A DNA stretch of 36,832 nt from a virus: positions 1-36,832 of the IMG/VR virus record IMGVR_UViG_3300046009_011605. One strand, 5' to 3'. Of the stretch, positions 1 to 36,832 are shown one piece after another. A model generated the notes under the pieces. That model searched no databases, was not told where the DNA came from, and saw nothing but the letters and a program-made list of their open reading frames with translations. Position 1 is the stretch's first letter. Every line of letters starts with the position of its first letter. Made by a program: the position numbers and the translations under genes.

Positions 1-1
1 C

Positions 2-1858
2 ACTCCTTATTGTGAGGATGTTTGCACTGCAAAGGAATGTTCAAAAAACATAGTTCTGAATTATGTTGCCACTTTTTATAATAGTGGCAGAAGGTGTTTC
101 TTTGCAAATAACGCAGGAGCACCAGTAGCAGATTTAGAATGCGAACTCATACAAGGTGATAACAATGAAACCACTCCCCCTCCGACTTCCGAAAGTCAGT
201 TTTTCCCACGATGTAACAATTCAAACTTTATATGCTGGGGAAATGATTGTACTTATTATGTGAATTTAATCAATAATGGATTTTATTACAATCCATCCGT
301 AAATGACTATAGAGTTATTCAAATTTCAGGTGCAGCGGCAAAACTTGAAGATTTTGATTCATTTGAAACTGATAAGAATGTCATAGGAAATGGATTATTT
401 GCACCGTTCCGAAGAAATTATCTTCACATGAAATCTCGATATGGTAGAGCTGGTTTTATAACACAAGACAATAAAGTTTTATTCACCGGAAGCCCATTGA
501 CAGGAATAGTGAATGGTATAGAATATGCTCCACTAAATTATACAACTGATCCATTTTACAAATATGACAGAGTTGAAATAGGTAAGAATTTTGCTATCTT
601 AAGAAAACAATCAAATATTGGAACAAGAGCAGATTTCATTGGATATTTAACTCCTGGGGTCTGTCTTACCGCATCAGAAATAAATTACAGCGGAGTCCAA
701 ACTGTGCATGCTCTTGAAGAGGCAGCATGCATTTCTAGATTGAATTTCTTGACAAACAATGTTGAATTATTATGCAAAGGATATCCTTTCTCTACTACAG
801 GATTGACTTTGGTTGATGGTGGTATTGTACAAAACTTTAACTACACAATAGACCCAGATACAATTTCGTGCAATGGCTATCACTGCACTTATCAAAGATA
901 TAAATTAAGTGCAGGAAGAACTCTTATAGAAAAAGAATGGATTCGTACTGGTGAATACAAGAGATCTAAAGATTATCTTGGAAATCCACTACCAATTCCC
1001 AGTGAAAGAATAACTACATTCTTACCATTTCCAAAAGATGATTTTTCAGATGGTGTAGTGATTGCTGGTTATAACTTCGATTGCTTCATGGAAGCCGTTA
1101 GTCAAGATCCTACCACAAATAATGGGTACACCAAATTATCTTGTTATGGAACATGGGACCCAGAAGATACCAACAAGGGATTAAATTTCACAGACCACGA
1201 ATTCGGTGTGCTGAGCACAAGACCAGAAAAAGGCAATGAATATTATGATTGTGATTATAATAAATGTTTTGCTGTTATGCCTACCATCGAATATTGTGAA
1301 TCAAATACTTTAGGGAATTGTTGCATAAATGATCCGATCACTGGATGTCGATGTTTAGAAAATGTAACTTCTGCAGTATGTGCATCTGCCGATAATTCAA
1401 CTTTTTATACAGCAGCCGATCAATATAATTGTGATGCTTGTGAAATAGATTGTGCTGATGGTGATCCAATATCTCTTAGTTGCTTGACTGAAGAAGGGGG
1501 AGATCCGAAAGGTGCATGTTGTGTAACAACACAATGCCCACAAACAGGAACGACCAGATACTCTTGTGCATGTAGAAGAATAGGTTCATGTAATGTTTAT
1601 AATGGTGTGTTTTATGAAAATAAAACTGTCGATGATCCATCTGTAGATTGTGGTCCCGATGAAGGTGAATTGGGCAAATGTCGATTCGCATTTTCTGGTG
1701 GATTTTTATGTTTAGCAAATATGACAGTAAAAGATTGTCACATGTGTACAAAAGTAGAAGATGGGGTATGTACAGAATTTAGCTCTGGTGGAAATCCATA
1801 TTATTTTGGAAATACTTGGATACCATTAGGATCGGACCCAGAAGACTGCGGTTGTTAA
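2..1858 (+). CDS. Cysteine-rich probable virion or fibre protein, partial at left edge
   Basis: The reading frame is open from base 2, so this is the C-terminal 618 residues of a longer protein. The first in-frame start-like codon (GTG at 260) lies inside it and is not the real start. No family is recognised. The middle part is mixed and probably beta-rich. The last 190 or so residues hold about 26 cysteines in three loosely repeated units, opening with GNCC, GACC and GKC and carrying CxC, CxxC and FY elements; the protein ends DCGC. Such spacing suggests disulfide-stabilised or metal-binding small modules. It lies two genes upstream of the CxC-rich protein and gp13, where T4 has gp12 and the wac whiskers, so a fibre or neck appendage role is inferred from position. 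Function is unproven. Confidence 0.6.
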   Translation, partial: TPYCEDVCTAKECSKNIVLNYVATFYNSGRRCFFANNAGAPVADLECELIQGDNNETTPPPTSESQFFPRCNNSNFICWGNDCTYYVNLINNGFYYNPSVNDYRVIQISGAAAKLEDFDSFETDKNVIGNGLFAPFRRNYLHMKSRYGRAGFITQDNKVLFTGSPLTGIVNGIEYAPLNYTTDPFYKYDRVEIGKNFAILRKQSNIGTRADFIGYLTPGVCLTASEINYSGVQTVHALEEAACISRLNFLTNNVELLCKGYPFSTTGLTLVDGGIVQNFNYTIDPDTISCNGYHCTYQRYKLSAGRTLIEKEWIRTGEYKRSKDYLGNPLPIPSERITTFLPFPKDDFSDGVVIAGYNFDCFMEAVSQDPTTNNGYTKLSCYGTWDPEDTNKGLNFTDHEFGVLSTRPEKGNEYYDCDYNKCFAVMPTIEYCESNTLGNCCINDPITGCRCLENVTSAVCASADNSTFYTAADQYNCDACEIDCADGDPISLSCLTEEGGDPKGACCVTTQCPQTGTTRYSCACRRIGSCNVYNGVFYENKTVDDPSVDCGPDEGELGKCRFAFSGGFLCLANMTVKDCHMCTKVEDGVCTEFSSGGNPYYFGNTWIPLGSDPEDCGC

Positions 1859-1865
1859 ATAAATA
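1858..1865 (+). promoter_or_regulatory. Late-promoter-like element (AATAAATA) giving a near-leaderless start
   Basis: The element overlaps the last base of the upstream stop codon and ends 6 bases before the ATG at 1872. The T4 late consensus is TATAAATA, with transcription starting about 6 bases after its last A. That predicts +1 at about 1871, leaving almost no leader. No Shine-Dalgarno sequence precedes this ATG. The first base mismatches the consensus, so this is a candidate only. Confidence 0.4.
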
Positions 1866-1871
1866 ACTAAT

Positions 1872-2537
1872 ATGTCAGTGGTTATAAAAAATACACTTTC
1901 TCTCCCACCAAGAATTTTTACCTTTTACCAAGGGGGACTGTATATTGGTAATTTTCTACCCGGTTCTCCCGTAAATAATCAAGGATCTGAAATACTTGGA
2001 AATAAAGGAACTGGTAGCCCTCAAAAATATAGAACAGAAGCCGATGGAGTAGGAAACAAAGCAAATTCATGGGGAATTATAATTTATTCTAGTGATTATA
2101 TTCCAACAAACAATAAATCATTTACAAGTCCAGATGAAACCATTTCATATCCAGAAACATCCGAATACGATGGATTGTTAAATAAACAAAATGCAAATGG
2201 AAGATTTTATTCAAATTTGGAAAAAATAAGTTTTGGTGGTTATAACGATTGGTATATTCCCAGTATTGATGAATTAGGATTTATTGCAAATACTCTTTCG
2301 GTTGGATATTACATACCAAGAAGATTTAATGCAATTTCTGGTGGAACTTACAGATCATCAACTATATCATTACATAATAAAAATGTTAAATCTGATGTTA
2401 ATTCTAGAAAAACCCATGTTTATTATTATGGACAGTCTTTTTTGAAGACTAAATATGGAGAAGTATCGAATGTTAGTGAATACTCATTAAATACTAAAAT
2501 AAGATTGATAAGACGAATGGATTTAATGGAAATTTAA
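1872..2537 (+). CDS. Lcl/DUF1566-like domain protein, probable virion adhesin
   Basis: A 221-aa protein. Its C-terminal half has the pattern of the Lcl C-terminal (DUF1566) domain: GGYNDWYIPSIDEL at about residues 121-134, a YRSST element near 157, and a closing IRLIRR strand near 210. This domain occurs in bacterial surface adhesins and in phage tail-associated proteins, where it is thought to bind glycans or matrix. The N-terminal part is rich in Gly, Asn and Ser. It lies between the cysteine-rich protein and the block leading to gp13, so a structural or host-binding role is inferred. The ATG at 1872 has no visible Shine-Dalgarno sequence but follows a late-promoter-like element closely. 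Domain assignment is by pattern only. Confidence 0.55.
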   Translation: MSVVIKNTLSLPPRIFTFYQGGLYIGNFLPGSPVNNQGSEILGNKGTGSPQKYRTEADGVGNKANSWGIIIYSSDYIPTNNKSFTSPDETISYPETSEYDGLLNKQNANGRFYSNLEKISFGGYNDWYIPSIDELGFIANTLSVGYYIPRRFNAISGGTYRSSTISLHNKNVKSDVNSRKTHVYYYGQSFLKTKYGEVSNVSEYSLNTKIRLIRRMDLMEI

Positions 2538-2546
2538 GGAGCTTAT

Positions 2547-3125
2547 ATGTCTAATGAACCGAAAAAAGGCTGTGGATGTGGCAAGAAAAAAGAAAACACC
2601 GAACCAAACCCCCAACAATTTCGTTCCGTGGTGAATGAACAAAAGGGTACTTCTGAGATAAAAAAAAACTTAACGATGGTTCAAAGTTTCGCTTCGGCGA
2701 TAGCTTCAAGAGGGATAACCAACAAAAAAATTGATAAGTTTGAAAAAAAACTCAGAGTACTGAGTTGTTTTGGAAATGCACACAGCGGTGGTCAACTTCC
2801 CCCATGTGAACATTTAAGAAAAAGTTCTACTGAAGGAAAGTACTTTTGTGGTGGCTGTGGTTGCGGTGACAAGCCAATGACATGGCTTTTGGCAGAAGGC
2901 GATAAGTATTCGAAGCTTGACTATCCAAAGCTCCAATGCCCTCTAAAGATGCCAGGATTCTCAAATTACGAGAAATCAACAGAAGACGAAGCCATCCCTC
3001 CAATTACACGAAGATTTTATATAGAGAATATGCCACAAGAAGAAGTGGAAAAGGTATCTGTAACTACACCCGAGATGCCAGTAGAAATTAAAGATTCTCA
3101 AATATCAGAAGAGAAAAAAGAATAA
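2547..3125 (+). CDS. Cysteine-motif hypothetical protein, possible metal binder
   Basis: A 192-aa protein preceded by a good Shine-Dalgarno sequence (AAGGAG, 2536-2541). The N-terminus carries GCGCGKKK, and the centre has single cysteines followed by FCGGCGCGD at about residues 99-107 and a CPLKMPGF element near 131-138. Clustered CxC and CxxC pairs suggest zinc or iron-sulfur binding, but no catalytic family is recognised. The C-terminal 50 residues are acidic and low in complexity. It sits immediately upstream of neck gene gp13. It could be a minor virion protein or a small regulator; the sequence does not decide. Confidence 0.55.
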   Translation: MSNEPKKGCGCGKKKENTEPNPQQFRSVVNEQKGTSEIKKNLTMVQSFASAIASRGITNKKIDKFEKKLRVLSCFGNAHSGGQLPPCEHLRKSSTEGKYFCGGCGCGDKPMTWLLAEGDKYSKLDYPKLQCPLKMPGFSNYEKSTEDEAIPPITRRFYIENMPQEEVEKVSVTTPEMPVEIKDSQISEEKKE

Positions 3126-3128
3126 ATA
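3121..3128 (+). promoter_or_regulatory. Weak late-promoter-like element (AATAAATA) upstream of gp13
   Basis: AATAAATA overlaps the stop codon of the preceding gene and ends 13 bases before the gp13 ATG. The predicted start at about 3134 would leave an 8-base leader containing GGTG. One base differs from TATAAATA and the motif can arise by chance next to a TAA stop, so confidence is low. Confidence 0.3.
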
Positions 3129-3141
3129 ATTCCGGTGCAAT

Positions 3142-3951
3142 ATGCCGGAAATAAGATCAAGACAAGATTTAATCGAATACGCATTACGCAAGCTGGGAAA
3201 ACCAGTAATAGAAATCAATGTCGATTATCAGCAAGCTGAGGATCGACTGGATGAAGCTTTGGAACTCTTCAGAGAAAGACACTTTGATGGAGTCATCCAA
3301 GGCTATATTCCATATTCAATTACTGATGAAGATAATGTTAAACGATATATCAATACTGATAATATCGGTCCATTAAGTGGTGTTTCTGGTGATTCCCCAT
3401 CTGGAAAAGATATAGTAAGCGTAATTCGAATATTTCCATACGACCCATTAAGCATGTCAAATAGCATGTTTAACATCAAGTATCAATGGGCATTGACTGA
3501 TTATTTCCAAATCAACCGTGGCTTATACGGTGTTCAGGATCTTCCGATTGCAAACTATGATAATGCAATGCGATATATTCAATTGATGAATCAATATTTT
3601 TCCCCAGAAAAAGCAATCGGATTCAATAAAACATCAAACAGAATATACATTCACGGTGACTGGACTACTGATTTGAAAGCTGGTCAACAGTTGATGTTCG
3701 AAGCATATTTTGCACTTGATCCCGAAAAGTTCACTCAGATATACGATGATCGTGTACTAAAGAAATATTTTACTCAACTTCTAAAAAGACAATGGGGTAT
3801 GAATCTGTCGAAATTTGAAGGTATTCCATTACCGGGTGGCGGCACGCTCCGTGGGGAAAAGTTAGTTGCAGAAGCCCAAATAGAAATTGACAAAATAGAA
3901 GCAGAAATAATGACATCCTTTGAAGGTCCTCCGACTTTCCAAATTGGTTAA
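3142..3951 (+). CDS. 13: Neck protein gp13
   Basis: A 269-aa protein resembling T4 gp13 (309 aa), which with gp14 closes the filled head and joins it to the tail. The N-terminus matches the family pattern: a short helix, then YALRKLGKPVIEINV and the DEALELFRERHFDG element at residues 37-50. The C-terminus retains LPGGGTLRGEKLVAEAQIE near 230-248, equivalent to the T4 LPGGVTIDGQRLIEEA stretch, and ends GPPTFQIG. The next gene begins 2 bases after its stop, and gp14, gp16 and gp17 follow in T4 order. It is about 40 residues shorter than the T4 protein, the loss being in the middle. Confidence 0.93.
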   Translation: MPEIRSRQDLIEYALRKLGKPVIEINVDYQQAEDRLDEALELFRERHFDGVIQGYIPYSITDEDNVKRYINTDNIGPLSGVSGDSPSGKDIVSVIRIFPYDPLSMSNSMFNIKYQWALTDYFQINRGLYGVQDLPIANYDNAMRYIQLMNQYFSPEKAIGFNKTSNRIYIHGDWTTDLKAGQQLMFEAYFALDPEKFTQIYDDRVLKKYFTQLLKRQWGMNLSKFEGIPLPGGGTLRGEKLVAEAQIEIDKIEAEIMTSFEGPPTFQIG

Positions 3952-3953
3952 TC

Positions 3954-4883
3954 ATGGCAACAAATCCATATTTCAATCAAAAAGCATCCTCTGAACAAAA
4001 TGTAGTAGAGGATATAACAATTGAAACGATCCGAATGATGGGTCAGGATATGGTTTATGTGCCAAGAGAAATGATTAGAGAAGATCAATTATTTGGAGAA
4101 GCAGGAAAATATAAATTTAAAGATGCATTTCCAATTGAAATGTACATCGAATCAATAAATGGGTTTGAAGGAGAAGGTGATGTTCTTTCAAAATTTGGAA
4201 TTCAAGTCAAAGATAAAATAACTTTACTGGTTTCAAAGAAAAGATTTGAAAAAGAAGTCACCGAAAGAAGACAAGAAATATTTCGACCCAGAGAGGGAGA
4301 TTTAGTTTATTTCCCCCTTAGTAATAGTTTATTTGAAATAAATTTCACAGAACATGAAAATCCATTTTATGTTTTAGGAAAATTATATGTTTACAAATTA
4401 ACATGTGAACTCTTCACTTATGATCATTCTGATATGGACACCGGAGTGACTGAAATTGATGCTGTAGAAACAGAATCGAACTGGATGACAAAAGAAATAT
4501 TATTGGCAGGAATTACAGGTATAACATTCGTAAATTATTTTGAAGGCGAAACATTTACACAACATTATGAAATAAGTGGTCAAACTGGTCAAATACAAGC
4601 ACAAATGCTGTCCACTGGTCGAATAGTAAACCATGATAGAAATATTCGTTTGTTGTCTGTTACAACATCCGACACAATAGTAAATTCCAAGACTATAATA
4701 AAAGGAAGCGATTCCGACGCTCGCTGGTATTATCTCGGTTCTACCTCTTCAAATACGATCATACCAAAGAATGCCGTCACTGAATCGAACTATGGTGATA
4801 ATGATGTGACTTCCCTAAAAGTAAAGAAAGAAGACATAATAAGTTATTGTGAAACAGATCCTTTTTCTGAAGGAAAATTTTAA
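3954..4883 (+). CDS. 14: Neck protein gp14
   Basis: A 309-aa protein resembling T4 gp14 (256 aa), partner of gp13 in the head-completion complex. Family-type features are the N-terminal NPYFNQK, the QDMVYVPREM stretch at about residues 31-40, and the pattern of tail-connector proteins around KFGIQVKDKITLLVSKKRFE. The first codon is 2 bases after the gp13 stop and no strong Shine-Dalgarno sequence is visible, so translational coupling to gp13 is likely. In T4, gene 15 follows; here the next gene is the small terminase, so gp15 is absent from this slot. Confidence 0.92.
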   Translation: MATNPYFNQKASSEQNVVEDITIETIRMMGQDMVYVPREMIREDQLFGEAGKYKFKDAFPIEMYIESINGFEGEGDVLSKFGIQVKDKITLLVSKKRFEKEVTERRQEIFRPREGDLVYFPLSNSLFEINFTEHENPFYVLGKLYVYKLTCELFTYDHSDMDTGVTEIDAVETESNWMTKEILLAGITGITFVNYFEGETFTQHYEISGQTGQIQAQMLSTGRIVNHDRNIRLLSVTTSDTIVNSKTIIKGSDSDARWYYLGSTSSNTIIPKNAVTESNYGDNDVTSLKVKKEDIISYCETDPFSEGKF

Positions 4884-4895
4884 TGGAGATATGTA

Positions 4896-5336
4896 ATGAG
4901 TCTAGAAAAAATTGGAGAGTCTTTGGGAATACCATTTATTCCTGAAGAAGAAAAAAAAGAAACTCCTATTGTAAAAATACAAATAGAAGAATCCAAGCAA
5001 TTGGAAGTAGATTTTCAACAAGTTCGAAAAAATTTAAAAAGTCTTGTTTCCACCGGAGAAGAGGCAATTGAAGGAATACTGAAAGTTGCACAGGAGGGCG
5101 ATTCTCCGCGTGCGTACGAAGTCGCTGCTGCAATGATAAAGACAGTTTCTGAAGTGAATAAAGATATTATTGAAATGCACCACAAAATGAAGCAAATAGA
5201 AAAACCAACAGTTGTTGAAAAAAATACAACTAATAATTCAATCTATGTTGGATCTACATCTGATTTGCAAGATTTGATAAACACATCGAGAAGCAGAAAA
5301 AAAGTATTAAAAGACGAGTCTACAGAAAATGGCTAA
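4896..5336 (+). CDS. 16: Terminase small subunit gp16
   Basis: A 146-aa protein comparable to T4 gp16 (164 aa), the ring-forming small terminase that recognises DNA and stimulates gp17. The family hallmarks are a central helical hairpin, with DFQQVRKNLKSLV near residues 39-51, GDSPRAYEVAAAMI near 67-80 and EVNKDIIEMHHKMK, and the C-terminal IYVGSTSDLQDLI near 116-128, equivalent to the T4 VFMGSPTELMDEI. It has a GGAG ribosome site at 4884-4887. Its end overlaps the gp17 start by 8 bases, consistent with coupled synthesis of the packaging motor. Confidence 0.93.
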   Translation: MSLEKIGESLGIPFIPEEEKKETPIVKIQIEESKQLEVDFQQVRKNLKSLVSTGEEAIEGILKVAQEGDSPRAYEVAAAMIKTVSEVNKDIIEMHHKMKQIEKPTVVEKNTTNNSIYVGSTSDLQDLINTSRSRKKVLKDESTENG

Positions 5337-6993
5337 AAGATCCCTACATGGATATCGTGATAACGTCAATTTAAAGCCTCATGGAGTAAAGATAGACTTC
5401 ACTCCGTCGCAGGTCAAGGAGTATGTTAAATGCGCTCAGGACCCAATGTACTTCGTCAAGAAGTATGTGAAGGCAGTTTCATTGAACGAAGGTTTGATTC
5501 CATACCACCCATATCCATATCAAGAAAAAATAATTGACACCATACACAATAATAGATTTGTGATATGCAAACTTCCACGACAAAGTGGAAAAACATTAAC
5601 TATGTGTGCTTATCTGTTATGGGTGGTGTTATTTAATCAGGACATGAATATAGCAGTTCTTGCAAATAAGAAAACAATTGCTTATGAAATTCTAGACAGA
5701 ATTAAAAATGCCTATCAATACATTCCAAAATGGCTTCAACAAGGAGTCATGGAATGGAACAAGGGATCAATAGTTCTTGAAAACGGAGCTAGAATAATTT
5801 CCTCTGCAACAAGTTCCTCTGCTGTTCGTGGTTTATCAGTAAATATAATTTATCTGGACGAGTTTGCCCACATTCCTAATAATATTGCAGAAGACTTTTT
5901 CTCTAGCGTTTATCCTACAATCTCTGCAGGTAAAGACACAAAAGTCTTGATAACTAGCACTCCCAAGGGATTGAATAAATTTTATAATTTATGGAAGGGT
6001 GCGACAAGAAAACCCGGTGAGGATGGAAAAAATGAATTTATTCCTATAGATGTGTCTTGGAGAGATGTTCCGAAGTATCCGGGTGGACCTCTGCGTGATG
6101 ATGCTTGGATGAAAGAAACCATAGCAAACACAAGCGAAGAACAATTTAATCAAGAATATAATACCGAATTTTTAGGATCCACAAATACTCTTATATCATC
6201 ATCTAAATTAAGTCAGATGACATGGGATATTCCCATGAAGAAAACAAAAGATGGTTTATGGATATATGAAGAACCCAAAAAGGGTCATATTTACGCAATG
6301 ACAGTGGATGTTGCGAGAGGATTAGGTAAGGATTATAGTGCTTTTACTGTAATAGACTGTTCGGTTTTACCGTATAAATTAGTAGCAAAATTTAGAAATA
6401 ACATAATACCTCCCCTTGTTTATCCTAATATAATAGAATATGTTGCTAAATTATATAATAATGCCTGGGTATTGGTGGAAACTAATGATATTGGAGGACA
6501 GGTTGTAGACATACTCCATACTGAACTAGAATATGAAAATATAGTAAGCACAATATCTAAGGGAAGAAAAGGTCAGGTTGTTAGCGGGGGGTTTGGAAGA
6601 GGCAATAAGTTACAAGGAATAAAAACAACCCAATCCATAAAAAGATCTGGTTGTTCGATACTTAAAAATCTAATAGAGCAAGACAGATTATTAATCCCTG
6701 ATGTGAATATAATCGAAGAACTTATGACATTTGTTTCTTATAATGAATCCGGCTGGCGTGCAGAGGATGGTCATACCGACGATTTGGTAATGTGTTTGAT
6801 ATTTTTTGCTTGGTTGTGCCGTCAGACATATTTCAAAGACATGACTTCTATAGATATACGCAAGGGAATGATGGACGATTTAAAGCAAGAAATGGAAAAT
6901 GATCTGGTTCCATTTGGATTCATTCCCTCTATTGGGGGTGAAGAAACCCAAATAATCGATGATAATGATGTTTGGAATGCCGTAAAACGATAA
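5329..6993 (+). CDS. 17: Terminase large subunit gp17 (packaging ATPase-nuclease)
   Basis: A 554-aa protein that drives ATP-dependent DNA packaging at the portal and cuts the concatemer. ATPase motifs are visible: Walker A LPRQSGKT at residues 82-89, Walker B IIYLDEFA at 173-180 and coupling motif LITSTPKG near 208-214. The C-terminal RNase H-like nuclease has its acidic residues in TVDVARG (Asp327), LVETNDIGG (Glu384) and HTDDLV (Asp484/485). All key residues are present, so it should be active. T4 gp17 is 610 aa; the N-terminal extension is shorter here. It overlaps gp16 by 8 bases and precedes the sheath gene. Confidence 0.97.
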   Translation: MAKRSLHGYRDNVNLKPHGVKIDFTPSQVKEYVKCAQDPMYFVKKYVKAVSLNEGLIPYHPYPYQEKIIDTIHNNRFVICKLPRQSGKTLTMCAYLLWVVLFNQDMNIAVLANKKTIAYEILDRIKNAYQYIPKWLQQGVMEWNKGSIVLENGARIISSATSSSAVRGLSVNIIYLDEFAHIPNNIAEDFFSSVYPTISAGKDTKVLITSTPKGLNKFYNLWKGATRKPGEDGKNEFIPIDVSWRDVPKYPGGPLRDDAWMKETIANTSEEQFNQEYNTEFLGSTNTLISSSKLSQMTWDIPMKKTKDGLWIYEEPKKGHIYAMTVDVARGLGKDYSAFTVIDCSVLPYKLVAKFRNNIIPPLVYPNIIEYVAKLYNNAWVLVETNDIGGQVVDILHTELEYENIVSTISKGRKGQVVSGGFGRGNKLQGIKTTQSIKRSGCSILKNLIEQDRLLIPDVNIIEELMTFVSYNESGWRAEDGHTDDLVMCLIFFAWLCRQTYFKDMTSIDIRKGMMDDLKQEMENDLVPFGFIPSIGGEETQIIDDNDVWNAVKR

Positions 6994-6996
6994 TTT

Positions 6997-7004
6997 CATA
7001 AATA
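6997..7004 (+). promoter_or_regulatory. Late promoter element CATAAATA for the tail sheath gene
   Basis: CATAAATA starts 3 bases after the gp17 stop codon. Predicted transcription start is about 7010, giving a 21-base leader with a strong AAGGAG ribosome site (7020-7025) before the gp18 ATG at 7031. It differs from T4 TATAAATA only in the first base, and the spacing fits a functional late promoter for an abundant structural protein. Confidence 0.6.
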
Positions 7005-7030
7005 ATCTAGAATATATTGAAGGAGATAAA

Positions 7031-8392
7031 ATGGCAGCACCAAATGTTACCGTAAAAATAGTAGATGAAAGTTTCGTGGCATCAGGATTCGAAGACATAT
7101 CCACGACAATTGGATTAGCGTTTTCTGATGGTGATCATAATCTTTTAACCGCTTTAGGATCTGCAGGCGAAACCGCCTCTGGTTTTATGAGTTTTGATAA
7201 TAGCCCAGATTGGGTGCAAAGATATAACGATATCTTTGGTGCCTATGTTGGTTACACCGCAAGTGGTGCAGTTCAAACCGTAAATAATGTTACCCGAAAA
7301 TTAAGCTCATTACCATCTGGATATACTGGAATCAAGCTATCTGCATTAAAAAGTCCAAATCCCGATTTTACCGGATTAACAGTCGCTTCATCCGGATATA
7401 CCGCAAATGGTGCTCAAGTCGCATATGAATTATTCAATGGCTTGACCGGAACTATCGCTAAGCACTGGTGGTCTGCCTATAACTACCTCCAATATGGTGG
7501 TATTGTGCATATTGGAGGAAAGATAAACTCTACTTTTACCTCTTTGCAATCTCCACTTTACAGCAAAACAACTTTCCCAGATGTTGATGTAGTTTTTGCT
7601 CTTACTGATGCTGTAACAGATGCAAGTATTGTTAATAGCATAGTTCTCAGCCGTGACTTGGATTGTATGGGTGTCGTCGGGGCTAGCGGAACATATACTG
7701 GTTACGCTGGTATCAGTGGAGTTGCTGGAGTTTGTTACCAATCCGGTACAGTAGAAGTCCCGATTAATGGTATGGGTAAGAATGGAATTTGTGTATTCGG
7801 CAGAAAAGTTCATTTTGGTCTTGATCTAAATGAGGCTGCACTTGTAACCACTCCTCTGATCGCAGACTATGCCGGATGCATTTGCAGAACTGATAGAGAT
7901 TATGCCCCATGGTATTCTCCAGCCGGTATGGTTAGAGGAAGAATATTGAATAGTATCAGACTAACAGAGCAAGTATCCTCCCCAAATCAAAATGCTTTGT
8001 ATGATGAGGGTATAAATTATGCTCTTACTCTTCCGGGTGAAGGAACTTTCTTCTTCGGAGATAGAACTCTTGAATCTACTACCTCTACATTCTCAAGAAT
8101 TAATGTTGCAAGATTGTTCATATTCTTGACAAATACAATAGCTCCTCTAGCAAGAAGATTCCTATTTGAAATAAATGATACTATAACTAGACAACTATTT
8201 GTAAATTCTGTTACTGGAGTTCTTGACAGAATTCAAGCAGATAGGGGAATTACAGAATATCAAATAATTTGTGATGAATCAAATAATACAGCTTCTGTTA
8301 TTGATGCCAATGAATTCGTGGCTGATATATTAGTGAAACCTGCTAAGAGCATCAACTTCATTACTATTCGATTCACGAATCAAAACACTTAA
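7031..8392 (+). CDS. 18: Contractile tail sheath protein gp18 (short form)
   Basis: A 453-aa sheath subunit. It is placed by its position between gp17 and gp19 and by sheath-like features: an N-terminal strand MAAPNVTVKIVDESF, and a conserved C-terminal core running from NALYDEGINYALTLPGEG near residue 321, through GDRTL, to the INVARLFIFLTNTI helix and RFLFEIND. The C-terminal domain mediates sheath contraction. T4 gp18 is 659 aa, so the variable outer domains are much reduced. A strong AAGGAG site and a late promoter element lie upstream, as expected for a highly expressed gene. Confidence 0.92.
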   Translation: MAAPNVTVKIVDESFVASGFEDISTTIGLAFSDGDHNLLTALGSAGETASGFMSFDNSPDWVQRYNDIFGAYVGYTASGAVQTVNNVTRKLSSLPSGYTGIKLSALKSPNPDFTGLTVASSGYTANGAQVAYELFNGLTGTIAKHWWSAYNYLQYGGIVHIGGKINSTFTSLQSPLYSKTTFPDVDVVFALTDAVTDASIVNSIVLSRDLDCMGVVGASGTYTGYAGISGVAGVCYQSGTVEVPINGMGKNGICVFGRKVHFGLDLNEAALVTTPLIADYAGCICRTDRDYAPWYSPAGMVRGRILNSIRLTEQVSSPNQNALYDEGINYALTLPGEGTFFFGDRTLESTTSTFSRINVARLFIFLTNTIAPLARRFLFEINDTITRQLFVNSVTGVLDRIQADRGITEYQIICDESNNTASVIDANEFVADILVKPAKSINFITIRFTNQNT

Positions 8393-8405
8393 AAGAGGGT
8401 AAAAC

Positions 8406-8933
8406 ATGGCACAAAATTTAGACGATTTCATAGGTCAATTTAACGGTGGCTATAGACCAAATAGATTTGTTCTTACTCACACCTTTGGTGGAGAAGGAAA
8501 TGACGGTGGAGATCTGCAGTATCACATAAGAGCAACATCATTTCCTGCATCTACCATAACCACCCTGAATGTACCATATAGAGGAAGAATATTTAAAATG
8601 CCAGGAATTCGCACATATGCAACTTGGCAAATTACGGTTCTTGACGATACAAATAATCTGTTTGAAAAATATCACTCATGGTCACAGGCATTAAAAGAGC
8701 ATAAAAACAATACTACTTCTGTAAACAATACAGATTTTGAAACAGTAATGCAAACTATTACTGTTCAACAATTAGATTATAATGGTGGTGTTGCTAAAGA
8801 AATGTCTCTAATAAAGGCTTGGCCAAGTAATATTGGTCCAATTCAATTTGATATGGAAAATAATGAAACACTTTTGACCTTTACTGTTGATTTCGAATAT
8901 CAATACTCACAAGGTCCTGGTGCTGTTGTCTGA
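8406..8933 (+). CDS. 19: Tail tube protein gp19
   Basis: A 175-aa protein matching T4 gp19 (163 aa), which stacks in hexamers to form the tube through which DNA leaves. The family pattern is clear: NRFVLTHTFGG near the N-terminus, the FPASTITTLNVPYRGR strand-turn region near residues 46-61, an ATWQITVLDDTN element and a C-terminal TFTVDFEYQY strand. It follows gp18 by 13 bases with an AGAGGG ribosome site and precedes the portal gene, as in T4. Confidence 0.93.
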   Translation: MAQNLDDFIGQFNGGYRPNRFVLTHTFGGEGNDGGDLQYHIRATSFPASTITTLNVPYRGRIFKMPGIRTYATWQITVLDDTNNLFEKYHSWSQALKEHKNNTTSVNNTDFETVMQTITVQQLDYNGGVAKEMSLIKAWPSNIGPIQFDMENNETLLTFTVDFEYQYSQGPGAVV

Positions 8934-8951
8934 TTTTAAAGGATATTTTTT

Positions 8952-10526
8952 ATGGCTATTTTAGATATATTTGGACTAAATCTCGGAAGAAAAAGACCGG
9001 ACGGCACATCAGAAACATCTCCAGCACAACCGCAGGTAATACCTCCGGATAAAATTGATGGTGCGTATGTAGTAGAAACCGGAGGAGTCCAAGGGACATT
9101 AGTGGACTTCTCCGGTGCTGTTCGTGATGAGAATCAGTTAATTCAACAATATAGATCTATGTCTATCTACTCTGAGGTAGACAAAGCAATTGATGATATA
9201 GTGAACGATTCTATCGTTCCAGGTCCAAATAAAAGACCAGTCAAAGTAAATTTAGACAATGTTCAATTGTCTGATGTCATAAAAAATAAAATTTACAATG
9301 AATTTAATAATATTGTAGTATTACTAGACTTCAACAATAGAGCATATGATATTTTTCGCAAGTGGTACATTGACAGCAAATTATATTATTATATTCAAAT
9401 AGATCCACAAAACCCACAGGGAGGTATATTGGATCTTTTCCCTATTGATCCAATAAAAATCAAAAAGGTAAGAAAAATTGAAAAAGAAAGAAAAAGAGTA
9501 GACCCGAATGTAAATGTTATTCTTCCTGTTGTCAAAAAAATGGAAGAATATTACATTTACACCGACACTGATAGAGAATCAATGATAGCCACTTCTCCTA
9601 CTGGAGTAAAATTTTCAGTTGACTCCATTTGTTATGTACATTCGGGAATAATTGATGCTGGCACAAAAAAGGTAGTAGGATACCTTCAAAAAGCAATTCG
9701 TCCTCTAAACATGCTTCGCCAGATCGAGGACTCTGTGGTAATTTATCGTATAGCCAGAGCCCCGGAACGCCGTGTATTCTATGTCGATGTTGGTAACTTA
9801 CCAAAAGCAAAAGCAGAACAGTATGTTCGTGATATCATGAATCGATATAGAAATAAAATCATATATGATCCTTCTACTGGTCAAATTCGTGATGACAGAA
9901 ATTTCCAATCAATGTTGGAGGATTTCTGGATGCCCCGTAGAGAAGGTGGACGCGGAACTGAAATCTCCACTCTTGATTCTGGTCAAAATCTAGGTGAACT
10001 TTCTGATGTTGAATATTTCCAAAAGAAGTTATGGCAAGCATTGAATGTTCCACTTTCTCGTATGTTACCAGAAACTGGTTTCAATATGGGAAGAGCGGCA
10101 GAGATAACTCGTGATGAAGTAAAGTTTTATAAATTCATAGATAGATTAAGAAATAGATTTTCTATATTATTTTTAAATTTGTTGAGAACTCAGCTTCTTC
10201 TTAAAGGTGTTGTGAGTGAGCAGGATTGGCAAGTAATAAGCCAAGACATCGCATTCCAATACAATCGAGATTCATATTTCGATGAATTAAAGGAAGTTGA
10301 AATATTAAGAGAAAGAATGGATGTTTTGGCGACTATTGATCCGTTTGTAGGAAAATACTTCTCTCAAGAATATATTCGTAAGTATATCTTGAAACAAGAT
10401 GATCAGGACATTATCAGAATGAACATAGAAATGAATAATGAAGCTCAAGCCCAGCAAGAGCAGATGATGCAACAGATGCAAATGCAGCAACAGATGGGAA
10501 TACAACCAAATGCAGAGCCTCAGTAA
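8952..10526 (+). CDS. 20: Portal vertex protein gp20
   Basis: A 524-aa portal subunit equal in length to T4 gp20 (524 aa). Twelve copies form the DNA channel and start prohead assembly. Recognisable family stretches include the helix-rich YRSMSIYSEVDKAIDDIVND near residues 67-86, the APERRVFYVDVGNLPKAKAE region near 271-290, and LSRMLPETGFNMGRAAEIT near 371-389. The C-terminus is a Gln/Met-rich tail. An AAAGGA site precedes the ATG. The 3' end overlaps the next gene by 17 bases. Confidence 0.96.
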   Translation: MAILDIFGLNLGRKRPDGTSETSPAQPQVIPPDKIDGAYVVETGGVQGTLVDFSGAVRDENQLIQQYRSMSIYSEVDKAIDDIVNDSIVPGPNKRPVKVNLDNVQLSDVIKNKIYNEFNNIVVLLDFNNRAYDIFRKWYIDSKLYYYIQIDPQNPQGGILDLFPIDPIKIKKVRKIEKERKRVDPNVNVILPVVKKMEEYYIYTDTDRESMIATSPTGVKFSVDSICYVHSGIIDAGTKKVVGYLQKAIRPLNMLRQIEDSVVIYRIARAPERRVFYVDVGNLPKAKAEQYVRDIMNRYRNKIIYDPSTGQIRDDRNFQSMLEDFWMPRREGGRGTEISTLDSGQNLGELSDVEYFQKKLWQALNVPLSRMLPETGFNMGRAAEITRDEVKFYKFIDRLRNRFSILFLNLLRTQLLLKGVVSEQDWQVISQDIAFQYNRDSYFDELKEVEILRERMDVLATIDPFVGKYFSQEYIRKYILKQDDQDIIRMNIEMNNEAQAQQEQMMQQMQMQQQMGIQPNAEPQ

Positions 10527-10950
10527 CATAGTCCGATCAGTAATATCTCAACCAAAAAATGTATTTTTTCGTCAATTGAAAGAAAATATGGACGATCGCT
10601 TTGAGTCAAAGCTTGATCAAAAATATAAATTAGCAGTATCAAAGTTACTTGTTTCTGAGAAAACAGAAAGTATAGATCCTATTTTGGAAAATAATGAAGT
10701 TAAACCAAATAACAATATTAATTCTTTCGTGAAAGGTTTAAAAGAGTCATATTTTGAAAATAAAACAATTATACACAAGTTTAAGGACGGAAATACAGTA
10801 GCCATAACACCAGAAGACTCTTTTTCTTTAATACAAATGCACGATAACCTAAATAATATAAATCAGTCAAAGATGAGAAATTTGATGTCGGAGTCTTTTT
10901 CTGAATACAATAAAATATTAAAATTCTCAAAAAAACACCGAAAGGATTAA
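10510..10950 (+). CDS. Possible prohead core-associated protein (146 aa)
   Basis: The start lies inside the portal gene (17-base overlap) and the stop is 3 bases before the acidic core gene. The protein is basic, helical and Lys/Asn-rich. A C-terminal region (FKDGNTVAITPEDSFSLIQM near residues 92-111, then EYNKILKFSKKH) resembles hypothetical proteins of other T4-like phages as I remember them. Its place, between gp20 and gp67/gp21, is where T4 encodes core components gp67 and gp68. It contains LVSE and LMSE tetrapeptides that fit the gp21 cleavage pattern (Ile/Leu-x-Glu). A core or scaffold role is inferred from position; it is not a clear gp68 homologue. Confidence 0.6.
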   Translation: MQSLSNIVRSVISQPKNVFFRQLKENMDDRFESKLDQKYKLAVSKLLVSEKTESIDPILENNEVKPNNNINSFVKGLKESYFENKTIIHKFKDGNTVAITPEDSFSLIQMHDNLNNINQSKMRNLMSESFSEYNKILKFSKKHRKD

Positions 10951-10953
10951 CAA

Positions 10954-11409
10954 ATGAGCAGCACAGAAGATCTTATTAAATTTGCTTCGGAAGAAAACCA
11001 TGTGAAATTTCGTTCGAGCATGAACGATATTCTTTATGTAAAATTAGCAGAACAAATTTCCGAAAAAACCACTGAAATAATTTCAGAACTATTTGATGCC
11101 CAAATAATTGAAGAGGAAGAAGAAAAGAAGAAACCAGACGCTGACGGCGATGGTGTTCCTGACTGGGCTGATAAAAAACCCGGTGAAGATGATAATGCCG
11201 ATGAGGACGAAAATACAGACGAAGATGAGGATGAGGACGAAGATGAGGATGAGGACGAAGATGAGGACGAAAAAGACGATAAAAAGAAAAAATCAATGAA
11301 AGAAGCAAAAGACCATGATTCTGATGATGATGAAGATTCAGAAGATGATAAAAAAGGCAAAAAAGGTAAATTTCCCTTCTTCATGAAGAAAGGCAAGAAA
11401 AAGAAATGA
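10954..11409 (+). CDS. 67: Acidic prohead core protein, gp67-like, with a TSP3-type motif
   Basis: A 151-aa protein. A helical N-terminal half is followed by EEEEEKKK, then DADGDGVPDWADKKPGED at about residues 63-80, a long Asp/Glu run, and a basic tail ending KKGKKKK. T4 gp67 (PIP) likewise has a short helical head and a very acidic tail and sits between portal and protease genes, so the assignment rests on composition and position. The central motif is like a thrombospondin type-3 calcium repeat (DxDxDGxxDxxD), which T4 gp67 lacks as far as I recall. The stop overlaps the gp21 start (ATGA). Confidence 0.7.
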   Translation: MSSTEDLIKFASEENHVKFRSSMNDILYVKLAEQISEKTTEIISELFDAQIIEEEEEKKKPDADGDGVPDWADKKPGEDDNADEDENTDEDEDEDEDEDEDEDEDEKDDKKKKSMKEAKDHDSDDDEDSEDDKKGKKGKFPFFMKKGKKKK

Positions 11410-12065
11410 AGCTAATAACAGAAATGACCGAAGATATCGCTTGCCTGACCGAAGCCGTTGAAGGTGGAAAAAAGAGATATTTCATTGAAGGTTGTTTCAT
11501 GCAAGCAAATACCGTGAATCGAAACGGTAGAGTTTATCCATCCTCAATTATGGAAAACGCTGTAGGAACATACAATAAAAAATATGTTCAAGAAAACAGA
11601 GCTCTCGGTGAATTAAACCATCCCAGTGGGCCAACAGTAAACCTAGACAAATGTTCCCATCTGATAACTAAATTAGTGACAGAGGGAAATGATGTGGTAG
11701 GAAAAGCCAAGCTTTTAGAAACTCCTTGTGGAATCATTGCACAAAACCTAATTGACGCAGGTGTAAAACTAGGCGTTTCTTCTCGCGGAATGGGAAGTCT
11801 CACTGAGAAAAACGGATACAAAGAAGTCCAAAAAGACTTTATATTATCTGCAGTCGATATAGTAGCAGATCCTTCTGCTCCCAATGCCTTTGTAAACGGC
11901 ATAATGGAAGGAGTCGAATGGATCTGGGACAATGGTATTCTCAAGCAAGAAGTCTTAGAAAACTACAAGAAAACAATTAAAAAAACCCCATCAAGAATGA
12001 TGGAACAAACAGCAATAGGTCTATTTGAAGATTTTATGAAGAAAATGTCTTCAAGTAGAAAATAA
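11406..12065 (+). CDS. 21: Prohead core protease gp21
   Basis: A 219-aa serine protease matching T4 gp21 (212 aa), which cuts scaffold, internal and capsid proteins after Ile/Leu-x-Glu during head maturation. Family motifs are visible: FIEGCFMQANTVNRNGRVYP near residues 26-45, LGELNHPS with the catalytic-type His at 72, and GVSSRGMGSL with the nucleophile-type Ser at 125/126, then VDIVADPSAPNAFV near 150-163. LITE and CLTE near the N-terminus are plausible self-cleavage sites. It overlaps the gp67-like gene by 4 bases, suggesting coupled synthesis. Confidence 0.95.
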   Translation: MKLITEMTEDIACLTEAVEGGKKRYFIEGCFMQANTVNRNGRVYPSSIMENAVGTYNKKYVQENRALGELNHPSGPTVNLDKCSHLITKLVTEGNDVVGKAKLLETPCGIIAQNLIDAGVKLGVSSRGMGSLTEKNGYKEVQKDFILSAVDIVADPSAPNAFVNGIMEGVEWIWDNGILKQEVLENYKKTIKKTPSRMMEQTAIGLFEDFMKKMSSSRK

Positions 12066-12071
12066 CTTTTA

Positions 12072-12079
12072 TATAAATA
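12072..12079 (+). promoter_or_regulatory. Consensus late promoter TATAAATA for gp22-gp23
   Basis: A perfect match to the T4 late promoter element in the 40-base gap between gp21 and gp22. Predicted start is about 12085, giving a 21-base leader with a GAGGA ribosome site before the gp22 ATG at 12106. No clear late element was seen directly before gp23, so this promoter probably serves both the scaffold and the major capsid genes. Confidence 0.7.
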
Positions 12080-12105
12080 AAAATTGATCAATACGAGGAT
12101 TACAA

Positions 12106-13071
12106 ATGGATAAACAAATCAACCCAATTGGAGACGCACTAACTTACACCAAAGATGTTTTAGGTAAAGGAATAGTTTTACCAGATCTTGGTGCCGGACT
12201 GGAAAAAATGGCTGCTGGAAACATGCAATCTCTTTCTCCTAATTCAAGACCAGCACCGACTCAACAAGTCAATGCTCCTAAAAAGAAAGAAGGACAAATG
12301 GCTCAACAACCTGCTTCTGCTCCCACAACGGCTGCTTATGAATCAGAGTCATTTGACTTTGATGCAATTTTTGATGGTGAAAATCTCAGCGAACAATTCA
12401 AAGAAAAGATGAAAATAGTCTTTGAAGCTGCCGTGAATGAGAAAGTCACTCAAATTACTGAGGCTCTGACCACAGAAGCTAACAGTATCCTTGAAGAAGA
12501 AATTCAAAAAGTTACTTCTCAACTAACCGAAAAACTAGATGACTATCTAAATTATGTCATCGAAGAGTGGATGGATGAGAACAAACTTACTCTTGAAGAA
12601 GGCATCAAAGTTGATGTCGCTGAATCATTCCTCACTGGACTCAAGGAACTTTTCGAGACTCACTATGTTCAAATCCCAGAAGGAAAAAATGATCTTCTCG
12701 ATAGCCTACAAGAGAGAACTGATGAACTGGAAGCCCAGCTCAATGAAAAGATCAACGAATCAATCGAACTCAACAAGCAACTTCTCGAATATCAATGCAA
12801 CATGACTTTCCTCGAAAGCACTGATGGATTGACTGATACTCAAATCGAAAAACTTGCTTCGCTTACAGAAGGTCTTGAATATAATTCAGTTGAACAATAC
12901 ACTGAAAAACTGAATGTTCTCAAAGAAACCTATGTCAAGCAAATGAGCTCAAACAGAATCAAACCGCTCTTCGAATCGTTCGAAGAGACTACCGATAAAA
13001 CAATAGCCGCACCTGCTAGCGATAGCATGAGCGTTTATATGTCCGCACTCAATAGACAAGCAAAGAAATAA
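12106..13071 (+). CDS. 22: Prohead scaffold core protein gp22
   Basis: A 321-aa protein in the T4 gp22 slot (T4: 269 aa). After a Pro/Gln-rich N-terminal segment it is almost wholly acidic and alpha-helical, with long coiled-coil stretches from about residue 90 to 290. This is typical of the assembly core removed from the prohead. Many sites fit gp21 cleavage, such as QITE, QLTE and SLTE, and the protein ends in a short basic tail (NRQAKK). It is preceded by a consensus late promoter and followed after 28 bases by gp23. Confidence 0.9.
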   Translation: MDKQINPIGDALTYTKDVLGKGIVLPDLGAGLEKMAAGNMQSLSPNSRPAPTQQVNAPKKKEGQMAQQPASAPTTAAYESESFDFDAIFDGENLSEQFKEKMKIVFEAAVNEKVTQITEALTTEANSILEEEIQKVTSQLTEKLDDYLNYVIEEWMDENKLTLEEGIKVDVAESFLTGLKELFETHYVQIPEGKNDLLDSLQERTDELEAQLNEKINESIELNKQLLEYQCNMTFLESTDGLTDTQIEKLASLTEGLEYNSVEQYTEKLNVLKETYVKQMSSNRIKPLFESFEETTDKTIAAPASDSMSVYMSALNRQAKK

Positions 13072-13099
13072 GTTTAACAATTCAATAAGGAGAAAATAA

Positions 13100-14569
13100 A
13101 TGGACTTTGCAAATACTACCCCATACGACACTTTAGTCGAAAAATGGGAACCGCTTCTAAATCACGAAGCTCTTCCCGCAATCGGTGATTCTCACCGAAA
13201 GAAGTGCACTGCTGTTCTTCTTGAGAACCAAGAAAAAGCAATGCGTGAACAATTCCTCACCGAATACGGCAACGAAATGGGTGGAGCATTCCTCAACCCA
13301 CAAGTTGGCTCAGCAAACAACGCTCTCGCTGGTTATAGCCCCGTGCTCATCAGCCTCGTTCGTCGTGCAATGCCTAATTTGATTGCTTACGATATCACCG
13401 GCGTTCAGCCAATGACTGCTCCCACCGGTCTTATCTTCGCAATGCGTTCTCGTTACGGCACTCAAGATCAATACAAGACCGGTACTGCATTCGATGCAGA
13501 CGGTATTCAAAGTGATCCGAATTTCCGTGAAGCTCTCTTCCAACAACCACTGTCTGCATTCTCAGGTAGAGGAAATACCTGGACAGTTGATGCTGGTGGA
13601 TTCTCTGCAGGAAATATTGAAGCAGCTAACAAAGACCCATTCTTCTGGCGTGGTCTTTGTGGTACGAGTGCTGGTAACTTCGGTATAGGTGCAACTTTCT
13701 TCGAATCTTTCCGTGGAATGCTTACCAATGAAGCAGAACAACTTGGAAACGCGAATAGGCCATTCCAAGAGATGTCATTCACCATTGAACGCCTCGCTGT
13801 CGAAGCTCGTAGCCGTGCTCTAAAGGCTGAATACACCACTGAACTTGCTCAAGATCTCAAGGCTGTTCACGGTCTCGACGCAGAAACTGAACTTGCCAAC
13901 ATTCTTTCCCAAGAAATTCTCCACGAAATAAATCGTGAAATTCTTGGAACCGTTTATCGTAACGCTAAACAAGGATGCCGTCAAGGAGATCTCAAGACCT
14001 CTGGTACTTATGACTTAGTATTCGACTCAGACGGTCGTTGGTCAGCAGAACGCTTCCGTGGTCTCATGTTCCAAATCGAACGCGAAGCAAACACCATCGC
14101 CAAGGAAACTCGCCGTGGCAAGGGTAACTTCGTAATCTGCTCAAGCGATGTTGCTTCAGCACTCGCCATGGGTGGATACCTCAACATCTCACCGGCACTC
14201 AATGTCAATCTCGAAGTTGACGATACCGGTAATGTGTTCGCAGGCGTTCTTAACGGCAAGTTCCGCGTCTTCATCGATCCCTACGCTCCAACCGGCGTTA
14301 ACTTCGCTGTCGTTGGATATAAGGGACAAATCGCCTACGACGCAGGCTTGTTCTACTGCCCCTATGTCCCGCTACAAATGTTCCGCTCAGTTGGACAAGA
14401 CACCTTCCAACCGAAGATTGGCTTCAAGACCCGCTACGGCATGGTCGCCAACCCCTTCGCTGAGAATACAAATATCCGTGTTCCTGATGGAGTCGGTAAG
14501 AACCAATATTACCGTCTCTTCCGTGTAGAAAACCTCCACGGTATGGGTGTGACTGGTATGAACTTCTGA
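13100..14569 (+). CDS. 23: Major capsid protein gp23
   Basis: A 489-aa major head protein, the T4 gp23 homologue (521 aa). Diagnostic stretches are LVEKWEPLLNHEALPAI near residues 12-27, LVRRAMPNLIAYDITGVQPM near 86-105, and the C-terminal core. QFLTE at residues 51-55 matches the T4 FLTE site where gp21 removes the N-terminal propeptide; cleavage is predicted after Glu55 (base 13264). A strong AAGGAG ribosome site lies at 13087-13092. Codon use is shifted to C-ending codons (TTC, AAC, CGC, ATC) compared with its neighbours, consistent with very high expression. A strong terminator follows. Confidence 0.97.
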   Translation: MDFANTTPYDTLVEKWEPLLNHEALPAIGDSHRKKCTAVLLENQEKAMREQFLTEYGNEMGGAFLNPQVGSANNALAGYSPVLISLVRRAMPNLIAYDITGVQPMTAPTGLIFAMRSRYGTQDQYKTGTAFDADGIQSDPNFREALFQQPLSAFSGRGNTWTVDAGGFSAGNIEAANKDPFFWRGLCGTSAGNFGIGATFFESFRGMLTNEAEQLGNANRPFQEMSFTIERLAVEARSRALKAEYTTELAQDLKAVHGLDAETELANILSQEILHEINREILGTVYRNAKQGCRQGDLKTSGTYDLVFDSDGRWSAERFRGLMFQIEREANTIAKETRRGKGNFVICSSDVASALAMGGYLNISPALNVNLEVDDTGNVFAGVLNGKFRVFIDPYAPTGVNFAVVGYKGQIAYDAGLFYCPYVPLQMFRSVGQDTFQPKIGFKTRYGMVANPFAENTNIRVPDGVGKNQYYRLFRVENLHGMGVTGMNF

Positions 14570-14591
14570 TAGCTAGTAACTAACTTAGACC

Positions 14592-14624
14592 AAACAGGGG
14601 GCAGAAATGCCCCCTGTTTGTTTT
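14592..14624 (+). terminator. Intrinsic terminator after the major capsid gene
   Basis: A perfect 11-base-pair stem (14592-14602 with 14609-14619, AAACAGGGGGC and its complement) with a 6-base loop, followed by GTTTT. It is GC-rich at the loop side and lies 22 bases after the gp23 stop, so it should end the late head-gene transcript. Confidence 0.9.
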
Positions 14625-14632
14625 CATAAATA
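14625..14632 (+). promoter_or_regulatory. Late promoter element CATAAATA giving a leaderless start
   Basis: CATAAATA directly follows the gp23 terminator and ends 5 bases before the ATG at 14638. With T4 late spacing the transcript would begin at the A of the ATG itself. No Shine-Dalgarno sequence is present. The terminator immediately upstream makes an independent promoter here necessary or at least useful. Confidence 0.55.
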
Positions 14633-14637
14633 CTAAT

Positions 14638-15156
14638 ATGACAGATTGTAATCCTAATTCAGTTCGTGGTAATGCACCAGAAAATACCAATTATCTGGTA
14701 AATAATTTTTTTGTTTTTGATATTGATAAAATTCCAACTTTCAGATATTATGTACAATCTGCAAATATACCCATGCTTACCTCAAGGGCTATAAACCAAC
14801 CAGCAATTTTCAGTACATTTCCTAAGATACCAACTACAAGTTTTATTTTCGATGATCTACAGGTATCTTTCCTTTTAGATAATGAAATGAAAAGCTGGAA
14901 GGAAATCTATAATTGGGTACGATCTCTTGGAAATATGGAAGATTTTAAGGATGCAATAAAACATAAAGATAAATTTTCAAATGGTTCTTTATTGATAACA
15001 AATAGTACATATAAACCAATTATGAAAATTATGTTTTATAATTTATTTCCAATCACACTTGGATCAGTAAATTTTGCCGTAACTTCCACCACAACTGAAC
15101 CGATCGTAACCAGCGTGAATTTTGCATATTCTCATTTTGAACTTATTGATATATGA
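14638..15156 (+). CDS. Second tail-tube-fold protein (gp19/gp54-type)
   Basis: A 172-aa protein with the pattern of the T4 tail tube superfamily: an N-terminal strand, YYVQSANIPMLTSRAINQP near residues 38-56, then SFLLDNEMKSWKEIYNWVRS near 79-98, and a final alternating strand VTSVNFAYSHFELI. It is distinct from the gp19 encoded at 8406. In T4 the tube-like baseplate proteins gp48 and gp54 start the tube; this protein could play such a role or be a minor tube paralogue. It lies alone between the gp23 terminator and uvsY. The fold is fairly sure, the exact role is not. Confidence 0.7.
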   Translation: MTDCNPNSVRGNAPENTNYLVNNFFVFDIDKIPTFRYYVQSANIPMLTSRAINQPAIFSTFPKIPTTSFIFDDLQVSFLLDNEMKSWKEIYNWVRSLGNMEDFKDAIKHKDKFSNGSLLITNSTYKPIMKIMFYNLFPITLGSVNFAVTSTTTEPIVTSVNFAYSHFELIDI

Positions 15157-15165
15157 GGTATAATA

Positions 15166-15594
15166 ATGGAATTGGATTTCAAAGCGATTGAAAGCGATTT
15201 AAAGATCGATGAGTCTGACTTGGCTGCGGAGTCTCTTCGTACACCCCAGCTTCATAATAAGTATCTAATGCTGTTAATGAGGCTTAAAAACAAGAAGGAC
15301 AAAACAGAGAACGAATACAAGATACTTGAGAAAAACAAGTGGCTGTATTACACCGGAAAGATGTCAGAAGAGCAGCAAAAAGAACTGGGGTGGGAGCCTT
15401 TTGATTTAAATATTTTACGCACTGATGTGGATCGTATATTATACGCTGATATAGAATTAATCGAACTTCAAAATAAATTAAATGAAATAACCCGAATAAT
15501 TAATTATGTTGAAGATATTGTCAAAATAATATCAAATAGGCAATGGTCTATTCGATCTGCAATAGACTGGATGAAGTTCACAAATGGACAGTGA
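15166..15594 (+). CDS. uvsY: Recombination mediator UvsY
   Basis: A 142-aa protein similar in length and layout to T4 UvsY (137 aa). UvsY loads UvsX recombinase on gp32-coated single-stranded DNA. Family features are the N-terminal acidic helix, a helical LHNKYLMLLMRLKNKKD stretch near residues 30-46, WLYYTGKMS near 64-72, and the C-terminal helix ending SIRSAIDWMKF. A GAGG ribosome site precedes the ATG. Its stop overlaps the uvsW start by 11 bases; uvsY and uvsW are also neighbours in T4. Confidence 0.9.
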   Translation: MELDFKAIESDLKIDESDLAAESLRTPQLHNKYLMLLMRLKNKKDKTENEYKILEKNKWLYYTGKMSEEQQKELGWEPFDLNILRTDVDRILYADIELIELQNKLNEITRIINYVEDIVKIISNRQWSIRSAIDWMKFTNGQ

Positions 15595-17116
15595 AAAGAT
15601 AAATGTTACGGAAATAGACACCGTATTCATTCGTCTTGAGACAGAAAAAGGCATAGCAAAAGAGCTAAGCCAATATTTTACATTTGACGTTCCCAATCAT
15701 AAATACATGCCCGCCTACAGAAATAAATTTTGGGATGGCAAAATAAGATTATTTGGATTTCACAATCATTTAATATATCGTGGTCTTTTGGACTATGTTA
15801 AAAAATTTGCAGCTGATAGAAATTATGAAATATCAGGATTTGAAGAAAAAACTTCCACCATAGACAGGGAAATACTATGTCAATTTATAGAAAACCATTT
15901 AGATCCACGACTTTCAGGAAATCCCGTAAAGCTCCACTCCTACCAAGTAAACGCCATAAAGCACGCATTAGAGCAAAAAAGATGTCTACTGTTGTCCCCG
16001 ACAGGTTCTGGAAAGAGCATGATCATATACGGGCTGCTGAGATATTATCTGAAAGTTATACCTCCAGAAAAGAAGATTTTAATCATTGTCCCCACCACTG
16101 GACTAGTTCAACAAATGATCTCGGATTTCTCGGAGTATTCTGGAGGAACACCATGGAAAGCATCTCTGCATTGTCATGGTATACATTCAGGAAGAAGCAA
16201 AGAAACTGCAAAACGAGTCGTGGTGACAACATGGCAAAGCGTTTTTCGAGAACCAAAAGAGTGGTTCGATTCCTTCTCAGTCGTATTTGGAGATGAATGC
16301 CATCAGTATAAAAGCAACTCGCTTGTCAAGATAATGACAAAATTAAAACATTGCCCCTACAGGATAGGGACAACAGGTACTTTAGATGGCTTGCAAGTTC
16401 ATAGATTGATAATTGAAGGACTGTTTGGCAAAACATATAAAGTTACTACCACTAAAGATTTAATAGACAAAGAAATATTATCAGAATTAAATATTGAATG
16501 TTTGTTGATAAAGCATTCTGACAAAGATAAAAATAAATTAAAAAGAAGAACATATCAGGAAGAAATAGAGTGGATTGTCACGGACCCTGATAGAAATAAA
16601 TTCATAACAGATCTTGCAGAAAAATTAAAAGGAAACACTCTTATTCTTTTTAATTATGTCGAAAAACAAGGAAAGCCCTTGATAGAGTTATTGAAAAACT
16701 CTGACAAGGAAATACATTTTATTCACGGTAAAACAGAAACAGAATTACGTGAAGAGATTCGAAGAGTAGTAGATTCAAGCAGTAATTCGATATTGGTAGC
16801 AAGTTATGGAACCACAAGTACAGGTATTAACATACGCAACATTCATAATATTATATTTGCATCTCCTTCTAAATCCTGCATTCGCGTACTTCAATCTATT
16901 GGCAGAGGCTTGAGAAAGAGCGAAACAAAAGAAGTTGTGACTGTTTATGATATTTCGGATGATTTAATTTACAAGAAATACAAGAACCATACCTTTAGAC
17001 ATTTAGAAGAAAGAATGAGAATATATAAGAAAGAGAGATTTCACTTCAAGATAACCTCTGTTTCTTTAGAAAGGAATCCCGATGGGAGAAGAATACCATC
17101 TATTGAAAATGAATAA
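15584..17116 (+). CDS. uvsW: UvsW superfamily 2 helicase
   Basis: A 510-aa RNA-DNA and DNA helicase that unwinds branched intermediates and R-loops, moving replication to the recombination-dependent mode. The N-terminal double-stranded DNA-binding domain (NKFWDGKIRLF near residues 47-57) is followed by a Q-like HSYQ motif (118-121), Walker A SPTGSGKS (138-145), DECH (237-240), a TGT motif near 265, and motif VI QSIGRGLRKS near 437-446. All helicase motifs are intact. It overlaps uvsY upstream and the Sm-like gene downstream (35 bases). Confidence 0.95.
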   Translation: MDSEKINVTEIDTVFIRLETEKGIAKELSQYFTFDVPNHKYMPAYRNKFWDGKIRLFGFHNHLIYRGLLDYVKKFAADRNYEISGFEEKTSTIDREILCQFIENHLDPRLSGNPVKLHSYQVNAIKHALEQKRCLLLSPTGSGKSMIIYGLLRYYLKVIPPEKKILIIVPTTGLVQQMISDFSEYSGGTPWKASLHCHGIHSGRSKETAKRVVVTTWQSVFREPKEWFDSFSVVFGDECHQYKSNSLVKIMTKLKHCPYRIGTTGTLDGLQVHRLIIEGLFGKTYKVTTTKDLIDKEILSELNIECLLIKHSDKDKNKLKRRTYQEEIEWIVTDPDRNKFITDLAEKLKGNTLILFNYVEKQGKPLIELLKNSDKEIHFIHGKTETELREEIRRVVDSSSNSILVASYGTTSTGINIRNIHNIIFASPSKSCIRVLQSIGRGLRKSETKEVVTVYDISDDLIYKKYKNHTFRHLEERMRIYKKERFHFKITSVSLERNPDGRRIPSIENE

Positions 17117-17864
17117 CGGAGACGAGGTAATAACTCGCATAACGGATTCTGATCCAGAATACTTGATAATAGAAAGACCAATGGTTTTTAAATCATTTCT
17201 TACTCAAGATCATACAATGAGACCAAAAGAAGTAGTGATAATAAAAAACTGGAGTGTTTTTTCATTAGAAAAAATATTTTCTATTCCTAGATCTTCTATA
17301 ATGATGACTTCTACCCCCTGTGAACAAGCCATAAAAATGTATGAAATTGAGAAGCGAAGACAAGATAATGATGAAAACATAATAAAACTAAAAAAAGACA
17401 TAGAAGATGAAATAGACAAAATGATCGAGAATCATATAGGGGAACATGGAGATCCTTTAGACGAACAAACAGAAGAAGACTTTAAAAAAATGATGGAGTA
17501 TCTTTCAGAAAATACACAAAAAATGAAAGATATCATGGATAACGAAGATCCAACAAATAAACCAAGGAAAAAATCATCAGATGAAGAAATGGTGTATATG
17601 AACATGATGTTTCCCCCAGATGTCATCATTGATCTTGTTGAGTCTGGTGCTATTGATCCTGAATTATTTGGTGAGATGTACATGGACATAAAGTCCAAAA
17701 TGAAAAAACAACCACCCAAGAAAAAAGCCAAGAAAAAACCAACTAGCAAGAAACCAAATGAAAAAATCTCCGATGAGTACACCGGAGATGAAGTGGATAG
17801 GAAAAATTTTGGTAATTTATGGTCGGATTGGAGTGATGACCCCTCATCTAAGGATTATCAATAA
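17082..17864 (+). CDS. Sm-like N-terminal domain protein with acidic/lysine-rich tail
   Basis: A 260-aa protein. Residues 1-80 have the short, bent beta-strand pattern of the Sm/LSm fold (YHLLKMNNGDEVITRI, then EYLIIERPMVF, then VVIIKNWSVF). The rest is charged and helical, ending in a Lys-rich run (KKQPPKKKAKKKPTSKK near residues 205-221) and an acidic tail. The ATG at 17082 is chosen because an AAAGGA site lies upstream and because residues 5-9 belong to the first strand. The start lies 35 bases inside uvsW. Sm-like folds bind RNA; similar uncharacterised genes occur in other T4-like phages as far as I recall. Function is unknown. Confidence 0.65.
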   Translation: MGEEYHLLKMNNGDEVITRITDSDPEYLIIERPMVFKSFLTQDHTMRPKEVVIIKNWSVFSLEKIFSIPRSSIMMTSTPCEQAIKMYEIEKRRQDNDENIIKLKKDIEDEIDKMIENHIGEHGDPLDEQTEEDFKKMMEYLSENTQKMKDIMDNEDPTNKPRKKSSDEEMVYMNMMFPPDVIIDLVESGAIDPELFGEMYMDIKSKMKKQPPKKKAKKKPTSKKPNEKISDEYTGDEVDRKNFGNLWSDWSDDPSSKDYQ

Positions 17865-17867
17865 ACC

Positions 17868-18515
17868 ATGAAATCATTCTTTCAATATATTACAGAAGAT
17901 GACATTATTCTTTCAAAAGCAAAGACAAGAAGTCAAGCTATTCCTGCTTATGTTCGTTATGAAGGACCTGTTGATCCTGAAAGATTAAAAACAAAATATG
18001 ATCATGTAAAAACATTCCGACATGGTGGAAAACAATATAAGCTTCTCTCTACAAGAGAAGAAGACATAGGTGATAAAGTTTTTCGTTTAGCACATGTAGG
18101 AAACGACGAATCTCTTACTGATGTTGGAACTATCGGTGTTATGCTTAGTCCCAAAAAAGAACTAGCACATGATAGAATTCAAACTCAATTAAACAGAAAA
18201 CCTAAAGCAATAAGTTTAGAACCCACTCTTCACCCAGAGCATGCTGGTTCGGGTTTAATGTCTAAAATTTATAGAACGATAGCACAACACCACGGTGTTG
18301 ATATTATATCAGATAATACACAAACAAGAGGTTCACAAAAAGTTTGGAATGAATTGGCTAATACTGGAAGGGTTCGTGCTGTGCATGTAAAAGGTGCATT
18401 CGAGCCATTCAGTTATGACGCATCAAACGAAGACCATGTAGACAAGATCTACGGTGATGCCGATCGAACGGCATACGGTGGCGAAAACGCTCTTCTTCAT
18501 TATACTCATGATTAA
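17868..18515 (+). CDS. Probable capsid-internal GNAT-like acetyltransferase
   Basis: A 215-aa protein beginning MKSFFQYITED. This closely resembles the T4 internal-protein capsid-targeting leader (MKTYQEFIAE), which is cut by gp21 after Ile-x-Glu; ITE fits that rule at residue 10. The body has GNAT-like features: a strand, then SLEPTLHPEHAGSGLMSKIY near residues 118-137 with an xxGxG acetyl-CoA-type turn, then a helix and NTQTRGSQKVWNELA near 154-168. The inference is a protein packed in the head and ejected with the DNA, perhaps modifying a host target. It starts 3 bases after the preceding stop, without a strong ribosome site. The leader is seen clearly; enzymatic activity is inferred. Confidence 0.65.
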   Translation: MKSFFQYITEDDIILSKAKTRSQAIPAYVRYEGPVDPERLKTKYDHVKTFRHGGKQYKLLSTREEDIGDKVFRLAHVGNDESLTDVGTIGVMLSPKKELAHDRIQTQLNRKPKAISLEPTLHPEHAGSGLMSKIYRTIAQHHGVDIISDNTQTRGSQKVWNELANTGRVRAVHVKGAFEPFSYDASNEDHVDKIYGDADRTAYGGENALLHYTHD

Positions 18516-18526
18516 CAAAGTTATTT

Positions 18527-18614
18527 AAGTGTCCAGAATCCTATTTTCCCTTGAATCACGACAGGAAAATTATAAAGCACCTCACAAATTTTGTCAATAG
18601 GCAACTGGACACTT
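18527..18614. repeat. Inverted repeat and nested hairpin in the gp55 upstream region
   Basis: A perfect 10-base inverted repeat (AAGTGTCCAG at 18527-18536, CTGGACACTT at 18605-18614) encloses 68 bases. A smaller 7-base-pair hairpin is nested inside (ATTTTCC 18543-18549, GGAAAAT 18564-18570). The right arm overlaps the first two bases of the -35 element of the gp55 promoter, so it could be an operator pair or a folded RNA. This 134-base gap is the longest gene-free stretch in the window. No open reading frame of note was found in it. Confidence 0.5.
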
Positions 18615-18640
18615 GATTTTATTTTTATTTGTGCTACAAT
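18613..18640 (+). promoter_or_regulatory. Host sigma70-type promoter for gp55, near-leaderless
   Basis: TTGATT (-35, 18613-18618), a 16-base spacer and TACAAT (-10, 18635-18640), preceded by TG one base upstream (extended -10). Transcription would start at about 18647, 2-4 bases before the ATG at 18650. It does not resemble the NATAAATA late elements, which makes sense because gp55 must be made before late promoters can be used. Confidence 0.6.
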
Positions 18641-18649
18641 ATATTGATC

Positions 18650-19171
18650 ATGGCAAAACAACGAACACATTACATAGACAACAAAGAATTCTACAAACAG
18701 ATGGTCGCTTGGAAAAAAGAGGTCAAAGCAGCTGAAGACAGCGATGACCCTCGCCCACCAATAACAACTTACATTGGTGAGTGTATAATGAAAATAGCGG
18801 AACATTTGTCACAAAAGCCAAATTTTGCCAACTACCCCTTCAAAGAAGAAATGATCGGAGATGGAATAGAAAATTGTCTGATGTATGCTCACAATTTTAA
18901 TCCAAGAAAATCAAAGAACCCATTCTCTTATTTTACTCAAATAATATACTTTGCTTTCTTAAGAAGAATAGAAAAAGAAAAGAAACAAGCGTATGTGAAA
19001 TTAAAAATGACAGAATTATTAGATGACGGCACAGTTCACAGGTGGTTAAAACACAATTATCTTGAAGAAGACAGTAAAGAAGAAAACCCCCTTATTGATA
19101 TAATGAAGATGTCCGAAGGATTTGAAAAAGTTAAAAAAGCAAAGAAAAAAGTAAAGAAAAGAAAAAAATGA
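18650..19171 (+). CDS. 55: Late-promoter sigma factor gp55
   Basis: A 173-aa protein matching T4 gp55 (185 aa), the small sigma factor that directs RNA polymerase to TATAAATA late promoters with the gp45 clamp. Shared pattern: HYIDNKEFYKQMVAWKKEV near residues 7-25, KIAEHLSQKPNF, EEMIGDGIENCL near 68-79 and NPRKSKNPFSYFTQ near 87-100, corresponding to a reduced sigma region 2. The ATG at 18650 is preferred over the upstream in-frame TTG at 18629, because the -10 promoter element lies between them. The C-terminus is Lys-rich. It overlaps gp47 by 4 bases. Confidence 0.92.
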   Translation: MAKQRTHYIDNKEFYKQMVAWKKEVKAAEDSDDPRPPITTYIGECIMKIAEHLSQKPNFANYPFKEEMIGDGIENCLMYAHNFNPRKSKNPFSYFTQIIYFAFLRRIEKEKKQAYVKLKMTELLDDGTVHRWLKHNYLEEDSKEENPLIDIMKMSEGFEKVKKAKKKVKKRKK

Positions 19172-20220
19172 AAATTGGTATCATTACGGATACACATATA
19201 GGATTGCGAAATGATTCTCCAATATTTTTTGAGAATTCGGTTTCCTTTTTTACTGAAGTTTTTTTCCCCTATTGCAAGCAACATAACATCACAAATGTGA
19301 TGCATCTTGGTGATTTCTTCGATAGAAGAAAATACATCAATATTAATATACTCTCTGAAACAAGAAGAAAGATTCTCTCACCGATGAGAGATGCGGGGAT
19401 ACACATAGATCTTATCTTGGGAAATCATGATTGTTATTATAAAAATACCAATTCAATCAACACCCCAAAAGAAATATTTGCATGTTTTGACAACATAGAT
19501 GTGATAGAAACACCACAAATCAGAAAATATGATGATTATTGTATTGGTATGATGCCTTGGATAACAAAAGAAAATTTAGATGAATCTAAAAAATTTATCA
19601 AGGATGCATCGTGTAGAATTCTTGCTGGACATTTTGAAATAGACGGCAGAGAGGTTTTACGAGGAATTAAACATGAAGGTGGAATGTCCCCATCAATGTT
19701 CAGCAAATATGACATGGTGATGTCCGGACATTTTCACATAAGAAGTTATCAAGATAACATAGCATATCTTGGTACTCCATATCAGCTATACATGAGCGAC
19801 TTGAACGAGCAGAAAGGGTTTCATGTTCTGGATACATCTACTTCTGAATTGGAATTCGTGGAAAATCCACGGCAACTCTTTAGACAATATTATTATGATG
19901 ATTCCGGTCCAAACAAGGACAGGATTTTAGACTCCGAATACTTAGAGGCAAAAAATTGCTTTGTAAGAATATTTGTAAAAGTCAAAAAACATCAATCAGT
20001 ACTTGAACAAATGATGGAAAAAGTATATAATGCAGGAGCACATGGTGTTACTGTAGTAGAAGATATTCAAGAAGAAACGAAAGAAAGCATTGATATCGAT
20101 TTATCTCAAGATACTTTTTCGCTCATAAACAGCGAAATAGATAACATGGAATTGTCGCAAGACAAAACAAAACTTAAAACTATAATGAAAGACATATTTT
20201 TGGAGAGTCAACACAGATGA
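19168..20220 (+). CDS. 47: Recombination endonuclease subunit gp47 (Mre11-like)
   Basis: A 350-aa metallophosphoesterase nuclease, the T4 gp47 homologue (339 aa). It works with gp46 to resect DNA ends for recombination-dependent replication. The metal-binding motifs are complete: DTH (residues 8-10), GDFFDRR (48-54), GNHD (85-88), GHFE (154-157) and GHFH (187-190). It starts within the gp55 stop (ATGA) and ends overlapping the SET-domain gene by 4 bases, so it sits in a tight operon. Confidence 0.96.
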   Translation: MKIGIITDTHIGLRNDSPIFFENSVSFFTEVFFPYCKQHNITNVMHLGDFFDRRKYININILSETRRKILSPMRDAGIHIDLILGNHDCYYKNTNSINTPKEIFACFDNIDVIETPQIRKYDDYCIGMMPWITKENLDESKKFIKDASCRILAGHFEIDGREVLRGIKHEGGMSPSMFSKYDMVMSGHFHIRSYQDNIAYLGTPYQLYMSDLNEQKGFHVLDTSTSELEFVENPRQLFRQYYYDDSGPNKDRILDSEYLEAKNCFVRIFVKVKKHQSVLEQMMEKVYNAGAHGVTVVEDIQEETKESIDIDLSQDTFSLINSEIDNMELSQDKTKLKTIMKDIFLESQHR

Positions 20221-20831
20221 ATAAACCAGCACATTTTTTTGATGTAAATTACACAGGATCAGATGTATTTGTCGATGGTTTTGCAGTTAGATCAAAACCA
20301 CAGTCACAAACCTTGTCGAAATTGGAAGGATATAATAATAAACATGAGGTGCGAGCTGCCTTTGATATCCAACAAGGTCAGATTGTCGAGGAATGCCCAT
20401 TCATTGTGCTTCATGAAAGTAAGCTTTCAAAGGAGCCGCAAGAAGCCATGATTCAGATGAATACGATGTTTATTGTTGAAGATCATAGCGAATTTAGTAA
20501 AAATAATGGACCTCGTTTGATGATTGCTGGTGGAAATGCTCCGTTCTATTCACACAGCTTTGATCCGAATGCATATGTTGTATATGATCATGTCGGAAAA
20601 ATCATGACAATTAAAGCACTAAAGGCAATTCCAGCCGGACATGAAATTAAACTTTATCGTTATGGTTCATTTCAAGTGATGAAGAATAATACCGAAATTC
20701 AAAAATTTTATGCAGAAAGACAAAAGCAAGTTCAACAAAACAATGTAAACACTGGTGGTTTTAGATCAATGCAATCAAGTGAAATCAAGAACATTGAAAC
20801 CGTTGAAGTAAAGTCAAATGATACTGTTTAA
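20217..20831 (+). CDS. SET-domain-like protein between gp47 and gp46
   Basis: A 204-aa protein with the order of SET methyltransferase motifs: VRAAFDIQQGQIVEECPFIV near residues 43-62, then APFYSHSFDPNAYV near 103-116 (equivalent to the NHSxxPN motif), and ALKAIPAGHEIKLYRYGSF near 130-148 (GEEI...Y-G). The first Asn of NHS is replaced by Ser, and the canonical GxG near the start is not obvious, so activity is uncertain. The C-terminal 50 residues are Gln/Asn-rich. It overlaps gp47 by 4 and gp46 by 14 bases, so it is co-expressed with the nuclease. A role in modifying a host or phage protein is possible but unproven. Confidence 0.65.
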   Translation: MNKPAHFFDVNYTGSDVFVDGFAVRSKPQSQTLSKLEGYNNKHEVRAAFDIQQGQIVEECPFIVLHESKLSKEPQEAMIQMNTMFIVEDHSEFSKNNGPRLMIAGGNAPFYSHSFDPNAYVVYDHVGKIMTIKALKAIPAGHEIKLYRYGSFQVMKNNTEIQKFYAERQKQVQQNNVNTGGFRSMQSSEIKNIETVEVKSNDTV

Positions 20832-22530
20832 AAAAGTTAGGTTTAAAAATTTTGGATCTTTTGGTAATAACTTTACTGAAATCGTCCTTGATTCAAAACC
20901 CACAACTTTAGTGTGTGGAACGAACGGGAATGGGAAGTCTTTCGCATTGCTCGATAGCATAACATTTGCATTATTTGGCAAACCCTTTCGGAAGATCAAC
21001 ATTCCCCAACTTCCAAACAGCATAAACAAGAAAGATTGTCTTGTTGAACTTGAATTCACCATAGGAAAAGTTTCATATCTCATACGCAGGGGATTGAACC
21101 CCAAGATATTTGAAATAATTCAAGATAATGTTTTATTGAATCAAACTTCAAAAACAAAAGATTATCAGCGTTATCTTGAGGAGGATATCCTCAAGATGAC
21201 ATTTAAATCATTTACTCAAGTGGTGATACTTGGAAGTACATCATTTATTCCATTTATGCAATTGACTGCCGCTGACCGTAGAGCCGTCATTGAAGATATT
21301 CTTGACATTGGAATATTTTCAGAAATGAATGTGGTATTAAAAGAAAAAGTATCACAAATGAAAACCAAGCAGCAGACTCTAGAAAATAAACTTGAAATAT
21401 TAGTAGAAAAAGAAAGAGTGATTCGTGGGTACATTTCAAATCTTGAAAAAATGAAAAAAGAAACCGATGATGAACGCAAAGAAAAAATTAAAGAATATGA
21501 AAAGAATATCGAGGATCTTAAATCAGAAAGATTGCCCTATGAGAAGGAATTGAACGATCTTGAGGAAATTGTAAAAGATATTAATAGTATTCAAAAAAAT
21601 ATCACCTCCTTTAATACGATACAAGGTAGACTGGAAGAAAATCTTGAAAAAGTAAATTCCGAAATTTCATTCCACGGATCGAATCATGTCTGTGAAACTT
21701 GTAAACAAATAATATCAGACGATGTAAAAAATAAATGTATTTCAGAAAAAACAGAAAAATTGAAAGAAATACAATCTGGAATTGAAAAAGCAAAACAATC
21801 ATTGAAAAAATACAATGAAGAATTAAAAGTTGCGCAAGATCAAAATAAAAAAATAACTTCATTAAAATTTAAGATATCATCTATCGATGATAGAATTACC
21901 AATATACAAAAAGATATTAATAAATTAAACATTCCCACAAAAACATCAAATACTGATATAGAAAATGAAAGAAAAAATCTTGATAAAATAACATCAGATA
22001 AAAATAAGATAAAATCTGACCTTACCAAGATGACAGAGGATGAGGAGTATATGAATGTTGTGGGTACTCTACTGAAAGACTCTGGAATCAAGGCAAAGAT
22101 TATAAAATATTACTTACCTATAATTAATAAATTAATCAACAAATATCTTTCATCGATGGATTTTTTCGTTAAATTTAATTTGGATGAAGAATTCAACGAG
22201 ACAATAAAGAGTAGACATCGCGATGATTTTTCATACGCTAGCTTCAGCGAAGGGGAAAAAATGAGGATAGATCTCAGTCTTCTTCTTTGCTGGAGAGAAA
22301 TTGCCCGGATGAAAAACAGTGTTTCATGCAATTTATTGATTCTCGATGAAGTTTTTGATTCTTCTCTAGATTCTGGTGGAACCGAAGAATTTATGAAATT
22401 GCTTCAAGTTCTTGGTAAAAACTCAAATATATTTGTTATTAGTCACAAAACAGATCAATTAATGGATAAATTCTCCACAATTTTATCATTTGAGAAAAAA
22501 AATAACTTTAGTCGAATGGTTCTAAATTAA
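20818..22530 (+). CDS. 46: Recombination endonuclease subunit gp46 (Rad50-like)
   Basis: A 570-aa SMC-type ATPase, homologous to T4 gp46 (560 aa) and partner of gp47. Walker A GTNGNGKS at residues 34-41, a Q-loop region near TQVVILGS (133-140), two long coiled-coil arms, a zinc-hook CETC at 292-295, the ABC signature SFSEGEK from 475, Walker B LLILDE near 506-511 and a switch His in VISHKTDQL. All key elements are present. The start lies inside the SET-domain gene (14-base overlap). Confidence 0.96.
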   Translation: MILFKKVRFKNFGSFGNNFTEIVLDSKPTTLVCGTNGNGKSFALLDSITFALFGKPFRKINIPQLPNSINKKDCLVELEFTIGKVSYLIRRGLNPKIFEIIQDNVLLNQTSKTKDYQRYLEEDILKMTFKSFTQVVILGSTSFIPFMQLTAADRRAVIEDILDIGIFSEMNVVLKEKVSQMKTKQQTLENKLEILVEKERVIRGYISNLEKMKKETDDERKEKIKEYEKNIEDLKSERLPYEKELNDLEEIVKDINSIQKNITSFNTIQGRLEENLEKVNSEISFHGSNHVCETCKQIISDDVKNKCISEKTEKLKEIQSGIEKAKQSLKKYNEELKVAQDQNKKITSLKFKISSIDDRITNIQKDINKLNIPTKTSNTDIENERKNLDKITSDKNKIKSDLTKMTEDEEYMNVVGTLLKDSGIKAKIIKYYLPIINKLINKYLSSMDFFVKFNLDEEFNETIKSRHRDDFSYASFSEGEKMRIDLSLLLCWREIARMKNSVSCNLLILDEVFDSSLDSGGTEEFMKLLQVLGKNSNIFVISHKTDQLMDKFSTILSFEKKNNFSRMVLN

Positions 22531-22538
22531 AATAAATA
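22531..22538 (+). promoter_or_regulatory. Late-promoter-like element (AATAAATA) giving a leaderless start
   Basis: The element directly follows the gp46 stop and ends 6 bases before the ATG at 22545. The predicted +1 (22544) is one base before the start codon. No Shine-Dalgarno sequence is present. It would allow late expression of the fibre gene apart from the gp46/47 operon. Confidence 0.45.
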
Positions 22539-22541
22539 TAG

Positions 22542-25552
<3,011 letters not shown>

Positions 25553-25565
25553 TTGGAGATAATCT

Positions 25566-25739
25566 ATGCCTAAAATTTCAAATGACTATAACGAAGAGCC
25601 AGAAAAAAGAAAGTCAAAGAAATCCATAAACAAGAAAAAAAGGCGTGGACAAAGACACCATGTTCGTGATATACTGAGAGAGTTGAAAACTACAAATGGA
25701 GATGAATATTATGACTACATCGATGAAATCGAGAAGTAA
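25566..25739 (+). CDS. Small charged protein upstream of gp45
   Basis: A 57-aa open frame (MPKISNDYNEEPEKRKSKK...) with a basic centre and an acidic, Tyr-rich end. It has a GGAG ribosome site 9 bases before its ATG and fills the gap before the clamp gene, overlapping the gp45 start region by 29 bases. Small genes (the 45.x group) lie in this position in T4, but no clear homology is claimed. Real expression is likely from spacing and ribosome site. Confidence 0.6.
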   Translation: MPKISNDYNEEPEKRKSKKSINKKKRRGQRHHVRDILRELKTTNGDEYYDYIDEIEK

Positions 25740-26403
25740 CAGTTCTAGCAGTAACTCAGTGAGAATCAGCAAGAACACTCTTTCTATTCTCAAAAATTTT
25801 TCCACCATCAATTCAAATCTTCTGGTCCGTCCGGGAAACAAAATTTCCACGATCGCACCCGGAAAGAATATGATGGCAGAAGCAATTGTTGACGAGACTT
25901 TTGAGACACAGTTTGGAATTTGGGATCTCAACAAGTTCCTTGGTGTTGTTTCTCTCTTTACAGATCCAACTATGACATTCAATGAAAAGTATGTGGATAT
26001 TCAAGGAGCAGACTCAAAAGTAAAGTATTTTTACTCTGAGCCTAGTCTTCTTACAGTCCCCACAAAGTCTGTAAAGATGCCTGAGACCGTTTCTGTGTTC
26101 TCTGTGTATCAAGACAGTTTTACTCAAATGTTGAAGGCTTCTTCTGTGCTTCAGCTGCCGCAGATAACTTTCATCAGTGATGAAAACGGTCTCTCTGCGA
26201 AACTTCATGATGAAGATGACGAAACTTCGAATAATTACACAGTAAGCCTTGGTGATTCAAGCACTGAATTTGAAGTCACATTCGATATGGAACATCTTCG
26301 ACTTCTTCCCGGAGATTATGAAGTTACCGTGTCTCATGGTCCTGTTGTGCAATTCAAGAATCTTTCGATCGATCTTACCTACTGGATCGCAGTCAAGAGC
26401 TAA
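25711..26403 (+). CDS. 45: Sliding clamp gp45
   Basis: A 230-aa protein matching T4 gp45 (228 aa), the trimeric DNA polymerase clamp and activator of late transcription. Family pattern: ISKNTLSILKNFSTINSNLL near residues 18-37, the IWDLNKFLGVVSLF strand-helix near 70-83, and LRLLPGDYEVTVS near the C-terminus. Start codons are possible at 25696, 25702, 25711 and 25723. The one at 25711 is chosen because GGAG lies 9 bases upstream (25698-25701). The N-terminus has about 17 extra residues rich in Ser compared with T4. It is followed after 2 bases by gp44. Confidence 0.92.
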   Translation: MTTSMKSRSNSSSSNSVRISKNTLSILKNFSTINSNLLVRPGNKISTIAPGKNMMAEAIVDETFETQFGIWDLNKFLGVVSLFTDPTMTFNEKYVDIQGADSKVKYFYSEPSLLTVPTKSVKMPETVSVFSVYQDSFTQMLKASSVLQLPQITFISDENGLSAKLHDEDDETSNNYTVSLGDSSTEFEVTFDMEHLRLLPGDYEVTVSHGPVVQFKNLSIDLTYWIAVKS

Positions 26404-26405
26404 TT

Positions 26406-27341
26406 ATGAGTGAAATCAATCTCTTTGTAGAAAAATATCGTCCCAAGACAATTGAGGAATGTATTCTCCCGGAAAGTACAAAGAAAACTTTCCGGGAGAT
26501 TGTGAAATCCGGTGAGTGTCAAAATCTTCTTCTTTCTGGAAAGCCGGGAACGGGAAAGACAAGCGTTGCAAAAGCACTTTGCAATGATCTTGATTGTGAT
26601 TGGATCATGATCAATTGTTCTGAAGATGGAAACATCGACACACTTCGCACCAAGATTCGTACTTTCGCAAGCACTGTATCCCTGTCAGATAAGAGAAAGG
26701 TTGTTATTCTCGATGAATTTGATTATTCAAATGCATCCAGCATTCAACCGGCACTTCGTGGTGCTATTGAAGAATTCGCAAAGAACTGTCGTTTTATTCT
26801 CACTTGTAATTACAAGAATCGTATCATCGAACCAATTCACTCCCGTTGCACAACCATTGAATTCAGTATTCCATCAAAAGAAAAACCAAAGATGGCAAAG
26901 GAATTCATGTCTCGTTGTGAAATGATTCTAGATGAAGAAGGTATCACATATGACATGAAAGTTCTTGCCGAACTCATTCTGAAGTATTTTCCTGATTTCC
27001 GAAAGATTCTGAATGAACTCCAAAGATACTCGGTGTCTGGTACTATTGATGTCGGAATCCTTGCAACACCTTCACAGAAAATAAATGATGTAATCAAGGC
27101 AATGAAGGAGAAGGATTTTCTGACCGTTCGGAAGTGGGTTGCAGGAAATATGGACAATTCACAGACAGACTTGTTCCGTGCAATTTATGATGGGCTATAC
27201 GAGCACCTTTCTCCAACGAGCATTCCAAACGCAATTCTTATTCTTGCTGAGTATCAATACAAGGCAGCGTTTGTTGCGGATCAAGAGATCAATACAGCTG
27301 CATGCATGGTTGAACTTATGATGTCATGTGAGTTTAAATAA
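26406..27341 (+). CDS. 44: Clamp-loader ATPase subunit gp44
   Basis: A 311-aa AAA+ ATPase matching T4 gp44 (319 aa), which with gp62 opens and loads the gp45 clamp. Motifs are intact: VEKYRPKTIEECILP near the N-terminus, Walker A GKPGTGKT (residues 45-52), Walker B VVILDEFD (99-106), sensor 1 TCNYKNR (133-139) and the SRC arginine-finger motif (146-148). It lies between gp45 and gp62 with a 1-base overlap downstream. T4 rpbA, which lies between gp45 and gp44, is absent here. Confidence 0.96.
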   Translation: MSEINLFVEKYRPKTIEECILPESTKKTFREIVKSGECQNLLLSGKPGTGKTSVAKALCNDLDCDWIMINCSEDGNIDTLRTKIRTFASTVSLSDKRKVVILDEFDYSNASSIQPALRGAIEEFAKNCRFILTCNYKNRIIEPIHSRCTTIEFSIPSKEKPKMAKEFMSRCEMILDEEGITYDMKVLAELILKYFPDFRKILNELQRYSVSGTIDVGILATPSQKINDVIKAMKEKDFLTVRKWVAGNMDNSQTDLFRAIYDGLYEHLSPTSIPNAILILAEYQYKAAFVADQEINTAACMVELMMSCEFK

Positions 27342-27715
27342 TGGAACTGAAAGATTATCTCAATAGCATAAATCATGATAAAACTCCTTTGATGGACAAC
27401 CATCCAGAGGCTGAGAAGGCATATGTTCCCTTTGTGGTGAACAGATGCCTTTCTTATTTTCCAGATACTTTGCTTTATGCAAACACAATGAACTCAAATA
27501 TCACAATCCCAAAGAAACTTCAATTTGATTATTTAAGGCTTTCTGTCAGATCGCGTAAACGATTCAGTAAGTGGCTGAAAAACGAGATGTCTGATGAAGT
27601 AAAGTCCATAAAGGAATATTTCGGATATTCCACCCAAAAGGCACTGGAGATACAGCATCTCCTTACAAAAAACGACAAAAAGGCCATTTTAGAGGCTCTA
27701 AATAGGGGTGGCTAA
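27341..27715 (+). CDS. 62: Clamp-loader small subunit gp62 (short form)
   Basis: A 124-aa protein in the gp62 slot, overlapping gp44 by one base. Pattern shared with T4 gp62 (187 aa): FVVNRCLSYFPDTLLYANTM near residues 27-46, FDYLRLSVRSRKRFSKWLK near 64-82, then a helix ending in LLTKND. It is about 60 residues shorter than the T4 protein, missing the N-terminal and part of the C-terminal region. Identification rests on these stretches and on operon order gp45-gp44-gp62-regA. Confidence 0.88.
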   Translation: MELKDYLNSINHDKTPLMDNHPEAEKAYVPFVVNRCLSYFPDTLLYANTMNSNITIPKKLQFDYLRLSVRSRKRFSKWLKNEMSDEVKSIKEYFGYSTQKALEIQHLLTKNDKKAILEALNRGG

Positions 27716-27726
27716 CATATAAAATT

Positions 27727-27734
27727 TATAAATA
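27727..27734 (+). promoter_or_regulatory. Consensus late-promoter element TATAAATA upstream of regA
   Basis: A perfect match to the T4 late element in the short gp62-regA gap. Predicted start is about 27740, giving a 26-base leader to the regA ATG at 27766. T4 regA is mainly early/middle, so late control here would be unusual; the downstream glycosyltransferase and fibre genes could be the true beneficiaries. Confidence 0.5.
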
Positions 27735-27765
27735 AATGCGTACTATATGAATAAAGGTGCGCACA

Positions 27766-28179
27766 ATGGAAAATGAAGATATTTTTGAAGGTTATGGTGT
27801 GGAAGTAAAATTAAACGACCCAGAAAACTTCCTAAAAATTAAAGAGACTCTTACAAGAATGGGAGTCTCGTCTAAGAATCAAAATAAACTATATCAATCG
27901 TGTCATATTCTACACAAGAGGGGTAGATATGCAATATTACATTTTAAGGAACTTCTTGCTCTTGATGGGCTGGAAAGTGATGCTGATGAAACCGACATCG
28001 GTAGAAGAAATGTTATAACTGCACTCTTGGCAGAGTGGGGATTATTGGATATAATAGACAAATCAAAAGCGTCAGAACCTGTAATAAGCATAAAACAGTT
28101 AAAAATAATTCCACATAAAGAAAAGGGACAGTGGGAATTGATACCTAAATACCATGTTGGAAAGAAAAAGTATCAATAA
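27766..28179 (+). CDS. regA: Translational repressor RegA
   Basis: A 137-aa protein very close to T4 RegA (122 aa). RegA binds AU-rich ribosome sites of early mRNAs, including those of the clamp operon and its own. The block FLKIKETLTRMGVSS near residues 22-36 and the YQSCHILHKRGRYAILHFKE block near 43-62 are nearly identical to T4, as is WELIPKYHVG near the C-terminus. The ATG at 27766 is chosen over the GTG at 27757 because an AAAGG ribosome site lies 8 bases upstream. T4 has DNA polymerase gp43 next; here a glycosyltransferase follows. Confidence 0.96.
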   Translation: MENEDIFEGYGVEVKLNDPENFLKIKETLTRMGVSSKNQNKLYQSCHILHKRGRYAILHFKELLALDGLESDADETDIGRRNVITALLAEWGLLDIIDKSKASEPVISIKQLKIIPHKEKGQWELIPKYHVGKKKYQ

Positions 28180-28194
28180 ATTCTGGAGTATATT

Positions 28195-29412
28195 ATGAAA
28201 AAAACAGTGGCTTTGTCCATGATTGTAAAGAATGAAACACATATCATTCTTGAATGCTTGAATTCAATCTATAAGCACATAGATTATTGGGTTATCGTAG
28301 ACACGGGTTCTACAGATGGAACCCAAGATATGATCAAAAATTTCTTTGCAGAAAAAGGAATCCCGGGTGAACTCCACGAAAGACCCTGGGTAAACTTTGG
28401 TCACAATAGATCTGAAGCATTGGCACTGTCTGATGGCAAAGCAGATTATATGTGGATGATTGATGCCGACGACTTCGTAGAAGGTGATTTTAAATATCCC
28501 GCGAATATGGAAGCGGATGGCTATGCAATCCGTATGGGCAGACCAGAATTTTCATGGTGGAGAACTCAAATATACAAGTCAGGAATGGGTTGGAAATATG
28601 AAGGTGTTTTGCATGAATATGCAACATGCTCTAAACAACCAACTAATATTCAAAAAATAGAGGGTAAATATTATGTCGTCGCAAGAACAGTAGGTGGAAG
28701 AAATATTGGTGTCGATCCAATAGAAAAGTATTCAAGAGATGCAATTACCCTTGAAGAAGCATTGAAAAACGAACCAAATAATACTAGATATCAATTTTAT
28801 TTGGGTCAATCGTATTTTGATTCTCAACAATGGGAAAAGGCTATTGAAGCTTATACAAAACGAGCCCAAATGGGTGGCTGGCCAGAAGAAATTTTTTACT
28901 CCTTGCTAAGAGTGGGTGTTGCAAAAGCAATGTTAAATCGCCCGTGGGAAGAAATTCAACAGGCATTTCTTGAATGTTATAATTCCAGACCAAACAGAGC
29001 AGAACCTCTGTATCATATAGCAAGAATTTATAGAATGAATGGTAAACACGGGTTGGCATATATTTTTGCTAAAATGGCAGCTAATATACCCTATCCGAAA
29101 GAAGATATATTATTCGTTGTAGATGAGATCTATACTTTCTCTGCATTAGACGAGCTTGGATCATCCGCATTTTATGCCGGGTATGTACAAGAAGGATATG
29201 ACGCATGTAAAAAACTGATTTCTGAAAATAGAGTTCCTGATGCGCATAAAGAAAGAGTAAATAACAATATGAAGCACTATGATGCTGCCATGAGTCAAAT
29301 AAAAATGATGCAAGCTCAATATCAAGCCAAAATACAAGAAGCTAAAATCGAACAAAAATTAGAAAACAGAAAAGCGAGAAGAGCAAAAGAGAAGCTGTCT
29401 CGAAGTAGATAA
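28195..29412 (+). CDS. GT2-family glycosyltransferase with TPR-like C-terminal part
   Basis: A 405-aa protein. The N-terminal GT-A domain begins LSMIVKNE, followed by VDTGSTDGTQ (residues 37-46) and a DxD-type MIDADDF near 88-94, the nucleotide-sugar and metal site of family 2. From about residue 180 helical pairs of TPR type follow (YQFYLGQSYFDSQQWEKAIE near 201-220), then a Gln/Lys-rich tail. It has a GGAG ribosome site. It lies between regA and fibre genes, including Gly-Pro-Thr collagen-like ones, so glycosylation of virion fibres is a reasonable inference. DNA or host-glycan modification are alternatives. Confidence 0.85.
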   Translation: MKKTVALSMIVKNETHIILECLNSIYKHIDYWVIVDTGSTDGTQDMIKNFFAEKGIPGELHERPWVNFGHNRSEALALSDGKADYMWMIDADDFVEGDFKYPANMEADGYAIRMGRPEFSWWRTQIYKSGMGWKYEGVLHEYATCSKQPTNIQKIEGKYYVVARTVGGRNIGVDPIEKYSRDAITLEEALKNEPNNTRYQFYLGQSYFDSQQWEKAIEAYTKRAQMGGWPEEIFYSLLRVGVAKAMLNRPWEEIQQAFLECYNSRPNRAEPLYHIARIYRMNGKHGLAYIFAKMAANIPYPKEDILFVVDEIYTFSALDELGSSAFYAGYVQEGYDACKKLISENRVPDAHKERVNNNMKHYDAAMSQIKMMQAQYQAKIQEAKIEQKLENRKARRAKEKLSRSR

Positions 29413-29415
29413 ATA
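29408..29415 (+). promoter_or_regulatory. Late-promoter-like element (GATAAATA) overlapping a hairpin
   Basis: GATAAATA spans the end of the glycosyltransferase gene and the first 3 bases of a hairpin stem. Predicted +1 is 29421, the first base of the hairpin loop, so a late transcript would lack the 5' arm entirely. It has one mismatch to TATAAATA. Confidence 0.5.
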
Positions 29416-29433
29416 TTCCTATCAGAGGAATAT
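29413..29433 (+). promoter_or_regulatory. Hairpin hiding the ribosome binding site of the RCC1 adhesin gene
   Basis: A perfect 8-base-pair stem (ATATTCCT 29413-29420, AGGAATAT 29426-29433) with loop ATCAG. The ribosome site AGAGGA (29424-29429) lies in the loop end and 3' arm, 6 bases before the ATG at 29436. Readthrough RNA from upstream would hide the site; RNA begun at the overlapping late element would not. Confidence 0.7.
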
Positions 29434-29435
29434 AA

Positions 29436-31841
29436 ATGTCTAATAACTACGATATATCAATAAAAAGAGGTATAGGATATAAACTTCATTTTAATTATTT
29501 AAATGAAGATAATACACCAGTGGATTTATCAAACACCACTGGTGTTTTTACGGTAAAAAGGTATCCTTCCTCTAATGTCGGAACGCTAATTTGTACTCAG
29601 CAGGGAATAACTGCAACCTTCATTGCGAATGATAATAATGGATATACTTTATTTTCTGCAATAGAAGCAATAAAATTCAACACAAATGAATATGGTGTTT
29701 CTGGAAATACAGGCAGTATATTAATTAGTATACCAGAACAAATAACACATTATGTCGCAGACGGAAGATATCTGTTTAATTTAGTTTTAGGCTTTACCAC
29801 CGGAAATGTAGAATTACTTTCCGGAAGATTAGATTGCAATGATAATGTTTTTGCAGGACCTATTTTGCCAATAATAGGACCAACTGGTTCTACAGGACCT
29901 AAACCTTCAATTCGTCCGTTTGTCGTATCCTCCAGTTCTAGAGCATATGCATTACAAGAAGATGATACAATAATTTATTGGGGTAATATTGTAGCAGATA
30001 ATTTATATTCATATAGAACGGGAATCATTCCCGATGTAACAGCGGATCATATCAGAATAACTCCAAGTGGAATTATTGTGATATTGAATGAAGAGACGCC
30101 TGAAGGAGAAAACACAAATCTTAAATTTATAACACAGGATGATGGAATATATGTCGGGCAAGGTATAAGTGCAGAAGGAATGATAATCCCAAGAAGTGAA
30201 AATTTAAAAAAGATCAAAGATGTAGTTTTAACAGAAAAACATGGTGTAGCATTACAAGAAGATGGAACTGTTGTGGTTTGGGGATTAAATTGGGCTAGGA
30301 CAGAAAATGAAAACACACCAGCAGATTTTCCGATAGGAATTACATTTGAAAAATTATCAGCGGGTGCTAACCATGTACTTGGATTAAAATATGATGGAAC
30401 AGTGGTGGCATGGGGAGATGACGAATATGAACAATCCAATGTTCCTGAAGATTTGACAGATGTAGTAGAAATTTCAGCGGGTATTAATTTTAGTCTTGCA
30501 CGAAAATCAGATAATACTGTTATTTGTTGGGGTGGAGGAAATAGCGGAATATGCAATGAATATCCACTTCCAGAAGGAGCAACTTATTCTAAACTGTCTG
30601 CAGGTGATGATTATTATTTGCTTTTGAGTTCCGGTAGAACATTGACAATAATTCCACCTGACCGCCACCCGATTCCAGTAAGCACAAGAAAATTTAAAGA
30701 TATTTTTGCCGGTTATGATTTTTATGTCACGATTGAAGATGCAAATTCTACTGGAACAAATTCAAGAACAGAAAATACAATAAATGCTTTCACCACAAAT
30801 GAAGGTGAAACTTATGGAATTCCTAGTACAGGACTAACCGGAAACTTTGTAGCAATTACATCTTTCATGACGGTTGTTGGTAAAACTGGTGGAAACATTT
30901 CTATTCATTATGATACATCTGATTATCCAAACGGTGTTTTGGAGATGGATCACATACCAAATGTATCTTCTATAAAAAAGATAGCAACTGGGTTGGATAA
31001 CACTGCAATAGTTTTAGATAATAATGGCACAATTTATCCGTGGGGAAACAATAAAGAAAATCTCATCTCTATTCCATACAATGGATATACACTAACAAAA
31101 CAAATAGAAATTGGAAATCAGCACGCAATATTACTCGGAAAAGACGGTCAAGTAAGATGCATAGGAAGAAATTCTTTTGGTCAATGCGATGTTCCACAAA
31201 ATTTATCAAATGTAGCTTCAGTTTGGGCAGGTAGAAATTTCAGCGGAGTGATTAAAAATGACGGAACAATAGTTGGCTGGGGAGAAACTAGAGGTTATAT
31301 AAATTCCTCCACTGTTTTCTCAGATTCTATTTTGATGCCAAAATTAAATTCAGCAGGAATCACAGGAGCGAAGAAAGTATCTGTCGGGTTCAGTGAAATC
31401 TTTGTCCTTACAGACAGAGGAACAATCATAGGAATTACAGGGGCTTCTTGGGCAGCAGAATCAAATCAACCCGGATCCACATATGTAAATTTCTTTGCGG
31501 GTAATTTCTATACCAGCCAAGGATACACATCTGGTATCTCTTTAAGTAACATTAAACATTTATCAGATCAAAATCAAAACACCAGATATCATTTTGCAAT
31601 ATCAAATTCTGGAGTCATTTATGGTTGGGGTCATAATTCAATATCTCCTGCAAGAAATGAAATATTTGGAACACCAACGGGAGGTGCAGAGGATATTGCC
31701 GCTGGTCTTACATTTAAACATGTAGAAAAAGGACAAGGATTAATTTCTGCCATAAATGAAGATAACACCATAACAGTATGGGGAGAAATACAGGGCTATT
31801 CACTAGGCATATTACCAGAGGTATTAAAAAGTGAAGATTAA
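29436..31841 (+). CDS. RCC1-repeat adhesin with BppU-like N-terminus
   Basis: An 801-aa protein. Residues 1-150 resemble the N-terminal domain of phage baseplate upper protein (BppU), a strand-rich attachment module. A short GPTGSTGP link follows. From about residue 158 to the end, roughly ten units of the type L-x-x-D-G-T-V-x-x-W-G (VALQEDGTVVVWG, LGLKYDGTVVAWGDD, IKNDGTIVGWG, FAISNSGVIYGWG) mark RCC1-type beta-propeller repeats. The N-terminal domain would dock to the virion and the propeller would face the host. Its ribosome site is inside a hairpin with an overlapping late promoter. The fold is well supported; the ligand is unknown. Confidence 0.8.
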   Translation: MSNNYDISIKRGIGYKLHFNYLNEDNTPVDLSNTTGVFTVKRYPSSNVGTLICTQQGITATFIANDNNGYTLFSAIEAIKFNTNEYGVSGNTGSILISIPEQITHYVADGRYLFNLVLGFTTGNVELLSGRLDCNDNVFAGPILPIIGPTGSTGPKPSIRPFVVSSSSRAYALQEDDTIIYWGNIVADNLYSYRTGIIPDVTADHIRITPSGIIVILNEETPEGENTNLKFITQDDGIYVGQGISAEGMIIPRSENLKKIKDVVLTEKHGVALQEDGTVVVWGLNWARTENENTPADFPIGITFEKLSAGANHVLGLKYDGTVVAWGDDEYEQSNVPEDLTDVVEISAGINFSLARKSDNTVICWGGGNSGICNEYPLPEGATYSKLSAGDDYYLLLSSGRTLTIIPPDRHPIPVSTRKFKDIFAGYDFYVTIEDANSTGTNSRTENTINAFTTNEGETYGIPSTGLTGNFVAITSFMTVVGKTGGNISIHYDTSDYPNGVLEMDHIPNVSSIKKIATGLDNTAIVLDNNGTIYPWGNNKENLISIPYNGYTLTKQIEIGNQHAILLGKDGQVRCIGRNSFGQCDVPQNLSNVASVWAGRNFSGVIKNDGTIVGWGETRGYINSSTVFSDSILMPKLNSAGITGAKKVSVGFSEIFVLTDRGTIIGITGASWAAESNQPGSTYVNFFAGNFYTSQGYTSGISLSNIKHLSDQNQNTRYHFAISNSGVIYGWGHNSISPARNEIFGTPTGGAEDIAAGLTFKHVEKGQGLISAINEDNTITVWGEIQGYSLGILPEVLKSED

Positions 31842-31956
31842 AATAAAAGAAAAATTACTTAATATTTTATCTGTTGCAAATAAAACCATTAATGGTTATA
31901 ATGTAATATCTTTAAAAATAAAAACTGAAGCAAAAAATAAAATACTAAGAAAATGA
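31831..31956 (+). CDS. Small overlapping basic protein (41 aa), candidate
   Basis: A GTG-start frame (VKIKIKEKLLNILSV...) that overlaps the end of the RCC1 gene by 11 bases and the start of the next gene (ATGA at 31953-31956). AGAGG lies about 10 bases upstream. It fills a gap that would otherwise be 111 bases, and the large gene downstream has no ribosome site of its own, so translational coupling through this frame is plausible. Composition is Lys/Ile/Asn-rich and no family is known. It could also be chance. Confidence 0.4.
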   Translation: MKIKIKEKLLNILSVANKTINGYNVISLKIKTEAKNKILRK

Positions 31957-34634
31957 TTTCAAAATTTAAAGATTTTAATTTTCCCGAAAAGAAACAACTT
32001 TCGAACTTTATTTTAGAAAATAAAGTAGGTGAGATTGTTAGATGTAATCAATCTTATGATAAACTAGAAGAAAATGAAACTTATACTATAATATCAGAAC
32101 AGTGTTCAAATAAAATAAAAATAGAATCTGGTATTCATGAAGTAAATTTATTGGACTCATCTGGCAATAAATTTACTCTTTTTGGATCTCTCAGAAAAAT
32201 GAGAGAGATGTTTTCTGACATTCCAAGAGAAAAACAGGTTATTGCTGAAGAAAAGCAGCTAGAACCCCAAAAAGAAGTAATAAAAGAATTTATATTCCAG
32301 ATGCCTGAGCCGGGACCCGTTGGAATGCAAGGTGAACGCGGTACACCCGGTCTCAAGGGAGATAAGGGAGACCGTGGAGATGGGGGTGCCATTGGAGAAA
32401 AGGGCGACAAAGGCGATAAAGGCGATCAGGGAGAAAAAGGCGATAAGGGTGATGTTGGAGAAAAGGGAGATAAAGGCGATTCGGGGGAAAAGGGCGATAA
32501 AGGAGACAAGGGCGACGAGGGAGATAAAGGTGATCGTGGTGAAATAGGACCAAAAGGTGAAAAAGGAGATAAAGGTGATGATGGAAAACCAGGAAAAGAC
32601 GGAAATAATGGAAAAGACGGAGCAGATGGTAAAGATGGAAAACGGGGCGAAAAGGGAGAAAGAGGACCTACAGGAAAGAATGGCAAAATTGGACCTAGAG
32701 GACCGAAGGGCAAAGATGGAAAAAATGGCAAGGATAGCAAGGATGGAAAACCCGGTCCACAAGGTCCTGTAGGACCAAAAGGCGAAAAAGGAGACAAAGG
32801 AGAGCAAGGTGATACAAAAATTGATAAGGTCGAATTTCCTCTGGAGCTGAAAGACAAGACTTTAAAACTTTCAAAAAAATATCAAGATTCGATTGATCGT
32901 ACCGTTCCTGTGGGTAAGGGATATGGAGGAGAAGGCGGTGGGGGTGCTCTCCGGGTTTATGATAATGGAGTGTTGATATCCAATCAAATTGAAACCATAA
33001 ACTTCAAAGATGGTTTTAATATTGACCTGAATACACCAAAGCAGATGTCAATAACTGCAACCGCTACGGGCGGAGGTGGGGGGATCGCAGGAAGCAGCGG
33101 TGATGTCGGTGTGATGTATTTGAAGAACAACGCCACCGGAACTGTAGTTAATGTAGCAGGAACAAGAGCCGTTGTTGAAGGCGGAATGACAACAGGCATT
33201 CTCTATAATTTTGTCAAGGACACTGAAACCAACTCTCTGAAATACACAGGAGTCGGTGGAAGATTTCATGTTCTTGCCACATTCAGTTTCTTATCACAAG
33301 CACCGAATAAAACATGTGGATTTTATATTGGACACAATAAAGATATTAACTCTGGATTAAGTGCAAATGGTGATAGAATATCAGAATCTGAAATATATGT
33401 TAATTCCGGCAGTGCATCAAATCCATATGTGGCAGGCGCAATACAAACAGTATTGGATCTAAAAACAAACGATAGAGTGTTTTTCATAGTCCAGAACAAA
33501 AATGAAACCAATCTGACAATAACTGTTGAATTCTTGAAATTTACAGTGACACCGTTGATCGGTGGACCGGGAAATACGGGGAATACCGGAAATCCGGGAA
33601 TTCAAGGAAACACGGGTGCAACGGGACCCACCGGTCCTGCTGGAGAAATCCCCACGAATTATGTACAGTCAATTCGAGGCTTGACTGGAATTATTGATGT
33701 CGTGGGAACAAACGGAATAAAGGTCACAACCAGCGGGAAAACATTGACACTAAACCTGTCTGGAACTTTGTCTCAAGTAAATCTGGAAGATATTAATGAT
33801 ACAAACATAAATGAACCACAGACTGGACAGGCTCTGTTTTATGACGGAACTGATTGGGTGAATGATTTCATTGCTGGCGGAATCGGAGCAACAGGTGCAA
33901 CTGGACCCACTGGAGCCACTGGAGATCCAGGAATTCAAGGACCCACTGGGCCTAGTAGATCAGAATTTAGTATTTACGATAGATTTGAATTATATGATTT
34001 TGCAAGTCCAAGCATCGATCTTCCATTTGTTTCAACTTCTGTGGGAACATGGAACACAAATCAAAACACACAAGCAAATGCTCCTTTAAGATTTGGAATT
34101 GTAAATGTAGAAAGTGGAACGACAGCAGCAACAACAAGGCATGCATTTCAACTTTCTGGAAATGTTCTGAATTTTCCTACAGATAATAAATACACAAACA
34201 CTTATTATGGCTCACTATACACAGCGTCTAGATTGGTACTACCTTCTGCCACTAATCCATTTGTGTTTTTTAGTGGATTTATAGATTCAATATCTGGGAC
34301 TGCGACAGATGGTGTATATTTTATACACGATCATACAATTTCTGAGAATTTTTTATGTGAAACTCGAAGATTAGGTGGTGGATTTACATATATTGATTCT
34401 GGAGTGTCTTGGACAAATTTAATATGGTATGATTTTAAAATTGTAGTTCAAGGTGCATCTTCAGCTAATTTTTACATCAATGATTCTCTTGTAGGAACAA
34501 TAACAGAAGAGATTCCTAGAGGAAGTGAAGCATTTTTTATAGCAGAAGGTGTTAGAAGGACCGCAACAGGCAGTACACTATCAGTTGGATATTATATGGA
34601 TTACATTGGTCTTAACAGGAAGTATACACCATGA
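31953..34634 (+). CDS. Collagen-like fibre with charged triplets and lectin-like C-terminus
   Basis: An 893-aa modular protein. Residues 1-115 are a globular, mixed N-terminal region of unknown family. About 115-286 is a continuous collagen-like stretch dominated by GDK, GEK and GxK triplets, unlike the Gly-Pro-Thr type of the other fibres. A beta-rich domain follows (about 385-535), with a jelly-roll-like pattern. Short GNTGNPG and GATGPTG blocks, an IRGLTGIIDV/GIKV element, and a final region (about 672-893) with a concanavalin/LamG-like pattern (FELYDF, WYDFKIVV, NFYINDSLVG) complete it. This suggests a trimeric stalk with a glycan-binding tip. The start overlaps the small upstream frame, and the end overlaps the next gene by 4 bases. 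Confidence 0.82.
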   Translation: MISKFKDFNFPEKKQLSNFILENKVGEIVRCNQSYDKLEENETYTIISEQCSNKIKIESGIHEVNLLDSSGNKFTLFGSLRKMREMFSDIPREKQVIAEEKQLEPQKEVIKEFIFQMPEPGPVGMQGERGTPGLKGDKGDRGDGGAIGEKGDKGDKGDQGEKGDKGDVGEKGDKGDSGEKGDKGDKGDEGDKGDRGEIGPKGEKGDKGDDGKPGKDGNNGKDGADGKDGKRGEKGERGPTGKNGKIGPRGPKGKDGKNGKDSKDGKPGPQGPVGPKGEKGDKGEQGDTKIDKVEFPLELKDKTLKLSKKYQDSIDRTVPVGKGYGGEGGGGALRVYDNGVLISNQIETINFKDGFNIDLNTPKQMSITATATGGGGGIAGSSGDVGVMYLKNNATGTVVNVAGTRAVVEGGMTTGILYNFVKDTETNSLKYTGVGGRFHVLATFSFLSQAPNKTCGFYIGHNKDINSGLSANGDRISESEIYVNSGSASNPYVAGAIQTVLDLKTNDRVFFIVQNKNETNLTITVEFLKFTVTPLIGGPGNTGNTGNPGIQGNTGATGPTGPAGEIPTNYVQSIRGLTGIIDVVGTNGIKVTTSGKTLTLNLSGTLSQVNLEDINDTNINEPQTGQALFYDGTDWVNDFIAGGIGATGATGPTGATGDPGIQGPTGPSRSEFSIYDRFELYDFASPSIDLPFVSTSVGTWNTNQNTQANAPLRFGIVNVESGTTAATTRHAFQLSGNVLNFPTDNKYTNTYYGSLYTASRLVLPSATNPFVFFSGFIDSISGTATDGVYFIHDHTISENFLCETRRLGGGFTYIDSGVSWTNLIWYDFKIVVQGASSANFYINDSLVGTITEEIPRGSEAFFIAEGVRRTATGSTLSVGYYMDYIGLNRKYTP

Positions 34635-35005
34635 GATGGGCAATACTGAATTCTACTAATCAAGTTATAGAAATAAAAAACAATTTGAATGGAAGTGAAG
34701 AAAATTATGCAAAACTTCCTAATGGTCTTTCTTGTCAATTGGGATGGATTTATGTTGGACATGAATATAAACCTCCAACATGGACAGCATATCAATTCCT
34801 CCTCCGTCTCACACAACAAGAAAGAGCCGATATTCGTGAACGAGCAAAGACCGATCCAAATGTGGCTGACTTCTTGATGTTGTGCCAATCTGCCCAAGAA
34901 GTGATATCAAATGACCCCGTTACTGTCATGGGAATGGATTATATGGTTGCAATAGGCGTTTTTACGGAACAAAGAAAGAAGGAAATCCTTCAGATTCTTG
35001 AATAA
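34631..35005 (+). CDS. Small fibre-associated protein or assembly factor
   Basis: A 124-aa protein. An N-terminal part of short strands (MRWAILN, QVIEIKNN, LGWIYVGHEY) is followed by a helical half, TAYQFLLRLTQQERADIRER near residues 52-71 and VMGMDYMVAIGVFTEQRKKE near 99-118. This second half resembles a small domain common next to or at the ends of phage tail fibre genes as I recall it. It overlaps the preceding fibre gene by 4 bases and is followed by another collagen-like fibre gene, so an assembly or tip-capping role is inferred. Confidence 0.6.
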   Translation: MRWAILNSTNQVIEIKNNLNGSEENYAKLPNGLSCQLGWIYVGHEYKPPTWTAYQFLLRLTQQERADIRERAKTDPNVADFLMLCQSAQEVISNDPVTVMGMDYMVAIGVFTEQRKKEILQILE

Positions 35006-35008
35006 ATA
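35001..35008 (+). promoter_or_regulatory. Weak late-promoter-like element (AATAAATA)
   Basis: The element overlaps the stop codon of the previous gene. Predicted +1 at about 35014 leaves an 11-base leader that keeps the GGAG site (35014-35017) before the ATG at 35025. One mismatch to the consensus, and the stop-codon context makes chance occurrence possible. Confidence 0.35.
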
Positions 35009-35024
35009 AAGCAGGAGAATATAA

Positions 35025-36832
<1,808 letters not shown>

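Follow-up and report, generated by a model that had tools for sequence, protein, structure and literature searches.

A late promoter element in a start-hiding hairpin, a probable gene e-type switch before a tail-type gene of uncultured T4-like phages

The leader of a putative tail appendage gene in an uncultured T4-like phage probably works in cis as an on/off switch like that of T4 gene e. Such start-hiding late-promoter logic has been known from T4 since the 1980s, and an earlier note on this DNA had read the leader in this way, as a late promoter set in a hairpin that hides the Shine-Dalgarno (SD) sequence; this core reading is now supported by the relatives of the phage, by its gp55 and gp45 genes and by a T4 control. 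The window, that is the whole stretch of 36,832 nucleotides analysed here, is a 36.8-kb part of the phage genome, and a 76-kb contig (L001, also G001) belongs to the same virus, with 99.975% identity over 15.75 kb. Its genes run in one direction, beginning with neck, terminase, sheath, tubes, portal, protease, scaffold, capsid, UvsY and helicase, followed by gp55, gp47, gp46, fibre, gp45, gp44, gp62, RegA and a glycosyltransferase, then the controlled gene with its ATG at 29436 and finally collagen-type fibre genes. The gp55-type late sigma factor gene lies at 18629-19171 on the + strand (phrog_234, E 4e-58), and the genes for the gp45 clamp (25696-26403), gp44, gp62 and RegA together occupy 25696-28179 of the same strand. 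The earlier note had placed replication genes upstream of the switch; the gene directly upstream is instead that of a family 2 glycosyltransferase with TPR (28195-29412, + strand), which does end the gp45-44-62-regA operon.

The controlled gene (29436-31841, + strand) encodes 801 aa with an N-terminal phrog_1084 domain and RCC1-type repeats, and its product is a putative tail appendage protein. Domain matches bear out the repeats in what had been called an RCC1 adhesin, and the adhesin role is a guess, plausible from RCC1 repeats beside fibre genes, and not a result. When the full protein was used as query only the same virus was matched, and the RCC1 part was without counterpart in the genes of the relatives, which have only the N-terminal domain in common with it. 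The C-terminal part of this gene and of its counterparts in L002, L004, L006 and L007 consists of RCC1 repeats, gives a weak GDSL-esterase match or is absent, and such variation suggests module swapping in the tail appendage gene. The RCC1 gene is a single frame in the window and is broken into frames of 173 and 587 aa in G001 (65674-68079), either through an assembly error or as a switched-off variant.

The T4 late octamer TATAAATA occupies positions -13 to -6, and its T at -13 is poorly conserved (PMC1524935). A late promoter-like element, GATAAATA, lies at 29408-29415 on the + strand, with the TAA stop codon of the glycosyltransferase (29410-29412) inside it, and applying the same spacing puts the predicted transcription start at 29421. 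Both the element across the 5′ arm of the stem and the start on the first loop base had been proposed before; the former is borne out by the sequence, and the latter agrees with the published rule. The element resembles the T4 octamer with a variable -13 position, in a phage that encodes both gp55 and the gp45 clamp. The coding strand of the window has 11 copies of the motif NATAAATA vs one on the other strand, and 9 of these 11 are followed by a gene within 45 nt (4.6% expected, p 4e-11); judged by its placement, the motif therefore acts like a promoter of the phage.

The distances from late motif to ATG also cluster separately at 5-6 nt (16 of 123), with none at 7, and such sites lie at 14625-14638, 1858-1872 and 22531-22545 of the window and at the L008, L020, L021 and L026 junctions. 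By the T4 rule, late transcripts from these sites would start on the A of the ATG or 1 nt before it and would thus be leaderless. In L020 and L021 (6212-6260 in both) the start ATGACAGC pairs with GCTGTCA, which lies within the final codons of the preceding gene, and the late motif is enclosed between them.

Downstream of the element, RNAfold predicts the 8-bp stem that the earlier note had drawn before the ATG, with a five-base loop (z -2.06; 7 of 200 shuffles equally stable). Its 5′ arm, AUAUUCCU, spans 29413-29420 and overlaps the late element at 29413-29415, the loop AUCAG spans 29421-29425, and the 3′ arm, AGGAAUAU, spans 29426-29433 (all + strand); the Shine-Dalgarno AGAGGA at 29424-29429 lies mostly in the loop end and the 3′ arm. 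In the folds used for opening energies, a weak outer helix with UAGAUA (29406-29411, + strand) as its 5′ side pairs with 29437-29442 over the AUG. This outer helix was considered as a kept part of the structure and set aside, as it is only partly kept among relatives, with U-A replaced by C-G in L002 and the pairing broken in L005.

A late RNA starting by the T4 rule would lack the whole 5′ arm. We calculated the opening energy as the cost of unpairing the stretch between 14 nt ahead of the start codon and the last base of that codon, and the comparison of long and late-start transcripts that had been suggested for this leader came out as expected, with 11.15 kcal/mol for the read-through RNA vs 1.88 kcal/mol for the RNA from 29421. 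The start at 29436 has the highest occlusion among the 33 starts tested in the window. When the 8-base spacer alone was shuffled, 17 of 500 shuffles matched the read-through occlusion and 12 of 500 matched the difference, and with the upstream 40 nt shuffled as well the p value was about 0.02 (z 3.5). A shuffle p of about 0.02-0.03 at the 29436 site alone counts against the switch; the evidence beyond chance at 29413-29433 is moderate from this one site and strong once relatives are compared.

The same method was applied to T4, where e, segB, I-TevII, I-TevI, 26 and 49 were the top six of 27 late-motif genes, while 18, 22 and alt fell near the bottom, and the z of 3.5 in the window sits among the T4 cases (I-TevI 3.2, segB 3.7). 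Genes of T4-type phages published with hidden starts are e, soc, 49, I-TevI, I-TevII, I-TevIII, segB, mobE, 25, 26 and 39 (PMC3014915, PMC2988022), and the six leaders found here match most of that list. In the context used, soc (z 0.8) and I-TevIII had no outstanding occlusion in the T4 ranking. Of the two parallels that had been drawn earlier, T4 e therefore holds as the top-scoring gene and soc does not, and e, I-TevI and segB make the better set.

In T4 gene e, the 5′ strand of an inhibitory structure contains TATAAATA; late RNA starts beyond this strand and lacks it, and translation of the long early RNA is lower by about 100-fold (PMC3014915). The 29436 leader shares with the lysozyme gene e this promoter-in-5′-strand layout, through the overlap at 29413-29415, as well as the pairing of SD and/or AUG in the long RNA and the drop in opening energy upon late initiation (11.2 to 1.9 kcal/mol). 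Upstream of it, gp45-44-62-regA-glycosyltransferase run in the same direction and may share a transcript with it. It differs in belonging to a tail-type and not a lysis gene, in its upstream operon and in the stop codon inside the promoter element, and no sequence kinship to the T4 e leader was seen. T4 I-TevI, I-TevII and segB and Aeh1 mobE likewise have a late promoter adjoining a hairpin that covers the ribosome site when early or middle transcripts read through (PMC2988022); these are homing endonuclease genes, unlike the putative virion gene studied here. T4 soc, a virion gene as the 29436 gene would be, is on the published list of sequestered starts (PMC3014915, PMC2988022), but its occlusion was undetected in the context used here.

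On this model, read-through RNA from the gp45-44-62-regA-glycosyltransferase operon would carry both arms, so that the SD would be paired, and the AUG weakly so, and 30S subunits would be unable to load. Later, gp55 aided by the gp45 clamp would fire the late element and yield RNA from about 29421 without the 5′ arm, which would leave the ribosome site open and allow the virion protein to be made. Three parts of this model are inferred: that early transcripts read through, that a 5′ end forms at 29421 late in infection, and that the gene is silent before then. A pattern scan of the + strand found no convincing terminator between the operon genes and the 29436 gene, and sigma-70 promoter matches upstream (e.g. 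28027-28055, 11/12) were no commoner than in shuffles, so that early read-through is argued from analogy with T4. Searches of cultured phages gave only 13 remote protein matches to the glycosyltransferase (identity at most 36%) and no match at the DNA level, leaving no cultured relative with transcript data.

We compared the same junction in 80 viral loci that carry the glycosyltransferase. In the five near relatives (L002-L006, 74-78% protein identity) the motif, the stem and the SD are kept while the loop varies among AUCAG, AUUGG and AUUAG, and the only stem change is A-U to G-U; so small a set of near relatives, with so slight a change, counts against the switch. In L007 (65%) the stem stands in the same register and is made of other sequence, TAGATTAG/CTAATCTA; its loop holds the SD, and CTAAATA is placed so that the predicted late RNA drops seven of the eight 5′-arm bases. 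Stem and late motif thus persist as the switch would lead one to expect, and none of the near relatives keeps the gene while lacking both. A second hairpin group (L011, L035, L039, L046 and others) has no SD, and the AUG is buried in TGCTATAG/CTATGGCA just after TATAAATA. These arms occur in 11 of 12 distinct sequences with loops that vary in length and letters, and one of the 12 carries a C-G to G-C double change across the arms; no mismatched combination was seen. Of the compensatory stem changes that the earlier note had proposed to look for, one is therefore seen, in the AUG-hiding group, and none in L002-L006. The AUG-hiding group may represent a version of the device without a Shine-Dalgarno, where the AUG itself sits in the stem and the predicted late message is leaderless or nearly so. 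Where a dUTPase gene follows the glycosyltransferase, neither a late motif nor significant occlusion was found in eight usable cases, which serve as a negative control; the dUTPase was recognised by eye from its N-terminal sequence, and L045 and L066 were left out of the set.

Given this pattern, a chance origin, in which the A+T-rich end of the promoter (ATA) pairs accidentally with the SD and the AATAT that follows, is disfavoured and seems to us very improbable. Part of the stem is indeed dictated by the motif and SD context, and 17 of 500 spacer shuffles fold equally tightly; still, TTCCT is kept in L002-L006 despite the varying loop, L007 has built its stem from another sequence, and the enrichment over other late genes described below also speaks against accident. 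Nor do we give much credence to the inverted repeat being a protein site at the DNA level, an operator over the late promoter: inverted repeats over promoters often are operators, and the autorepressor I-TevI binds its own late promoter (PMC2988022), but the arm letters differ among relatives while complementarity to SD or AUG stays, which a sequence-specific protein would not favour.

The main rival is translational coupling, where a ribosome terminating on the glycosyltransferase opens the 5′ arm and the late element is merely an extra promoter; we consider it unlikely, though less so than the two readings above. The position of the stem directly behind the upstream stop, where a terminating ribosome could open it, is another point against the switch: the stop codon at 29410-29412 abuts the arm at 29413, a ribosome there would cover the arm, and the same holds in L002-L006. 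Among the relatives, however, the distance from stop to stem is not short and fixed, being 0 nt in the window and L002-L006, 5 in L007, 11 in L035, 13 in L046, 14 in L011 and about 15 in L039, whereas in all these cases the predicted late start lies within the 5′ arm or directly behind it; in gp5-type contigs such elements lie about 80 nt past the upstream stop. Coupling to early read-through would also mean an early virion protein. Coupling and the late-start switch may both act.

Across the junctions, the median difference between read-through and late opening energies is 5.9 kcal/mol vs 1.6 kcal/mol for 70 further late-motif genes on these contigs (p 8e-7), and shuffles that include the upstream region give a median p of 0.08 vs 0.64. 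Eight junctions (L027, L030, L032, L034, L036, L041, L042 and L043) have a late element immediately preceded by an intrinsic terminator; a start-hiding hairpin is absent from all eight and present at 16 of 21 junctions without a terminator (Fisher p 3e-4, rank test p 6e-5). Since the hairpin cut-off of 0.08 was chosen after the values were seen and the glycosyltransferase tree holds only 2-3 independent hairpin/terminator contrasts, including the sister pair L036 (terminator) and L046 (hairpin), mutual exclusion of the two devices at homologous junctions is suggestive. A terminator would likewise block late-gene expression from early transcripts, but it acts on transcription and not on translation as the 29436 hairpin would.

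The arrangement is found at other genes as well. In the window, a second case on the + strand (3121-3150) has AATAAATA at 3121-3128 and a stem at 3130-3136/3144-3150 (arms TTCCGGT/GCCGGAA) around the ATG at 3142 of a gp13-type gene, with a predicted late start at 3134 and opening energies of 9.9 vs 2.0 kcal/mol (8 of 500 shuffles). The genes upstream of it look late too, and a further point against the switch is that this case seems to lie downstream of another late gene, where early silence is unneeded. The third case (27727-27768, + strand) has TATAAATA at 27727-27734 and, in the same register, an 8-bp stem at 27737-27744/27756-27763 over the regA ribosome site (ATG 27766), with 9.2 vs 4.8 kcal/mol (2 of 500 shuffles); RegA may thus be raised late in infection via its own TATAAATA and stem. 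In other contigs, a generic pattern of motif, arm, arm and ATG matched 20 viral contigs vs 2 for a permuted arm. A first, looser stem pattern had given, among the matches listed, many unlike gene starts, and the pattern was tightened and given the permuted control. Some of its matches are the present junction in relatives and a few are due to chance; the rest stand before unrelated late genes, namely gp5-type hub genes and a tail-type gene after an apparent nuclease gene (names assigned by eye from the translations).

These observations carry a device described for a few T4 genes over to a tail-type gene in phages without a cultured host system, and at one junction they find it either conserved or reconstituted from other sequence. 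What they add is sequence replacement while the register stays, a variant that has the AUG in the stem and a very short leader, and an apparent exchange between hairpin and terminator. The comparison of opening energies on long and late-start RNA recovers most of the known T4 cases and is applicable to any T4-like genome, which makes testable how T4-like phages avoid making virion proteins too early.
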